This document shows positions 1-64,000 of a DNA stretch of 64,000 bases, one piece after another. The DNA lies in the NCBI RefSeq assembly GCF_003545765.1, contig NZ_QXIO01000001.1, positions 1 to 64,000 of the forward strand, read 5' to 3'. Position 1 is the first letter of the stretch. The number at the start of each line of letters is the position of its first letter. The translations under genes were made by a program, and so were the position numbers. The notes beneath the pieces were generated by a model. That model saw only the letters and a program-made list of their open reading frames with translations. It did no database searches and had not been told where the DNA came from. The stretch is from Colwellia sp. RSH04. Its GTDB lineage: Bacteria; Pseudomonadota; Gammaproteobacteria; Enterobacterales; Alteromonadaceae.

Positions 1-48
1 TACAAAATCCATTTCTTCGTAATCTGATTTCTCTGCTTTTCGAATCAT
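1..48 (-). CDS. N-terminus of a cassette gene, probably GNAT acetyltransferase (partial)
   Basis: Only the first 16 codons lie in the window. The ATG is the complement of positions 46-48, preceded by an AGGTGA ribosome-binding-like stretch. The peptide begins MIRKAEKSDYEEMDFV, a pattern typical of the first strand of GNAT N-acetyltransferases. It sits just left of attC1 and reads leftward like the other cassette genes, so it is the next cassette of the array. The rest is outside the window, so the family call is tentative. Confidence 0.45.
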   Translation of the reverse strand, partial: MIRKAEKSDYEEMDFV

Positions 49-72
49 TCACCTAACTTCCCTTAAGGTACA

Positions 73-161
73 TAACGTTTATATTAAACGGCAAAGTAAC
101 ATTGGCTATAATCGCGAAGCGATGGCCAACTGTTACGTGTCCGATTTGAATTATCTTGTTA
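73..161 (-). repeat. Integron attC site 1
   Basis: Imperfect palindrome. On the minus strand it opens TAACAAGATAATTCAAATCGGAC and closes with an AAACGTTA end, the layout of a cassette recombination site (R'' core AAC ... R' core GTT). The inner arms TTGGCTATAATCGC / GCGATGGCCAA also pair. It is the most diverged of the six copies in both outer arms. Confidence 0.75.
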
Positions 162-453
162 TTTGATGGTAGCGATAAACACTAACGATAACAAGCACTT
201 TTAAGATTTGGCAGCCCGACCGTAGAAGCAAAAAACACCCAGCAACACGACTAACCAAACCGTGATTTTTGAGCCAAACACGAAAGCTAGAACAAAGTTA
301 ATGACTTTACCGCAAAAGTGTCTTAAAAAAGCGTAAAGTCTATTAGCGTTAAACACTAAAACGGTTAGGCGAAAACTGAGGCGTAACCCACCAAGCTAAC
401 CTTGAAAACACTGTTCTTACAATAAAATAATAACTCGATTTCGTGTTGCCAAA
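162..453 (-). other. Integron cassette body without a clear start-codon ORF
   Basis: No ATG-initiated gene is seen. On the minus strand a frame without ATG stays open from about position 395 to a TAA near 200. It encodes a short hydrophobic peptide that includes GKVINFVLAFVFGSK and then TVWLVVLLGVFCFYG. The cassette at 1932-2160 contains a related peptide (NAINFVLALVCSVK), and the one at 549-845 shares the DNA around GGCTCAAAA-T-ACGGT. The block is therefore a recurring cassette type. Whether it is translated (GTG start near 345) or acts as RNA or DNA cannot be told. Confidence 0.4.
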
Positions 454-548
454 TAACGCCACATTAAGCGGCTAATGACAGTTTGGCTAAAATGAGTGAG
501 GCACGAACGGAAAGCCAACTGTTATTAGTCCGTTTGAATGCCTTGTTA
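454..548 (-). repeat. Integron attC site 2
   Basis: On the plus strand it runs from TAACGCCACATTAAGCGGC to GTCCGTTTGAATGCCTTGTTA. The outer arms (GCCGCTTAA / TTGAATGCC) and inner arms (TTTGGCTAAAAT... / ...AAAGCCAAC) form the bulged hairpin expected of attC. It closely resembles copies 3, 5 and 6. Confidence 0.9.
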
Positions 549-681
549 GTTGCTGATTGTTAAAAGCACTAACTTTACAATAAGTTACCATGTTCACGAG
601 ATAAGCGGAAGATACAATAAATACAAAACCGCAACTTAGCCACCGACCGTGAATTTTGAGCCGTTTACACCTTTTGCTCAT
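487..681 (-). CDS. Possible small cassette-encoded membrane peptide
   Basis: A 64-codon frame opens with ATG behind AAGG-TAAAAACA, an acceptable ribosome-binding site. It encodes a basic N-terminus (MSKRCKRLKIHGR) and one hydrophobic segment (LSCGFVFIVSSAYLV). It has no stop before attC2 and runs through most of the recombination site, so its last ~20 residues are attC-encoded. That is seen in some real cassette genes but also arises by chance. No family is recognised. Confidence 0.3.
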   Translation of the reverse strand: MSKRCKRLKIHGRWLSCGFVFIVSSAYLVNMVTYCKVSAFNNQQLTRHSNGLITVGFPFVPHSF

Positions 682-845
682 TGTTTTTACCTTGCAAAAC
701 TAAGGCGAAAACTGTGTAGCCAAGAATATAAAACGTCTTTGTAAAACTGAAAATTTAAACAACAAAGGAAGAAAACAAACACCAACCTTTAATGTGAAAT
801 ACCGCACGTTTAATAAATAAACTTACTCGAACAAGTTGCGGCAAC

Positions 846-941
846 TAACGCCACGCTAAGCGGCAAAAAATTGTTGGCTAAAATAGTGAACGTAGTGAAC
901 AAAAGCCAACTGTTTTTTGTCCGTTCTTGAGCGCCTTGTTA
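846..941 (-). repeat. Integron attC site 3
   Basis: Runs on the plus strand from TAACGCCACGCTAAGCGGC to GTCCGTTCTTGAGCGCCTTGTTA, with inner arms TTGGCTAAAATAGTGAAC / GTTCACTA-like and GCCAAC. The stop codon of the acetyltransferase gene to its right (complement of 939-941) is the first three bases of the site read on the minus strand. Confidence 0.92.
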
Positions 942-1496
942 TATTTCATTGAACTCAGGTTTTAATAAGCCAAAGCATTTTAAATCGTGATATTCATTTT
1001 TCCAATAACCGCTTGAGCGACGGATACCTTCTTCTTTAAAGCCTAGCTTTAAAAGAACTGACTCAGATGCGCCGTTACCAAGCATAGTATCACCTTGAAT
1101 TCTATGAAGCTCACCAAAAGGTAGTTCATTTAGAAATGCAGTATTAATAATTTTATTTAAGGCTTCAGTGGCATAACCATACCCCCAGTGCTCTGACGAT
1201 AATTCATAGCCTATACCTGCACTTTTCATTTTTTGGTTCCACGAATTGAAACCGCAAGTTCCAATTAGCTTACCAGTATCTTTTAAGCGAATTGCCCATC
1301 GAATACCTACAGTATCTAGGAAACGAGAATTAAAAAATTCAATTAATTTTAGAGCTTGCTCTTCCGAATCATAAACATCTATATCATAAAACTTGACGAC
1401 ATCTTTATCTGAAAAAACATTGAGTAGCGCCTTACTATCATCTTTAGATAATTTAGTAAGCTTTAACCGGGGTGTTTCTAAGTCTGGGAAATCCAC
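939..1496 (-). CDS. GNAT family N-acetyltransferase (RimJ/RimL type), cassette gene
   Basis: Predicted to transfer an acetyl group from acetyl-CoA to an amine on a protein or small molecule; the substrate is unknown. The start LETPRLKLTKL and the later WAIRLKDTGKLIGTCGF, GYELSSEHWGYGYATEAL (acetyl-CoA binding loop) and ESVLLKLGFKEEG are classic RimJ/RimL-type GNAT blocks. A longer frame opens with ATG at 1526, but that start lies inside attC4. The GTG at 1496 has a perfect GGAGG six bases upstream and was chosen, giving 185 residues. Its TAA overlaps attC3. It is a complete integron cassette: ribosome-binding site, gene, attC. Confidence 0.88.
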   Translation of the reverse strand: MDFPDLETPRLKLTKLSKDDSKALLNVFSDKDVVKFYDIDVYDSEEQALKLIEFFNSRFLDTVGIRWAIRLKDTGKLIGTCGFNSWNQKMKSAGIGYELSSEHWGYGYATEALNKIINTAFLNELPFGELHRIQGDTMLGNGASESVLLKLGFKEEGIRRSSGYWKNEYHDLKCFGLLKPEFNEI

Positions 1497-1515
1497 CGAA
1501 ATCCTCCATGAAATA

Positions 1516-1608
1516 TAACGCCACAATAATGGGCAAATAATGCTTGGCTAAAATAGCGACGCAGGAGCAAAAGCCAAGCTGTTATTTGTCCTGTTGATTG
1601 CCTTGTTA
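1516..1608 (-). repeat. Integron attC site 4
   Basis: From TAACGCCACAATAATGGGC to GTCCTGTTGATTGCCTTGTTA on the plus strand. The inner pairing TGCTTGGCTAAAATAGCGAC / GCAGGAGCAAAAGCCAAGC is retained. It separates the acetyltransferase cassette from the small membrane-protein cassette. Confidence 0.9.
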
Positions 1609-1615
1609 GCAGTAT

Positions 1616-1810
1616 TTACGATGCTGCGTCGTTGTTGACCCGACCACCTATAATACTTGCTGAAACTGCACACCATACCGCAGAAATAGTTCCCATTAAT
1701 GCAGGTGTAGATTCTATTGCAGACGACATGTGAATACCAAATAATGTTGCTAATAGTCCAACTGACAAGCCAGCAATAGCAAAAGATTGATTCCGTAATT
1801 GAATTTTCAT
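1616..1810 (-). CDS. Small two-helix membrane protein, integron cassette gene
   Basis: 64 residues beginning MKIQLRNQSFAIAGLSVG. There are two hydrophobic stretches (about residues 10-27 and 39-55) joined by a short SSAIESTP linker, so it is probably an inner-membrane hairpin. An upstream in-frame ATG at 1822 exists, but GGAG lies six bases before the ATG at 1810, so the shorter form is preferred. The stop falls eight bases before attC4. No family or function is recognised. An overlapping frame on the same strand is ruled out by the good ribosome-binding site and the hydrophobic pattern here. Confidence 0.65.
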   Translation of the reverse strand: MKIQLRNQSFAIAGLSVGLLATLFGIHMSSAIESTPALMGTISAVWCAVSASIIGGRVNNDAAS

Positions 1811-1845
1811 GTAACACTCCATGTTTTGATAAATGATTATACTGC

Positions 1846-1931
1846 TAACGCTTTGCTAAGCGGCTAAGTACATTTTGCTAAAATGCGCGAAGCGCGAGCA
1901 AACTGTACGTGTCCGTTTGAGCAACTTGTTA
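1846..1931 (-). repeat. Integron attC site 5
   Basis: From TAACGCTTTGCTAAGCGGC to GTCCGTTTGAGCAACTTGTTA on the plus strand, with a strong inner hairpin AAAATGCGCGAAGCGCGAGCAAA. It is the shortest of the six sites. Confidence 0.9.
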
Positions 1932-2160
1932 TATGCAGCGATGGTAGAGCCAAACACTACACGAACTTATAATTGCCCGTAATATAAAAACCTGACTGTG
2001 AGCTTTTACGCTACACACTAAAGCCAGAACAAAATTAATAGCATTGCCACCTTTGAAAAAGGTAAAAGAGGCAATGCTTATTAAGGCTGATGCAATCTAG
2101 TTTTAGCGTAAAACTACGTACTAGAAAGCACTTTTTCTAATACTAATTGTTTAAAGCATA
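1932..2160 (-). other. Short integron cassette body with hairpins, no clear gene
   Basis: No ATG-initiated gene is evident. On the minus strand an open stretch encodes NAINFVLALVCSVK, related to the cassette at 162-453. A nested inverted repeat at about 2035-2083 (AGCATTGCC ... GGCAATGCT enclosing ACCTTTGAAAAAGGT) could form a stable RNA or DNA hairpin. A second small palindrome lies near 2097-2124. Function unknown. Confidence 0.4.
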
Positions 2161-2252
2161 TAACGCCGCGTTAAGCGGCTTACAATAGTTGGCTAAAATA
2201 GTGAGGCACGAACGACAGCCAACTGTTGGAAGTCCGTTTGAACGCCTTGTTA
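2161..2252 (-). repeat. Integron attC site 6 (rightmost)
   Basis: From TAACGCCGCGTTAAGCGGC to GTCCGTTTGAACGCCTTGTTA on the plus strand. The inner arms are TAGTTGGCTAAAATAGTGAGGC / ...CAGCCAACTG. It is the last attC on the right. By cassette orientation, attI and the integrase gene should lie further right but are not found. Confidence 0.92.
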
Positions 2253-2883
2253 GCTGTTTTGGCCTGAAGCTTAGCTGTAATTACAAACACTTAACCAAAA
2301 ACGAAACTTAATATAACGCTAGTTACTTAACAAGTATAGCGATTGTGTACAATGCTGAGCAGCTCACACAAAAACTAGCGTTTAGAAAATTTAATGCGAC
2401 AAGTATCACTGTTTCCAAAACCGCAGCTAGGATAATGAGCTATTACAATTTACGATTACTTGCACAATTAATTCAGCAATAAAGATAACAGTTTAACTAA
2501 AGAATTCTTTAAACAGCTAACAGTTTATTATGAGGCAAATTGCCTTCTTTCCACAAAAAGAAGTTTGCCTTATATAAATATTTAAAAATCAAATGATAAG
2601 GTAATGTACACATATAATCAATGAGTTAAATTTATCGAGCAACTGGTCGATGTGTGAAAGGAGGCAAATTGCACGCTTTCTTTGTAGAAAGAAGGAAAAT
2701 CACTAAACTGTATTTATATACAGGCATTGTTTTTGTTATTTTTCTTCAAACTTGCCTAAACAATCATCGCTCTATATAAAAGCCACAAATAATGCAGCTC
2801 TTCATAGTGCATTACAAATAAATTCATCCCTTAAAACTATCTGGTTATTAATAAATAACGAGAATCTTTATTAATCATATTTA
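2253..2883. other. Array edge without recognised gene
   Basis: No convincing reading frame, attC, attI or integrase fragment is seen in these 631 bases. The 12-mer GAGGCAAATTGC occurs twice, at about 2532 and 2661. Each copy is followed by a CTTCTTT...AAAGAAG inverted repeat of slightly different sequence, so the two look like diverged copies of one small hairpin element. The right-hand limit of the last cassette cannot be placed. Confidence 0.4.
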
Positions 2884-3534
2884 TTAGTAATGCTTAGCCA
2901 TCTCTTCATTAATTAACTGCAACAGTTGTTCGTAGCCGAAGGTTTGCATTTTTCGTCCATTAACAAAAAACTCTGGTGTCGCTCTTACTTTAAAAGTTTT
3001 ACCGTCGGCTAAATCAGCATTTAGTGCTTGTGTCACCTTTTTACCAAAAGCATCTTGCGCTAATCTCTTTTGATCTAAGGGCAAACTCGACAAAATATCT
3101 TTCGCTATTTGAGGTTGTGCAACATGGTGTTGGGTCCATTGCTGTTGCTTTGCAAATAACAGCTCTAGTGCGGGCCAAAATTGGTTTTGTAAATGTGCTG
3201 CCTCAAGTAACCTAACAACTTTATCAGAGCCTTTATGAAGTGGTGCATAACGCACAACTAGCCTTAATTTTTCAGGGTACTTTTTCATTATTTTATCCAC
3301 AAAAGGAAAAAATACCGCACAGGTTTCACAAGCGGGATCCAAAAACTCAACAATGGTGACTTTAGCATTTTCATTACCTTTCATTGGCGCGCCAACACGC
3401 ACTAGTTTTTCTAACGCGTCTTCTGATAATGCAGTTTTTGTTGAACTTAGTTGGCTTTGATAATAAGTTGCCGCAATAAAAAAGGCGGCAAGTAAAAATA
3501 CAGTAACGCTAACAAATAATATTTTTTTATTCAT
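2884..3534 (-). CDS. DsbA-family thioredoxin-fold protein (BdbD-like)
   Basis: Predicted periplasmic, membrane-anchored thiol oxidoreductase that makes disulfides in exported proteins. An uncleaved anchor or signal (residues about 4-25) is followed by a thioredoxin fold with active site CETC in FLDPACETCAVFF, an inserted helical region and the cis-proline loop RATPEFFVNG. At 216 residues it fits the DsbA/BdbD group. It overlaps the end of the DsbB-like gene by eight bases (ATGAATAA), so the two are translationally coupled and probably a redox pair. The substrates are not indicated. Confidence 0.85.
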   Translation of the reverse strand: MNKKILFVSVTVFLLAAFFIAATYYQSQLSSTKTALSEDALEKLVRVGAPMKGNENAKVTIVEFLDPACETCAVFFPFVDKIMKKYPEKLRLVVRYAPLHKGSDKVVRLLEAAHLQNQFWPALELLFAKQQQWTQHHVAQPQIAKDILSSLPLDQKRLAQDAFGKKVTQALNADLADGKTFKVRATPEFFVNGRKMQTFGYEQLLQLINEEMAKHY

Positions 3535-4009
3535 GATGATCTCGGTTTCTCGCTAAAAAGAGTAATACGCCAATAACACTAAAAGTTAGTAGTGACATCA
3601 TTGGCATATTTAAAAAGCCAAATAAGTTTAAGTGTGTTTCAGAACAAGGAATATCTTTTACACAGGGCTGAGCGCTTTTAGGAATAACGCCAGCCACTAA
3701 TAGTACATGAAATAATGCCACAACCCAGCCAAATGCGGTCAGTATCCCTGCATATCGTGTCATTTTCAAATCAAGTGGAAATAGTGCTAATGGCATAATT
3801 AGCACCAGTGGATATATTGCAATACGCTGATACCAGCATAAAGAACAAACAGGCAATTTAATTATTTCACTAAAAAACAAACTACTTAAGGTTGCAATAG
3901 TGGCTATTAGCCAACCACCAAACAGCATAAGCCATGGAGTCGACATTTGCTGTGATATTAGCTGTGATGCCTTTTCTATTGAGTGTTTTGAGGGCGTTTC
4001 GCTAGACAT
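3527..4009 (-). CDS. DsbB-like disulfide oxidoreductase membrane protein (BdbC-like)
   Basis: Inner-membrane protein expected to reoxidise the neighbouring DsbA-like protein and pass electrons to quinone. There are four hydrophobic segments in 160 residues. The first cysteine pair is CSLCWYQR just before helix 2, the hallmark of DsbB/BdbC. The second pair is in QPCVKDIPCSETH in the second periplasmic loop. The N-terminal ~30 residues are cytoplasmic and polar. It is first in a two-gene unit with the downstream overlapping dsbA-like gene. It is separate from any main dsbB, which is not in this window. Confidence 0.88.
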   Translation of the reverse strand: MSSETPSKHSIEKASQLISQQMSTPWLMLFGGWLIATIATLSSLFFSEIIKLPVCSLCWYQRIAIYPLVLIMPLALFPLDLKMTRYAGILTAFGWVVALFHVLLVAGVIPKSAQPCVKDIPCSETHLNLFGFLNMPMMSLLTFSVIGVLLFLARNRDHHE

Positions 4010-4123
4010 TGAGTATAATTAATCCCTTGTTAAAGCAAAATGATGATATGAATAGCGCTATTATACAATGAGCAGTCACCCGGTGCATCAGCGCTATATC
4101 AATTAAGTATTACAAAGTGTTAG

Positions 4124-5617
4124 CTAACTATGCTTTTCAGTGACCTTAGCAAAATAACCTAATGAACCGTCTGTTACTATGCTGTTCTTAGCTGGCTGAT
4201 GTTCTGCTTCAATAAACTCAAGTTCGTGGGTAATACAACTTAGTTGATCTCTAACATCATGACTGACAAAGATTAAATGCGTTTTACTGTTCGCCGCAAT
4301 GTAGTCCATTAAGGCGAGTACTTTATCGCGATTATGATTATCTAACCCTTGGCATGGCTCATCTAATATTAAAATCATAGGGAGTTTTACCACCGCACGA
4401 GCTATTAGCACAAGACGCTGCTCACCATAAGAAAGTTGATTAAAGTATGTATTTTCATGTTGCTCTAATCCTAATAGCACTAGCCATTCGCGGGCAATAT
4501 TAACTTGATATCGACTTGGGCTATCATACAAACCAATGCTGTCAAAAAAACCAGAAAGCACAACTTGAATTAACGTGGTGGACACGCGGTAATCGCGATG
4601 TAATTGTGCACTCACTACACCATAGTGGCGTTTAATATCCCAAATGGACTCACCACTACCGCGTTTAATACCAAATAAGTGTAAATCTTTGCCGTATGCT
4701 TTTGGGCTATCGCCAGAAATCATCGCTAATAATGTTGATTTACCACAACCATTCGGACCAATAATTCGCCAGTGTTGACCTTGTTCAAAACACCAATTTA
4801 AGTGATTAAATACCGGCTTTTGTTCGAAACTAACCGATACATTGTTCAAGGCAACTAATGGGGTGTCTTTATCTAGGCTGTCATACTGTAAGCAGTCAGG
4901 TAAATGATGTGGCAAGCTATAGTGATTTTCATTAACCTGTTGCCATTTTTCTGTATTAATTACCTGTTCTCGCTTACCTGACAACACGATTTCACCCTGC
5001 TGCATATACACTAAATTGTTTATTTGGCTAGGCAAACTCTGATGATAAAAATCAAATAAAATAATGCTTATGCCCTGCTCAACTAAAGTATTTAGTACAT
5101 GGCTTAAGTGTGCTTGAGAGCCAATATCTAACCCTGCATAAGGTTCATCTAGCAGCATAAGGTTCGGTTTTAGCATTAACGCCCGCGCCATTAGCACTTT
5201 ACGTGTTTCACCAGTAGATAAAATCTTAAAAGGTTTCTCTAATAACTTTTCAATGGCTAATAAAGAAGTAACGTCAGCTAAGTCGTCACTCTGGTATGGC
5301 TTATCATCAATAATCACGTCAAGTGCTGAGCGACCATGATCAATGCCCTCTTCCATAAAATCACTGCGATCATTTAAGCGATCTACGGCTAAGGTTTCAG
5401 CCTCAAGCTCAAAGCTTAACGTAGTAAAGGTTTCTGTTAAGTGAACTTCTCCTTGATAGTCAGTAATATCGCCAGCAAGAATTTGAGCCAACACAGACTT
5501 TCCACTGGCATTATCACCCAATACCAACAACGACTCTCCTTGCTCTAAAGAAAGTTTATCGATAGTTAGCTGGGATTGATTGGCTAATTCAAAGGTTAAT
5601 TGTTTAATAGATAACAT
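4124..5617 (-). CDS. modF: ModF-like protein with two ABC ATPase domains
   Basis: Soluble tandem ABC ATPase of 497 residues, close to E. coli ModF (490). Domain 1 has Walker A GDNASGKS (about residue 34), signature LSTGETRK and Walker B LMLLDEPYAGLD. Domain 2 has Walker A GPNGCGKS (about 288), signature LSYGEQRL and Walker B LILDEPCQGLD, then a switch histidine in FVSHD. ModF is named for its place in the E. coli molybdate operon, but its biochemical job is poorly defined. No molybdate transporter genes are near here. The family call is sure, the role is not. Confidence 0.85.
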   Translation of the reverse strand: MLSIKQLTFELANQSQLTIDKLSLEQGESLLVLGDNASGKSVLAQILAGDITDYQGEVHLTETFTTLSFELEAETLAVDRLNDRSDFMEEGIDHGRSALDVIIDDKPYQSDDLADVTSLLAIEKLLEKPFKILSTGETRKVLMARALMLKPNLMLLDEPYAGLDIGSQAHLSHVLNTLVEQGISIILFDFYHQSLPSQINNLVYMQQGEIVLSGKREQVINTEKWQQVNENHYSLPHHLPDCLQYDSLDKDTPLVALNNVSVSFEQKPVFNHLNWCFEQGQHWRIIGPNGCGKSTLLAMISGDSPKAYGKDLHLFGIKRGSGESIWDIKRHYGVVSAQLHRDYRVSTTLIQVVLSGFFDSIGLYDSPSRYQVNIAREWLVLLGLEQHENTYFNQLSYGEQRLVLIARAVVKLPMILILDEPCQGLDNHNRDKVLALMDYIAANSKTHLIFVSHDVRDQLSCITHELEFIEAEHQPAKNSIVTDGSLGYFAKVTEKHS

Positions 5618-5711
5618 AAAGGCAACAGCGTAAAGTTTTGATAATTAATTATATAAACTTCATTAAATTAAAGGCTACAACTAAATTGCTATTAGTTATA
5701 TTTAACACTCG

Positions 5712-5945
5712 CTATATTTTGCACTTACCTTGGCTCAATATATCGAGCGCTTTAGCCAATTTCTCGTTGCTGATAAAACCACGTTTTTTTGCGATTAGCT
5801 CCCCAGACGCGTCAAAAATCAAAGTAGTAGGTGAAGCTTGATAGCCGCCTATTTGTCTTAAAAAACGTCTAGTTGCTTGAAAAGCTGGTATTTGAGAGCA
5901 TAGTAACGCTATAGCAAAAAAACTAGCGTTATTATTTTTAGCAAG
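5712..5945 (-). pseudogene. Thioredoxin-like (TlpA/DsbE-type) gene remnant
   Basis: On the minus strand, from about 5880 to a TAG at 5712-5714, the reading is FLRQIGGYQASPTTLIFD, then ASGELIAKKRGFISNEKLA. This is the C-terminal half of a thioredoxin fold, with the cis-Pro loop (SPTT) and the final strand and helix. The frame is open upstream only to a TAA near 5946, has no good start codon, and lacks the CXXC half. It is therefore a 5'-truncated remnant, next to a decayed TonB receptor. Confidence 0.7.
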
Positions 5946-6041
5946 TTAATAAACGTATTAAACATGGGGCATATTTTCTAACAAGTGTTACTCTTTCAAG
6001 TGTTCTTTTAAGTGGTTATTTTAAGTACAGCTTTGTCAGAA

Positions 6042-6571
6042 TTACAGTTTTACTTCGATGCTAGCATACATTTCTCTACCATGTAAAGCACCGTATATGT
6101 AAGCTACATCGTAACCACCACTGGCATCATAAAACGATAGTGTATCACCACTATCAATTTTCGTTTGCTCAAAAATTGTAGCAATCGCATCAACGGCATA
6201 AAAGCCTGAAATTAAAGTATGAGTAGGTAGGCCGTCAACTAAAATGTGGTATGTTCCTCTTTCATGCCGTTAAGCATTATGCATTTTACACCACACATTG
6301 AACATTCATTCGAGACATTAACGTCTGGTTAGTTATTTATTGCGGCAGTTAAGCTTAATGCATTTTTATTTTCAATGGTTAAGGCATCAAGTACCTCTGT
6401 TTTTTGAATCACGTCTTTTAAGCGACCTGCTTGATCTAGCTTTTGTCTAAGACTACGCACTTCAATGACTTCAACATCGTTATTTACAACACCAGCTTCT
6501 TCAGCAAATGACAACAAAGGTGATGATAGCGATAGGCTACCAGCAATATACAACAAAGATAATGACTTCAT
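6042..6571 (-). pseudogene. TonB-dependent receptor remnant (plug joined to last barrel strands)
   Basis: The 5' end is intact: ATG at 6571 behind an AGG, a signal peptide (MKSLSLLYIAGSLSLSSPLL) and the start of a TonB box and plug. A TAA at 6329-6331 interrupts the frame right after SLTAAINN. The same frame then continues PDVNVSNECSMCGVK and IMLNGMKEEHTT. A one-base deletion shifts to ILVDGLPTHTLISGFYAV. The sequence then jumps directly to a C-terminal barrel end (DVAYIYGALHGREMYASIE). So there is one nonsense codon, one frameshift and a large internal deletion. The NECSMCG plug motif marks a cysteine-bearing receptor subgroup; the ligand is unknown. Confidence 0.85.
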
Positions 6572-6620
6572 AACAAACCTAAAAAATGAAAATGAATAGC
6601 ACAAAGAACATTAATGCCAT

Positions 6621-6642
6621 TACCAATCATTCTCAATTAGAT
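6621..6642 (-). promoter_or_regulatory. Possible Fur box upstream of the receptor remnant
   Basis: On the minus strand TAATTGAGAATGATTGGTA lies about 50 bases before the receptor start. It matches one half of the Fur consensus (TGAGAATGATTA-type) well and the other half poorly. Iron control would suit a TonB receptor. Inferred from pattern only. Confidence 0.4.
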
Positions 6643-6795
6643 TTATTTGATCGATATCAAATTAAATGACTTTGCAGTATTTTTTTGATTAATTATTCTA
6701 ATAGGTTATCGGGGGAAAGTTATTATTGAGTCAAAGTTGAATAAATCGACAATAAATACTAATTGATAATAAAAAATAATCGATATCGTCAATAT

Positions 6796-8001
6796 TTATC
6801 GATAAAGTAAATACGGTTGACGTTGTTTTTTAAAACGAATTAAGTCTTTTTGCCAAGAATCACGTATTTTCTGCTCAGATAAGCCCGCTTGAATTTGCTT
6901 TCTTAATTGATCAGTTCCTGCCAGCTTATCCATAAAGGCGCTTCGAGTAAAAAATGTTTCATTATGCTCTTTAAACAACTGATACCAAGCAATTAAATAA
7001 GATAAATCTAATCCTGTAGTGGTGACATTACGTAAATCTTGACCGATTAAGTTTTTACCTTCTAATTTAGGCGAACTCGCAGCGCCTTTAATAGAACGAG
7101 GTTTGAAAGAAAAGCCCCCTAGGGAGAATTTATTAAAACCAATAACCTGAAAAGGAAAGTCGGTACCACGGCCAATACTAACCGGTGTTGCTTCAAAAAA
7201 GCCTAATGAAGCATAATGTGCTATTGACACATCATTAGGTAAGTTCGGGCTAGGTTTAACGGGCAAAGAGTAAGCTTTATTTCTCTGATAATGTTTTAGG
7301 GGAATAACCGTTAACGCCGTCTTTTTCTCTATCCAGCCCTCACCATTAATCATTAACGCTATTTCACCAACTGTCATGCCATGTAATAACGGAATTTGAT
7401 GCATGCCAACAAATGATTGAAAAGCTATTTCTAACATAGGTCCATCTACATAAGCCCCATTAGGGTTAGGCCTATCTAAAACAATAAAAGGTACATTGTT
7501 TTCGCCTGCGGCTTCCATCATATAATGCATTGAGCTGATATAAGTATAAAAACGCACGCCCACATCTTGAATATCAAAGAGTAATATATCGACTTGCTTT
7601 AACAGCTCAGCTGAAGGTTTTTTATGCTTACCGTAAATTGAAAACACTTTGACGCCAGTCGCTTTATCTACGCCAGAGCTAACCTTTTCACCAGCATCAT
7701 GGTCACCTCTAAAGCCATGTTCAGGGGCAAATATCATCGCAACATTGACTTTTTTTGCCAATAAATAATCAACTAAATGCTGACTTTTTACCCGAGAAGT
7801 TTGATTAACAACTAATCCAACCCGCTTACCTTCAATAAGTGGTAAATAATGCTCAGCTTGCTCAGCACCAACTTGTATTTCACTGCTGTTTACGTGTAAC
7901 ACACTGCAACATGAGGTTACCACCACAACACGAAAAATTAACCAACATAAAGGTTTTTTAATAATGGCAGATAGATTAAAAACTTGCTGGAGAAACATCA
8001 T
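6796..8001 (-). CDS. namZ: Exo-beta-N-acetylmuramidase, NamZ family (DUF1343)
   Basis: DUF1343 proteins such as NamZ release terminal MurNAc from peptidoglycan fragments. The blocks seen are GKRVGLVVNQTSR, FAPEHGFRGDHDAGE, DILLFDIQDVGVRFYTY, LDRPNPNGAYVDGP, LHGMTVGEIALMING and SIGRGTDFPFQVIG, all diagnostic. The 401-residue length includes a hydrophobic leader (about residues 18-38) ending near VVTSCCSV, so it is an exported protein or lipoprotein. It starts one base into the stop codon of murQ (TAATG), so the two are coupled. Together they free MurNAc outside and process MurNAc-6-phosphate inside. No phosphotransferase MurP gene is seen. Confidence 0.88.
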   Translation of the reverse strand: MMFLQQVFNLSAIIKKPLCWLIFRVVVVTSCCSVLHVNSSEIQVGAEQAEHYLPLIEGKRVGLVVNQTSRVKSQHLVDYLLAKKVNVAMIFAPEHGFRGDHDAGEKVSSGVDKATGVKVFSIYGKHKKPSAELLKQVDILLFDIQDVGVRFYTYISSMHYMMEAAGENNVPFIVLDRPNPNGAYVDGPMLEIAFQSFVGMHQIPLLHGMTVGEIALMINGEGWIEKKTALTVIPLKHYQRNKAYSLPVKPSPNLPNDVSIAHYASLGFFEATPVSIGRGTDFPFQVIGFNKFSLGGFSFKPRSIKGAASSPKLEGKNLIGQDLRNVTTTGLDLSYLIAWYQLFKEHNETFFTRSAFMDKLAGTDQLRKQIQAGLSEQKIRDSWQKDLIRFKKQRQPYLLYR

Positions 8002-8957
8002 TATTTACTCGTATTATGATCATCAACCGCGGCACGTAAAAAACCATCATTATGACTAATAAGTTCTTTTGCAGCCGCCACATCAACTCCCGTTAAAATC
8101 ATTAATATGGCTAACTTGGCGCTATAACCCGATTGCGCTAACGCATCACGCGCAACTTGATGTTTACAACCTGTGGCTTGCATAACAATGCGGCTTGCTC
8201 TTGCGTACAGCTTTTCATTACTCGCATTAACATCAATCATTAAATTTTTATAACTCTTACCACGACGTATCATGCTGGCAGTAGTTAACATGTTAAGAAT
8301 GAGTTTTTGCGCGGTTCCAGACTTCATCCTTGTTGAACCAGTTAAAGCTTCAGGGCCAACTTCAGCGCAAATACCAACCTTAGCATTAGCTAAAATAGGT
8401 GCCCCAGGATTACAGGTAACAGACACTGAAACAGCGCCAAGCTCATTAGCATAATCGATGGCTGAAATAACGTAAGGAGTTCTACCACTTGCAGCAATAC
8501 CAACCAAAACATCGTTTTTATTTAAAGCAACATGTTTTAAGTCTTTTATAGCTAACAACTTATTATCTTCTGCCCCTTCTACCGCTTTATATATTGCACT
8601 TTCACCGCCAGCAATAATGCCAACCACCATCTTATCACTGACTGAAAACGTAGGAGGACATTCTACCGCGTCAAGAATACCTAAACGGCCGCTGGTGCCT
8701 GCTCCAATATAAATAAGTCGACCACCGTTTTTAAAGGCTTCAACGATATAGTCAACAGCAACAGAAATTTCAGGAATTGCTTTTTCTACGGCAGATGCGA
8801 CTAAATGATCTTGCTGGTTAATTTGTTTTAAAATATCGATGGTAGGCAATAAATCTATTTCTAAAGTAGCAGGGTTTTGTCCTTCTGAGATCATCGAAGC
8901 TAAATCATTAATCAACGCTTGCTCTTTCGCCATAGATTCTTGAGGTGTTACTGACAT
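8001..8957 (-). CDS. murQ: N-acetylmuramic acid 6-phosphate etherase
   Basis: Cleaves the lactyl ether of MurNAc-6-P, giving GlcNAc-6-P and D-lactate in cell-wall recycling. The SIS domain shows [20 protein letters not shown] (sugar-phosphate site and catalytic glutamate region), [19 protein letters not shown] and [16 protein letters not shown]. The 318 residues match the family (about 300). The C-terminal helical part ([16 protein letters not shown]) is typical. It is first in a two-gene unit with namZ. AGGA lies upstream of its ATG. No murR regulator is adjacent. Confidence 0.95.
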
Positions 8958-9004
8958 AGTTAAATTTCCTGTAGCGCTAATAATTGAAAGAACAATTCAA
9001 CAGT

Positions 9005-9235
9005 TTACTCGTCAAAATAGAGTTTCTTAAATGTTTTTAGGTTCCAGCCAATCATGACTTCATTGCCTATTTTAAGGGCGGGAACCGAACGAGCGCCTAT
9101 CGCATCAAGTTCTTTTCTGCCTCGTTGCATTTTCGCATTAGTTAACCTGTATTTAATACCATTATTATCTAGGTATTTCTGCGCTTCTCGACAATGTGGG
9201 CATTTATCTGAAATATATAAAACAACGCGTTTCAT
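9005..9235 (-). CDS. Small glutaredoxin/thioredoxin-fold protein
   Basis: 76 residues with the redox motif CPHC at positions 13-16 (ISDKCPHCREAQKYL), the cis-proline strand ARSVPALKIGNEVMIGW and a closing helix. This is a minimal glutaredoxin-like fold, similar in layout to NrdH or Grx proteins. It is likely a cytosolic disulfide reductant with an unknown partner. AAGG precedes the ATG. It lies 47 bases upstream of murQ on the same strand and may be co-transcribed, but no functional link is evident. Confidence 0.75.
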   Translation of the reverse strand: MKRVVLYISDKCPHCREAQKYLDNNGIKYRLTNAKMQRGRKELDAIGARSVPALKIGNEVMIGWNLKTFKKLYFDE

Positions 9236-9266
9236 TATTAACCTTTATGAAGTTTTTATAGACTAG

Positions 9267-9334
9267 CTATTTTACTGAGCTCTCTATTTTTCTGTACTAT
9301 CTATTTTTCTATACTACCTATTTTACTGAAGTAT
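9267..9334. repeat. Four tandem 17-bp units
   Basis: Units begin at 9267, 9284, 9301 and 9318: CTATTTTACTGAGCTCT, CTATTTTTCTGTACTAT, CTATTTTTCTATACTAC, CTATTTTACTGAAGTAT. It is a short diverged minisatellite between the glutaredoxin-like gene and the AraC remnant. Confidence 0.75.
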
Positions 9335-9421
9335 CGGGCCTATACAAAGAAAAAATCATGCAAGTTATAATGATTCGGGCTCAATGACGACATTGCGAGA
9401 GCTATCTTTAGTCTTAGCTCT

Positions 9422-10393
9422 TTAGCACTTTTCTTTAGTTCGCTGTCGAAAGTCTGTTGGTGTTTCACTAAACCATACTTTAAAAGCACGACAAAAATTT
9501 GCAACATCACTATAACCAAGTAACTCTGCTATCTAATTCGTTGTTCTATCACTTTTAAGTAAAGTAAGCGCATATTTTTGCCTACGTGCTGATAAAATTT
9601 GTTTTTACGATATATCAGCTTGTTTTAATTGCCTAATAAGTGTGCGTTCCGTCATATTTAGCTGTTCGCATATTACGATTAATGTTGGCGGTATATTGGT
9701 TTCTTTTCGGCCGGCCATAACATCTGCGTAATGCTGTTCAATAATAGCTTCCACTCGCTGTTTAATGCTGATGTTTTGCTGCTGACTTTTAGCTAACATT
9801 TTACAGTCATTACTATGGGTTTGATGTGCAGCGTCATCGGCAAGCGGATTAAGTGCATTCCAAATTTTGTGCGAGAGTTTGACTGAATTATGTGCACAAT
9901 CAAATATTATTTGAGACTTGTAGCGATGCTGCAATAAATCGCCTTGTGCTGCAATTTGCTTTGTCGATAGCTGAATATCATGCCAATCAAACGTGCCATA
10001 AAGCTGCTCAATCATCACTTCAATCGGCCTAGCAGGGGCATTAAAAAATACTTGTTCAAATAATGGATCTCCACTTATATATACCACATTAACTTCAACG
10101 CAATTTGACTGATAGCTAACGGAGTATTTATAGACATTACAACGAAGCAAAAACCATTGAATAAACGTTTCAATGGCTTGTCCAACCGTACCTGCACTTA
10201 AGGCCGCAGCACTTAAGGCCGCAGCACCCACCGCACCATGACTAGATACGCCTAGTTTTTCACCCAACTCAACTGACCAATTCCGATCATTTATGGTTAA
10301 ATCCACTTGATGAACAATTCGATGCACGTCACTTAGCTTTATATACAAAGGCACACAGTTTATATCTTGGGGCAGTGACGTTCCTTCAATCAC
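9422..10393 (-). pseudogene. AraC-family regulator with two in-frame nonsense codons
   Basis: The first 262 codons (from a GTG at 10393) encode an AraC-type sensor domain (Arabinose_bd-like, with WSVELGEKLGVSSHGAVG) and the first helix-turn-helix (IVICEQLNMTERTLIRQL). A TAA at 9605-9607 stops the frame, which then reads on as SARRQKYALTLLKSDRTTN. A TAG at 9533-9535 is followed by IAELLGYSDVANFCRAFKVW and a natural stop at 9422. The second helix-turn-helix is well preserved, so the two stop codons are recent point mutations. A 15-bp in-frame duplication lies at 10194-10223 (LSAA repeated). Upstream codons as far as 10420 also look coding, so the true start may be lost. Confidence 0.85.
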
Positions 10394-10439
10394 TTCTTCA
10401 TAGTTGACAATACCAAGATTAAACGCAATTAATGCCTAA

Positions 10440-10532
10440 ATCCATATGGTTACTGATACTTTACAACAATTGGGTGTCGCGCCAGAAAGTATCCACTGTG
10501 AACAGTTTATTCCTGAGCAAATAAAGCCCTAA
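10440..10532 (+). pseudogene. C-terminal scrap of a ferredoxin-NAD(P) reductase domain
   Basis: Reads MVTDTLQQLGVAPESIHCEQ then FIPEQIKP and a TAA. This matches the end of the NAD-binding domain of FNR-type reductases (VxxxLxxLGVxxExIHxExF). The next codons, in the same frame, lead straight into the ferredoxin domain at 10548. The stop therefore splits what was one reductase with a C-terminal 2Fe-2S domain, and everything before residue MVTD is deleted. Confidence 0.7.
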
Positions 10533-10547
10533 GGTGAAAGCTATCAA

Positions 10548-10820
10548 GTGACAATAAATTTGATTTCAAATCAAACAAAAACAATTTCTGTCGCTGAAAA
10601 TCAAAACGTATTGAGCATAGCGCAACAACAAGGCATAAACATGTCTTATGCATGCAGTACTGGTTATTGCGGCAGCTGTAAATGCAAGATGGTTTCAGGT
10701 AAAGCCGCTGAGTTACCCATAAGTGCTAGCGGAATTTCTCATGATGAGATTGAGCAGGGTTACACCTTAGCTTGCCAGTGTAAGCCTTTAGGTGATTTAA
10801 CATTGTTAGAAGTTGATTAA
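10548..10820 (+). CDS. Plant-type 2Fe-2S ferredoxin domain, probably a leftover of a larger reductase
   Basis: 90 residues. The cluster ligands are in YACSTGYCGSCKCKM and LACQCKP (C-x4-C-x2-C ... C), followed by the usual GDLTLLEVD end. It opens with GTG and no clear ribosome-binding site. The frame is continuous with the reductase scrap upstream except for one TAA, as in Hcr-type FAD/NAD/2Fe-2S proteins. It may still be translated as a free ferredoxin, but it is more likely a dead fragment. A MITE-like element begins exactly at its stop codon. Confidence 0.6.
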   Translation: MTINLISNQTKTISVAENQNVLSIAQQQGINMSYACSTGYCGSCKCKMVSGKAAELPISASGISHDEIEQGYTLACQCKPLGDLTLLEVD

Positions 10821-11014
10821 CCTCAGCTCGGGATAATAAATAGCTCCCTAGCAGCTATTTTTCCTTACTTCTGTGTTAAATTCATAAACAATAGAATAAC
10901 TATTCTTAATGAATTTGGCTTGAAGTAAGAAAAACTATCAAGCTAGTGAGTTGCTAAAACCACAAGTCTAAAAATTTTAAAACGATTAACTTATCTATTA
11001 ACCCGAGCTGAGGT
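10820..11014. mobile_element. MITE-like element, 195 bp, with TIRs and 6-bp target duplication
   Basis: Perfect 13-bp terminal inverted repeats ACCTCAGCTCGGG (10820-10832) and CCCGAGCTGAGGT (11002-11014) are flanked by TGATTA on both sides (10814-10819 and 11015-11020). The interior is itself palindromic: TTTTTCCTTACTTC (from about 10858) pairs with GAAGTAAGAAAAA (from about 10921), and AAATTCAT pairs with ATGAATTT, so the whole element folds into one long hairpin. It has no reading frame. These are the marks of a non-autonomous transposon. Confidence 0.75.
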
Positions 11015-11032
11015 TGATTATTAAGGCAAAAA

Positions 11033-11061
11033 AAGGGCTATTTAAACTTAAATAGCCCTTT
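11033..11061. terminator. Bidirectional Rho-independent terminator
   Basis: AAAGGGCTATTT-AAACTT-AAATAGCCCTTT is a perfect 12-bp stem with A-rich sequence on the left and TGATTTT on the right. It can end transcripts from the lipoprotein gene on the minus strand and any rightward transcript from the ferredoxin remnant. Confidence 0.8.
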
Positions 11062-11157
11062 GATTTTATCAACGTGCGCGGTTAAATAAAGTGCGAGACA
11101 AAAACCCTTTAATTACCACAAACAGTGTTCAGCCTTGCTGTGCAAAGCCAATATTTC

Positions 11158-11532
11158 TTATTTTGTAATACACAACTTGGTTTTTAATGGCCACTCTTGC
11201 TGTGTATCAGTACGTTTAAGTAAACAGTTTTCTCCTTGCTTTCTTAACTCAAAAACTAAGGCTTGTTGCATTTCTTTTGCATACACTTTAACACCTGAAG
11301 GTGACGATACAGGCGCAGAAGCTAGTAACAATTTACTCGACTCTTGAAATACATCTTGAGCAATAGGAACATTCATCCCGCCCAACGCTTTACTCACCGT
11401 TTCAACAATTTCAGCTCTCGCCACACTACTATTTTCAGGCAGTAAAGCTGCTACTGATTCATTCGCTTTACTAGAACAGGCAGCAAGTAAACTCACAGTT
11501 AAGCTTATTAACAAGATAGATTTAGTTGTCAT
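11158..11532 (-). CDS. Small predicted lipoprotein
   Basis: 124 residues with a type II signal: hydrophobic ILLISLTVSLLAAC with the lipobox cysteine at about residue 19, then SSKANES. The mature part is mostly polar with cysteines in GENCLLK and TKLCITK that could pair. Family not recognised. Its ATG shares a base with the stop of the S41 protease gene (TAATG), so it is made from the same message. It may be a partner or accessory of that protease. Confidence 0.75.
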   Translation of the reverse strand: MTTKSILLISLTVSLLAACSSKANESVAALLPENSSVARAEIVETVSKALGGMNVPIAQDVFQESSKLLLASAPVSSPSGVKVYAKEMQQALVFELRKQGENCLLKRTDTQQEWPLKTKLCITK

Positions 11533-13229
11533 TATTGCTCACCTACTTTGGTATTAACATCTCTAAACTTGTCAAAGTAAGCATCATTAAGAATTGCATC
11601 TTGTAGAGGTGTGCGAATGTTAAGCCTTGGCTGTGACTGACTAGAGCTCTCTAGAGTAAGTGGTGTATTAGTTGCCGAGTTTATATTCTCAGGAGATGAA
11701 GACGCAAACTGCTTTACTGTGGGTATAACTTCAGGGCAAGCATTATTCGCTAAATAATACAAAGCACTTGATAATAATAGCTCTTGTTCATCACCCAACG
11801 CATTTAAATAATCTTCTTCAATAGGACAACCTTGTACTTGGTCTTGTCTACCTGCCTCAGGCAATGAAGCCGGAATTAAACCATCAGCATAATCACCAAA
11901 ACCTAAATGGTTTTCACCTTTAAATTGCACAGTAAAGTAGGTTGAACCACAGTTATCTTCACTGACAAAACCATAAGGCTTACCACAGGTAGTTTCACCA
12001 ATTTGAATGACTTCTACACCTACCCCAATTAAGGCATTCATGAAAGATTCACTGGCAGAACAAGAAGAGCCTGTTGTTAAAACATAGACCCGAGGTAAAT
12101 CAAGCGTCGGTAATGGTTGGTTCTCTTGAATAATAGAATCACCACCAATTAAACGACGTAAATCAATGGTTGTGTCGAGAAAAGGAATGGTCTGATTTGC
12201 TGTTTTATCATTATAAACAATAGTTTCATACAGTTTATTCTTAGTGCTAGCATTACCTGCAACCATATAAGCAAGCTGCGATGATATAGCTAAAAATCCG
12301 CCACCGTTGTATCGTAAATCAACAACTAAATCAGTAATTTGTTCTGCTGAAAATTCAGTAAACTGTTCAAATAAGTCTTTTTCTACTGTCGCATTATTAA
12401 AAGAGTTTAATAATAAATAGCCTACTTTACCTTGTGGAGTGTTAATAGTTTTCGCAAGCTGTAAAGGTTTGCCAGAAATAGCAGCCGTTTGTAATGACAC
12501 TTCATATTCTTCATTGTTGATATCAATAAATTTAAAGGTATGTGTTTCACCTTCATTACGACTAAACATTGCTGCATTTAAAGTATTAATATCACTTTGA
12601 CTGGTAGTGTTTACAAAATCGATACCATCAACTTCTAATAGTTTAGAGCCGCGCGAAACGCCTAAAGTAAAAGCCTGAGTGTCAGGTGTTACATTTTTAA
12701 CTTGCCAGCTTCGTGGTGCAGTATTGTTTTGATAGTCAAAACTAATACCGTAACCGTATGTGACACCAAGTTGAGTTTGCTCTTCTACTTCACTGGTTGG
12801 CTGCATCCAATGAAACTGATCTTTTGGTGTACCTGAAGCGGTTACCGCCATTGTTTTCAGTTGGTCAAAATATTCAACTAAGCCATAGTTTGCAGGGTCT
12901 TTATCAATAACCTCTTTATACCAAAGATATGTTTCATGGTTAAAAGCACGTTGCCAATGTTTTTCTAGTAATTCACTTCCTGCTTTATCAGGGTAGGCAA
13001 TATTGGTTATTGGGCTACTGCCACTTCGAGGAGACTCACACTGAGCAACAAAGTTACTAGAAGACAGAAACTCATCTTGAACCCATGTGGGGCCCATATT
13101 TCCATTTACTGGTGAAGTGAATGTATTGCCAGTCGATTCGCCTGAGCCACCACAGCCTGAAAGTAGTGTGAGACCTAACGCGACACTGAGCGAAAGCATT
13201 GATTGTTTGTTATTTCTGAGAAAAGACAT
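11532..13229 (-). CDS. S41-family serine peptidase, lipoprotein with PDZ domain
   Basis: 565 residues. Lipobox LLSGC near residue 26, followed by a GGSGEST linker, places it in the outer or inner membrane facing the periplasm. A PDZ domain (about residues 140-250) contains DTQAFTLGVSRGSKLLEVDG. The S41 core has ITDLVVDLRYNGGGFL, RVYVLTTGSSCSASES (nucleophile Ser) and EVIQIGETTCGKPYG. Paired cysteines SSC and TTCGK, and EDNCGSTY, suggest a disulfide-stabilised periplasmic core. The C-terminal ~60 residues are Ser/Pro-rich. Substrate unknown. First gene of a two-gene unit with the lipoprotein. Confidence 0.88.
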   Translation of the reverse strand: MSFLRNNKQSMLSLSVALGLTLLSGCGGSGESTGNTFTSPVNGNMGPTWVQDEFLSSSNFVAQCESPRSGSSPITNIAYPDKAGSELLEKHWQRAFNHETYLWYKEVIDKDPANYGLVEYFDQLKTMAVTASGTPKDQFHWMQPTSEVEEQTQLGVTYGYGISFDYQNNTAPRSWQVKNVTPDTQAFTLGVSRGSKLLEVDGIDFVNTTSQSDINTLNAAMFSRNEGETHTFKFIDINNEEYEVSLQTAAISGKPLQLAKTINTPQGKVGYLLLNSFNNATVEKDLFEQFTEFSAEQITDLVVDLRYNGGGFLAISSQLAYMVAGNASTKNKLYETIVYNDKTANQTIPFLDTTIDLRRLIGGDSIIQENQPLPTLDLPRVYVLTTGSSCSASESFMNALIGVGVEVIQIGETTCGKPYGFVSEDNCGSTYFTVQFKGENHLGFGDYADGLIPASLPEAGRQDQVQGCPIEEDYLNALGDEQELLLSSALYYLANNACPEVIPTVKQFASSSPENINSATNTPLTLESSSQSQPRLNIRTPLQDAILNDAYFDKFRDVNTKVGEQ

Positions 13230-13439
13230 TATTTATGTTCCATTATTAATAAAATCCATGAGTTGCTTGATTATTTATAAACCGTCAACACAATTAAAGA
13301 CTCGCCATATTAACTTTTTGTTAATCAATATACAATTAAGTACAACGAGCTAAAAAAGAGCATCAAGAAAAATATTCCTTTATAAGTACTCTGACAATAT
13401 ATTGTGAATCATTTGTGAAAAAATTAATACGCACTCATA

Positions 13440-14006
13440 TTATTCAGGCTTTCTCGCCAATAACGTCGCAAACTGAAGTTGAGCGCCATTATGCATAGTG
13501 CCAACATCTTCATTGTACTTAACCACGTCCCACTCTTTATAGACTTCAGGTAACTGACCTTCTTTCAAGGTAAATGGAAAAGGTACTGGGCAAGGATGCG
13601 TGTTGGTATGCATCGCACAAACAATAAGATTATAGCCCCCCGGTAGCGTGTTTTTTTGCATATCAGCAAGCACAGCATCAACTCGAGAAGCATCAATAAA
13701 CATTAACGTTACCGTACAAGAGATAAAGCCATAATCATTATTAAGACATGCTTGGTTTATATCATAAACTTGTGCCTTAATATTTGTAATCCCCTGCTCT
13801 GCACTGATGTTTTGTAACATCTCAATGGCATTCGGGTTGGCATCTATAGCGGTAACATTGAAGCCGAGTTGGCTAAGATAAAGTGCATTTCGGCCATTCG
13901 AGCAGCCCATATCTAAGGTGTCGCATGGTGCTATAACCTTACATGCATCAACAACTTCACTGTGTGCGGGGTTTAAGCCATAACGGCTATTAATATCTAT
14001 GGTCAT
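13440..14006 (-). CDS. tehB: TehB-like SAM-dependent methyltransferase
   Basis: 188 residues. SAM-binding motif I is DTLDMGCSNGRNALYLS; motif II, FNVTAIDANPNAIEML, carries the acidic residue that binds the ribose. Later VTLMFIDASRVDAVL, PGGYNLIVCAM and HPCPVPFPFTLKEGQL match the TehB family, which confers tellurite resistance by methylation in E. coli. No tehA lies beside it. It stands alone with short flanking gaps. A general small-molecule methyltransferase is the alternative. Confidence 0.85.
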   Translation of the reverse strand: MTIDINSRYGLNPAHSEVVDACKVIAPCDTLDMGCSNGRNALYLSQLGFNVTAIDANPNAIEMLQNISAEQGITNIKAQVYDINQACLNNDYGFISCTVTLMFIDASRVDAVLADMQKNTLPGGYNLIVCAMHTNTHPCPVPFPFTLKEGQLPEVYKEWDVVKYNEDVGTMHNGAQLQFATLLARKPE

Positions 14007-14210
14007 GTGAACAACATAATTGAAAAAATAAGAAGGTTATTCTACGCTTGAGCAAGCACTCATTAATACCAATAGATAATGTTTATTGCGTAAGTTTGAC
14101 CCTAATCAAAAAGTAGTTTGCATATGAAGTGCTCTTTAACAATGCTATTGCTTGTAGCGATAACTTAGCTGTTAAAAAAGTAGGTGTTAAAAACGTAAGT
14201 ACAAAACAAC

Positions 14211-14245
14211 AACGTAGGTACCAAAACGTTTTTAGTACCTACGTT
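14211..14245 (-). terminator. Hairpin downstream of the SulP gene
   Basis: AACGTAGGTACC (14211-14222) pairs with GTACCTACGTT (14235-14245). It lies about 90 bases past the stop of the sulP gene. The T-run on the minus side is weak (GTTGTTGTTTTG), so it may be a terminator or an mRNA 3' end structure. Nothing else was recognised in the 327-base gap. Confidence 0.5.
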
Positions 14246-14333
14246 ATATATTTATATAGGTGAAATTCCTATGAATTATCTTTACTTACTATCTGATTTA
14301 TAAAAGATAAATGGTTTTTCCTTATAAATAACG

Positions 14334-16013
14334 TTAAGCCGTAAAGTTATTAGTAGATTTCACACCATCATCAGACATACTTTCAAGTGCCGCTTGTAAT
14401 GCATCATCACGATACATAAATGTCTTCTCATCAGGTACTAAATTAAATACGTCAAATTTATTCAGTTGTTGACGAGTTTGTTCATTTGGACACAGCAGTA
14501 AAACCTCACAGTTTGCATCTTGCGCGTCTTTAATTGCATTTTCAATTGCAATACCTACCGTCACATCAATAAAAGGCACATCGGTTAAATCGACTATCAT
14601 CACGCTGTAATCTGAAGCCCTTGAATGTTGGCGTGAAATGGCCTTAGATACACTAAAGATCATTGGACCCGATAGATATAAGAAAAGGACTTTGCCATTG
14701 GTTTTATCTAATAGATCTCGCTCTTTTGGTGTTAATGGCACGTCATCGTCATCTGCATCACTAATCGTTCTCACTTGACGTTCTTGCTCTCGGCTTAGCC
14801 TTTCAATGATCATAATATTAGAGATAAAAACACCAAGACCAACCGCAATGATTAAATCAACGAAAACCGTTAATAGCATAACACCGTACATAATAACCAT
14901 GCCTTGCAGGCTGATTTTATGTGCTCGTTGAATAAAGCTCCAATCTAAAATATTAAAACCGACATAAACTGCAATTCCAGCTAATACAGCCATAGGAATT
15001 GGCTCTGTTAAGCCCCCTGCGACAAGCACAACGAGCGCCAGAATAATAGCGCGAGTAATACCTGATAAAGGTGAGCGAGCCCCAACTTGAATATTAGTTA
15101 CTGTTCCCATGGTTGCACCTGCACCAGGCAATGCTCCAAAAAAACCAGCAATCATATTTGCCAGCCCTTGCCCTCGTAACTCTTTATCTGAATTGTGTTC
15201 TTTACGCGTTAACGAATCACCGATGACCGCTGTTAATAACGTATCAATACAACCTAACGTGCCAAGTACTAAGGCATCAATAACCATAGTAGTGAACATT
15301 TCGCTATTGAAGTGTGGTATAACAAATGACGGCAACCCCATAGGTATTTCGCCGATCCGTCGAATTGAATCTTGATCAAATAAAAGAATAGAAAATAATG
15401 TTACTGCAACTAATGCGATTAATTGAGCGGGTACAATTTTTTTATACTTACTAGGGCATAAAAATAAAATAGCTAACGTTAAGATACCTAAAAACAACTC
15501 ACCAAACTGCACATTCATGATTGTACTTGGCAATTCAGCTAACGTACCTATTACGCCACCGCTAGGGGCTTGGTGTCCCAAAAGAGGAGACAATTGAAGA
15601 ATGATAAGAATAACACCAATACCAGACATAAAGCCTGAAATAACACTATATGGCATTAATGTTATGTATTTTCCAAGTTTTAAAGTCCCCAATAATACTT
15701 GAAACGCACCTGCCATCATCACCACAGTGAACGACATTGCTAGGCCTGTTTCGGGGTATTTTGCCATCATGCTTGTTAAGACCGCAGTCATAATAACTGT
15801 CATCGGCCCTGTAGGCTCTGAAATCAAGCTTGTTGAACCACCAAATAAGGCAGCAAATAAACCAACTAAAATTGCCCCCCAAAGTCCTGCTTCAGCACCC
15901 GCTCCAGACGCTACACCAAACGCTAATGCTAATGGTAACGAAATGACGGCTGTTGTGACACCACCAAACAAATCACCTTTTAAATTAATATTTTCAAAAC
16001 GATTATCAAACAC
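14334..16013 (-). CDS. SulP family anion transporter with STAS domain
   Basis: 559 residues, GTG start with AAGG nine bases upstream. Many transmembrane helices span residues 15-410, including ISLPLALAFGVASGAG, SEPTGPMTVIMTAVL and GCIDTLLTAVIGDSLTRKEH, which fit the SLC26/SulP family. The C-terminal STAS domain (about 440-550) contains MIVDLTDVPFIDVTVG. The substrate could be sulfate, bicarbonate or another anion. Many marine SulP proteins are sodium-bicarbonate importers, but no carbonic anhydrase gene is adjacent to support that. Confidence 0.9.
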   Translation of the reverse strand: MFDNRFENINLKGDLFGGVTTAVISLPLALAFGVASGAGAEAGLWGAILVGLFAALFGGSTSLISEPTGPMTVIMTAVLTSMMAKYPETGLAMSFTVVMMAGAFQVLLGTLKLGKYITLMPYSVISGFMSGIGVILIILQLSPLLGHQAPSGGVIGTLAELPSTIMNVQFGELFLGILTLAILFLCPSKYKKIVPAQLIALVAVTLFSILLFDQDSIRRIGEIPMGLPSFVIPHFNSEMFTTMVIDALVLGTLGCIDTLLTAVIGDSLTRKEHNSDKELRGQGLANMIAGFFGALPGAGATMGTVTNIQVGARSPLSGITRAIILALVVLVAGGLTEPIPMAVLAGIAVYVGFNILDWSFIQRAHKISLQGMVIMYGVMLLTVFVDLIIAVGLGVFISNIMIIERLSREQERQVRTISDADDDDVPLTPKERDLLDKTNGKVLFLYLSGPMIFSVSKAISRQHSRASDYSVMIVDLTDVPFIDVTVGIAIENAIKDAQDANCEVLLLCPNEQTRQQLNKFDVFNLVPDEKTFMYRDDALQAALESMSDDGVKSTNNFTA

Positions 16014-16318
16014 TTACAAGACCTTAAAAGTTAATAAACACCAAAGAGATATCAGACTTAACATAATTTTACCTTTAAATGACACGATAAAAAATAAGTT
16101 TAATACCTGAAAAAGTTTAACCTGCGCATTCAAAAGTAATACTAAAACTTGTCCTATATACTAACACTTACTATAAAACTAACCTTTAGCTAGCTTGCTA
16201 GTTTATCGTTTATTGATAGTCTGAGCCAACCTGCACTCATTTTATTTTCAACTACCGAAAACGATTAAAACCGTTAGAACATTATACAAATTAATAAAAA
16301 GCCTAATCCCGAGACAAA

Positions 16319-16349
16319 AAAATAGACAAACCGAAGTTTGTCTATTTTA
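16319..16349 (-). terminator. Rho-independent terminator after gcvP
   Basis: AAAATAGACAAAC-CGAA-GTTTGTCTATTTT; on the minus strand it is followed by TTTTTTGTC. It lies 23 bases after the gcvP stop. The rest of the 16014-16371 gap shows only AT-rich DNA that should hold the sulP promoter. Confidence 0.85.
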
Positions 16350-16371
16350 TTAATACTCAACTACCTATGAT

Positions 16372-19257
16372 CTAGTCTTTATACGTATCTACACTTGGAC
16401 ATGAACAAATTAAGTTTCTGTCACCGTATACATCATCAATACGGTTAACTGTTGGCCAGAATTTGTTTTCTGCAACGGCTGCTACTGGGTAAACCGCTTC
16501 TTTAATTGAATAAGCACGATCCCACTGTGATGTTACGTCAGCCATAGTATGTGGTGCATTGTGAAGCGGGTTGTCTTCGCTTGTCCACTCACCAGTTTCA
16601 ACTTTTCGTACTTCATCACGAATACAAACCATGGCTTCAATGAAGCGGTCTAATTCAGCTTTGCTTTCTGATTCAGTTGGCTCAATCATGAACGTACCCG
16701 CAACAGGGAACGACATTGTTGGTGCATGGAAACCATAGTCCATTAAACGCTTAGCCATATCTACTTCAGTGATGCCAGATTCCGCTTTAATTGGGCGTAA
16801 ATCAATAATACACTCATGGGCAACACGACCATTAGGGCCAGTGTAAAGAATTGGGTAATGTGCACTTAACTTTTTCGCTAAGTAGTTAGCGTTAGTGATG
16901 GCATATTTGGTTGAATCAGTTACACCTTGCTTACCAAGCATTGCACAGTAAAGGTAAGAGATACATAAAATACCCGCACTACCAAATGGTGCAGCAGACA
17001 CTGCGCCGTTACCTTTAGTGCTTTCACTTACATTGATTAACGCATGATCGGGTAAGAATGGAGCTAAGTGAGACTTAACGCCAATAGGACCCATACCTGG
17101 ACCACCACCACCATGCGGAATAGCAAAGGTTTTGTGTAAGTTTAAGTGAGAAACGTCAGCACCAATGTGACCCGGTGATGTTAAACCAACCTGTGCATTC
17201 ATGTTCGCACCATCAAGGTATACTTGGCCGCCATTGTCATGAATGATGTTACAGATTTCAGCAATGGTTTTCTCGTAAACACCGTGCGTAGACGGGTATG
17301 TGATCATAATACAAGATAAGCTATCACGTAACTCTTCAGCTTTCGCTGTTAAGTCAGCCATGTCAACGTTACCTTCTTTGTCACAATCAACGACAACAAC
17401 TTTCATACCAACCATCATCGCTGATGCTGGGTTTGTACCGTGTGCAGAGGCGGGAATTAAACAAATGTTACGATGACCTTCACCACGGCTTTCGTGGTAC
17501 TTGTGAATGGCAATTAAACCAGCGTATTCACCTTGTGCACCAGAGTTTGGTTGCATTGAAATATTATCGTAACCTGTAAGCTCTACTAACCAGTCACCTA
17601 ATTCGTCAATCATTTCTTTGTAACCAACAGCTTGGTCAATTGGTGCGAATGGGTGCATGTTAGCAAATTCAGGCCATGATACCGGGATCATTTGCGCGGT
17701 TGCATTTAGCTTCATGGTACAAGAGCCTAAAGAAATCATTGAGTGATTCAATGCTAAATCTTTGTTCTCTAATTTTTTGATGTAACGTAGCATCTCAGTT
17801 TCACTGTGATACGAGTTAAATACTGGGTGCGTTAAGATTTCAGACTCACGCACTAGTGATGCTGGAATTGACGAGTGACCACAATCAGTAATTTGCTTAT
17901 CAAGTGCTGCAACATCTAAACCATGACCTTCACCTAATAATACGTCAAATAACGTCACTAGGTTTTCACGCGTTGTTGTTTCATCTAATGAAACAGACAC
18001 TTGGCCTTCAACATCGGTACGAAGGTTTAAGTTAGCCGCTAATGCACGAGTAACAATTTCATCTTTGTTATCAACGTTGAATGTTAATGTATCAAAGTAA
18101 TTAGCGTGAACTGCTGTTAAACCTTTGCTTGCTGTACCTAAACATAAAATATCAGTTAAACGGTGAATACGGTTAGCAATGGTTTTTAAACCTTGAGGAC
18201 CATGATAAACCGCATAGAACGCTGCCATGTTGGCTAACAATACTTGTGCAGTACAAATATTTGAATTAGCTTTCTCACGACGGATATGTTGTTCACGAGT
18301 TTGCATTGCCATACGAAGCGCTGGGTTGTCACGTGTATCTTTTGATACACCAATAATACGACCTGGCAGAGAACGCTTGTATTTATCGCTGGTTGTGAAG
18401 AATGCCGCATGAGGGCCACCATAGCCCATTGGTACACCAAAACGTTGGCTAGAACCAATTACTGCGTCAGCGCCTAACTCACCTGGCGCTTTAAGTAGCA
18501 CTAAACTCATAATGTCAGCTGCTACGGCAACAATGGCTTTTTTCTCATGAATTTTAGCGATTAAATCGCTGATGTCTTTTACTTCACCCGACGCGCTTGG
18601 GTACTGTAATAAAGCACCAAAGATATCGTGTTCAGCCGCTTCTTCTAATGGTGCAACAATTACGTCAAAACCAAACATTTCGGCACGTTGTTTTACAACG
18701 TCAATTGTTTGAGGGTAAACACCGTCTGAAACGAAGAATAAGTTAGATTTTTTATTTTTAGCTACACGCTTTGCTAATGCCATTGCTTCTGCAGCAGCAG
18801 TACCTTCATCAAGCAATGAAGCTGATGCTAGGTCTAAACCTGTTAGGTCTAAACACATTTGTTGGTAGTTTAATAATGACTCTAAACGACCTTGAGCGAT
18901 TTCTGGCTGATATGGTGTATACGCAGTATACCAACCTGGATTTTCTAACACATTACGTAAAATTACGTTAGGTGTTAAAGTTCCGTAGTAACCAAGACCA
19001 ATATAGGTGTCATTTACCTTATTCTTGCTTGCTACCGCTTTTAAGTCTGTTAGCGCTTGTATCTCACTTTTGCTTTCACCAATGTTTGGTAATTGTGATA
19101 AGCGAATGTCGCTAGGTACAATCTCATCAATCAATGCATCAACCGACTCAGCGCCAATGTCATTTAACATTGCTTGAGTTTGTGCTGCATCAGGGCCTAT
19201 GTGGCGGCGAATGAAATCTTGTCTTTGCTCTAAAGCATCTAATGATAAAGTAGTCAT
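16372..19257 (-). CDS. gcvP: Glycine dehydrogenase (decarboxylating), P protein
   Basis: Pyridoxal-phosphate enzyme that decarboxylates glycine and passes the aminomethyl group to lipoyl-GcvH. At 961 residues it is a full-length fused P protein (E. coli 957). Near the start, [17 protein letters not shown] is conserved. The PLP lysine sits in [18 protein letters not shown] (about residue 705). [27 protein letters not shown] and [10 protein letters not shown] are family blocks. It is last in gcvT-gcvH-gcvP, with a terminator hairpin between gcvH and gcvP that may lower its expression or mark a separate promoter. Confidence 0.98.
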
Positions 19258-19281
19258 AAAACAGTTTACCTAAAAATAAAA

Positions 19282-19314
19282 AAAGAAAGCCCCGAACTTC
19301 AGTTCAGGGCTTTT
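19282..19314 (-). terminator. Terminator hairpin between gcvH and gcvP
   Basis: On the minus strand AAAAGCCCTGAAC-TGAA-GTTCGGGGCTTTC is followed by TTTTTTTA. It is a strong intrinsic terminator structure only about 20 bases after the gcvH stop and 25 before the gcvP start, so partial read-through or a gcvP-specific promoter is implied. Confidence 0.85.
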
Positions 19315-19334
19315 AACATTTTGTTAATTAACGA

Positions 19335-19724
19335 TTAATCTTCGTCGATTGAATTAGCATAACCTTCAGCATCTAGTAATGCATCAAGTTCGGCAGCGTC
19401 ATCAAGTTTAATTTTGAATAACCAACCGTCACCGAATGCATCAGAGTTTACTAGCTCTGGTGAATCTTCTAATTCTTCATTGACTTCTACGATTTCACCG
19501 GTTACTGGTGCGTAGATGTCTGATGCTGCTTTTACCGATTCAGCAACACAAATGTCATCACCTGTGCTAACTGTTTCGCCAACTTCTGGAAGCTCAACGA
19601 AAACCATGTCACCTAAAAGGCCTTGAGCATGCTCTGTAATACCAACAGTAACGGTACCGTCACCTTCGTTGCGAACCCACTCGTGTGATGTAACATACTT
19701 TAATTCAGAAGGAATGTTGCTCAT
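19335..19724 (-). CDS. gcvH: Glycine cleavage system H protein
   Basis: Lipoyl carrier that shuttles the aminomethyl group between P, T and L proteins. It has 129 residues, the usual length. [20 protein letters not shown] opens the fold. The lipoylated lysine is in [36 protein letters not shown] and GWLFKIKL close it. ATG lies behind AGGAACAT-like sequence on the minus strand. It sits between gcvT and gcvP. Confidence 0.98.
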
Positions 19725-19851
19725 TTTTATGTTCCTATTTTTTTATATTTTCAAATTCATTTAAAGGTCAAAAACTAACCATAGTATATACTTGCTTTTC
19801 GTCAAAGGTATACGACAAAAAAGCAATATAAATCAAATTTTCGTCAAAAAG

Positions 19852-20940
19852 TTAAAATACTTTTTTACCGTTTCGAACGAAGCTAGGCTTAGTTACTTGT
19901 ACCTTAACTAATTTTTTACGCATTTCTACTTCTACCGTGTCACCTACTTTTACGCTACGTGGTACACGTGCTAAGGCAACACTGTGTTCTAACGTTGGTG
20001 AGAACGTACCTGAAGTTATTTCGCCGTCACCAAACTCAGTAACAACGCGTTGGTGTGAACGTAATACACCTTTTTCTTCTAAGACTAAACCAACCAGTTT
20101 AGGTTGATCAGCAGCAGCACGTTGAGCAGCAAGTACTTCACGACCAATAAAGTGTCGTTCTTCTGGTTCCCAGCTAATTGTCCAAGCCATGTTAGCGGCT
20201 AATGGAGAAACACTTTCGTCCATATCTAAACCGTAAAGGTTCATGCCCGCTTCTAAACGCAAAGTATCACGAGCACCTAAACCACAAGGTTTAACACCCA
20301 CTTTTAAAAGCTTTTCCCAAAATTCTTCTGCTGCGCTATCTGGTACAATAATTTCGTAACCATCTTCACCAGTGTAACCTGTTGTTGCAATAAATAAGTC
20401 ACCAACTTGTACACCGTAAAAAGGCTTCATACCTTCAACGGCAACAATTTCAGCAGGTGTTAATAAGTTAGCAACTTTAGCTTTTGCTTCAGGACCTTGA
20501 ACAGCAATCATACCGAACTCTGGACGTTCAGTAATCGTTATATCAAAACCTTCAGATTGTTTCGCCATCCAAGCTAAATCTTTTTCACGCGTTGCAGAGT
20601 TAACCACTAAACGGTAATTGGTTTCAGAGAAGTAATAGATAATTAAATCATCAATTACGCCACCTTCTTCATTACACATACCGGTGTAAAGTGCTTTACC
20701 TGGTGTAGCAAGCTTTGCAACATCATTAATCACTAAACGACGTAAAAATGTTTGCGCGTCACTACCTTGAACATCAACAATCGTCATATGTGAAACATCG
20801 AACATACCCGCATCGGTACGTACAGCATGATGCTCTTCAATTTGTGAACCATAGTTAATTGGCATTTCCCAGCCGTAAAAATCAACCATTTTGGCGCCAG
20901 ATTCTAAGTGTTTTGCATGTAGTACAGTTTTGTTAGTCAT
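19852..20940 (-). CDS. gcvT: Glycine cleavage system T protein (aminomethyltransferase)
   Basis: Transfers the one-carbon unit from aminomethyl-lipoyl-GcvH to tetrahydrofolate. 362 residues. [58 protein letters not shown] and [16 protein letters not shown] are T-protein blocks; the catalytic aspartate is expected in FDVSHM. TTAGGTG precedes ATG. The upstream 420-base gap should hold the operon promoter; I looked for a glycine riboswitch there and did not see its conserved core. Confidence 0.98.
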
Positions 20941-21280
20941 GTTTTCACCTAATGTTTTAGTGTGCTGTTGTTATTCTTGGGTTAATGCACCTTGGCTAGG
21001 AAGCTTAGTCGCTAGCATTTAATTAACAACAATTCTATTTGACAAAGTTAAGCAATTATACCGTCAGCCGACTGTTCATTCAACAGAAAAAGCCATAATT
21101 AAAAAATATAAAACTGACTTATTTAAAATATCAGAATTATATTTTTTATATTTCGGTTTATCGAAATTATTACCTGTTATTGAGTTTTTTTAAATGACGA
21201 GAACAAATAAAGCGCAGCAAAATCAATTTCACTTCGCTTTACACTACTTTTTTCTTTAGCTATTTATTGATTTTAAAAGC
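20941..21280. other. Intergenic region upstream of gcvT
   Basis: AT-rich, no gene. It should hold the gcvTHP promoter on the minus strand. No glycine-riboswitch core, tRNA or repeat was recognised; a GCGCAGC...CGCTTTAC stretch near 21210-21240 is only a weak hairpin. Confidence 0.4.
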
Positions 21281-21308
21281 AAAAACCTGACTAAAGAGTC
21301 AGGTTTTT
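21281..21308 (-). terminator. Rho-independent terminator after ubiI
   Basis: AAAAACCTGACT-AAAG-AGTCAGGTTTTT is a perfect stem followed on the minus strand by TTTTTGCTTTT. It is placed about 55 bases beyond the ubiI stop and ends the ygfB-pepP-ubiH-ubiI transcript. Confidence 0.88.
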
Positions 21309-21363
21309 GAGTTGTTTTCACTCGTTTAAAAATTACTTTATTAATTGAGGTGTTACTTCAATC

Positions 21364-22590
21364 TCACTTAGATTTTTTAGTGAGCTTAGGTAACCCTTCT
21401 TTTAAACCAAGTGCTTGGCTTATCAATTGCTTTTTAACGAACGGTAAATTATTGACTAAGTTCATCCCTAAGCCACGAACAAATTTTACTGCCGATTGTT
21501 GTGGGGTAAACGCTTGTTTTATACCCGCCATTGCTGCAATCATTTCAGTGGCTTCACTTTTACGCCAACGAGCAAATTTTAACAACGCTTGCTGATCAAC
21601 CTTTTCAGTGAATATTTGTGCTAACGCAGCGGCATCTAGCAAGCCAAGGTTAACGCCTTGCCCTGCAAGAGGATGAATAGTATGCGCTGCATCACCAATT
21701 AAAATCACGCGATTTTTGACACTTTCTTGCACTAAACGCATCGTTAATGGGTAAGTTGCTCTGTCACTCATTAATTCAATCGCACCTAACTTTCCATCAC
21801 TCGCCGCAGTTAATTCTTTTGCAAAATCGACACCATCTAGGGCAGTTAATCGTTTTGCTTCATCAGGAGAGGTTGAGTAAACAATTGAGCATAACTCGTG
21901 CCCTTGGTGTTTAGCATCTAAAGGTAAAAATGCCAACGGCCCTGTTGATAAAAAGACCTGCCACGCTGTATTTTTATGCCCTTGGGGGCATTTAACTGTC
22001 GCGACAATGGCGTGATGATCATAGTCTTTGAAGATCATTGCCATATCCATTTGCTTTCTTACCCATGAATTAGCGCCATCGGCACCAACAACATAGTTAG
22101 CCATTATAGGTTGGGCATTATTTTCAAAACTGGCGAAAACTTCACTTTCTCCTTGAGCGAGGTTGGCCAATTTACTGTCTGTGAAAAAGCTTATGCCTTC
22201 ATCTTGCTCTGCTTTATGCCATAGCGCATTGCGAATAACTTTATTTTCGATGATCCAGCCTAGCTGCCTATCTTGATCATTCGTCCCTATGGCATCGATA
22301 TCATCTATAGAAAAGTTTAACTTACCTAAACCCGATTTATCCCATACATGCATATATTGATAGGCTTGGTTTCTGCTTGCTGTAATATCACCCCAGACAG
22401 CTAGATTTTCGAATATATGCTTACTGGCAATATTAATAGCACTGACACGAATTTCAGGCTCATCAGTAATTGCTGAAACTGGCAGCGTATCTGCAATGGC
22501 AATATTGAGTTGGCTATTTTTACGTAGTGCAAGGGCTAAAGTTAATCCCACCATGCCTGCACCAACAATTAATACATCAAACTTTTGCAT
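21364..22590 (-). CDS. ubiI: Ubiquinone biosynthesis FAD hydroxylase, UbiI (VisC) type
   Basis: Flavin monooxygenase of the UbiH/F/I family that hydroxylates the ubiquinone ring precursor; UbiI acts at C5 in E. coli. It has the dinucleotide motif LIVGAGMVGLTLALAL at the N-terminus, YVVGADGANSWVRKQ in the middle and LIGDAAHTIHPLAGQGVNLG near residue 290. 408 residues. Assignment as UbiI rather than UbiH or UbiF rests on gene order pepP-ubiH-ubiI-gcvTHP, as in E. coli. It lies 22 bases after ubiH. Confidence 0.9.
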   Translation of the reverse strand: MQKFDVLIVGAGMVGLTLALALRKNSQLNIAIADTLPVSAITDEPEIRVSAINIASKHIFENLAVWGDITASRNQAYQYMHVWDKSGLGKLNFSIDDIDAIGTNDQDRQLGWIIENKVIRNALWHKAEQDEGISFFTDSKLANLAQGESEVFASFENNAQPIMANYVVGADGANSWVRKQMDMAMIFKDYDHHAIVATVKCPQGHKNTAWQVFLSTGPLAFLPLDAKHQGHELCSIVYSTSPDEAKRLTALDGVDFAKELTAASDGKLGAIELMSDRATYPLTMRLVQESVKNRVILIGDAAHTIHPLAGQGVNLGLLDAAALAQIFTEKVDQQALLKFARWRKSEATEMIAAMAGIKQAFTPQQSAVKFVRGLGMNLVNNLPFVKKQLISQALGLKEGLPKLTKKSK

Positions 22591-22612
22591 GTTTTTCTCT
22601 TTTGACTGAGTG

Positions 22613-23887
22613 CTAATAGCCCATCGTTTTGTTAACGAGTATCTTTTTCAACACAGGGACATTATCAAATAATTTTAATCCGGTATTTCTTCCAACCACT
22701 AGAGGAGGCAAGTCGCTCGCAAATAAGGTCACTAACGAATCTGTTAACTGGATCACTTGCTGTTGGTCTTTAGTGCGAGTAAGTTGATATTGCTGTAATA
22801 AGTCAAAGCTGCCAATATCTTCTTTTTCGTTTGTTACTGAGTTTGTTGTTTCAGATAAAGCATTAGCTATTAACTCACTCATATAAGCAACATCACGCAG
22901 GCCTAAATTAAAGCCTTGCCCAGCAATAGGGTGAATTGTATGAGACGCATTGCCAATAAGTGCCATACGATGAAATACTTGCTGCTTTGCTTGAAGTAAC
23001 ACTAATGGGTATACATCGCGCTTACCCACGTGGGTAACACCACCAAGCCAGAAACCAAAAGCTTGTTCAAGCGCCAAAGCAAATGCTTCATCTGACAATG
23101 CGATAATGTCTTGTGCTTGACTCGGCGTCATAGTCCATACTAATGAGCAGCGCCCTTGACCTAGTTGTTTTGTTTTTTGCTCACTGATTAACGGCAAAGG
23201 TAACATTGCAATAGGGCCATGTTCAGTAAACCGCTCAAAGGCTTTGTTAAGATGTGCTTTTTCTGTACAAACATTGGCGATAAGTGCCACTTGTTCATAA
23301 TCACTCTGCTCTACGTCTATGCCTGCTTGCTTTCTGCATACAGAATTAGCACCATCGCAAGCAAGCAGAAGTTGTGCATGTAGAGATTTACCCGAATTTA
23401 ACTGCACATTAACGCATTGGCTTTGCCATTCAATGGTTTGTATTGAATCAGGACTGAACCATGTAACATTCGACTTTTCAGATAACTTTTGCAGCAGTGC
23501 TTTTCCGATGAGCGCCATATCAATAACATAACCGAGTGCATCTACCGAAAACTCCTCTGCTGCTAAACGAGACTTGCCAAAGTGACCGCGATCTGAAATA
23601 TCAATATCTTTAATAGCACACGCTTTATCTGCAAGTAATGACCATACCCCTACTTGCTGTAAATATTGAGCGCTACCATGTGATAACGCCAGCACCCTAT
23701 CATCAAACAAAGGGGTGTGTTGATTAACATTGGCTGATTGGTGTTCATTCGCTTCAATGACAGCTATTGATAATAAGCTACCATCAGATTTTTTATGATC
23801 ACTTAAACTCAGTGCCATTAAACAGCCAGATAAGCCACCACCAGAGATAATAACGTCGTATTTTGCTTTTGACTGTTCCATTAACAA
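22613..23887 (-). CDS. ubiH: 2-octaprenyl-6-methoxyphenol hydroxylase
   Basis: FAD monooxygenase for ring C1 hydroxylation in ubiquinone synthesis. The N-terminal nucleotide motif is IISGGGLSGCLMALSL; LLACDGANSVCRKQAGI and ALIGNASHTIHPIAGQGFNLG are the family blocks. 424 residues. It opens 20 bases after pepP. The ORF begins MLMEQSKAK, so the ATG two codons later (23881) is an alternative start. The duplicated arrangement with ubiI reflects an old gene duplication shared by gammaproteobacteria. Confidence 0.92.
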   Translation of the reverse strand: MLMEQSKAKYDVIISGGGLSGCLMALSLSDHKKSDGSLLSIAVIEANEHQSANVNQHTPLFDDRVLALSHGSAQYLQQVGVWSLLADKACAIKDIDISDRGHFGKSRLAAEEFSVDALGYVIDMALIGKALLQKLSEKSNVTWFSPDSIQTIEWQSQCVNVQLNSGKSLHAQLLLACDGANSVCRKQAGIDVEQSDYEQVALIANVCTEKAHLNKAFERFTEHGPIAMLPLPLISEQKTKQLGQGRCSLVWTMTPSQAQDIIALSDEAFALALEQAFGFWLGGVTHVGKRDVYPLVLLQAKQQVFHRMALIGNASHTIHPIAGQGFNLGLRDVAYMSELIANALSETTNSVTNEKEDIGSFDLLQQYQLTRTKDQQQVIQLTDSLVTLFASDLPPLVVGRNTGLKLFDNVPVLKKILVNKTMGY

Positions 23888-23907
23888 GCGCTCTATCTGA
23901 TCTACTA

Positions 23908-25257
23908 TTAACTATTTGCCTTTGCCATTAATGCTTCAATGGCATCTATGGTATCAGGGGCATCTTGCGTTAGGTTTTCAAAGCCTTGTGCAGTAACGGC
24001 AATATTATCTTCAATTCGTACGCCAATACCACGCCACTTTTCATCAACATTAAGATCAGATAGTGGAATATAAATACCTGGCTCAATAGTCATGACCATA
24101 CCTTGCTCAAAAGGTCGATGCTGTTCACGTTCAGCATTAGCGTGGTAATCGCCTACATCATGTACGTCTAAACCAAGCCAATGTCCTAAGCCATGAATAA
24201 AGTAGTCTTTAACCTTCTTTTCTTCAATAAGAGCAGTTAAATCACCAGACAACACGCCTAACTCAAGTAAACCTTTCGTTAAGAACTCAATCGTTAATAC
24301 ATTTAATTTAGCAAATGACATGCCTGGCTTAATGGCGTTAACCGCTAGGTTTTTCGCATCAAGCACCAATTGATAAATGGCTTTTTGTTCTGTGGTAAAT
24401 TTGCCGTTAATTGGAAACGTTCGGGTAATATCAGCTGCGTACCCGTCTAATTCTCCACCAGCATCAATAAGTAATAATTCATTATTGTTTAATACATCAC
24501 TATTATTGGTGTAATGTAAAATATTTGCATTATCGCCACCTGCTACAATTGTGCCGTAGGCCGCATAACGTGCGCCATTTCGGGCAAACTCATGTAATAT
24601 TTCAGCTTCCACTTGATATTCAAATTTACCCACGCCTGCTTTTTGCATCGCTCTTTGGTGAGCGTTTCCTGAAATAATATTGGCTTGGCGCATCAAGGCT
24701 AATTCATTGCTTGATTTTATTAGTCGTAATTCATTCGTTATCACCGCACTATCAAATAAATTTGATGGTGCGTGACCACCTTGGCGAAGAGTTGATTTGA
24801 CTTGGGCTATCCAACCAAAAACTTTACTCGTTAACACGTCGTTGGCGAAAGGGAATAATACTTGCGACTTACCATCGATGTAATCAGGCAAGTAAGAATC
24901 TATTTCATCACAGGTAAAAGCATGTTCTACTTTATAGTCAGCAACCGCTTTTTCTTGTCCGATTCTTCGACCGTGCCATACTTCTTGCAATGCATCTTTC
25001 GCTAAACAAAACAGAATACTTTCACAGTGATTGTTTTCATCTTTAACAAGTACTAGTAAAGCATCAGGCTCATTAAAGCCGGTTAAGTAATAAAAATTTT
25101 TGTCTTGGCAAAAACCATATTCTGTATCATTACTGCGAGTCACCTCAGTATTTGCTGAGATAATAGCCACAGAGTTACTTGGCATTTGCTTAAAGAATGC
25201 TAAGCGATGCGCTTGAAATTCTTCGATAGGTAATTTTGTTAACGTAGTTGATGACAT
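23908..25257 (-). CDS. pepP: Xaa-Pro aminopeptidase (aminopeptidase P)
   Basis: Manganese enzyme that removes an N-terminal residue preceding proline. Metal ligands of the pita-bread fold are visible: LLIDAGGELDGYAADITRTF (two Asp), FIHGLGHWLGLDVHDVG (His), VMTIEPGIYIP (Glu) and GIGVRIEDNIAV (Glu). The N-terminal creatinase-like domain (about 1-175) has CQDKNFYYLTGFNEPDALLV. 449 residues (E. coli 441). It is in an operon between ygfB and ubiH. Confidence 0.96.
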   Translation of the reverse strand: MSSTTLTKLPIEEFQAHRLAFFKQMPSNSVAIISANTEVTRSNDTEYGFCQDKNFYYLTGFNEPDALLVLVKDENNHCESILFCLAKDALQEVWHGRRIGQEKAVADYKVEHAFTCDEIDSYLPDYIDGKSQVLFPFANDVLTSKVFGWIAQVKSTLRQGGHAPSNLFDSAVITNELRLIKSSNELALMRQANIISGNAHQRAMQKAGVGKFEYQVEAEILHEFARNGARYAAYGTIVAGGDNANILHYTNNSDVLNNNELLLIDAGGELDGYAADITRTFPINGKFTTEQKAIYQLVLDAKNLAVNAIKPGMSFAKLNVLTIEFLTKGLLELGVLSGDLTALIEEKKVKDYFIHGLGHWLGLDVHDVGDYHANAEREQHRPFEQGMVMTIEPGIYIPLSDLNVDEKWRGIGVRIEDNIAVTAQGFENLTQDAPDTIDAIEALMAKANS

Positions 25258-25314
25258 GGTTTAACCTAAACTAATGATTTGAAATAAGATAAATTTAATG
25301 CAAGTTAATGCACA

Positions 25315-25923
25315 TTAATGCAAGGTTTTACTGTCTGCATCTTTGCCTTGTGGTATATTTTTTACATCACGACTTGGTAAGGTAGCAAGTTCACTAAAGC
25401 ACAATAATGCTGATATTCTTACGTACTCGCTTATTTCAAAGTAGGCTTGCTCTGTCGCTTCATCTTCTTCCATTTCATCTGAAAGGTTAGCAATTTCACT
25501 AAAGTCAGTAAGCACTTCTTTAACTTCAGCAGATAACACTGGGCTATTTTTTTGTTGCAAACCAAAACCAAGGTTAAAGCCTTGCACCCAAACACCCAAT
25601 GCATTACCTCGTTCGGCTATAGAGTCATCATCATCAGGCAATAACAGATTAAAACCGTATGTATCGTCTAGTACATTACCCCAGATTTCAAGGTACAACT
25701 GAGTTATCGCGAGTTTAACAGGGCTTGGAAAATTATCGCCTTGATTAAATAAGTCATTAAGCGTGCCAATATAGCTTTTATCTTCTATAGCAAAGCCAGC
25801 ACAGATTAATCCCGTTAATACGCCATGTAGTTCACTAGCGTGCGCTTCAACACTTTCACTGGTTAAAATGGCTTGTAAAGCCGAAAAATCTAGAGCCGAT
25901 GGCTCATCTAAATGGTCAGTCAT
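25315..25923 (-). CDS. ygfB: YgfB/YecA (UPF0149) family protein
   Basis: Soluble helical protein of the UPF0149 family, which lies before pepP in many gammaproteobacteria. Blocks include AHASELHGVLTGLICAG, LLPDDDDSIAERGNALGVWV and a FNLGFG turn; the acidic EMEEDEATEQAYFEISEYVR and the final helix are typical. A longer frame begins at 26082, but its extra 53 residues are unlike the family, so the ATG at 25923 (MTDHLDEPS) is chosen, giving 202 residues. Its ribosome-binding site is poor. In Pseudomonas a YgfB homologue affects regulation of an amidase; the role here is unknown. Confidence 0.88.
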   Translation of the reverse strand: MTDHLDEPSALDFSALQAILTSESVEAHASELHGVLTGLICAGFAIEDKSYIGTLNDLFNQGDNFPSPVKLAITQLYLEIWGNVLDDTYGFNLLLPDDDDSIAERGNALGVWVQGFNLGFGLQQKNSPVLSAEVKEVLTDFSEIANLSDEMEEDEATEQAYFEISEYVRISALLCFSELATLPSRDVKNIPQGKDADSKTLH

Positions 25924-26453
25924 AATAAAGGAACTATAATAAAGGTAGATATTGCTCGCTATGTTATCACTGCTACAAACAATACCCAAGCGAGTAGCAA
26001 AGTAAATATACGATAGAGTAATACCAATCCGCATAAGAAAGTGATCTCTTAGCGAGAATTTAAAGGCTTTTAGGCAAGGCATTGATTGATGATAATGGTT
26101 GTTCCCTTATCAAAATCAATAACGCAGCATATACGCCTTTAAAAATCGCCCTTTGGGAACAAATGAGCACCATGATAATTGCTCAAAATTTTCTCAATGT
26201 AGAATGACTATATTTTCGTAAATTTTGATTATTCTAATGTCGCTATTGCTGTTCTAAGTGATCACTTCTTTATGTGGAATGGTATAAGGCTCGGCAACTA
26301 TTTTTTACAATGTTATGACTGAAGTTGCTCCTGAAGTAATTTATTTGTCACATTTAACCTCATTCACTTGCATAGCGACAAAAGCCTAGTTATAGTGCAA
26401 CATTGCAATGGAACCGCGCTATATTATTAATTAACCTTGGGATTTTTGACAAA
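25924..26453. other. Divergent promoter region between ygfB and zapA
   Basis: 530 bases hold the start regions of both operons. No RNA gene, repeat or clear operator was recognised. Two frames extending from ygfB and zapA into this region are upstream read-throughs with no conservation expected. Confidence 0.4.
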
Positions 26454-26762
26454 ATGAGTCAACGAACAGTTGAAATTAATGTACTAGATCGTAAGCTTAA
26501 AGTGGCTTGTCCTTCAGGACAGGAAACCGCGTTGCTGTCTGCTGCAGAAGAACTCAGTAAAAGGTTAACCCTCTCAAGTAATGCAAAAGCCATTGCCACA
26601 CCTGAACAAACATTACTCATGACTGCTCTGAATTTAGCTAACGATTTATTGCAAGCCCAACAGCAATTGAAAGTTGAGCAACAAGAGAACCAAGAAAAAA
26701 TTGCGCTTTTACAAGCCACGATAGAACAAGCCTTAGCGCCATCGAATAATAAACGCGCATAA
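26454..26762 (+). CDS. zapA: Cell division protein ZapA
   Basis: Small FtsZ-bundling protein. MSQRTVEINVLDRKLKVACP starts the FtsZ-binding head and ETALLSAAEELSKRL follows. The C-terminal half is a long coiled coil (LLQAQQQLKVEQQENQEK). The upstream in-frame ATG at 26403 would add 17 residues unlike the family, so ATG 26454 is used (102 residues; E. coli 109). It is placed immediately before the 6S RNA gene, as in E. coli and many relatives. Confidence 0.92.
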   Translation: MSQRTVEINVLDRKLKVACPSGQETALLSAAEELSKRLTLSSNAKAIATPEQTLLMTALNLANDLLQAQQQLKVEQQENQEKIALLQATIEQALAPSNNKRA

Positions 26763-26828
26763 CGTTTATTAACTAAGCGTTCAGCTCTTACCTGTTAAAA
26801 AAAACTTATTTGACGAGTAATTATTCGC

Positions 26829-26834
26829 TATACT
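26829..26834 (+). promoter_or_regulatory. -10 box of the 6S RNA gene
   Basis: TATACT lies seven bases before the expected 5' end of 6S RNA. A TTGACG is present at 26810-26815 but only 13 bases upstream, too close for a normal -35, so the -35 element is not assigned. Confidence 0.6.
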
Positions 26835-26840
26835 AAAAGT

Positions 26841-27020
26841 GTCTTCTGGGATGTTTGTATGTGAACTGTGTCCCTGAGCCGATAAGTTTTACCTTAGGGA
26901 ATTGACTATTAACTATTGTGCAGGCCCGGCATGTATCGGGAAGCCTACGGTTAGCATGATATTTCCGCCCTGAACACACGGTGTTCAGGACTATTGTGAG
27001 CTGCGGCATCTTGGAAGACA
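26841..27020 (+). ncRNA. ssrS: 6S RNA
   Basis: RNA that mimics an open promoter and binds sigma70-RNA polymerase in stationary phase. The ends pair (GTCTTCTGGGATG with CATCTTGGAAGAC). GTCCCTGAGCCGATA, GGGAAGCCTACGG and GAGCTGCGGCATCTTGG match conserved 6S positions. A GAACAC-ACG-GTGTTC hairpin sits in the 3' arm, where E. coli has a similar structure. It is located 78 bases after zapA, its standard neighbour. The usual next gene, ygfA, is missing; a repeat array made from the RNA's own 3' arm follows. Confidence 0.93.
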
Positions 27021-27636
27021 ACTACCTCTAACGTTACTCACTTCTCGACTCTAAACAATAATATTTCCGCGCTGCACCTAATAACACACGGTGTTCTGGA
27101 CTATTGTGAGCTGCGGCAAAGCTCAAACATCATTGGAAGACAACTACCTCTAATGTTACTCACTTCTCGACTCTAAACAATAATATTTCCGCGCTGCACC
27201 TAATAACACACGGTGTTCTGGACTATTGTGAGCTGCGGCAAAGCTCAAACATCATTGGAAGACAACTACCTCTAATGTTACTCACTTCTCGACTCTAAAC
27301 AATAATATTTCCGCGCTGCACCTAATAACACACGGTGTTCTGGACTATTGTGAGCTGCGGCAAAGCTCAACCATCATTAGATGACAACTACCTCTAATGT
27401 TACTCACTTCTCGACTCTAAACAATAATATTTCCGCACAGCACCTAATAACACACGGTGTTCAGGACTATTGTGAGCTGCGGCAAAGCTCAACCATCATT
27501 GGAAGACAACTACCTCAAACGTTATTCACTTCTCGACTCCAAACGATAATATTTCCGCGCTGCACCTAATAACACACGGTGTTCTGGACTATTGTGAGCT
27601 GCGGCATCTTGGAAGACAACTACCTCAAACGTTTTT
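26959..27636 (+). repeat. Tandem array of 122-bp units derived from the 3' arm of 6S RNA
   Basis: The unit starts ATATTTCCGC at 26959 (inside ssrS, 102 bp), then 27061, 27183, 27305 and 27427 (each exactly 122 bp) and 27549 (partial, to about 27636). Every copy contains ACACACGGTGTTC, CTATTGTGAGCTGCGGCA and GAAGACAACTACCTC, the 3' arm of 6S RNA. Copies 1-4 carry an insertion AAGCTCAA[A/C]CATCATT after GCGGCA that creates a TGAGCT...AGCTCA hairpin. The last copy lacks it and restores GCGGCATCTTGGAAGAC, the true 6S end. Copies at 27061 and 27183 are identical; 27305 and 27427 differ at a few bases. Confidence 0.92.
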
Positions 27637-27716
27637 CTAAAAGCTATTTCAAACTCAATGTTACCTTTATCAATCTAGTTACTTACCTAATTGACTTACC
27701 TAATTAACTTAACGAG

Positions 27717-29078
27717 TTACTCACTTACGTTGCTAACTACTGGGTTATCATCTTGCTCTGAAGTAACAAATTCTGGTCGAGGCATTTTACTTAACATGGC
27801 ATACAAATAAATTACGACTAGCGAAAGCACAGCACTACAAATAAACAAAGTAGATCCACCGAAATAATCCAATATCAACCCACCACCTAGTGGTGCAAAA
27901 GCAAAACCAAATTCATAGAAGGATGATGCGCCAAAATAAGCGCCACGAAGATGCTTAGGGGCAATTCGGTCAATATGAACATTCATCGTAGGAAAAAGTA
28001 TCGTTTCAGCCAAGCTCATGATAATCACTGCACCTATCCACCCCCAAAAAAGCGATACCGGATTTAACCCCATCCATAGCTGAGATATCGCTAATAATAC
28101 TAAACCTATTTGAATTCTAGCGATAAGTGAAATATGTGCCATCATTCTGAGCATTGCGAATTGCGTAGTAATTATCACCATCGCATTAGTAAAGATTATT
28201 GTTGATATAAGCATCAATAATTCAGGCACTTCAGCGCGGGTTAAGTATTGAATGAGCGAACTATCCATTTGCCCATAAATAAACATACAAATAATATTTG
28301 CCAAAATAAGGCATTGAAAAAGTTTATCTTGTCGTAAAATTTTACTAATCTCTTTAAAGCTAACGTTTTCTTTTTTGCCTTCTTCTTTTTTACTCTTTGC
28401 TTTATTTGCTTCACTGTTCAGTTTTACTGTTGTACTTACTTCTTTCTCTTTAATTTGAATAGCCTTGCTTGTTTCAATGGCAGCTTCTTGTTTCTCATGC
28501 TGATAAAAGCCCCACGATAATAAGCACAACAAAAACACAAAGGCCATGGCAGTAATATAAAAGCTTGATTGCTCACCTGTTAATCCCATCCAAACGCCAA
28601 CCATGGGGCCTACTGCACAGCCAACATTTACCACAAAATAAAGGGATTGCATGGCAAGCTCGCGCGTCTTACTGTCATCAATCATATCCCCTATTAATGC
28701 ACTAATTAGCGGACGCCATAACGCTGTCGCAATTGAACACAAAGTAATAACAATAACATAACCTTCAATATGATCTATTTCAGCCAACAAAGAGAAAGAT
28801 ATAATATAAAGCAACCCACTGAAATACATTAATTTCTTGCGGCCAATACGATCAGACAACGCACTACCAACAAAACTAATAAAGACCGAAACGATGGCTG
28901 CTACCGAAAGAATTAACCCGACTTCAGTGGCAGTAAGAGAAAACTTTTCATACAAGATAACAGCTAAGAAGGGCCACACCATATAAAAGCTGCCGCGAGT
29001 AATAAACGAGCCAAAGAGTAAGATCCACATTAACAATGGAAATTGCTTCATTCGACTTATTGAAACGTCACTAGACAT
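27717..29078 (-). CDS. Major facilitator superfamily transporter (MdtH-like)
   Basis: 453 residues with twelve predicted helices. Motif A between helices 2 and 3 is GSALSDRIGRKKLMYF. A charged cytoplasmic loop between helices 6 and 7 (about 200-245) is unusually long and lysine-rich (KSKKEEGKKENV). The second half includes GAYFGASSFYEFGFAFAPLG, the drug-antiporter type motif. Likely a multidrug or metabolite exporter; the substrate cannot be read. It stands alone where ygfA often lies, convergent with the ssrS array. Confidence 0.85.
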   Translation of the reverse strand: MSSDVSISRMKQFPLLMWILLFGSFITRGSFYMVWPFLAVILYEKFSLTATEVGLILSVAAIVSVFISFVGSALSDRIGRKKLMYFSGLLYIISFSLLAEIDHIEGYVIVITLCSIATALWRPLISALIGDMIDDSKTRELAMQSLYFVVNVGCAVGPMVGVWMGLTGEQSSFYITAMAFVFLLCLLSWGFYQHEKQEAAIETSKAIQIKEKEVSTTVKLNSEANKAKSKKEEGKKENVSFKEISKILRQDKLFQCLILANIICMFIYGQMDSSLIQYLTRAEVPELLMLISTIIFTNAMVIITTQFAMLRMMAHISLIARIQIGLVLLAISQLWMGLNPVSLFWGWIGAVIIMSLAETILFPTMNVHIDRIAPKHLRGAYFGASSFYEFGFAFAPLGGGLILDYFGGSTLFICSAVLSLVVIYLYAMLSKMPRPEFVTSEQDDNPVVSNVSE

Positions 29079-29304
29079 ACTTACCCTTACTCATAAAAAA
29101 CTTACCGCTATTCTCACGCTAAACTTATCATTGACACCAATTTAAGTAAAGATTTAATAAACAAAAAACTTTACCTATTTTTATTGTTTTTTTCTTAAAA
29201 AATACTCTATTTTTCGAGATCCCTTTAGAAAATAAGAAAGCTATTGATTTATCGCTACAGAAACTAATACAATTTCCCTGATACTCCCAGCTTTTGAGAC
29301 CACT

Positions 29305-30132
29305 TTGACCAACCTTAAAAACGTTAACATCGGACCAAGTAATAATGCCCCAATAGGGATTTTTGACTCTGGGGTCGGTGGTTTATCCATTGCAAAATGT
29401 ATCAGTGAACAACTTCCTCATGAAGGTTTGATCTATGTTGCCGATACCTTGCACGCCCCTTATGGAGAAAAGTCGATTGACTTCATTATTGAAAGAGTTA
29501 ACACCATAGCTCATCGCTTGGTTAAACAGGGCGCTAAAGTGTTAGTGATTGCCTGTAACACTGCAACGGTAAATGCTATTTCGCAATTAAGAGAGCAGCT
29601 ATCAATCCCTATCATTGGTGTAGAGCCAGCAATTAAACCCGCTGCATTACAAAGTAAATCGAAAAAGGTTGCTGTTTTAGTGACTCAAGCGACAAGTGAA
29701 AATAGTCAATTTAAATCGCTAATAACTAAGCATCAAAATGGCGCACAAGTTTTTATTCAACCTTGCCCAGGCTTAGTTGAAAAAATAGAGCAAGGCTTAA
29801 GTGACAGCCATTGCTGCGACCAACTACTACGACGTTATCTTTTACCCCTTATAGCACAAAAGGTTGATCGCATTGTGCTTGGCTGTACTCACTACCCTTT
29901 TCTCCAACAACAAATAAAGCGCATAATTGAAGAAGAAAAAGCTTCAATATTACTTGTTGAAACTGCATTACCTGTAACCCTTCAGCTTATTAGTCAATTA
30001 GAAAGACACAATTTATCTGCAGCAAAATCTAATATTGGAACCAGACAATTTTATAGCTCAAAAAATACTAATATTCAGCAGGAACTCTTTACTAAGTTAT
30101 GGCAAAACCCTCTTACATTACAGAGCTTTTAA
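29305..30132 (+). CDS. murI: Glutamate racemase
   Basis: Makes D-glutamate for peptidoglycan. GIFDSGVGGLSIAK opens the fold. The catalytic cysteines lie in VLVIACNTATVNAIS (about residue 80) and VLGCTHYPFLQQQ (about 192). IIGVEPAIKPAAL is also conserved. 275 residues. The start is a TTG at 29305 after a TTGAGA stretch; no ATG or GTG occurs before the conserved GIFDSG, so a weak, non-ATG start seems real. No operon partner is evident. Confidence 0.95.
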   Translation: MTNLKNVNIGPSNNAPIGIFDSGVGGLSIAKCISEQLPHEGLIYVADTLHAPYGEKSIDFIIERVNTIAHRLVKQGAKVLVIACNTATVNAISQLREQLSIPIIGVEPAIKPAALQSKSKKVAVLVTQATSENSQFKSLITKHQNGAQVFIQPCPGLVEKIEQGLSDSHCCDQLLRRYLLPLIAQKVDRIVLGCTHYPFLQQQIKRIIEEEKASILLVETALPVTLQLISQLERHNLSAAKSNIGTRQFYSSKNTNIQQELFTKLWQNPLTLQSF

Positions 30133-30241
30133 GCATAAATTTATTTATTGCATATTATTTCAATTAGTATTACTAAAGCATTTCTATTTTTTGGCGATAA
30201 CATTAAAGTTATAAATTCAATCAGTTACAAAAAAAACAAAA

Positions 30242-30265
30242 AGACGTTTAGCCGTCTAGGCGTAA
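30242..30265 (+). promoter_or_regulatory. MetJ operator (three tandem met boxes)
   Basis: AGACGTTT AGCCGTCT AGGCGTAA are three adjacent 8-mers; the first two match the met-box consensus AGACGTCT at seven of eight bases, the third at five. It lies about 140 bases before metK. MetJ with S-adenosylmethionine represses metK in E. coli, so feedback control by the enzyme's product is inferred. Confidence 0.8.
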
Positions 30266-30405
30266 AAAAACTAGAAAACAATTATAGAAAGGTGTAATAT
30301 CGCCTCAATTGAATTTTTTTCTATGCTTACTTTATTATTTTTTGTCACCATTAATTATTAAAAATTAATATCTACGCACAAAAACAAACAAATTGCAGAG
30401 GGTTT

Positions 30406-31593
30406 ATGTCTAAACAATACTTTACTTCGGAATCAGTATCTGAAGGTCACCCAGATAAAATTGCCGATCAAATTTCTGATGCGGTATTAGACGCGATTAT
30501 CACACAAGATAAACATGCCCGTGTTGCTTGTGAAACCATGGTAAAAACTGGGGTAGCGATTATCTCTGGTGAAGTTTCAACAACCGCTTGGGTTGACTTA
30601 GAAAAGTTAACTCGTAATGTCATTAGTGAAATTGGTTATACCTCTTCTGATGTTGGTTTTGACGGTGAAACATGTGGCATTATGAACTTAATCGGCCAAC
30701 AGTCACCAGAAATCGCACAAGGTGTCGATCGCTCTAAACCTGAAGATCAAGGTGCTGGTGATCAAGGTCTAATGTTTGGTTATGCAACCAACGAAACTGA
30801 AACATTAATGCCTGCGCCATTATACTACTCTCACCGTTTAGTAGAGCGTCAAGCGGAAGCACGTAAATCAGGCGTATTACCTTGGTTGCGCCCTGATGCA
30901 AAATCGCAAGTAACGTTTATTTATGAAGATAACAAGCCTGTTGCTATTGATACGGTAGTATTATCAACGCAACACGACCCTGAAATTAAGCAAGAAGATT
31001 TACATGATGCCGTGATGGAAAACATCATTAAGCACACTCTACCTGCTGAGTTATTAACGAAAGACACCAAGTACTTTATTAACCCAACCGGTCGTTTTGT
31101 TATTGGTGGCCCAGTGGGTGACTGTGGTTTAACCGGTCGTAAGATTATTGTAGATACATACGGTGGTATGGCTCGACATGGCGGTGGTGCATTCTCAGGT
31201 AAAGATCCTTCAAAAGTTGATAGAAGTGCTGCGTACGCGGGTCGTTATGTTGCAAAAAACATTGTTGCTGCTGGTCTAGCAGATCGCTGTGAGATTCAAG
31301 TGTCTTATGCGATTGGTGTTGCCGAACCCACTTCAATTTCAATTGAAACATTTGGTACAGGTAAAGTATCGGAAGAAAAATTAGTTGAGCTGGTACGTGA
31401 ACACTTTGATTTGCGCCCATACGGTATCACTAAAATGCTTGATTTACTGCACCCAATGTATCAACAAACCGCTGCATATGGTCACTTCGGCCGTGAACCC
31501 TATGAAATGACTGTAGGTGAAGATACCTTTACCGCCTTTAGCTGGGAAAAAACAGACAAAGCTGACGATTTACGTCAAGCTGCTGGGTTATAA
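30406..31593 (+). CDS. metK: S-adenosylmethionine synthetase
   Basis: Joins ATP and methionine to make S-adenosylmethionine. 395 residues. [20 protein letters not shown] carries the ATP-binding histidine. [14 protein letters not shown] and [20 protein letters not shown] are the family signatures. [20 protein letters not shown] is also conserved. AGAGGG lies just before the ATG. A MetJ operator lies upstream and a strong terminator follows, so it is a single-gene unit. Confidence 0.98.
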
Positions 31594-31623
31594 TCAGCAA
31601 AATTACTGTCATTAATGACTGTT

Positions 31624-31657
31624 AACAAAACCTCCTGCTGGAGGTTTTGTTGTTTTT
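31624..31657 (+). terminator. Rho-independent terminator after metK
   Basis: AACAAAACCTCC-TGCT-GGAGGTTTTGTT followed by GTTTTTGC, 30 bases beyond the metK stop. Confidence 0.92.
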
Positions 31658-31750
31658 GCAGAAAATAAAAAGCGCCAGCCATTGTTTTTTATATGCTCTG
31701 CCCCTATCTTTTAGCTATTCATTAGAAGAAAAATAAAAGCCAATAAGATT

Positions 31751-32497
31751 ATGTCAAATCCGAGAATTTACCAAGCCACAGATTTTAATGTAAACGACAC
31801 GGTGAAATTATCTGACGAGTCTTTTGGTCATGTCATCAGGGTTCTTCGGTTAACGCAAGGTGATGTCATTACCCTTTTCAACGGTAATGAAAATAAACAA
31901 TACACTGCTGAATTGGCTGATGTTAATAAGAAGCAAGCTTCGGTAATGATTATCGCAGAAGAAACTATTGAGCGTGAATCTCCCTTAGATATTCACTTAG
32001 GGCAAGGTATTTCTCGAGGCGATCGTATGGACTTTACCTTGCAAAAGTCTGTTGAGCTCGGGGTTAAATCAATTACGCCGTTATTCACAGAGCGCTGCGG
32101 GGTAAAACTTAACGGTGAACGGCTGAGTAAAAAACAGCAGCAATGGCAAAAAATAGTCGTGAGTGCCTGTGAGCAAAGTGGCCGAGTATTTGTGCCTATT
32201 GTCAACACGCCTATTTCGCTTGCACAATGGCTTGAACAACAAACCCACGCACTCAAGCTGAACTTACACCCTAAAGCCAGTCATTCTATTATGACATTAC
32301 CTGCTGATGAGTTAGCAAATGACAAGCAAGTAAGATTATTAATTGGTCCCGAAGGGGGTCTTAGCGAAGAAGAAATTCAATTAGCTAATGAGGCACACTT
32401 TACTGACGTTTTACTTGGACCAAGAGTATTAAGAACAGAAACAGCCGCGTTAACAGCCATTACCGCATTACAATGTCGTTTTGGCGATTTAACATAG
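31751..32497 (+). CDS. rsmE: 16S rRNA (uracil-1498-N3)-methyltransferase
   Basis: SPOUT-class methyltransferase that methylates U1498 of 16S rRNA. 248 residues. The N-terminal PUA-like part has FGHVIRVLRLTQGDVITLFN. The knotted C-terminal domain has GQGISRGDRMDFTLQKSVEL, RLLIGPEGGLSEEEI and LGPRVLRTETAALTAI, which is diagnostic of RsmE. It is 66 bases before gshB, the conserved partner in gammaproteobacteria. Confidence 0.96.
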   Translation: MSNPRIYQATDFNVNDTVKLSDESFGHVIRVLRLTQGDVITLFNGNENKQYTAELADVNKKQASVMIIAEETIERESPLDIHLGQGISRGDRMDFTLQKSVELGVKSITPLFTERCGVKLNGERLSKKQQQWQKIVVSACEQSGRVFVPIVNTPISLAQWLEQQTHALKLNLHPKASHSIMTLPADELANDKQVRLLIGPEGGLSEEEIQLANEAHFTDVLLGPRVLRTETAALTAITALQCRFGDLT

Positions 32498-32563
32498 TTT
32501 AAAAATTAACACCTGATAGCTAGTAAAAGTTAGCGCAGTCAACATTATATTAAAGGAAAACAT

Positions 32564-33523
32564 ATGAGCACGTCTCCCATTAAGCTTGGGGTTGTAATGG
32601 ACCCAATTTCACAAGTTAACGTTGCTAAAGACTCTTCTATGGCAATGATGCTTGAAGCACAACAACGTGGCTACGAAATTTATTATATGGAGCTTAAAGA
32701 TCTTTATTTAGATCAAGGCGTTTGTCGTGCAAATGTTCAAGCAGTTAAAGTATTTGATGATAGCGAGCATTGGTACGAGCTTGCTCCAGCGCAAGATATT
32801 GAGTTAAGTGATTTAGATGTCGTGCTAATGCGAAAAGATCCTCCGTTTGATACCGAGTTCATCTATGCAACTTATATGCTTGAAAGAGCAGAAGTGGCTG
32901 GCACATTAATTGTAAACAAACCTCAAAGTTTACGCGACTGTAATGAAAAACTCTTTACTGCATGGTTTAGCGATTTAACACCACGCACTTTAGTCACACG
33001 TAGTAGCGACAAAATTCGTGAATTTCACCAAAACCAAAAAGACGTCATAATTAAACCACTTGATGGTATGGGTGGTGCTTCTATCTTTAGAATTAAAGCC
33101 AATGACGCCAACGTAGGGGTTATTATTGAAACCTTAACCAATCACGGTCAGCAATATGCCATGGTACAAGAATATATGCCTGAAATTATTGACGGTGATA
33201 AGCGAATACTAATCGTTAATGGTGAGCCTATGCCATATTGTTTAGCGCGTATTCCTGCACAAGGCGAAACACGTGGTAATTTAGCCGCAGGCGGAAGCGG
33301 TGTTGCCAGACCATTAAGTCCAAGCGACAAATTAATTGCTCAAAAAATTGGCCCAGAGCTTAAAAAGCGTGGTTTATATTTTGTCGGCTTAGATGTTATT
33401 GGTGATAAAGTCACTGAAATTAACGTCACAAGCCCAACGTGCATTAGAGAAATAGAAGCAGCCTATCCTATTAATATCAGTGGCAAACTTATGGATGCTA
33501 TTGAAGATAAATTGCGTAATTAA
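32564..33523 (+). CDS. gshB: Glutathione synthetase
   Basis: ATP-grasp enzyme that adds glycine to gamma-glutamylcysteine. 319 residues. KLGVVMDPISQVNVAKDSS and DLDVVLMRKDPPFDTEFIYA are N-domain blocks. VIIKPLDGMGGASIFRI and LAAGGSGVARPLSPSD form the ATP-binding region; TEINVTSPTCIREIE closes it. AAAGGA precedes ATG. It is part of rsmE-gshB-yqgE-ruvX, a common gammaproteobacterial arrangement. Confidence 0.97.
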   Translation: MSTSPIKLGVVMDPISQVNVAKDSSMAMMLEAQQRGYEIYYMELKDLYLDQGVCRANVQAVKVFDDSEHWYELAPAQDIELSDLDVVLMRKDPPFDTEFIYATYMLERAEVAGTLIVNKPQSLRDCNEKLFTAWFSDLTPRTLVTRSSDKIREFHQNQKDVIIKPLDGMGGASIFRIKANDANVGVIIETLTNHGQQYAMVQEYMPEIIDGDKRILIVNGEPMPYCLARIPAQGETRGNLAAGGSGVARPLSPSDKLIAQKIGPELKKRGLYFVGLDVIGDKVTEINVTSPTCIREIEAAYPINISGKLMDAIEDKLRN

Positions 33524-33538
33524 CCTGTTGGAGGATTG

Positions 33539-34195
33539 ATGGAAAGTTTAGAGAATCAATTTTTAATTGCCATGCCATCGTTAGATGACTCTTTTTTCAA
33601 TAAAACAGTCACTTATATCTGTGAGCATGATGAAGAAGGCGCAATGGGCTTAATTATTAACTTGCCTGTTAGCCTAAATCTCTCTGAGTTATTAAAACAA
33701 ATTGAACCTGAATCTGAAACAAACTCAACATCTCAATCACAAGTAAGTAAACCACATAGTAAAAAAGGGCCATCAACCAGTGAAACTAAAACTCGGCTTA
33801 AATTAGCAAGTAACGACGAGCAAAATATTCAGCTTCAGCAACGTGTTCTTTCTGGTGGGCCTGTTTCTCAACAACGAGGGTTTGTTCTACACAGCAAACA
33901 AAGTGGCTGGAGTAGCTCTTTATCATTAAATGATCAACTAATGGTCACCACATCAAAAGATATTTTGCTTGCTTTAGGCACAGAAGATGCCCCTGATAAC
34001 TTTATCGTTACGCTGGGTTATGCAAGCTGGGGACCAGGGCAATTAGAACAAGAACTTAAAGATAACTCTTGGCTTACTACCCCAGTTGACGCTGACATTA
34101 TTTTTAACACCCCCGTTGAACTAAGGTGGAAGAAAGCAACTGAAAAGTTAGGTATTGATTTAGCGCATTTATCCACTGATGTGGGTCATGCTTAA
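33539..34195 (+). CDS. yqgE: YqgE/AlgH (UPF0301) protein with an internal insertion
   Basis: YqgE family protein of unclear biochemical role, usually about 185 residues. FLIAMPSLDDSFFNKTVTYI, EEGAMGLIINLPVSLNL, VLSGGPVSQQRGFVLH and LVTGYA-like FIVTLGYASWGPGQLEQEL identify it. Here 218 residues: a Ser/Thr/Lys-rich low-complexity insert of about 45 residues (around 59-100) splits strands that are continuous in homologues. The ATG at 33539 follows GGAGG by four bases; the TTG three bases earlier is too close to it. It lies between gshB and ruvX. Confidence 0.93.
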   Translation: MESLENQFLIAMPSLDDSFFNKTVTYICEHDEEGAMGLIINLPVSLNLSELLKQIEPESETNSTSQSQVSKPHSKKGPSTSETKTRLKLASNDEQNIQLQQRVLSGGPVSQQRGFVLHSKQSGWSSSLSLNDQLMVTTSKDILLALGTEDAPDNFIVTLGYASWGPGQLEQELKDNSWLTTPVDADIIFNTPVELRWKKATEKLGIDLAHLSTDVGHA

Positions 34196-34268
34196 CTTCA
34201 TAGCCAAGCTATAAATCAGAGAAAGTCAAGCAGAAAAACACATAAATATTAAAGGCTTATAAAATTTC

Positions 34269-34718
34269 ATGGCAAAACAAAAAACAACTCCCGTTGGCCA
34301 ACGTACTCTTATAGGGTTTGATTTTGGTAAGAAATATATAGGCGTTGCTGTCGGTCAAGAAATAACTGGCAGCGCTACCCCTTTAGGATCAGTAAAAGCC
34401 AATGACGGTATTCCTCATTGGGAAAGTCTTACTAATTTTCTGAACGAATGGCAACCCGATTTAGTTGTGGTCGGTTTGCCACTAAATATGGATGGCAGCG
34501 AGCAACAACTAACCCGTGATGCTAAAAAATTTGGCAACAGAGTCTCTGGTCGTTACGGTATTAAAGTCGAATTTCAAGATGAGCGTTTAACCACCGCCGA
34601 TGCTAAAGAGCAATTATTCTCACGCGGAGGTTATCGCAACTTAAAAAAAGATAACATTGATGCTGAATCAGCGCGATTAATTCTAGAAAGTTTTTTTGAA
34701 CTACAATTTGGCGAGTAG
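34269..34718 (+). CDS. ruvX: Holliday-junction resolvase-like RuvX (YqgF)
   Basis: RNase H-fold nuclease; in E. coli YqgF is needed for 16S rRNA 5' end maturation. 149 residues. The first acidic strand is [27 protein letters not shown] and [18 protein letters not shown] carry further conserved acids, and [12 protein letters not shown] closes the fold. It is last in the rsmE-gshB-yqgE-ruvX cluster, 73 bases after yqgE. Confidence 0.95.
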
Positions 34719-34938
34719 CAAATAAGTTTAAATATAAACATAAGCTTAAATATAAACTTCCCCTAGAGTAAGAATTTCATATTATTCATGGTTATTGAAG
34801 ACCGTTTAGTGGCAATTAAAGGCATTAATTCTTGATGTAATTAAGAGAAAATATGACCTTTTTAATAATCGGCACCACTTAATAATCTAATATTCAATAA
34901 TATGTTGAACAAAAGCGTTCAAATCGGTAAATGCTCTT

Positions 34939-35265
34939 CTAATTATTTAAGCGCGATAACACATGCTCATGGTAGTAAGCAGCGACAACATTTAATGTGA
35001 TACATTTTGAAAGACCAGAATACGTAATGTTCAATTCATCCAGTTCTTTGCCTCTATAAAGGTTAAATACTCTTTTTCTTGAAGCGTAATTATCAGGCTT
35101 AACAACGCTGAGCTAAGCATGAATTGAGGATGATTTAAAACATCAGCTTCATGACCATATCAGACCCTAAAATTAAAAGACTCTCACCATCTAACTTGTC
35201 GATTAAATAAACATCAACGGAATTTTTTTCAACATCTGTATTTGCATAAAATAACACTCATATTT
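34939..35265 (-). pseudogene. Decayed gene of unrecognised family
   Basis: Coding-like segments on the minus strand switch frame at least twice. The first reads NTDVEKNSVDVYLIDKLDGE then SLLILGSDM. After a shift comes GHEADVLNHPQFMLSSALLS and LIITLQEKEYLTFI. After another shift comes GKELDELNITYSGLSKCITL and NVVAAYYHEHVLSRLNN before a TAG at 34939. The peptide composition is plainly protein-like in all three parts. No start codon or family is recognised. The rest of the 34719-35291 gap shows nothing else. Confidence 0.6.
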
Positions 35266-35291
35266 TACGTGTATTAGTGAAGCTATTAAGT

Positions 35292-36056
35292 TCATTTAAC
35301 CGTCGGTAATCCCCAATCTTTCTTTAGCTTTAAATACTCAGCTTTAGGTAGTGCCACATAAATAGGCTGTTTTGATTTATCTAACCATTGAAGAATAGAC
35401 GTTATATGGGTCTCTTCCATGGCAGTACAACCCGCTGTAGGCTTATCAATACTTCGCCAAACGTGCATAAAGATACAACTGCCCTCTCCTGAAATATTTT
35501 CACTGTTGTGGTTAATAATAAGCCCTTTTTTATACACTTGATCATTATTCAAATGAACATCACGACGCATAGGCTCACTTGAACCTTTTATCGCATCTTC
35601 ACCAAGTTGCTCACTTGAAATAATTTGGTTGTAATACGCAGAGCCATTTACATCAATACAGTAGTCATTTTTAGACATTGCTTGATACGTTAACCCTGTC
35701 ACTAAATCAGGTAAGTAGCCAAACGCGTCGCCTAATGTAAAAATGCCCGCAGGTGCTTTGCCATCACCTTCTTTTTTATATTGCCCTACTTGTTTATCAT
35801 GAAGCCCTAACCCCCATGCTAAACCTGTTCTGCCTAAGGTTACAGAAGTACTACCTTTAATTAGCTGCCATTTATTTTGCTTTTTCTCATATTGATAAAG
35901 TTTGCCTTGGGTAGCTTGCCAATCATTAGAAATCATCAACAAAAGCTGTTGGTGTTGATTGCCAATCACTGATTTGGCTTGCACTGAGGAGGATATGATT
36001 AGCATTAAGCTAATCAGTAGTAATAAGTTTTTTTTCATTGTTATGCTTACGCTCAT
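35292..36056 (-). CDS. L,D-transpeptidase-like (YkuD fold) periplasmic protein
   Basis: 254 residues with signal peptide (KKNLLLLISLMLIISSSVQA, cleaved near AKS). The YkuD catalytic region is CIFMHVWRSIDKPTAGCTAM: a histidine, then GC carrying the active cysteine. The upstream EGDGKAPAGIFTLGDAFGYL is typical of the YkuD-like group. It likely acts on meso-DAP stem peptides in the periplasm, either crosslinking or trimming. An internal ATG at residue 7 is an alternative start. It lies downstream of a murein-dipeptide epimerase and an NlpC/P60 protein on the same strand, so a murein-peptide pathway is implied. Confidence 0.85.
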   Translation of the reverse strand: MSVSITMKKNLLLLISLMLIISSSVQAKSVIGNQHQQLLLMISNDWQATQGKLYQYEKKQNKWQLIKGSTSVTLGRTGLAWGLGLHDKQVGQYKKEGDGKAPAGIFTLGDAFGYLPDLVTGLTYQAMSKNDYCIDVNGSAYYNQIISSEQLGEDAIKGSSEPMRRDVHLNNDQVYKKGLIINHNSENISGEGSCIFMHVWRSIDKPTAGCTAMEETHITSILQWLDKSKQPIYVALPKAEYLKLKKDWGLPTVK

Positions 36057-36132
36057 TTAACTTTTAATCGCTTTAGTTTAAGTGTTTAAGTGCTTAAATA
36101 TGTCTTCAATTTTTAAAATAGTGACAGACTAC

Positions 36133-37260
36133 CTACAAATAAATTAAACCATCTATTGCCGTTATACCTAATCCGGCAGCATTAGATAAATAAATAGTCG
36201 ACTTATCAAAGCATACACCGCCTGTAACGGGATCATATTTACCTAAACTTGGGCCGTCTAAATCAATTTTAGTGATACTACGGCTTTTTGCTAACGCCAA
36301 GTGCGCAGCAGCCGCTACTGCAATACTACCTTCTAACATACAGCCAATCATGCAAGGTATGTTCTTTGATTCACAATAGTCTGCAATTGCCACTGCTTGA
36401 GTAATACCCGCTGTTTTCATTAATTTAATGTTAATAATATCTGCTGCTTTTTGTTCAACTAAGTTTTTTATTTGGTTTAAATTAAATGCAGATTCATCAG
36501 CCATTATAGGTATTTCTGTTCGCTCAGTAATGTATTGTAAACCACTTATATCATCAGCTTTAACGGGCTGTTCTATCAGCTCAATAATCACATTATTATC
36601 AATGAAACATTGAGCAGCGTGCAAGGTTTGCTGTGCTGTCCATGCTTGATTTACATCTAATCTAATATCAACATTTTTACCAATTGCCTTATACAAGCGT
36701 ATAACTGATTTAATATCGTCATTTAGGTTATTGCCAACTTTAACTTTTAATACATCAAAACCTTGAGATATTGCCTTGTTTGAGTCGGCTAACATGCTAT
36801 CAAAATCATTCATGCTGATAGTGATATCTGTTTTCAACATCATTGGCTCGTCGCAACCACTAGTGAGAGGTTTAGATGAGTTAGTCATTAATAATGCTTG
36901 ATACAAGGGTAAATGATGTAATTGGCCATATAAATCAAAAAGAGCGATTTCTAGTGCGGCTTTGGCGCTGTTATGACATGGAATAACTTGTTGCAATTTA
37001 GCGGCTATTTGCCATGTATTTTCAATGTTGCTCCCCATTAACAGCGGGATAAATACCTTATTAATAACCTCAATCATGCTTGAATGACTATCACCTGTAA
37101 TTAAAGGTGTTTCAGGAGCAGAGCCATAGCCAACTTCGCCAGAATCCGTATGAATAACCACAACTAAGTCATCAATCTCAGTTACCGTGCGTAGTGAGGT
37201 TTTAAAAGGTGTCACTAACGGCACAGTAAGTTTAGCTAAACGAATATCAGTTATAATCAT
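36133..37260 (-). CDS. L-Ala-D/L-Glu epimerase (enolase superfamily dipeptide epimerase)
   Basis: Cytoplasmic magnesium enzyme that epimerises the L-Ala-D-Glu dipeptide from peptidoglycan. 375 residues. The acid-base lysines are in GFDVLKVKVGNN and DIINIKLMKTAGI. Metal ligands follow as DVNQAWT, ELIEQPV and IMADESAF. The N-terminal capping domain has RLAKLTVPLVTPFKTSLRTV, typical of the YcjG/YkfB group. Another dipeptide specificity in the same family is possible. The gap to the NlpC/P60 gene is nine bases, so co-transcription is near certain. Confidence 0.9.
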   Translation of the reverse strand: MIITDIRLAKLTVPLVTPFKTSLRTVTEIDDLVVVIHTDSGEVGYGSAPETPLITGDSHSSMIEVINKVFIPLLMGSNIENTWQIAAKLQQVIPCHNSAKAALEIALFDLYGQLHHLPLYQALLMTNSSKPLTSGCDEPMMLKTDITISMNDFDSMLADSNKAISQGFDVLKVKVGNNLNDDIKSVIRLYKAIGKNVDIRLDVNQAWTAQQTLHAAQCFIDNNVIIELIEQPVKADDISGLQYITERTEIPIMADESAFNLNQIKNLVEQKAADIINIKLMKTAGITQAVAIADYCESKNIPCMIGCMLEGSIAVAAAAHLALAKSRSITKIDLDGPSLGKYDPVTGGVCFDKSTIYLSNAAGLGITAIDGLIYL

Positions 37261-37269
37261 AACGACTTA

Positions 37270-38820
37270 TTATCTTTTAGTGGTTTTATTCATTAGATCA
37301 GCTTTATTAACAGGTTGAGTAATACGTTTAATCACACTAAGCTGATTAACATAATCCTTCAGTGGCAGTAACGGTGTTACAGATACGCCATTAAGTACTC
37401 CCTGATACAACTCGCCATTTCTTTGGACAACACTATAATCTTTAACATCATGAATTATATAGGGCTGGCCATTATCCATACCTAAAAACATCACCACATG
37501 ACCGGGTAAATAGAGTAAATCACCCACTTGTAAAGATTGTAAGCCCTCTTGTTTTTCACTATTTACCATGAGTGGCAGTGCTTTTTCTGAAGCTTGCTGC
37601 ACCAGTGAAAAACGTATGTTTTGGCCATAGTCACTTTTAGCTTGTTGACCTGAGTTCCTAGGCATTAACAAACCAAAGCTTTTATAAATCTCACCAATAA
37701 AGCCAGTGCAATCTCTGCCATTAAAGTCATGCCCCCAACCATAGCGCTCACCTAAAAACTTAAACGATTGCTTAATGATATTTTCTTGAGTCATTGCTAA
37801 CGTGCCTACAACAACATCCTTACTTTTAGGAATAGCTAACGCAGTAAATACTAACTTGCCAACTGAATTCTTGGCAGGAAACTGCACTATATAGTTGGCA
37901 TAAGGGTTTTGCCCATTAACATTATCAGGCTTTGCAATATCGAAAGTAGCGTAATCTGAACGAGCGATTATAGGTAAGCGAACGCCCATATCTAACTGTA
38001 ATAAACTCGATTCATTTTGTTGTGAATTCCTTGAAATATCAACAAAGACTTTACCACCTGTCACGGTTACAAAATGTTTTGCATTGATAAATTTTGATAT
38101 TTGTTCTTTTTCACCAATGGCTAAATCTTTTGCTGGCATCCAAGCAAGGTAATTATAAGCCTGAACTAACGCCCACAGGCCATCTTTACTTTTATGTAAT
38201 ACAGCAACAGCTTCACCAGGAAAAATACCACTTTCTTGAAAAAGATCTAACGCTTGGTCTATTTCACCATCATCATTTAATTTAAACGCACGTTGCCAGG
38301 TTGGAAATGTCCTTAATACAGAGCGTTGAATCACTAAAGCATAAGAAACAGCGTTTACTTCGTTAATGCCCGCTAGGTTGACATTATCACGCAGTTTTAA
38401 GTAATCCCCCTCAGTTAGTCGCGTTTTATTAGTGAAATAGCGCGCACTATTAGGAATGGAAATAATTTGATTCACTTTATCACTAAGTGTCGACTTGGTT
38501 AGTTCTAGGGCTGTTGCTAATGGATCTTCAATATATGGGTTTGAATGAACTAGCGCCTGATTAAAGGCACTAATTTCATGCTTACTCATTAAGCGTTTAT
38601 CTTTATCTGATAATTTATTTAACCAATAATCAACGGTGAGGTGTTTCTCTTCGATGGCTATAACATCAGTTTCAAAAGCGATCTTCTTCGACGGTTGACT
38701 TTGAGCTGAGAGTGAAAAGCTCGTTAACCCTCCGATAAAAACGATGCACATTAAATTGAGCAATATGCTTTTATTAAACTCAACACGTTTTGTCATAGAT
38801 AAATTACTCTTATTTTTCAC
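37270..38820 (-). CDS. NlpC/P60 murein peptidase with SH3 domains (YkfC-like)
   Basis: 516 residues. An N-terminal membrane segment or signal (about 18-38) is followed by SH3b-type domains (about 180-330) and the C-terminal NlpC/P60 domain. The catalytic triad appears as cysteine in GRDCTGFIGEIY, histidine in LPGHVVMFLG and histidine in YIIHDVKDY. YkfC-type enzymes release L-Ala-D-Glu from murein peptides, the exact substrate of the adjacent epimerase. First gene of a three-gene unit with the epimerase and L,D-transpeptidase-like protein. It is divergent from lysA. Confidence 0.88.
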   Translation of the reverse strand: MKNKSNLSMTKRVEFNKSILLNLMCIVFIGGLTSFSLSAQSQPSKKIAFETDVIAIEEKHLTVDYWLNKLSDKDKRLMSKHEISAFNQALVHSNPYIEDPLATALELTKSTLSDKVNQIISIPNSARYFTNKTRLTEGDYLKLRDNVNLAGINEVNAVSYALVIQRSVLRTFPTWQRAFKLNDDGEIDQALDLFQESGIFPGEAVAVLHKSKDGLWALVQAYNYLAWMPAKDLAIGEKEQISKFINAKHFVTVTGGKVFVDISRNSQQNESSLLQLDMGVRLPIIARSDYATFDIAKPDNVNGQNPYANYIVQFPAKNSVGKLVFTALAIPKSKDVVVGTLAMTQENIIKQSFKFLGERYGWGHDFNGRDCTGFIGEIYKSFGLLMPRNSGQQAKSDYGQNIRFSLVQQASEKALPLMVNSEKQEGLQSLQVGDLLYLPGHVVMFLGMDNGQPYIIHDVKDYSVVQRNGELYQGVLNGVSVTPLLPLKDYVNQLSVIKRITQPVNKADLMNKTTKR

Positions 38821-38984
38821 GGCCTACCCTTTAAGAATGGTTAAATATGCGTTAAAGCATAAGTCATACCCCTTGAATATAATGACGAGTTGGCATAAAT
38901 TACTCAAGCATATTAGCATAGCTAACTCTTTATCATTTCAGTTTCATACTTGATGCTCACGACCATAAGGCTAAATAATTACTC

Positions 38985-40250
38985 ATGACGGCAGCAAAGC
39001 ACTTTCCCTATATAAATTCGCACATGTTTACTGAACAAGTAGCCATTAAAGAAATAGCCAAACAAGTCGGAACTCCTTTTTATTGTTATTCTCAAAATGC
39101 CATTGAAGAGAATTACTTAAGTTATCAGCAAGCCTTTGCTAAACAAGATGCATTAATTTGTTATGCCGTAAAAGCAAATGGTAACCAAGCGGTATTGACC
39201 ACCTTAGCCAAATTAGGCTCTGGTGCTGATGTTGTCTCTGTGGGTGAAATAAAACGTGCATTGAGTGCTGGTATTCCTGCGCAAAAAATCGTTTATTCCG
39301 GAGTGGCGAAATCTGAAAGTGAAATAGAATTTGCCTTAGACCAAGGTATTTTCCAATTTAATGTTGAATCTGAGCCTGAACTTGAGTTAATTTCTCAAGT
39401 AGCTAGTCGCTTAAATACAACAGCAGCCATAGCTTTTCGTATTAACCCTGACGTATGCGCACAAACACACGAAAAAATATCAACAGGCAAAGCAGAAAAT
39501 AAATTTGGCGTACCTATTTCTAAGGCACGTTTAGCTTACAAGCGAGCAGCTTCATTACCTGCCATTAAAGTGCAAGGGGTTGATGTACACATTGGCTCTC
39601 AACTAACTCAATTAGCTCCTTTTTCTGAAGCCTTTGATCGCGTAGCTGAACTAGTTACTCAGTTAAAAGCAGATGGTCATGATATTACTGTGGTTGATAT
39701 TGGTGGTGGCCTTGGCATTGACTATCAAGGTGAGCAAGTACCCACTAAAGCAGAGTACGCACAAGTGGTAAGTGATGCATTAGCGCATTTAACTTGCCAA
39801 ATTGTCATTGAGCCGGGTCGTTCATTATTAGGCGATGCAGGTATATTAGTATCGAGTGTTGTTTTTGTAAAACATGGTGAAGAGCGTGAGTTTTTAATGC
39901 TTGATGCTGGCATGAATGATTTACTTAGACCCAGTTTGTACGATGCTTATCATGACATTTTAGCCGTTAATAATAGCCAAACAGAGCAGCAAAAATACGA
40001 CATTGTCGGCCCAGTGTGCGAAACAGGTGACACCTTTGCCAAATCAAGAGAGGTTAATCGTTCAAAAGCAGGCGATCTTATCGCGATTATGAGTTGCGGT
40101 GCCTATGGCGCAGTAATGGCGTCTAATTACAATGCTCGACTAACCGTACCAGAAGTGCTGGTGAGCAAGAATAATTTTGCCGTTATTCGTAAAAGACCTA
40201 GGTATGATGATTTAATTAAGCAAGACATTGTGCCTGATTGGTTAAGCTAA
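38985..40250 (+). CDS. lysA: Diaminopimelate decarboxylase
   Basis: PLP enzyme that makes L-lysine from meso-diaminopimelate. 421 residues, alanine-racemase-fold. The PLP lysine is in ICYAVKANGNQAVL. GSGADVVSVGEIKRAL, DVHIGSQLTQL, DIGGGLGIDYQGE and VGPVCETGDTFAKSREV (active-site Cys-Glu) are diagnostic. It stands alone on this strand, but divergent from a murein-peptide unit whose products could feed it with diaminopimelate. No ribosome-binding site of note. Confidence 0.95.
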   Translation: MTAAKHFPYINSHMFTEQVAIKEIAKQVGTPFYCYSQNAIEENYLSYQQAFAKQDALICYAVKANGNQAVLTTLAKLGSGADVVSVGEIKRALSAGIPAQKIVYSGVAKSESEIEFALDQGIFQFNVESEPELELISQVASRLNTTAAIAFRINPDVCAQTHEKISTGKAENKFGVPISKARLAYKRAASLPAIKVQGVDVHIGSQLTQLAPFSEAFDRVAELVTQLKADGHDITVVDIGGGLGIDYQGEQVPTKAEYAQVVSDALAHLTCQIVIEPGRSLLGDAGILVSSVVFVKHGEEREFLMLDAGMNDLLRPSLYDAYHDILAVNNSQTEQQKYDIVGPVCETGDTFAKSREVNRSKAGDLIAIMSCGAYGAVMASNYNARLTVPEVLVSKNNFAVIRKRPRYDDLIKQDIVPDWLS

Positions 40251-40313
40251 TTTCATTGTTTATCTTAGCAAGCAATATAGATAAAAAGAAAACACTAGCA
40301 ATCAAATAAGCGT

Positions 40314-40344
40314 GAGTAAGGGGTAGCTAGCCTCCCCCTTACTC
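40314..40344. terminator. Hairpin between lysA and the rhodanese gene
   Basis: GAGTAAGGGG (40314-40323) pairs perfectly with CCCCTTACTC (40335-40344). No U-tract follows on either strand, so it may be a weak terminator for the two convergent genes. Confidence 0.5.
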
Positions 40345-40387
40345 TAAACATCTCTCGCTATTACATATCGAGTTATTACATATCGAA

Positions 40388-40735
40388 TTATTCACACGCC
40401 TGACAAATATCCTCTAATTGACAGGTAATAACAAACACATTCTCGTAACCTACACGCTTAAGCTGCTCAGCAGCAAAACATGCTCTAGCACCTGTTGCGC
40501 AATGCAAGTAAATCGGTTTGTCCGCATCAGGGAACTTTTGCAGCACTTGCATTTCTAATAACCCACGTGGAATATTAATCGCATTGTTTGCTGATTTTTG
40601 CGCAAATTCTGCTGGCTCTCTCACATCAATGATTATGCCGTCATTTTGTTGGCAATCAGCCGCTGCTTTTTCAGCATTTACAATCGTAATTTCAGCTTTA
40701 ATCGTGGCAACAATTTCAGGGATAGTTTTTAACAT
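40388..40735 (-). CDS. Rhodanese-like sulfurtransferase
   Basis: 115 residues with one rhodanese domain: DGIIIDVREPAEFAQKS, AINIPRGLLEM and the active-site loop PIYLHCATGARACFA with the persulfide-forming cysteine. It likely carries sulfane sulfur from a donor to an acceptor. It is followed upstream on the same strand by a DUF2892 membrane protein, and divergent from an ArsR-type repressor with cysteines like those in BigR and SqrR, which suggests control by persulfides. Cysteines in ITCQLEDICQACE at the end are unusual. Confidence 0.88.
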   Translation of the reverse strand: MLKTIPEIVATIKAEITIVNAEKAAADCQQNDGIIIDVREPAEFAQKSANNAINIPRGLLEMQVLQKFPDADKPIYLHCATGARACFAAEQLKRVGYENVFVITCQLEDICQACE

Positions 40736-40785
40736 AATTATTTTCCTTACTTACAGAGTAAGCTCTGTATTTCAATCTTAAGACA

Positions 40786-40989
40786 TTAACTGCAATTACG
40801 ACTTTCTTGTAAGCCAAGCTTTCTCAAAATAGTCATCATTAAGCACCACTTAGTAAATGATGATTGAATTAAATTAACGGCAATGAAAACCGTGAACCAT
40901 AACCAGTTCATTGAAATATTCACCGCTAAGTATAGCGACAACAAAATCATAATACCTGCGATCAATCTTAGTGCTTCATTTACTGTCAT
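40786..40989 (-). CDS. DUF2892 inner-membrane protein
   Basis: 67 residues with two hydrophobic helices (LIAGIMILLSLYLAVNISMN and LWFTVFIAVNLIQSSFTKWC). The motif NEALRLIAG at the N-terminus and the SSFTKWC turn match DUF2892 proteins, which resemble the membrane part of E. coli YgaP. In YgaP the rhodanese and the membrane part are one protein; here they are two genes on one strand, rhodanese downstream. The function is inferred to be linked to sulfur handling. Confidence 0.8.
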   Translation of the reverse strand: MTVNEALRLIAGIMILLSLYLAVNISMNWLWFTVFIAVNLIQSSFTKWCLMMTILRKLGLQESRNCS

Positions 40990-41153
40990 AGTAGTACTCC
41001 TCGTTTAGGCATGGCTTAGTTTTAGCTTATATATAGCTTAGTTTTGACTAATATTTATAGTGCCGTTTTAACCTATCAATAGCTCAGCTATTAGCCTGAA
41101 AATTAAACTTAGTTATAGGCAAAAAAACTTATCACCATTACATTAGCAATCTC

Positions 41154-41170
41154 TAATATTTTATATATTA
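41154..41170. promoter_or_regulatory. Possible operator of the ArsR-type repressor
   Basis: TAATATTTTATATATTA has dyad ends TAATAT / ATATTA and lies in the divergent region between the DUF2892 gene and the ArsR gene. ArsR/BigR repressors bind such AT-rich dyads. A second dyad, AGCTTATATATAGCT, lies near 41023-41037. Pattern only. Confidence 0.4.
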
Positions 41171-41241
41171 GCCTTTACTAATTTAGAAAACAACTATAAA
41201 CTTAATAAAAATTAAATAACCATTATGTTGAGCGTTAATCG

Positions 41242-41550
41242 ATGAACACCGAACAACAAGAACTTAAACAGAATGCGATACAAGTCGCTGACATGCTTAA
41301 AAAACTATCAAACCCTTATCGGTTAATGATTTTATGTTGTATCAGCGAGCATGAGCTCACAGTAAGTGAATTAAATGAGCAAATTGATTTATCGCAATCT
41401 GCGTTATCCCAACATTTAGCTAAATTAAGAGAAAGTAATATCGTATCAACACGTCGTGAATCCCAAACTATTTACTACCGCGTCGCCAATGAACAAATCA
41501 AAGAACTGCTGGTTATTTTGCAAGAAAAGTTTTGCCATAAAGCTGATTAG
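41242..41550 (+). CDS. ArsR-family repressor, BigR/YgaV/SqrR-like
   Basis: 102 residues with a winged helix: LKKLSNPYRLMILCCISEHE, then LTVSELNEQIDLSQSALSQH for the recognition helix and QTIYYRVANEQ for the wing. The cysteines in LMILCC (about residue 36) and EKFCHKAD near the C-terminus fit the two-cysteine pattern of the BigR/SqrR persulfide sensors. It is divergent from rhodanese-DUF2892 and upstream of an RND pump with adaptor. It likely represses both when reactive sulfur is low. A metal-sensing ArsR is a less likely alternative. Confidence 0.85.
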   Translation: MNTEQQELKQNAIQVADMLKKLSNPYRLMILCCISEHELTVSELNEQIDLSQSALSQHLAKLRESNIVSTRRESQTIYYRVANEQIKELLVILQEKFCHKAD

Positions 41551-41605
41551 TTAGCATCTTACATCATTAATTATTTTCAAAAATCTTAACCATAGTGAAC
41601 ATGAT

Positions 41606-44600
41606 ATGAATACAGCCACTAATACAACAAGTAGATTTTTAGCTTATGTACTACAAAGTAAGTTACCACTATTTGTGCTGATTTTATCGATTATTGCCGG
41701 CATGTTGGCACTAAAATTTACTCCCCGTGAAGAAGAGCCGCAAATTGTTGTCCCTATGATAGACGTTATGGTGCAAGCACCTGGGGTCAGTGCCAAACAA
41801 ATAGAACGCTTAGTGACTACACCACTAGAAAAATTACTTGCTCAGGTTAATGGTGTCGAACACATTTATTCGGTCAGTAAAGAAAGCCAAGCGGTTGTGA
41901 CCTTAAGGTTTCATGTTGGTGAAAGTAGAGAGCGTTCGTTATTAAACACTTATAATAAACTCCACTCAAACACCGATAAAATTCCTGCAATTGTTCAGCA
42001 TTGGCAAGTTAAACCCATAGAAGTAGACGATGTACCTATTTTAATGTTGGGACTGTGGAGTTCTGATAGCAAAAAAGTCGATGACTTTACACTAAGGCGC
42101 CTAGCTGAAGAAGTCTCTATTCATCTACAGGCTATTGAAAATACCAGTGAAGTAAACATTACTGCCGGTAGAACAAGAGAAATTCAAATTAATGTTATAC
42201 CCGAGCAATTGGCTGCTAGGCAGTTATCAATGCAAGAAATTGTTCAAGCTATTCAATCATCAAATCAATTATCCCATATTGGAAATATTGCCCTAGAAAA
42301 TGAAAGTGTTGCCCTACAAAGTGGAGATGTTTATCGCGATACAGCAAGCTTAGCTTCAACGCCAATTAGTGTTATTGATGGTAGTGTGGTGATGCTAAAA
42401 GATGTCGCCACAATTACCGATGGCCCTAGTGAGCAAAATCATTACTCATGGATAGATTTTGCTGCAAATGTTCAACAACAAGCATCAAGTGATAACCCAT
42501 TAGTCACCTTAAGTATCGCGAAACAAGCGGGCAGTAATGCCGTTTCTGTGGCTAAATCCGTGCATCAAGTCATGGCTGATTTGCAAGAGAAAATATTTCC
42601 CGAATCAGTACAGCTGGTCACATTGAGAGATTATGGCCAAACTGCCAACGAAAAGGTCAATAACTTAACAACAAGTCTTGCCTTTGCAGTATTTACTGTG
42701 GTGGTTTTTATAGGGGTTTTTCTAGGCTGGCGCTCAGCAGTTGTGGTTGGGCTTGCCGTGCCTATTTGCTATGGCATCACGCTCGCTTTAGATTTAGCCT
42801 TTGGTTACACCATAAACCGTGTCACCCTCTTCGCTCTTATCTTGTCTTTAGGCTTATTAGTTGATGATCCTATTACGGGCGTTGATAATATCGAGCGCTA
42901 TTTAAAACGAAAAAAAGCCTCTCTCACCGATAACATTGTTGGCGCTATCAATGAAATTCGCGTGCCCTTATTTATGTCGACTATCACCATAGTGTTAGCT
43001 TTTTTACCCCTAGCCTTTATAACAGGCATGATGGGTCCTTACATGGCGCCGATGGCATTTAACGTACCTTTAAGTGTAATTAGCTCAACGCTTGTTGCCT
43101 TTTTAGTGACGCCTTGGCTGGCAGCCAAATTTATCAAAGCCCCCAAGCAAGATAATTCAGCCGTTAACACCTCAGTGGAACAAACAGGTTTTACGCGCTT
43201 TTATCGTAAAATATTAACGCCCCTACTTGACGATAAACGCAAAGGAAAAACTGCACTTTGGTTAGTGCTAGCCTTATTTATACTTGCCGCAATGTTACCC
43301 GTACTTAGGCTCGTTCCGCTTAAACTATTACCCTATGATAATAAAAATGAAGTACAAATTATTATCGATATGCCTGAATCTGCAAGCCTTGAGCAAACGG
43401 CTGCCATGGCTAAAAAAGTCTCACTTATAACTCAACAATTACCTGAAGTTGTCGCCATTGCAAGCTATGTAGGTCTGCCCTCTCCGATTGATTTTAACGG
43501 AATGGTTAGGCAATATTATCAGCGTCATGCCAACAATTTAGCCGATTTGCGATTAACCTTATTAGATAAAAGTGAGCGAGAGCATCAATCGCACGGAATT
43601 GTTTTGCGTTTACGTGCTTTACTGGCTCCACTAAACAAAACACTCGAATCAGGCAACATCAACATAAAAGTGGTTGAAGTACCACCTGGCCCACCGGTAT
43701 TAAGTACTTTAGTTGCTGAAGTATATGGCAATGAGTTTACCGATTACGATGCATTACGACATGCTTCAAAAACCGTAGCCACAAGACTAAAAGCAGAGCC
43801 ACATGTGGTAGAAGTTGATACCACCGTGGGTGATGCACAAACACTACAGCGCTTTGTCACCGATAAAACTAAGGCGGCCTTATCTGGTGTTTCAACACAA
43901 AATATTAATCAAGTACTCAATATTGCTAACCAAGGTGAAGTCGTTAGTTATTTGCACTTAGAGCAAGAAGCCACACCACTTGCAATTAAATTAAAGCTCG
44001 CCCTTGATGAGCGAGAAACATTATCCAGCTTATCTAGCATAACGGTAAAAGGCGAAGCAGGTATAGTGCAAAGCCAAACTCCACAAGGAATAGATATGGC
44101 ACCACAGTCTATTGTGTCACTAGGTGAGTTAGGTCAATTTGAAAAATCTGTTAGTGATAACGTTATTTTTCGCAAAGACTTAAAACCGGTTGTGTACGTT
44201 ACCGCCGATATATCAGGTAGAACACCTGCAGAAGTTATTGCAGATATCACCAGTGACTTGCAGCCAGCGCATATTCTTAATGAAAAAACCTCAACTCAAG
44301 TTAATGAAACCTCCCCGCATTGGTCATCGCGAACATTCTTAACCAGCGGTGCTAAACAGTATTGGCAATTACCTGAAGATATCAACTTATCGTTTAGTGG
44401 CGAGGGTGAGTGGCGCATTACCATTAGAGTATTTCGTGATATGGGGTTAGCCTTTGCCTTTGCTTTAACCGCTATATTTATCGTACTGCGTATTCAAACT
44501 GGCTCGGCGGCATTGTCTGGCATCATTATGTCAGCCATTCCTTTAACGGTTATTGGTATCATGCCAGGCTTTTTCTTATTGAATCAATTCGGCGAAAGAG

Positions 44601-45010
44601 AAATCGCTGGTGCACCTGAGCCCGTACTTTTCACCGCAACAGCCATGATTGGCATGATTGCACTTGCAGGCATCGTTGTACGTAACTCTCTTATTTTAAT
44701 TGAGTTTATTAACCAAGCCCAACAACAAGGGCTGACCATTAAAGAGTCATTATTACAAGCAGGGGCTGTACGTATGCGCCCTGTGTTATTAACCGCAGGA
44801 ACCACATTATTAGGGAACTTAATTATCACGTTAGATCCTGTGTTTAGTGGTCTTGCTATCGCCATTATCTTTGGCATTATTTCTTCTACCATATTTACCT
44901 TGTTAGTTGTGCCTATTGTCTACTCATTAGTATTTGATAAAGCTGATAACAAAACCGCACACGTAGAAAACCAACCCGTATCAAAAATTACTGACACGCA
45001 AAAGGTGTAA
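41606..45010 (+). CDS. RND efflux transporter, inner-membrane subunit
   Basis: 1134 residues, proton-driven exporter subunit. There are two large periplasmic loops and twelve helices, as in the AcrB/MexB fold. The opening is LAYVLQSKLPLFVLILSII, then VPMIDVMVQAPGVSAKQIE. Helix 4 has LGLLVDDPITGVDNIERYL with the paired acidic residues of the proton relay; helix 10-11 has IALAGIVVRNSLILIEFI. It is followed one base after its stop by the adaptor gene. An outer-membrane partner is not here. Its placement behind a BigR-like repressor and beside a rhodanese makes sulfur-species or toxic-organic export plausible; the substrate is unknown. Confidence 0.92.
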   Translation: MNTATNTTSRFLAYVLQSKLPLFVLILSIIAGMLALKFTPREEEPQIVVPMIDVMVQAPGVSAKQIERLVTTPLEKLLAQVNGVEHIYSVSKESQAVVTLRFHVGESRERSLLNTYNKLHSNTDKIPAIVQHWQVKPIEVDDVPILMLGLWSSDSKKVDDFTLRRLAEEVSIHLQAIENTSEVNITAGRTREIQINVIPEQLAARQLSMQEIVQAIQSSNQLSHIGNIALENESVALQSGDVYRDTASLASTPISVIDGSVVMLKDVATITDGPSEQNHYSWIDFAANVQQQASSDNPLVTLSIAKQAGSNAVSVAKSVHQVMADLQEKIFPESVQLVTLRDYGQTANEKVNNLTTSLAFAVFTVVVFIGVFLGWRSAVVVGLAVPICYGITLALDLAFGYTINRVTLFALILSLGLLVDDPITGVDNIERYLKRKKASLTDNIVGAINEIRVPLFMSTITIVLAFLPLAFITGMMGPYMAPMAFNVPLSVISSTLVAFLVTPWLAAKFIKAPKQDNSAVNTSVEQTGFTRFYRKILTPLLDDKRKGKTALWLVLALFILAAMLPVLRLVPLKLLPYDNKNEVQIIIDMPESASLEQTAAMAKKVSLITQQLPEVVAIASYVGLPSPIDFNGMVRQYYQRHANNLADLRLTLLDKSEREHQSHGIVLRLRALLAPLNKTLESGNINIKVVEVPPGPPVLSTLVAEVYGNEFTDYDALRHASKTVATRLKAEPHVVEVDTTVGDAQTLQRFVTDKTKAALSGVSTQNINQVLNIANQGEVVSYLHLEQEATPLAIKLKLALDERETLSSLSSITVKGEAGIVQSQTPQGIDMAPQSIVSLGELGQFEKSVSDNVIFRKDLKPVVYVTADISGRTPAEVIADITSDLQPAHILNEKTSTQVNETSPHWSSRTFLTSGAKQYWQLPEDINLSFSGEGEWRITIRVFRDMGLAFAFALTAIFIVLRIQTGSAALSGIIMSAIPLTVIGIMPGFFLLNQFGEREIAGAPEPVLFTATAMIGMIALAGIVVRNSLILIEFINQAQQQGLTIKESLLQAGAVRMRPVLLTAGTTLLGNLIITLDPVFSGLAIAIIFGIISSTIFTLLVVPIVYSLVFDKADNKTAHVENQPVSKITDTQKV

Positions 45011-45011
45011 C

Positions 45012-46106
45012 ATGACAGCACAAAACTCAAAATCACCAAGCTCAACTAAAAAAACATCATGGTTAATACCTAGCCTCGCGTTAATTATTTTACTCTTAAT
45101 GGTAGCGTGGTTAGCAGGCTTTTTTAATGAACAAGTAGCACCTGCAACATTGCCTATTCAAGCTAAGAGCGTTATTGATAAAGAAAACATCTTAACTGTA
45201 CAAAGCAAAGTAACGCAAAATATTGAAGGCGTTGCTGCGAGTTTGGTTGCTAAACAAAGCACAACTATTTCTTCACGAATGCTGGCAAGGGTAGCAAAAG
45301 TATATGTAAGAGCTGGTGATGAAGTTAAACAAGGCGACATTTTAATTGAGTTAGAGAAAAGCGATCTATTAGCGAAAGTAAAAGAAGCTGAGCAGCAAAT
45401 ATCATCAATTAATGCCAGAGTAGAAGAAGCACAAGCGAACTTCAATCGCGCTAAAGAGTTATACCATAAAAAAATTGCCTCTGCGTTCGATCTTGATAAA
45501 GCAAAAGCTAATTTTGACAGTATTAGCGCCGAGCTTACCGCAGCAGAACAAAGTAAAGCGCAAGCAGAAACGACTTTAAGTTATGCCACTATTAAGTCGC
45601 CTATTTCAGGGAAAGTGGTTGATCGCTTTACCGAACCTGGTAATACCGCACAACCTGGTACTAAGTTACTGACTTTATATAACCCCGTGTCGTTGAGAGT
45701 AGAAGCGCAAGTAAGAGAAGCCAGTGCCCTAACATTAAAACCTGGACAAACCATTAATGTTGAATTACTGAGTTTAATGAAAGTACTTCAAGGTAAAGTC
45801 GAAGAAATTGTACCAGCAGCAAATACTGGCTCACGCAGTTTTTTAGTGAAAGTGAGTATTGATTATCAACAAGGATTATTACCCGGTATGTACGCCCGTA
45901 TGCTTATTCCTGCTGATTTTAGTAAAAAGATAATTATACCAAAGGCGAGTATAACCCGAATTGGCCAATTAGATTTTGTATGGTTATTAGAAAATGGCGT
46001 TAAGCAAAAGCGTTTTATTCGCGTGGGTAATCAAGTCAGCATCAATCAAGTCAATGTTATTTCAGGACTTTCAGATGGTGATACCATTCTATTAAATAAA
46101 GCTTAG
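45012..46106 (+). CDS. RND efflux adaptor (HlyD/MFP family)
   Basis: 364 residues; periplasmic adaptor linking the RND pump to an outer-membrane channel. A single N-terminal anchor is at about 16-37 (SWLIPSLALIILLLMVAWL). The lipoyl half-motifs are VRAGDEVKQGDILIELEKSD and TIKSPISGKVVDRF. A coiled-coil hairpin lies between them (AEQQISSINARVEEAQANFN). The beta-barrel ends with LLPGMYARMLIPADF. AAGGTG precedes ATG. It is co-transcribed with the pump gene. Confidence 0.93.
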   Translation: MTAQNSKSPSSTKKTSWLIPSLALIILLLMVAWLAGFFNEQVAPATLPIQAKSVIDKENILTVQSKVTQNIEGVAASLVAKQSTTISSRMLARVAKVYVRAGDEVKQGDILIELEKSDLLAKVKEAEQQISSINARVEEAQANFNRAKELYHKKIASAFDLDKAKANFDSISAELTAAEQSKAQAETTLSYATIKSPISGKVVDRFTEPGNTAQPGTKLLTLYNPVSLRVEAQVREASALTLKPGQTINVELLSLMKVLQGKVEEIVPAANTGSRSFLVKVSIDYQQGLLPGMYARMLIPADFSKKIIIPKASITRIGQLDFVWLLENGVKQKRFIRVGNQVSINQVNVISGLSDGDTILLNKA

Positions 46107-46406
46107 GCGTATTTATCCATGTTTAATCATTCTGCCGAGCAATGAAAAGTATCAACAAAGGTCAATAGGTTCTAATAACCTAAAAAGTAAAGATGAAAGT
46201 AATCTTTGTTATAGTCGCTATTCAGTAAGATCTTTCATCTACTAGGTTATTTTAAAAAAGTGAGAAAACTTTACAAAAAATGCACAGCTGGTGTTAAAAA
46301 TTTGTTAGAATCGCGTCAAATTATTCTCTACTCCCATTTGATTATTATTGACTAGATCGTATTTCAAAGGGGAGTTGCACCACACATCAAATTGTAAAGG
46401 ATGATC

Positions 46407-47186
46407 ATGAAATCAAAATTAGCGATAACCGCCCTGTGCTTACTGCCACTTGCTAGCCAAACAGCTTTTGCTGAAGAAAAGAAAGCCTCAGAATTAACCA
46501 TGTCAGCTGAGCTTGGCTTTTTGTTCAAATCAGGTAACACCAAAAGTGGCGACATTAAAGCAGGTTTTAACCTTAAGCATAAGAAAGACCAATGGACTAA
46601 CCTTTTTGCTATTAATGCACTAGCAAAAAAACTTGAAGAAAAAGATGAAGAGACTGGCGATAAAGAGTTTGTTACCACGGATAACAAGTGGGATTTAAAA
46701 GCCCAAACTAACTATACTTTACATGAAAATGGCAAAAACTATTTATACGGTAACTTAGGCTACCAGCAAGATAAATTCAGCGGTTTTGAAAGTCAAAGTT
46801 CTTTATCTGCGGGTTGGGGTCGTCACTGGATTGATACTGAAACCAGTTCACTCTTTGCAGATATTGGTCCGGGTGTAAAATATGATGTAATTCGTGCCAC
46901 TGACACAGAGCTTCAAACAGAAGAGACAAACTTCATATTACAAGCACAAGCGTTATACACCACTAAAATTAATGAGTTTGTTGAATTCAAGCAATACTTA
47001 GTCGCTAAGCAAACCTTTGAATCAGGCAAGAACAGTGTTTATCAATCTGAAACTTCAATTACGACGAAATTAATTGAATCAATGCAGCTTAAGTTTGCTC
47101 TTCGTATCGATTACGACACAGAAGTAGCCCCAGAGTTTGAAAATACCAACACTGAAACGTCATTAACGTTAGTTTATAATTTTTAA
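46407..47186 (+). CDS. DUF481 (YdiY-type) outer-membrane protein
   Basis: 259 residues with signal peptide (KSKLAITALCLLPLASQTAFA) and a mature region rich in alternating strands (KAGFNLKHKKDQWTNLF, YGNLGYQQDKFSGFE, TSLTLVYNF ending in Phe, as in beta-barrels). This is the DUF481 family, sometimes called salt-induced outer-membrane protein; function unproven. The ATG at 46407 has AAAGG six bases before it, better than the ATG at 46401, which directly abuts the AAAGG. A strong terminator follows. The 46107-46406 gap shows only promoter-like AT-rich DNA. Confidence 0.85.
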   Translation: MKSKLAITALCLLPLASQTAFAEEKKASELTMSAELGFLFKSGNTKSGDIKAGFNLKHKKDQWTNLFAINALAKKLEEKDEETGDKEFVTTDNKWDLKAQTNYTLHENGKNYLYGNLGYQQDKFSGFESQSSLSAGWGRHWIDTETSSLFADIGPGVKYDVIRATDTELQTEETNFILQAQALYTTKINEFVEFKQYLVAKQTFESGKNSVYQSETSITTKLIESMQLKFALRIDYDTEVAPEFENTNTETSLTLVYNF

Positions 47187-47230
47187 TCACAACGTTATTT
47201 CTTTGTCATAAAAGCCTAAAACTAATTAAA

Positions 47231-47271
47231 AAAGGGTCAAAAGTAGTCAAGCTACTTTTGACCCTTTTCTT
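47231..47271 (+). terminator. Rho-independent terminator after the DUF481 gene
   Basis: AAAGGGTCAAAAGTAG-TCAAG-CTACTTTTGACCCTTTT followed by CTTT, 45 bases beyond the stop. It also lies right before the next operon. Confidence 0.93.
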
Positions 47272-47276
47272 TATAA

Positions 47277-48326
47277 GTGTATACTAAACATTATCTTAGT
47301 AATATTAGGTTTCATTCGTTGAAAAGTAATCCCTTGAGAAAGCTCTTTTCAATTACGCTCTATTTTACCTGTCTTGTGTCATGGGTTACTTCCTATGTGA
47401 ACGTAGCAATGGCGGATGAAACAAAATCATTACAAACACCTATACAATCAATAGCAATATTTTATCCTCGCTCAAAAGAACCTTATCGCACTATTTATCA
47501 AGAAATTATTGAAGGCATTGACAGCAAAGCTAACATGTCGTCACAAAGAATTGTCTTTGAACGCATTATTTTAGAGAAGAGCTTTGACAGTGAAGCCATT
47601 GCTAATGACCTCAAAAAAAACGGTATCACCAAAGCGATAGTGTTAGGTCGACTTGGCTGGAAGTTAGCTAAAGGGCTTTATCAATACAAAGAAGACAATG
47701 GTAAACCTACATTTCATATAGTATCGGGCGCACTACCCATCAGTCCAAATGGCTTATCTGGTATCAGTCTTATTACCGCTCCCTCTGCACTTTTTGATTA
47801 CTTAACAGAAGTTGCCCCTACGGTGCAAAATATTCATTTTGCGTATAGCAAACAAAGTGAATGGTTAGTTGATATCGCCAGAAAAGCAGCACACAGTAAA
47901 GGGCTGTCATTAAATACTCACAAAGTAACAACCACTAAGGAAGCGTTTACATATTACAAAAACCTGTTTAATTCAGATATTTCAAATAAAGATGCTATTT
48001 GGCTTCCTGTAGATAGGATAGCCTCAAACGACAAAGTAACTTTACCTCTAATTTTAGAAAAATCGTGGTCAAAAGAAGTGGTGGTGTTCTCAAGTAAACC
48101 TTCTCACGCAAAACGTGGCGTATTATTCTCGACCTACCCTGATAATTTCTCTATGGGGACACAACTTTTTACTATGGTAAACGAACTTTCAAAGCAACCC
48201 ATGCAGAAAAACTTTTCCCCGTTAAAGTCCACTTTACTCGCTATCAATTTAAGAACTGCTGCTCATTTAGGTTTTAAGTATAGTAGTAAGCAGCAAGAAA
48301 CCTTTAAACTCACTTTTCCTAAGTAG
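47277..48326 (+). CDS. Periplasmic substrate-binding protein (ABC_sub_bind-like)
   Basis: 349 residues. A hydrophobic leader (FSITLYFTCLVSWVTSYVNV, then AMADET) suggests export. The mature part follows the two-lobe fold of the ABC_sub_bind/TrpX group: SIAIFYPRSKEPYRTIYQEI, GITKAIVLGRLGWKLAKG, VQNIHFAYSKQSEWLVDIA and EVVVFSSKPSHAKRGVLFS. The GTG at 47277 sits in the terminator tail, so the true start may be an internal TTG. No ABC permease or ATPase is nearby. Instead a histidine kinase follows five bases later, so it may be the sensor's ligand binder. The ligand is unknown. Confidence 0.7.
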   Translation: MYTKHYLSNIRFHSLKSNPLRKLFSITLYFTCLVSWVTSYVNVAMADETKSLQTPIQSIAIFYPRSKEPYRTIYQEIIEGIDSKANMSSQRIVFERIILEKSFDSEAIANDLKKNGITKAIVLGRLGWKLAKGLYQYKEDNGKPTFHIVSGALPISPNGLSGISLITAPSALFDYLTEVAPTVQNIHFAYSKQSEWLVDIARKAAHSKGLSLNTHKVTTTKEAFTYYKNLFNSDISNKDAIWLPVDRIASNDKVTLPLILEKSWSKEVVVFSSKPSHAKRGVLFSTYPDNFSMGTQLFTMVNELSKQPMQKNFSPLKSTLLAINLRTAAHLGFKYSSKQQETFKLTFPK

Positions 48327-48331
48327 TACTG

Positions 48332-49909
48332 ATGCAACTTTCTTACTTATTTCCCTATAAAAGAAGCTTTAAGAGTCAGCTACTTAGTTTATTTTTATTG
48401 TTAGTTATTATCCTTGCTTTAACAACTTCGGCTTTAACCGCTTGGCAAAGTAGTAAAACCATTAGCGAAGCAACCATAGAAAATGGTTTACAAATCACCC
48501 ATAATTTTGCTGAGCAAAGTGTTCTGGCGTTAGTAACTGGCAGTATTGAAAATGCTAACGAAGCCGTAACCAATACCCTAGGCTTTAGGCCTATAATGGC
48601 AGTTTCTATATTAAATACCGACGGTGAGGTATTGTTATCCTCAGAAAACATGTCCTTAAAAAACGTTGTTTCAGATATCAATGCGCTTAAAAGTATTAGT
48701 CAACTTGTTCATGAATCAGATATGTTTTGGGTGTTTAGTTCTCCCGTTTACTTGCAAGATGAACAATACGACGATGAACTGATTGAACCCGATAATGAAA
48801 CGCTACAACAAGAGCTAATCGGCTATGTATTAGTTGAGTACAGTAAAAAAGAGTTACATAAAATACAACGTACTATCTTCATCAGTAATATTGTTACAGG
48901 CTCAATTATCGCATTAATTCTTGCCTTAGTTATGCGTATTATTATTACTCGTATGACTAAACCTTTACTGGCAATTTCACAAACAATGGAAAGCGCTCGC
49001 GAAACAGGGCTATACCCTAAAGCCCAAGTAGCAGGCGCTCTTGAACTTAGGCAGATTGCCCATGCCTACAATCAACTGATGACAATTTTAGAAGTGCAAA
49101 ATGCTGAATTAGCCAAGAGCAGAGATACACTAGAATCTGAAGTAGAAATACGTACACAAGAACTTGTTGTCGCAAGAGATGGCGCTTTAACAGCGAGTCG
49201 TCATAAGTCTGAATTTTTAGCCAATATAAGCCATGAACTCCGAACTCCGCTGCAAGCTATAATCGGTTACACTGATTTAGTACGAGAAGATTTAGAGTTA
49301 GAGTGCATGGACACCCAAGTTGAAGATCTTAACAGAAGTATTCGCAGCGCTAATACTCTACTTGCATTAATAAACAATATTTTAGATTTAGCTAAAATAG
49401 AAGCAGGTAGAATGGATCTTCATGCTAAAGAGACAAGTATTAAGCAATTATTAGCTGAAACTATTGAAACGGTAACGCCAATGGCTGCTGCGAACAATAA
49501 TACATTAAACATGACTACCGGAGAGTTAGCTAGCACATTATTTGTCGACCGACAAAAGCTAATGCAAATATTTTTAAATTTATTGAGTAATGCCTGTAAA
49601 TTCACTAAAAACGGTGAAATAACCTTTCATATCTATAATGACTTATCATTTCTTTATTTCTCGGTACAAGATACAGGTGTAGGCATCGCCAAAGACATGC
49701 TTGATTATATTTTTGAGCAATTCACTCAAGTAGACGGAAGTCAAACAAGACAATTTGAAGGCACAGGTTTAGGCATGGCCATAACACAAAACTTTTGCCA
49801 GCTTATGGGCGGCCAACTTACCGTCAAAAGTGAAGTCAATGTCGGTTCAACTTTTAGCGTTAAAATTCCCTTAGTTTGGGATGAACATGAAATTAGTGAT
49901 ACAAAATAA
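48332..49909 (+). CDS. Membrane histidine kinase
   Basis: 525 residues. Helix 1 is at about 16-38, a periplasmic sensor domain at 39-182 and helix 2 at 183-205, followed by a HAMP-like segment and a coiled coil (EVQNAELAKSRDTLESEVEI). The HisKA phosphorylation site is EFLANISHELRTPLQAIIGY (His at 301). The ATPase domain has FLNLLSNACKFTKNGEI, VQDTGVGIAKDML and FEGTGLGMAITQ. No receiver domain is attached, so it needs a separate regulator; the GGDEF/EAL protein at 55679-58183 is the nearest candidate. It is second in the operon. Confidence 0.93.
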   Translation: MQLSYLFPYKRSFKSQLLSLFLLLVIILALTTSALTAWQSSKTISEATIENGLQITHNFAEQSVLALVTGSIENANEAVTNTLGFRPIMAVSILNTDGEVLLSSENMSLKNVVSDINALKSISQLVHESDMFWVFSSPVYLQDEQYDDELIEPDNETLQQELIGYVLVEYSKKELHKIQRTIFISNIVTGSIIALILALVMRIIITRMTKPLLAISQTMESARETGLYPKAQVAGALELRQIAHAYNQLMTILEVQNAELAKSRDTLESEVEIRTQELVVARDGALTASRHKSEFLANISHELRTPLQAIIGYTDLVREDLELECMDTQVEDLNRSIRSANTLLALINNILDLAKIEAGRMDLHAKETSIKQLLAETIETVTPMAAANNNTLNMTTGELASTLFVDRQKLMQIFLNLLSNACKFTKNGEITFHIYNDLSFLYFSVQDTGVGIAKDMLDYIFEQFTQVDGSQTRQFEGTGLGMAITQNFCQLMGGQLTVKSEVNVGSTFSVKIPLVWDEHEISDTK

Positions 49910-49925
49910 TAAACGGAGAGTACAA

Positions 49926-52148
49926 ATGTCTATTTCAATGAAATATATCTCTTTATCAATACTAACGGCACTATCATTATCTTCAACCACGGTCCTGAGC
50001 AAAAATTATCAAACCGTATCGTTCCTTCCTGAGGAGTACTTTTCAGAAGACAGCGAAGACAGCCTAGCTGACTTTTATGGCGACGAAGAGTTTGTCAGCA
50101 TTGCGACAGGTAATAAAGTACTTATAAAAAAAGCGCCTTCTGTTGCCACGGTAATTTCAGCAACGCAAATAGCACATATGGGTGCAAAAACCGTAGCCGA
50201 AGCGTTAGAAAATGTTCCTGGTTTACACGTTTACCCTTCACCTTTTAATCGTATGAATAATTCATTTTCGATTCGTGGCATTCATACCGATCAAAACCCT
50301 CAAGTACTCTTTTTAATTAATGGTTTACCGGTCAGAGAAGAATACACAGGTGCTCGGCCTGAAACCTTTCAAATGCCAGTGCATACTATAGAACGAATTG
50401 AAGTTATTCGAGGACCAGGTTCTGCTGTATATGGTGCTGATGCTTATTCAGGCGTAATTAACGTAATCACCCAAGATATCACCGCACTAGAAAAAAGCAG
50501 TTATGGCATCAGCTATGGCAGCTTTAACTCTTCAAATGCATGGTACAAAAACTCTTTCTCATCTGAGCACGTCAATTTTGGTATCGCCATAGAAAGTTTA
50601 AAAGGTGATGGTGATGAAGATCGTATAATAAGTAGAGATTTACAATCAATCTTTGATGACACATTAGGCACAAACGCTTCATTAACGCCAGCCCCAGTAT
50701 CAACTAACTATAATATTTTAGATGTCAGGCTATCTGCTGCTACCGAGCAACTAAACGCTAACTTTTGGTATTGGAACAACGATGATGCAGGGCAAGGCCT
50801 TGGAGCAGCACAAGCACTTGACCCCTCAGGCACACAAAACACAAATATTTATCAATTTGACCTTGCATACGACTGGCAATTATCAGGCTGGGATGCGAAA
50901 GTCCTCTACAACTATTATCAGCTTGAAACTAAAGCAGAATTTACCATATTACCTGCAGGAGCACTGATTCCCTTGGGTTCAGATGGAAATATGAACTTAG
51001 TTTCCCCTGTCGGTATTGGCTTATTTACTGAAGGGTTAAAGGGAAACCCTGCACCGAAAGAGGTTTTGAACTCTATTGATTTTAATGCGCTTTCTTCGCA
51101 CTACAACGATCATCAATTTAGAGTTGCTATCGGGGTATCCCAAAGAAAGCTAACAGCAAGTGAACAAAAAAACTTTGGCCCTGGTGTACTGGATATGGAG
51201 CATGTCAGTCAACTCTTTTCATCAGGTCAACCTATTGTAGTTGATGGCATATTAACAGACGTAACCAATACGCCCTATGTATTTGTCAAAGATGTTGAGC
51301 GTTTCAATAGTTATGTCAGTTTACAAGATCAATGGAAGTTTGCTAACGATTGGGAGTTAACCGCAGGCCTTCGTTACGACTATTACGATGATTTTGGTTC
51401 AACTATAAATCCAAGACTCGCATTAGTATGGGAAATGACACAGAGTACTTCTTCAAAATTTCTTTATGGCAGAGCATTTAGAGCACCTGCCTTTGATACT
51501 TTATATGCAATAAACAACCCTGTAGGTTTAGGTAACCCAAGTTTATCCCCTGAAACGATAGATACCCTTGAAGTCAGTATTAACCAACAGCTCTCAAAAG
51601 ATTTTAATTGGTCTACCAATGTATTTGCTTATGAAAGTAAAAACCTCATTGAGTTCGTTCCTGATCAAGGTACTACCACAACAACAGCGCAGAATGCCCG
51701 AGGTCAAGTTGGTTATGGTTTTGAAAGTGAATTAAGTTGGAATAACATCACAGGATTGTGGAAACTAAATTACTCTTGGCAACATTCAGAGGATGATGAA
51801 ACAAAGCAAACTATAATCATGGCGCCTCGTCAGTTATTTAACGCAATGTACGATAGCCAAATAACTGAATCGCTCAACTTCAACGCAAAACTTAACTGGG
51901 TTGGAGATCGTGCGAGGCAAGTTGGTGATACACGTCCTGAATTAGATAACTATGCTACTGTAGACGTTGCCTTACACTGGGATCTTGATGCCGAACATGT
52001 CTGGAAAGTATCACTTATTGGCAAAAACATCACTGATGAATCAGCATTTGAACCCTCTCATCCATTAGTACCTGAAGCTATGGGCCCCATATCAGATTAC
52101 CCCATTCAAGGTCGCTCTTTCTACCTTCAATTAAGTAAAAATCTTTGA
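49926..52148 (+). CDS. TonB-dependent outer-membrane receptor
   Basis: 740 residues. Signal peptide (SISMKYISLSILTALSLSST), an N-terminal acidic region (EDSEDSLADFYGDEEF), then the plug domain with KAPSVATVISATQIAHMGAK and VIRGPGSAVYGADAYSGVIN. A 22-strand barrel follows and ends in ...YLQLSKNL. The start at 49926 was chosen for its GGAGAG five bases upstream rather than the ATG 45 bases earlier. It is third in the binding-protein/kinase operon and 13 bases before the citrate-synthase-like pair, so it likely imports the substrate that the module senses or uses. Confidence 0.92.
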   Translation: MSISMKYISLSILTALSLSSTTVLSKNYQTVSFLPEEYFSEDSEDSLADFYGDEEFVSIATGNKVLIKKAPSVATVISATQIAHMGAKTVAEALENVPGLHVYPSPFNRMNNSFSIRGIHTDQNPQVLFLINGLPVREEYTGARPETFQMPVHTIERIEVIRGPGSAVYGADAYSGVINVITQDITALEKSSYGISYGSFNSSNAWYKNSFSSEHVNFGIAIESLKGDGDEDRIISRDLQSIFDDTLGTNASLTPAPVSTNYNILDVRLSAATEQLNANFWYWNNDDAGQGLGAAQALDPSGTQNTNIYQFDLAYDWQLSGWDAKVLYNYYQLETKAEFTILPAGALIPLGSDGNMNLVSPVGIGLFTEGLKGNPAPKEVLNSIDFNALSSHYNDHQFRVAIGVSQRKLTASEQKNFGPGVLDMEHVSQLFSSGQPIVVDGILTDVTNTPYVFVKDVERFNSYVSLQDQWKFANDWELTAGLRYDYYDDFGSTINPRLALVWEMTQSTSSKFLYGRAFRAPAFDTLYAINNPVGLGNPSLSPETIDTLEVSINQQLSKDFNWSTNVFAYESKNLIEFVPDQGTTTTTAQNARGQVGYGFESELSWNNITGLWKLNYSWQHSEDDETKQTIIMAPRQLFNAMYDSQITESLNFNAKLNWVGDRARQVGDTRPELDNYATVDVALHWDLDAEHVWKVSLIGKNITDESAFEPSHPLVPEAMGPISDYPIQGRSFYLQLSKNL

Positions 52149-52161
52149 ATGAGTAATTATT

Positions 52162-52983
52162 ATGAATAGTAGAAAAGTTAATATTGAAAGTAGAAATGAA
52201 CAGTTCTCTACAAAAATAAAGAGCAGAATTACGCTAGAAATACCTAGCGATGACAATGAGTTTTTGGCTCAACAAACTTATACACACGGTTATAACGTAC
52301 TTGATTTAATGGATCACTGTGATCCCATTGATAATCTTTTTTTGATTTTCAAAGGCGAATTACCCAATGCGATAGAAAAGAAAATACTCACAAAATTATC
52401 AATATTTTTAATGAACCAAGGCCCAAGAACCATAGCAGCAAGAACAGGCGCCAATGCAGGGGTAGGTCGAACTGACGTAAATCACATCCTCCCGATTGCG
52501 ATCATGGGAATGAGCGGTAATTATGGCGGTTCAAAAGAAGTGGAAAATGCCATGAGGTTTGTTCATCGTAATGTTGATAAAGATGCCGCTAACGTAGCTA
52601 AACAATGCTTAGCTGATAAGCCTGATGATGTTGAAGGTGACTGGATTATAGCTCCAGGTTTTGGTACTGATTTTAGAGGTCAATCTCCTTTTTTATTAGA
52701 CGTTAAAGATAAGTTTATGCAAGCTTGCCCTGATAACGGATATCTTGCTTGGTGCCAAAAATTCATTAACGCTTTGCCTGCAGAGAAAAACTGTGGTTGG
52801 CGATTAGCATCAATTGTAGCAGGCGTTTTACTTGACCTTGGTATACCTGCAAGGGTCGGAGCAGGACTTTTTCAATTACTCGCTAGCCCCACCGCCTTCG
52901 CTCATGGAGTTAGCTTCGCTGATAAACCCATTACTGAGATTCCCTTTTTAAAAGATGAAGATTATGAAATCAAACCAATCTAA
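52162..52983 (+). CDS. Citrate-synthase-fold protein 1, catalytic histidines apparently absent
   Basis: 273 residues, about two thirds of a normal citrate synthase and similar in length to short citrate-synthase-like and citryl-CoA lyase-like proteins. TYTHGYNVLDLMDHCDPIDN and LGIPARVGAGLFQLLASP match the fold. By eye the citrate synthase loop GPLHGGA aligns with GMSGNYGGSKEVENA, and GFGHRVY aligns with APGFGTDFRGQSP. Both catalytic histidines are thus replaced, whereas an acidic residue survives in SFADKPITEI. It overlaps the next gene by 20 bases, which points to a two-subunit protein. Reaction not known; a non-citrate aldol or lyase chemistry, or a CoA-binding role, is possible. Confidence 0.8.
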   Translation: MNSRKVNIESRNEQFSTKIKSRITLEIPSDDNEFLAQQTYTHGYNVLDLMDHCDPIDNLFLIFKGELPNAIEKKILTKLSIFLMNQGPRTIAARTGANAGVGRTDVNHILPIAIMGMSGNYGGSKEVENAMRFVHRNVDKDAANVAKQCLADKPDDVEGDWIIAPGFGTDFRGQSPFLLDVKDKFMQACPDNGYLAWCQKFINALPAEKNCGWRLASIVAGVLLDLGIPARVGAGLFQLLASPTAFAHGVSFADKPITEIPFLKDEDYEIKPI

Positions 52984-53806
52984 AAGTATTTGGCAAAAAA
53001 ATCGCGGAAAAATATCAACAAATAAAGGCGGTTGGCGTATCGGAGAAGCCATTTACAATTGTGGATTCTCCATGATGGACGATCTTGTCGGCAAAAAGTC
53101 TTTCTTTCAAACCTTAGTGTTAAATGTCACCGGTAAATTACCAAGTGAAAAAATGGCACATTGGTTTGAAGCCAGTTTTATCTGCTTAAGCTGGCCTGAC
53201 TCAAGGATTTGGTGTAATCAAAATGGTGCCTTACTAGGCACAAGTCAAGGTTCGCCAGTCGCAGGCGTTGCTGCTGGAATATTATCAGCTGATTCACGTA
53301 TGTATGGACCTGGCTCTATTTCGGGTGGGGCAGAATTTATTATTCGAGCATTAGCATGGTCAAAACAAGGACTGACACCTTTAGACATTATTCAAAAAGA
53401 ACTTGCCAGTAAATATACTAAACCTGGCAATAAACCAGTGATAGTAGGTTATGCAAGGCCAATTGCCACAGGCGATGAAAGGGTAGAAGCAATGGAGAAA
53501 GTCTCTAAGTCGTTAGGCTTTATCGAAAAAGAACACTTAACCTTAGCTTTTGAGATACACAAAACGTTAGCAGAGCATTATCAAGAAAACATGAACTATG
53601 TTGGTTATGTTACAGCATTTCTAGTTGATGAAGGCTTTAGCGTCAATGAAATACATCGGATTTATAGCACTTGGGTTCACTCAGGTGTTCACGCTTGTTT
53701 TGCTGAAGCAAACGATAATATTGCTGGCACCTTCCTACCGTTGGCTTGCGATGATATTGAGTATGTTGGCAAGGCGCCAAGAAAGTTCCCGAAAAACGCC
53801 CAATAA
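52964..53806 (+). CDS. Citrate-synthase-fold protein 2, partner of the preceding gene
   Basis: 280 residues. NKGGWRIGEAIYNCGFSMMD and VGKKSFFQTLVLNVTGKLPS open it. The fold blocks YGPGSISGGAEFIIRAL (aligned with GPLHGGA) and VGYARPIATGDERVEAM (aligned with GFGHRVY-x-DPR) are clear, but Ser and Ala stand where the two histidines should be. It is a paralogue of the previous gene and overlaps its end, so a heteromeric enzyme is likely. The ORF has an alternative ATG at 52955; the ATG at 52964 is preferred, though the ribosome-binding site is weak for both. It ends 36 bases from a convergent thiamine-enzyme gene. Confidence 0.8.
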   Translation: MKSNQSKSIWQKNRGKISTNKGGWRIGEAIYNCGFSMMDDLVGKKSFFQTLVLNVTGKLPSEKMAHWFEASFICLSWPDSRIWCNQNGALLGTSQGSPVAGVAAGILSADSRMYGPGSISGGAEFIIRALAWSKQGLTPLDIIQKELASKYTKPGNKPVIVGYARPIATGDERVEAMEKVSKSLGFIEKEHLTLAFEIHKTLAEHYQENMNYVGYVTAFLVDEGFSVNEIHRIYSTWVHSGVHACFAEANDNIAGTFLPLACDDIEYVGKAPRKFPKNAQ

Positions 53807-53842
53807 AATAAGCGCCTTGAGTTGTACGTTTAATATAAATAA

Positions 53843-55660
53843 TTAACCACCTGGCGTAGCGGATTCGTTTTGATCTGCTAAGCCTTTAACTCGTTGCCCC
53901 ATCGGCGGAATTTCATCGCCATCAATGACTAAATTAATCATGGTTGGTGCTTTTTTATTACCTAGGCGTTGCCAATCAATCGCCATGAGTTCTTCAGGTG
54001 TTCTCACTGTAATGCCTTCAATCCCCATCGCTTCAGCGAGTTTGGCATAATTAATTTCGGGGAGTTCAAAACCAACTTGCTCTGCACCACCAAGAATTTG
54101 CCCATGTTTAACCATGCCTAATACACTATCATTTAACACAACATATATAACAGGTAATTGATGTTGTAATGCAACCGTTATTTCTTGGCCTGACATCAAG
54201 TAGCTACCATCACCCGTGATACAAACAGACGGTTGTTTACTACCAAAGGTGCTTCCTATCGCAGCACCAATAGCCCAGCCCATCGACCCAAACCCCATCG
54301 CAATGTGATAGTTACCTTGTGCATTTTTACGATGAAAATAATGAGTAAACCACGCCCAAGTGTTACCAGCATCTAAATGTAATCTAAAATGTGAAGGGAT
54401 AGCTTGTGAAAATTCTTTTACCACACGCTGAGGTTTCAAGGGAACTGCATCAGATAGGCAAGCTTGCGGGTCATTCAAGGTAATTTGATAGCCATGCACA
54501 GCGGCTTCAGATTTATTATCTGCAAAGCGTTTTTGAATAACATCGACAGATCCCCATGATCTTCCCCATTTCAAACCTTCACTGATATTCTGATTTAACT
54601 GTTGAAAAATAGCCTTTAAATCACCACACACATGATGTTGCGCCATAGGTGTTCTAGAAAAGTGCTCAACGGTTGTATCAATATGTACTAATCGTTCTCC
54701 TAATAATTGCTGTTGCCAACCGCCCGTCCCTAACTCAGTTATAGGGGCACCTACAGCAATCACTAAATCTATTTCTTTATCTTCTAAAGTTTCTTGCGCA
54801 CTTATATGCCCAGCAAAACCATATACGCCTCGATAACGTTTATGATAACCGTCGACCCAGCGCTTTCCCGCAGGACCTGTTACGATTGGCGCATGGGTGA
54901 GATCTGAAAATTTCAATATTTCGTCAATTGCAGGGCCACAACCTTTACCTAAAAATATCGCTACACGCCACGCTTCTGACATCATTTGCGTTAATTTTTC
55001 AACTGCTGCATTATCCGTTAAAGTGCCAACTTGGGTGAGTCTGCCAATACTCACTTGTGAAGTCCCCATAGCAGTTTGACGTAAAATATCTGAAGGAATA
55101 CTAATATGAGCGGGGCCATTAGGCGTATGATTAGCGGCCATTAAAGCGGCAATGAGCTTGGTATTCATTTGCTCGCTATGAGATATCAAGGTGCTATAAC
55201 GCGTACATTTTCGAAATATAGCCACGGTATCAATTGCTGTACAAGAAGACTCTTGCAATGCATTTTTACCAAATTTAGGCAGCGGAGTTTGTGCGGTGAT
55301 AACTAGCATAGGTACATTATCAGCATAGGCAGATGCAACACCAGTCAGTAAATTGGTTGAGCCTGGGCCTGTCGTTGCACAGCAAACACCTAGTTTACCC
55401 GTTTCTCTCGCATACCCTTCAGCCATAAAGGCGGCACCCGCTTCATGTCTAGCAACAACAACTTTTGGCGCGTTGATGTCAGTCGCGCGTGCTAAAGCAT
55501 TATATAAGGGCTCAATGGCTCCACCAGGAACGCCAAAAACATATTCAACTTCAAGTATCTTCAAATACTCAATAATTAAATCCGCATTATCTAAGACTTT
55601 ACTGTGCTCTTCTTCGTTTTGTACAGTAATTTCACCCTTAGTTGGCAGAGAAATGCTCAT
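53843..55660 (-). CDS. Thiamine-diphosphate enzyme, acetolactate synthase-like
   Basis: 605 residues with the three-domain layout of ALS/benzoylformate decarboxylase enzymes. The catalytic glutamate lies in VVARHEAGAAFMAEGYAR. CCATTGPGSTNLLTGVASAY and NALQESSCTAIDTVAIF follow. The cofactor motif is ITGDGSYLMSGQEI ... YVVLNDSVLGM (GDG-x(~25)-N). The glutamate excludes glyoxylate carboligase. True acetolactate synthase is not supported: no small subunit gene is near. It likely decarboxylates a 2-oxo acid and may transfer the product. It is translated 18 bases after the GGDEF/EAL regulator and faces the citrate-synthase-like pair, so a joint pathway is inferred. Confidence 0.8.
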   Translation of the reverse strand: MSISLPTKGEITVQNEEEHSKVLDNADLIIEYLKILEVEYVFGVPGGAIEPLYNALARATDINAPKVVVARHEAGAAFMAEGYARETGKLGVCCATTGPGSTNLLTGVASAYADNVPMLVITAQTPLPKFGKNALQESSCTAIDTVAIFRKCTRYSTLISHSEQMNTKLIAALMAANHTPNGPAHISIPSDILRQTAMGTSQVSIGRLTQVGTLTDNAAVEKLTQMMSEAWRVAIFLGKGCGPAIDEILKFSDLTHAPIVTGPAGKRWVDGYHKRYRGVYGFAGHISAQETLEDKEIDLVIAVGAPITELGTGGWQQQLLGERLVHIDTTVEHFSRTPMAQHHVCGDLKAIFQQLNQNISEGLKWGRSWGSVDVIQKRFADNKSEAAVHGYQITLNDPQACLSDAVPLKPQRVVKEFSQAIPSHFRLHLDAGNTWAWFTHYFHRKNAQGNYHIAMGFGSMGWAIGAAIGSTFGSKQPSVCITGDGSYLMSGQEITVALQHQLPVIYVVLNDSVLGMVKHGQILGGAEQVGFELPEINYAKLAEAMGIEGITVRTPEELMAIDWQRLGNKKAPTMINLVIDGDEIPPMGQRVKGLADQNESATPGG

Positions 55661-55678
55661 TGACGCCCTCGCGATTGT

Positions 55679-58183
55679 TTAATTGATAATGTTAACCTTA
55701 CTAAATAGTTCATGTACTGGCTTTGGTTTACATAAATGATAACCTTGCGCATAAGTTACACCTATGTCAGCTAATATAGTCAAGGTTTCTTCATTTTCAA
55801 CAAATTCAGCAACGGTTTTCTTATCGAGTGCACTAGCGACTTCATAAATCGCTTTAACTAATGCTAAATCAACGCTGTTATTGGCTAAGTCAACAATAAA
55901 AGAGCCGTCAATTTTCACTGATTGTGCAGGCAATTGTTTTAAGTAGGTGAAGGTACTAAAACCAGTACCAAAGTCATCAATTGAAAATTCACAACCTAAT
56001 GCACTTAACTGCTCTATTATCTCTTGTGTTGCTGCTATATTACTTAAACTAGCACTTTCCGTTAACTCAAAAATAATACGACTGGCTTCAATGTGATATT
56101 GCTGCAATTTATCTTTTAACAACGGAATTAAACGCTCATCACTAAAACCTTGAGCAGACAAGTTTATCGCAATTTTATTCAACCCTGGGTGTGCAGCCAA
56201 GTAACTAATCGCTTTACTAATCACTTGCCTGTCGAGCAAGCTCATATCCCCCTCTCGCTCTAAAGCAGGAATAAACTCACCAGGCATAATAATTTTATTA
56301 TCTAGTTCTAATCTCACTAAGGCTTCGTAATAAGCAATTTCTCTGGTCGCAATATGATAAATAGGTTGAAAATGTAAAATAAGGTTATCATCGGCAACGG
56401 CTTGATGAAGGGTTCTCGCCCATTCTAAACTGGCCTGTAACTCTTTACTTAATATATCGTTTTGATTATAAACATGGGCGGTATTTCGTCCCATTTTCTT
56501 GGCAGCATACAAAGCAATATCTGCATGTTTCATGTAATCTTGCGCTGAAAATTCACTGCCATTAATTTCGGCAATACCAATAGAACAATTAACCTTGAAA
56601 ATTTGTTCCTCTATTTCACATTTATATGAATCGAGTAGTTGGCAAATATTAGTCGCTAAAAGTAATGCGGTTTGCATATCGGTATTGGGTAGCAATAAAG
56701 CGAACTCATCACCACCGATCCGGGCAATAAAATCAGCTTCACGAATGCGAGAACGAATAAGTGAGGAAATATTTCTCAATACTACATCACCATGATGATG
56801 TCCTAAGGTATCATTAATCACTTTAAAGCGATCTAAATCTAAATAGAATAAAGCATGAGGCCCGTTTCCACGTGCAGCAGTCGCTGAAAACTGTTTTAGT
56901 TCAGTTTCAAAATAAACACGGTTATATAAACCTGTTAAGCCATCATGCATCGCTAGATATTCTAAATCTTTTTGTGCTTTCTTACGGGAAGTCACATTAT
57001 CAATAGTACCTGATATATAACGATTTTTTTCACTCTCAGAGAGGTTGATATCAAACTTTGCTTCTACCCATAGTTCTTCATTAAACTTATTCTTTAACCT
57101 AAATTCAAAACTATGAGAGCTGGTTTTCCCTGAAAGTAACACTTTTAATTCATTTGAAATATAAGCGCCTGGAGAGCTGGGTTTCTCCATAAAATCAAGC
57201 AAAGACTTCTGGTTTGATTCATCAATAGTATAGCCTGTAAACTTCTCCCAAGCTTTGTTCAAAAAGCATATTTCGCCTTGTTCATTTAGCTCAATGATTA
57301 CACTGCCTAATTGATCTAACAGCTGTTGATGCTGCTCAAAAACATTACGATATTGTGCTCTAGATTCGTTTAATGATTTTACTTTATGAGCAAATTGCTT
57401 GTTACTAATAATAAAATCATCACGCCTTGCTGCACTCTCGCATACCCCTCTTAACTGTTCAGCTCTAAAAGGTTTAGTGATAAAATCAGCTGCGCCTTTT
57501 AGCATTAATTCTTCAGCTAATTCCATAGTATGGTTAGCGGTCATAATGACAACAGACTGAGAGGGCTGTTCTTTCATCATAATTTCTAAAACATTGTTAC
57601 CACTCATACCTGGCAACATCACATCTAACAGTACAAGATCATACTCATTTTGACGCCACAGTGTTAACCCTTCTTCACCATCAACCGCAGTATCAATATT
57701 AAAACGTGTCGATAATATACGGTTCACCAACTGTCGAGTATCTTGATTATCTTCAACTACGAGCAATGATGCCTTTTTCATATCAGCGACAGGCAAGTGT
57801 TCGTCATTATTTAACAAGTCAGGTAATTGTTCACATTCAGAAAAGGCAATCAGTTTATTGATGCCAAATTCACGTGCAGTTGTGCGAGCAATATGTTCAC
57901 ACCACGTGTTGGCAACTAAAATAAACGGCGTTTCTGATGAACATTTTAACACGCCCGAACGAACCATCCGAGCTAAGCGCCATCCGTCAAAATTATCAAG
58001 ATTAATATTACTAACAATAAAGTCTACAGATTGGGTTTTTAACGTTTCAATGGCCACTTGTGTAGAAGTAGCAGGGAGGATTTTAATATCTGTTTGCTCT
58101 GATAATAGTTTTTCAAGCGTGGAAAATCGTTCTAGATTGGTATTAAGCAAGAGTAATTGCTTTGTTTGCCGAAGCTGCGACAT
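55679..58183 (-). CDS. Response regulator with two receiver domains, PAS, GGDEF and EAL
   Basis: 834 residues, cytoplasmic. Receiver 1 (about 7-125) has VDFIVSNINLDNFDGW, with Asn where the phospho-acceptor Asp is expected, so it is probably inactive. Receiver 2 (about 138-255) is normal: YDLVLLDVMLPGMSGN. A PAS domain (about 285-410) follows, then GGDEF (intact RIGGDEFALLL, near 500) and EAL (intact YYEALVRLE, with DDFGTGFST). It could make or break cyclic di-GMP under control of phosphorylation. It is the likely partner of the kinase at 48332, which has no receiver, and is co-transcribed with the thiamine enzyme. Confidence 0.9.
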   Translation of the reverse strand: MSQLRQTKQLLLLNTNLERFSTLEKLLSEQTDIKILPATSTQVAIETLKTQSVDFIVSNINLDNFDGWRLARMVRSGVLKCSSETPFILVANTWCEHIARTTAREFGINKLIAFSECEQLPDLLNNDEHLPVADMKKASLLVVEDNQDTRQLVNRILSTRFNIDTAVDGEEGLTLWRQNEYDLVLLDVMLPGMSGNNVLEIMMKEQPSQSVVIMTANHTMELAEELMLKGAADFITKPFRAEQLRGVCESAARRDDFIISNKQFAHKVKSLNESRAQYRNVFEQHQQLLDQLGSVIIELNEQGEICFLNKAWEKFTGYTIDESNQKSLLDFMEKPSSPGAYISNELKVLLSGKTSSHSFEFRLKNKFNEELWVEAKFDINLSESEKNRYISGTIDNVTSRKKAQKDLEYLAMHDGLTGLYNRVYFETELKQFSATAARGNGPHALFYLDLDRFKVINDTLGHHHGDVVLRNISSLIRSRIREADFIARIGGDEFALLLPNTDMQTALLLATNICQLLDSYKCEIEEQIFKVNCSIGIAEINGSEFSAQDYMKHADIALYAAKKMGRNTAHVYNQNDILSKELQASLEWARTLHQAVADDNLILHFQPIYHIATREIAYYEALVRLELDNKIIMPGEFIPALEREGDMSLLDRQVISKAISYLAAHPGLNKIAINLSAQGFSDERLIPLLKDKLQQYHIEASRIIFELTESASLSNIAATQEIIEQLSALGCEFSIDDFGTGFSTFTYLKQLPAQSVKIDGSFIVDLANNSVDLALVKAIYEVASALDKKTVAEFVENEETLTILADIGVTYAQGYHLCKPKPVHELFSKVNIIN

Positions 58184-58361
58184 ATCCTCTCAACCCTTTA
58201 ATTTACATAGATAACTCGCTTTATATGAAAACTTTCTTTATAGCGATAAGTCAAAACGACTATAACGTTAAAATAAAATGATTGCTAAGTTTTTTTTCCT
58301 AAGCTAAAAATATTTTACTGTTCAGAGGTCAGCTCACTGTAAAATACTGGATATTAAAGAT

Positions 58362-58398
58362 AAAAACGCCAGACACTAAAACTTAGTGGCTGGCGTTC
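58362..58398 (-). terminator. Rho-independent terminator after aceA
   Basis: On the minus strand AACGCCAGCCACTAA-GTT-TTAGTGTCTGGCGTT with one mismatch, then TTTTATC. It lies about 50 bases beyond the aceA stop. The rest of the 58184-58448 gap shows no gene. Confidence 0.85.
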
Positions 58399-58448
58399 GT
58401 TACTCTACTTATTAACTTACCATGCAGTAAGCCTAAAATTCAGTAGCC

Positions 58449-60041
58449 TTAAAATTGATTAGACGTGTTTTTAGCACCACCCGCTTTCAACGCATTTTCA
58501 CCTGCGAAATATTCTTTATGTGCATCACCAATATCAGAGCCTGACATATTTTGATGTTTCACACAGGCAATACCTTGACGAATTTCTTGACGTTGAACAC
58601 CTTTAACATAGCCTAACATCCCTGCTTCACCGAAGTACTCTTTCGCTAAGTTATCAACTGACAATGCCGTAGTGTGATAAGTAGGTAAAGTAATTAAGTG
58701 ATGGAATACATTCGCTTCTCGAGAAGTGTCTGCTTGGAATGTACGTACACGTTCATCAGCTTCAGCAGATAATTCCGTTTCATCATATTTTGCATTCATC
58801 AAATCAGCACGATCATACGCCGATACATCTTTACCTGCTTCAACCCATGCATCATAGGCTTGTTGACGGAAGTTAAGTGTCCAGTTGAATGATGGCGAGT
58901 TGTTATAAACCAGTTTTGCATTGGGGTGTACTTTACGTACATCATCCATCATGCCTTTGATTTCATGCACTGTTGGAACAGCTGTTTCAATCCACAGTAA
59001 ATCAGCACCGGCATTTAACGCACCAATACAATCAAATACACAACGTTCATGCCCTGTGCCTTCACGGAATTGATATAAACCTGAAGGTAAACGCTTAGGT
59101 CGTACTAATTTACCGTCACGGTTTAAACACACATCGCCTTCTCGCATTTGTGACACATCAATTTCTTCTACATCTAAGTAAGAATTATAGATATCACCTT
59201 GATCGCCCGGCTCTTTCACTACAGCGATTTCTTTAGTCAAACCCGCCCCTTCAGAGTCAGTACGCGCAACGATAATCCCGTTATCAACACCTAACTCTAA
59301 GAATGCATGACGTAAAGCACGAATTTTTGCATGAAAATCAGCATGTGGAACCGTTACTTTACCGTCTTGGTGACCACATTGCTTTTCATCAGCCACTTGA
59401 TTTTCAATTTGCAGCGCACAAGCACCTGCTTCAATCATTTGTTTAGCCATAAGGTAGGTTGCTTCAGCATTACCAAAACCAGCATCAATATCGGCAACAA
59501 TTGGTACCACATGGGTTTCAAAGTTATCAATTGATTCTTGAATTTCTTTCGCTTTTGCTTGATCGTCTGCTTCAATTGCTTTATCTAACGCACTGAATAA
59601 TAAGCCTAACTCACGAGCGTCGGCTTGACGTAAGAAGGTGTAAAGCTCATTCACTAATGAAGCAACACTGGTTTTTTCATGCATAGATTGGTCAGGTAAT
59701 GGACCAAACTCACTACGCAGAGCCGCAACCATCCAACCTGATAAGTATAAGTATCTACGCTTAGTCGTACCAAAATGTTTCTTAATAGAAATCAGTTTTT
59801 GCTGACCAACAAAACCATGCCAACAACCTAAAGATTGTGTGTATTTAGTATTATCTGCATCGAATGCATCCATGTCTGCACGCATAATATCGGCAGTATA
59901 TTTTGCAATGTCTAAACCATTTTTAAATTGATTTTGCACACGCATACGAGCAACAGATTCTGGATTAATCGCGTCCCAAGAGCTACCTGCTTTTTCTTTA
60001 ATGGCTTTAACTGCTTCAATTGCACTTTGATAATTAGACAT
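58449..60041 (-). CDS. aceA: Isocitrate lyase (long, Pseudomonas type)
   Basis: Splits isocitrate into glyoxylate and succinate in the glyoxylate shunt. 530 residues, the length of the Pseudomonas/Colwellia group rather than the 434-residue E. coli enzyme. The active loop has DEKQCGHQDGKVTVPHADF (catalytic Cys). VPIVADIDAGFGNAEATYL supplies the metal site; TDSEGAG and ARTDS-like IIVARTDSEGAGLT are present, and LVYNNSPSFNWTLNF follows. The ATG at 60041 has GGAG six bases upstream; the ATG 12 bases earlier lacks one. It is divergent from a LysR gene. Confidence 0.96.
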   Translation of the reverse strand: MSNYQSAIEAVKAIKEKAGSSWDAINPESVARMRVQNQFKNGLDIAKYTADIMRADMDAFDADNTKYTQSLGCWHGFVGQQKLISIKKHFGTTKRRYLYLSGWMVAALRSEFGPLPDQSMHEKTSVASLVNELYTFLRQADARELGLLFSALDKAIEADDQAKAKEIQESIDNFETHVVPIVADIDAGFGNAEATYLMAKQMIEAGACALQIENQVADEKQCGHQDGKVTVPHADFHAKIRALRHAFLELGVDNGIIVARTDSEGAGLTKEIAVVKEPGDQGDIYNSYLDVEEIDVSQMREGDVCLNRDGKLVRPKRLPSGLYQFREGTGHERCVFDCIGALNAGADLLWIETAVPTVHEIKGMMDDVRKVHPNAKLVYNNSPSFNWTLNFRQQAYDAWVEAGKDVSAYDRADLMNAKYDETELSAEADERVRTFQADTSREANVFHHLITLPTYHTTALSVDNLAKEYFGEAGMLGYVKGVQRQEIRQGIACVKHQNMSGSDIGDAHKEYFAGENALKAGGAKNTSNQF

Positions 60042-60418
60042 ATCATTCTCCAAAAGTGTTGTTGTATTCTTTATTTAAGTTATTGGCATTGGTTGATTTG
60101 CTTCCTTGATTCAACGTAAACGTTTTGAATATTTAAAAGTAAGCTTTCATACCGGACAACAAAAAGAATAATCGCATTAGTGATATTTTCAAAATATATA
60201 ATTACAATTACCACCATTCACAACATGAATACTATTAAATTTACAAAGCGTATTCTATTGATGGGTCATTGACTCCCTAAAGATAAGCAATACAACCCCA
60301 TTAGCCTTTAGTCGTAATTAACGAGCTTATCGCTGATTTGTAGTAAAAATAATTGTATTCATAGGAAATATCGCTTATATATATTTCACTTATACTTTTT
60401 TGATTGGCCATTAAATTT
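60042..60418. other. Divergent region between aceA and the LysR gene
   Basis: Should hold both promoters and LysR sites. It is AT-rich, and no convincing T-N11-A operator repeats or RNA genes were picked out by eye. Confidence 0.4.
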
Positions 60419-61366
60419 ATGAATATTTCTAAAATTGATCTTAATTTACTTATTTATCTTGATGTATTACTACGCGAGAAAAATGTTACTCGCGCAGCAA
60501 GCCAACTTAATATAACCCAACCAGCAATGAGTAATGGCTTGAAGCGGTTGAGAACATTGTTCAATGATCCTATCTTAGTGCGAACGTCTGATGGTATGGC
60601 ACCCACAGAAAGAGCAAGAGCCTTAGCTCCTAGCATTCGTAAGATCCTTTTAGAGCTTGAAGAAGCACTTCAAGGTGAGGAAGAGTTTAATGAACTCAAT
60701 AGTCAACGAGTTTTTCGTATTATGGCAAGTGATTATGCCGCTTCAACCTTAATACCCACACTTTTAAAGCTTCTCAATAAAGTTGCCCCTAATATCACAT
60801 TAGACATAATGACACCCAGCGATGTTACCTTTCATGATGTTGAAGCAGGTAAAATTGATATGGCGATTAACCGCTTTGATGAATTACCACAATCGTTTCA
60901 TCAAAAAGCTATCTGGCGTGATTCTTTCTCATGTTTAGTGAGTGCCGACAACCCTGTGGTAAGTAAATTTAATCTTAATGCTTATTTAAATAACAAACAT
61001 GTATGGGTATCAAAAACTGGCTTTGGTGTTGGTGTTGGAATGGACCCAAAAGACGTTCAAAAATTAGGTTGGGTCGACGAAGCATTAGCAAGGCTTGGCA
61101 AAAAGCGAGACATTAAAGTATTCACCCGAAACTATCATGTTGCTATGCAATTAGCTTACGAAGATAACTTAATTGCAACCCTACCAACTAAAGCGGCAGA
61201 GCTACATAAAAATGATGCTAATTTTACCATTATAAAGCCACCATTTGAGATCCCTGACATCGAGCTTAAAATGATATGGAGCCCTTTATTACACCATGAT
61301 GCAAGCCATGTTTGGTTTAGGCAATTAGTTATTGCTGCTGCCCAAAAAAGTCAAGGTCTACAATAG
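60419..61366 (+). CDS. LysR-type transcriptional regulator
   Basis: 315 residues. Helix-turn-helix at the N-terminus: LLREKNVTRAASQLNITQPA then MSNGLKRLRTLFNDPILVRT. The effector domain follows: VFRIMASDYAASTLIPTLL and KIDMAINRFDELPQSF, closer to the NodD/LeuO branch than to typical LysR. The ATG at 60419 is preferred to the TTG 15 bases earlier. It sits divergently from aceA and immediately before lrgA, and 1.4 kb before malate synthase G, so control of the glyoxylate genes or lrgAB by a metabolite is inferred. Confidence 0.88.
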   Translation: MNISKIDLNLLIYLDVLLREKNVTRAASQLNITQPAMSNGLKRLRTLFNDPILVRTSDGMAPTERARALAPSIRKILLELEEALQGEEEFNELNSQRVFRIMASDYAASTLIPTLLKLLNKVAPNITLDIMTPSDVTFHDVEAGKIDMAINRFDELPQSFHQKAIWRDSFSCLVSADNPVVSKFNLNAYLNNKHVWVSKTGFGVGVGMDPKDVQKLGWVDEALARLGKKRDIKVFTRNYHVAMQLAYEDNLIATLPTKAAELHKNDANFTIIKPPFEIPDIELKMIWSPLLHHDASHVWFRQLVIAAAQKSQGLQ

Positions 61367-61382
61367 CAGCAACTTGTCTAAT

Positions 61383-61748
61383 ATGATGAAAAATGCGCTT
61401 TACACCCTTTGTGCAATTTCAGTCAGCTTACTTTTAGGTAAGCTGACTTATGCTCTCATACCTTTTGTCCCTGCTAGTCTATATGGCATGGTCTTTTACT
61501 GTTTGATGCTACATTTCAACATTATTTCACCTATCAAAGTTGAGAAAGTAAACCTGTGGCTAGTAAGGCATATGGGCGTTTGCTTTGTACCTGCAGGCGT
61601 TGGTATCATTAATCACTTTGATCTGATTAAGCTACACGGCATTGCCATCCTAATAATCATATTTGTATCAACATTTACTTTACTTACTGTGGTTGCCTGG
61701 TGTTCTGAGAAAATATTTAAAGCACAACAGAGCAAAGGTAATAGTTAA
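61383..61748 (+). CDS. lrgA: LrgA/CidA family membrane protein
   Basis: 121 residues from the ATG at 61383 with four hydrophobic helices. YALIPFVPASLYGMVFYCLM and VRHMGVCFVPAGVGIINHFD are the family core (holin-like LrgA/CidA). Upstream in-frame codons from 61332 overlap the LysR end and are unlikely to be translated. Its stop abuts the lrgB start (TAA-ATG), so the two are coupled. LrgAB is described as modulating murein hydrolase activity in Gram-positives, but related plant proteins transport glycolate and glycerate; the location beside glyoxylate genes suits the latter. Confidence 0.85.
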   Translation: MMKNALYTLCAISVSLLLGKLTYALIPFVPASLYGMVFYCLMLHFNIISPIKVEKVNLWLVRHMGVCFVPAGVGIINHFDLIKLHGIAILIIIFVSTFTLLTVVAWCSEKIFKAQQSKGNS

Positions 61749-62477
61749 ATGATTAATGACATTATTTCACCAGAAAATTCAACCGTATCATTGGCAATAT
61801 TTATCACGCTAATAACACTGTTTCTCTATCAATTCTCGATGAAAATTCAGCAAAAATGGCAATTTATCTGGTTAAACCCTATGTTAATTACCATTCTCTT
61901 CTTAGTGCCATTTTTACTATATCAAAACATAACATATAGTCAGTATCATCAATCTAGCCAACTTTTTACGCTGCTATTAGAGCCAGCAATAGTTGCGCTA
62001 GGTTTTCCGCTATACCAACAGTTGCATCAAATAAGATACCATTGGCAAGGGATTATAGGTGTATTGTCTTTAGGGGTTTTAGTGGTGCTTTGTGTTAGCT
62101 TTTCTATGACAATGTTTTATATATACCAACCTAGTTTAGCCATTGCCTTATCACTAAAATCTGTGACCACCCCTATCGGTATTGCGCTTTCAGAGCAATT
62201 CTCTGCCGATAGCTCTATTACTGCTTTCTCAATTATTATCGCAGGTTTTATTGGTGGCATATTAGGGCCCAAATGGCTAGATTTACTAGGCATACACTGC
62301 GCTAAATCTCAAGGACTCGCCATTGGTGCTGCCAGTCATGTAATAGGTACAGCCATATTAGCAAAAGATAAACCTGAACATTGTGCTTACAGCTCGCTGG
62401 CTTTGATCTTTTCAGCACTATTAACCGCCATACTCAGCCCTTTAATCATTCCGCTATTACTAAAAGCGTTCAATTAA
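61749..62477 (+). CDS. lrgB: LrgB family membrane protein
   Basis: 242 residues with about seven helices. The family core LLLEPAIVALGFPLYQQLHQ, SLKSVTTPIGIALSEQFSAD and AIGAASHVIGTAILAKDKPE is intact. The start lies directly after the lrgA stop. In plants PLGG1 is an LrgA-LrgB fusion that exchanges glycolate for glycerate. Together with lrgA it is probably an integral-membrane carrier or channel; which molecule is unknown. It is 316 bases before glcB. Confidence 0.88.
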   Translation: MINDIISPENSTVSLAIFITLITLFLYQFSMKIQQKWQFIWLNPMLITILFLVPFLLYQNITYSQYHQSSQLFTLLLEPAIVALGFPLYQQLHQIRYHWQGIIGVLSLGVLVVLCVSFSMTMFYIYQPSLAIALSLKSVTTPIGIALSEQFSADSSITAFSIIIAGFIGGILGPKWLDLLGIHCAKSQGLAIGAASHVIGTAILAKDKPEHCAYSSLALIFSALLTAILSPLIIPLLLKAFN

Positions 62478-62504
62478 CTCATAACTTATAGTAAATAGAC
62501 AAAA

Positions 62505-62535
62505 CATTCATATGGTGAATGACAGTTATCATTCA
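62505..62535. promoter_or_regulatory. Three alternating ATTCA/TGAAT half-sites upstream of glcB
   Basis: CATTCATATGGTGAATGACAGTTATCATTCA: CATTCA, TGAATGA and TCATTCA can pair in two alternative ways. It lies about 30 bases after the lrgB stop and 260 before glcB, so it could be a weak terminator or a regulator site for glcB. No other feature is seen in 62478-62793. Confidence 0.35.
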
Positions 62536-62793
62536 GTACAATACAATTAATACTCGCAAACAAAAATTAAACTTAACAATTTAAAAACAACAACTTAAAA
62601 AGATAAATATAGTTTTAATATTAGCTTAATCTTTGTCATAACATATGTTCAAGCCATGCAACTATTGCCAGTATTAATAATCCCCCCTAGTATTATCACT
62701 AATATTTATTATCGGTTATTACCATATAATAACGTTACGGTAATTTTAGCTTTATTGCTTAGCCATAAAACAGCGTAATTAAGAGAGGATTTT

Positions 62794-64000
62794 ATGTCAT
62801 CAAGAGTTGCCATTGAAAAGCTACACGTAAGCCAATGTCTTTATAACTTTATTGAAGAAGAAGCATTACCTGGTATTCAAATATCTTCTACACATTTTTG
62901 GCAGCAATTCGCCAATATTATTGATGACTTAAGTGACAAAAATCGTTTTTTACTTACAAAACGTGATGACATTCAAGATAAAATAGATCAATGGCATCAA
63001 CAAAACCAAGGCGATAAGTTTGAATTTTCAGCCTATAAAGCGTTCTTAAAAAAAATAAATTATTTAGAACCAGAAGTCGCTGACTTTCAAATAGCGACAA
63101 AAAATGTCGATAACGAACTAGCTACCATTGCAGGGCCACAACTTGTTGTGCCTATTATGAATGCTCGCTTTGCATTAAACGCAGTAAACGCTCGCTGGGG
63201 AAGTTTATATGATGCGCTATACGGAACAGATGCCATTAGTGATGAAGGTGGCGCTGAAAAAACGCCAAGTTATAATCCAATTCGTGGCAAAAAAGTTATT
63301 TCCTTCGCAAAAAATTATTTAGATCAAGCAATTCCTTTAGAACATGGCAGTCACCAAGATGTTGTTGCGTACCATTTGAGTGACCAACAACTGATGGTTA
63401 GTTTAAAAAATGGCCAGCAAAGCTCATTAAAACAGGCTGACAGTTTTGTTGGCTATTCTGGGGTGATCAACAAACCCGATACTATCGTGTTAAAACATAA
63501 TGGCCTGCATTTAGAGTTAATTTTTGATGCCAACAGCCCAATAGGTAAAGAAGACGATGCAGGTTTAAGTGATATTAATGTTGAGTCAGCATTAACCACT
63601 ATTATGGATTGTGAAGACTCTGTTGCCGCCGTTGACGGTGAAGATAAAGTATTTGCTTATCGAAACTGGCTTGGCCTAATGACGGGAACGTTAACCAGTG
63701 ACATTACTAAGGCTGGTAAACAGTTTACACGTAAAATGAATGCGGATAAAAGCTTTCAAACCTTATCTGGCGATAGCATCAAACTTAAAGGTCGAAGCTT
63801 GATGTTCGTTCGTAACGTGGGTCATTTAATGACCAACAATGCCATTATTGATAAGCACGGTAATGAAGTGCCAGAAGGCATCATGGATGCAATGATCACA
63901 TCGTTAATTGCTTTACATGATATCAAAAATAACAATGAACTAAACAACTCAGACAAAGGCTCTATTTATATCGTCAAGCCTAAAATGCATGGCTCTGAGG
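62794..64000 (+). CDS. glcB: Malate synthase G (partial, runs past the window end)
   Basis: Condenses glyoxylate and acetyl-CoA to malate. The frame is open from ATG 62794 (AAGAGAGG upstream) to the last base; 402 of about 725 codons are visible. Recognised malate synthase G blocks are FALNAVNARWGSLYDALYGT, NVESALTTIMDCEDSVAAVD and VFAYRNWLGLMTGTL, and FVRNVGHLMTNNAI. The long N-terminal region distinguishes it from the shorter AceB type. With aceA it completes the glyoxylate shunt; GlcB also serves glycolate use. Confidence 0.95.
   Translation, partial: MSSRVAIEKLHVSQCLYNFIEEEALPGIQISSTHFWQQFANIIDDLSDKNRFLLTKRDDIQDKIDQWHQQNQGDKFEFSAYKAFLKKINYLEPEVADFQIATKNVDNELATIAGPQLVVPIMNARFALNAVNARWGSLYDALYGTDAISDEGGAEKTPSYNPIRGKKVISFAKNYLDQAIPLEHGSHQDVVAYHLSDQQLMVSLKNGQQSSLKQADSFVGYSGVINKPDTIVLKHNGLHLELIFDANSPIGKEDDAGLSDINVESALTTIMDCEDSVAAVDGEDKVFAYRNWLGLMTGTLTSDITKAGKQFTRKMNADKSFQTLSGDSIKLKGRSLMFVRNVGHLMTNNAIIDKHGNEVPEGIMDAMITSLIALHDIKNNNELNNSDKGSIYIVKPKMHGSE

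Follow-up and report, generated by a model that had tools for sequence, protein, structure and literature searches.

The 6S RNA gene (ssrS) of Colwellia sp. RSH04 is followed by a real tandem array of its own 3'-end module, an arrangement that is genus-wide in Colwellia and for which a search of the open-access literature returned no description of such 6S tail repeats. Judged from its distribution among genomes, the array is an old feature and not a one-off accident. Our tentative reading, held with rather less than even confidence, is that this recombining 6S 3'-end module may act as an extended Rho-type tail, and neutral concerted expansion is considered nearly as likely. The window referred to below is the whole stretch of DNA analysed, 64,000 nucleotides from one contig of this strain.

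Five copies of the 3' arm follow ssrS at a spacing of 122 bp (Table 1), as an earlier sequence-only reading had proposed, and Tandem Repeats Finder placed the array at 27007-27606 with a period of 122, 4.9 copies, 96% matches and a score of 1102. The gene itself gave a full-length match to the 6S model at 88.2 bits, above the Rfam gathering score of 46.4. This was the single RF00013 match in the window; the units consist of the 3' strand only, while membership of the 6S family would need both closing-stem strands and the apical stem. Each unit runs from a bubble-strand start (ATATTTCCGC) through an altered hairpin region and the closing-stem 3' strand into a tail. Compared with unit 1 over 122 bases, unit 2 shows 0 differences, unit 3 shows 3 and unit 4 shows 9, bearing out the claimed identity of two copies. 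The hairpin-forming insert claimed for four units was likewise recovered, with TGAGCT-GCGGCAA-AGCTCA occurring exactly four times in the window, once in each of units 1-4, where it lies 3' of GCGGCA and has the potential to form a 6-bp hairpin of -7.1 kcal/mol. The true 6S ending recurs once in the array, in unit 5, in agreement with its reported restoration in the last copy. The altered left arm of the hairpin in the units, and the similar arrays in most of the Colwellia species examined, had gone unseen in that reading.

Table 1 Features of the ssrS locus and its array in the window.
Feature	Position	Strand	Basis or remark
ZapA family protein (zapA), upstream neighbour	26403..26762	+	Pfam PF05164, E 5.4e-16
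ssrS, 6S RNA	26840..27021	+	Rfam RF00013, full model 1-187
3'-bubble hairpin of native 6S, CCCTGAACACACGGTGTTCAGG	26968..26989	+	weakened or lost in units
First tail after 6S, 39 bases, C-rich, G-poor	27022..27060	+	sequence, composition
Unit 1: bubble-strand start, 3' arm with altered hairpin, insert 27107-27125, tail	27061..27182	+	
Unit 2, insert 27229-27247	27183..27304	+	identical to unit 1
Unit 3, insert 27351-27369	27305..27426	+	
Unit 4, insert 27473-27491	27427..27548	+	
Unit 5, without insert; true 6S ending 27603-27626, then array end	27549..27636	+	
MFS transporter, convergent downstream neighbour	27717..29078	-	Pfam PF07690, E 1.5e-43

Unit 5, used as query against the whole genome, gave six matches, all at ssrS, corresponding to the 6S arm and the five units. 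The gene ygfA usually lies downstream of ssrS; the sole ygfA-type match of this genome was found on another contig, away from ssrS, and the convergent MFS transporter gene begins about 80 bp past the array end. A promoter scan of the region detected no promoter for individual units, a weak negative given that the same scan also misses the 6S promoter. The window holds another tandem repeat at 9262-9335, with a 17-bp period, 4.4 copies and 75% matches. An assembly artefact is ruled out, as arrays also occur in single-contig genomes (G010, G014, G021, G188, G232 and G293).

We located 6S RNA in 37/39 Colwellia genomes, 36 of which were assessable after exclusion of G002, whose 6S is cut by a contig end. 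Array copies lie behind ssrS in 30 of these 36. This number comprises 27 genomes in whose fetched stretch one or more units score above 20 bits; G016, with six repeats of a shorter form each scoring below 12 bits; and G008 and G035, in which the contig ends within the first unit and more units open another contig, so that the joining is inferred. The array of G016 (L019) is built of alternating 72- and 80-bp repeats that carry the 3'-arm end only, with an insert. No units were found in the remaining six (G004, G007, G012, G025, G036 and G037), although a partial end copy remains in G004 and G012. Copy number varies from 1 to 5 and unit distance from 87 to 135 bp. It had been argued beforehand that absence of the array, with random copy number among strains, would make it a neutral expansion; at the species level this is not what is seen, the array being present in most species, though with varying copy number. 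When the unit consensus was searched in the 39 genus genomes, it matched at ssrS only, bar two contigs that start inside the array. Draft contigs break in or beside the array (G008:C3/C25, G035:C68/C161 and G002:C7), and copy number may therefore be underestimated in draft genomes. Inserts after GCGGC, splitting the arm end, recur in some units of the window and of G005, G010, G013, G015, G022, G027, G030 and G089. In several Colwellia, for example G003 (L031), G018 (L042) and G033 (L020), units open with an AT-rich inverted repeat (AAATATC-AGC-GATATTT type) that is absent from native 6S.

To follow the array beyond the genus, the last 90 nt of each 6S were compared with the next 1 kb at a cut-off of E 1e-4. 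A total of 177 loci from the genus, family and order were covered, being a fetched subset taken by score or for genus coverage and not every 6S locus, with loci excluded where 6S was cut or less than 80 nt followed it. A copy was detected behind 6S in 41 of the 177 loci and in none with the reversed arm as control (0/177); 26 of the 41 belong to Colwellia, 9 to other genera of the same family and 6 to g60, a genus of another family. 6S itself is present in 146/147 family genomes and 106/119 order genomes. Cognaticolwellia (g8) also has such copies, in 5/5 examined species. Further genera of the family with copies are g35 (2/2) and g26 (2/4), together with g52, in which 1/4 carries a weak copy below the cut-off. 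In g60, copies were recognised by inspection in 6/7. By eye the g60 units have no unit-specific sequence in common with the Colwellia units, suggesting that the g60 array is probably of separate origin and that such an array evolved twice. In the rest of the class, where 91/104 genomes have a 6S match, none of the 49 fetched loci showed a copy.

Loci with an array tend to have a convergent downstream gene, the ratio of convergent to same-direction neighbours being 22:12 with an array versus 44:85 without one (Fisher p 0.0016), with G089 counted as array and 5 loci dropped for want of a long frame. The association is confounded by kinship, loses significance when Colwellia (p 0.33) and the remaining loci (p 0.12) are taken apart, and is given no weight here.

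The units have evolved together with the 6S gene in front of them. For 58 of 59 units the 6S of the same species is closer than that of other species, with a mean identity of 0.868 versus 0.754, indicating concerted evolution and supporting expansion by recombination, which the sequence-only reading had suggested from the window alone. Many units share a segment that is missing from 6S, of the type CTCTAGAAAAGCAC, which replaces the left arm of the hairpin and is also found in g8. Between species whose 6S RNAs are 85-90% identical (66 pairs from 19 short-type genomes), this segment retains 0.68 identity versus 0.53 for shuffled sequence, while in the same pairs the tails (0.59 vs 0.59 shuffled) and the upstream flanks (0.55 vs 0.55) stay at chance. 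All 21 parsed genomes (77 pairs) gave a similar picture, with the segment at 0.65 vs 0.51 shuffled and the tails at 0.59 vs 0.58; 16/37 loci gave no unit on parsing, and the species pairs are not independent. In the closest pairs, with 6S at least 95% identical, the segment stands at 0.63 versus 0.70 for the tail (18 pairs), or at 0.77 versus 0.75 in the 9 short-type pairs. At this range the segment is not conserved better than the tail, so the constraint on it is modest.

The part of 6S that is altered in the units has a known role. Product RNA synthesis on gamma-proteobacterial 6S leads to formation of a 9-bp hairpin in its 3' bubble strand, and this hairpin is a major contributor to release from RNA polymerase (PMC8876501). 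The core of this hairpin was present in 37/37 of the Colwellia 6S RNAs found. Its left arm is altered in the units, and the window units fold there at -8.3 to -8.5 kcal/mol versus -13.4 in their own 6S; complete loss of the hairpin from the window units is thus ruled out, a weaker fold of about -8.4 kcal/mol remaining. Overall, 58/59 units have a weaker hairpin region than their own 6S, 48 of them by more than 5 kcal/mol, and the sole unit that is not weaker had a longer stretch folded. The mean is -13.3 kcal/mol for 36 native 6S RNAs versus -5.2 for the units, an earlier measure on stretches of unequal length having given -4.5 for 52 units. The same holds for g60, with -15.0 in native 6S versus -3.0 to 0.0 in 16 units.

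No consensus secondary structure was obtained for the 59 units. The alignment used for the consensus fold dropped columns held by few units, and thus the inserts, and single folds of the untrimmed units agree with it: compared with dinucleotide shuffles, the 59 untrimmed units have a mean z of 0.36 with 1 below -2, and 36 native 3' arms a mean z of -1.32 with 6 below -2. A self-structured small RNA was rejected on these grounds, and folding does not support the earlier suggestion that the array could give stable small RNAs.

Like the tail of 6S itself, the tails of the units are rich in C and poor in G. On the 6S strand, 60 spacers from Colwellia arrays contain 23.5% C and 5.4% G. The C/G ratio is 4.66 in the tails of 6S (36 tails), 4.56 in those of inner units (25) and 3.75 in those of last units (24), compared with 1.16 at 120-320 nt past the last unit (22) and 1.10 upstream. 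Where unit tails have moved away from the 6S tail of their own locus, the ratio remains at 2.88 (15 tails). Within the window, 26 intergenic stretches after stop codons have a C/G of 1.01, and C exceeds G there by at most 5 per 40 nt; the corresponding excess in the array is 11 for every tail up to the fifth and 5 for the last. In a simple scan of the 120 nt behind 6S, terminator-like sites were absent from 26 Colwellia array loci and from 14 other array loci, and such sites are also rare at array-less loci (0/6, 3/77 and 3/48).

A Rho loading site should be unstructured and G-poor, and ssrS of E. coli reportedly ends in a Rho-dependent manner, with 3' trimming of 6S (Chae et al. 2011). Rho is described as loading on C-rich RNA (PMC10670590). 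Given C-rich, G-poor and unstructured tails, a Rho-type tail is our preferred reading. On this reading the array is a tandem duplication, old and recombining, of the 6S 3'-end module (the closing-stem 3' strand and the C-rich, G-poor tail behind it), and transcription of ssrS would read through into it. It would thereby repeat an unstructured tail on which Rho may load and act, so that termination and trimming of the abundant 6S transcript would occur dependably ahead of the neighbouring gene, and this benefit would keep the array in place. The C-over-G tail is not confined to array loci, however. Behind array-less Colwellia 6S the C/G is 4.73 (8 loci as sorted, including G002, which is too short to count, and G035, later counted as array), and in the rest of the family, the order and the class 6S tails without an array have about 2. 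A single tail may therefore be enough, and the array may be no more than a by-product; six Colwellia species manage without units. In addition, gene conversion from the 6S tail can maintain tail composition within the array, and the diverged unit tails have drifted partway to background (2.88 vs 4.56), as relaxed constraint would likewise produce.

Neutral concerted expansion ranks close behind the Rho-type tail and, like it, falls short of even confidence. It holds that the 3' half of a quasi-palindromic RNA gene is duplicated again and again by slippage or by unequal crossing-over, that recombination with 6S homogenises the copies and that hairpin copies, unstable as DNA, are lost, with nothing being selected. 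The variable copy number and unit distance, the lack of structure in the units, the mere partial end copies in some species (G012 and G004), the segment that closest species pairs keep no better than the tail and the absence of a pairing constraint among substitutions (see below) are all consistent with this, as is the lack of a common reading frame, 32 unit distances falling into the classes modulo 3 as 16, 7 and 9. It is harder to reconcile with the presence of the array throughout most of Colwellia and in every examined g8 species, with a unit-specific segment that exceeds chance in more distant pairs where the tails do not, and with a C-over-G bias that persists in diverged tails; moreover, conversion from a functionless array would be expected to endanger 6S itself.

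The sequence-only reading had also proposed that extra 3' arms compete for the 5' arm of 6S or act as decoys. In that case pairing of the units with the 5' arm, whether in cis or in trans, would give a misfolded or slowly released 6S, with the release hairpin of the units weakened or gone; we regard this as unlikely. In two families the closing-stem 3' strand is mostly kept in the units while the release hairpin is weakened or lost, as this proposal would have it. Over 61 units, including partial ones, the duplex of unit and 5' arm averages -30.3 kcal/mol, compared with -23.3 after shuffling of the units, and in equilibrium folding the 5' arm was paired with a unit in 23/27 arrays, the last unit being chosen in 18, single-unit arrays counted. 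The native duplex, however, averages -37.2 kcal/mol and is stronger for 55/61 units, and co-transcriptional folding would be expected to favour the native arm. In a control on 22 shorter arrays, the 5' arm was taken in 19/22 cases by the real array, in 57/88 by shuffled sequence and in 36/44 by the array of another species; since shuffled downstream sequence also takes the 5' arm, arm-swapping is mostly non-specific. Substitutions point the same way. Among 235 distinct substitutions between units and their own 6S arm (15 gaps set aside), 187 (79.6%) fall at paired positions, which make up 73.7% of positions, so that changes do not avoid them, and pairs were kept in 59 of the 187 versus 57 expected with half transitions, or 38 expected with equal base changes. 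As substitutions do not preserve pairing, a decoy of the 6S 5' arm is unsupported.

A further reading appears highly improbable to us, namely that 3' arms whose release hairpin is weakened or removed were built up into a store independently in two families, and that RNA arm exchange in long precursors, or recombination in DNA, would draw on this store to supply slower-leaving 6S isoforms that tune the exit from dormancy in these marine bacteria. The least plausible of the readings, with hardly any weight left to it, takes the units as remains of integrative elements that used the ssrS 3' end as attachment site: as with attachment sites in tRNA genes, the copied block is indeed the 3' end of a stable RNA, but 50,697 phage and 72,556 plasmid records gave no match, the 87 to 135 bp between units leave no room for a gene, no element or integrase lies between the copies, and none were found elsewhere, the only matches off ssrS being the two contigs that start inside the array. 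A protein-coding tandem repeat was rejected as well, with unit distances in all classes modulo 3 and a 62-aa ORF across units that has no Pfam match.

6S RNA is among the best-studied bacterial RNAs, and the array offers a natural experiment on its ending, trimming and release, as well as an instance of concerted evolution between a regulatory RNA gene and its tail. The closest known arrangement is the E. coli tyrT locus, where tandem repeats carry the 3' end of tRNA-Tyr, with rtT RNA and a Rho-dependent terminator inside the repeats; our open-access literature search returned nothing on these repeats. Both loci have the 3' end of a stable RNA tandemly repeated directly downstream of its gene, which is what defines an rtT-type repeat, in a region of read-through that for ssrS is predicted here. 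An rtT-type array would further give a transcript processed from a read-through precursor and end in a Rho-dependent way; the observations on the ssrS array that bear on this are its tail composition and the scan for terminator-like sites. They differ in the length copied (about 46-75 nt of 6S versus about 19 nt of tRNA) and in unit distance (87-135 bp versus 178 bp) and, unlike tyrT, the ssrS array has the release hairpin weakened or lost in its copies and is genus-wide, in two families. The array thus adds a second case to the question of why stable RNA genes gather 3'-end repeats. Compared with the E. coli ssrS-ygfA locus, the window likewise has no intrinsic terminator close behind 6S, here by simple scan, whereas the E. 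coli locus is not known to carry repeats and has ygfA downstream in place of a convergent MFS gene. Second 6S RNAs, such as 6S-1/6S-2 of Bacillus and 6S2 of Legionella, are also additional 6S-derived or 6S-like sequence in the genome; they are, however, whole and separate 6S RNAs, whereas the Colwellia units comprise the 3' strand without a 5' arm.
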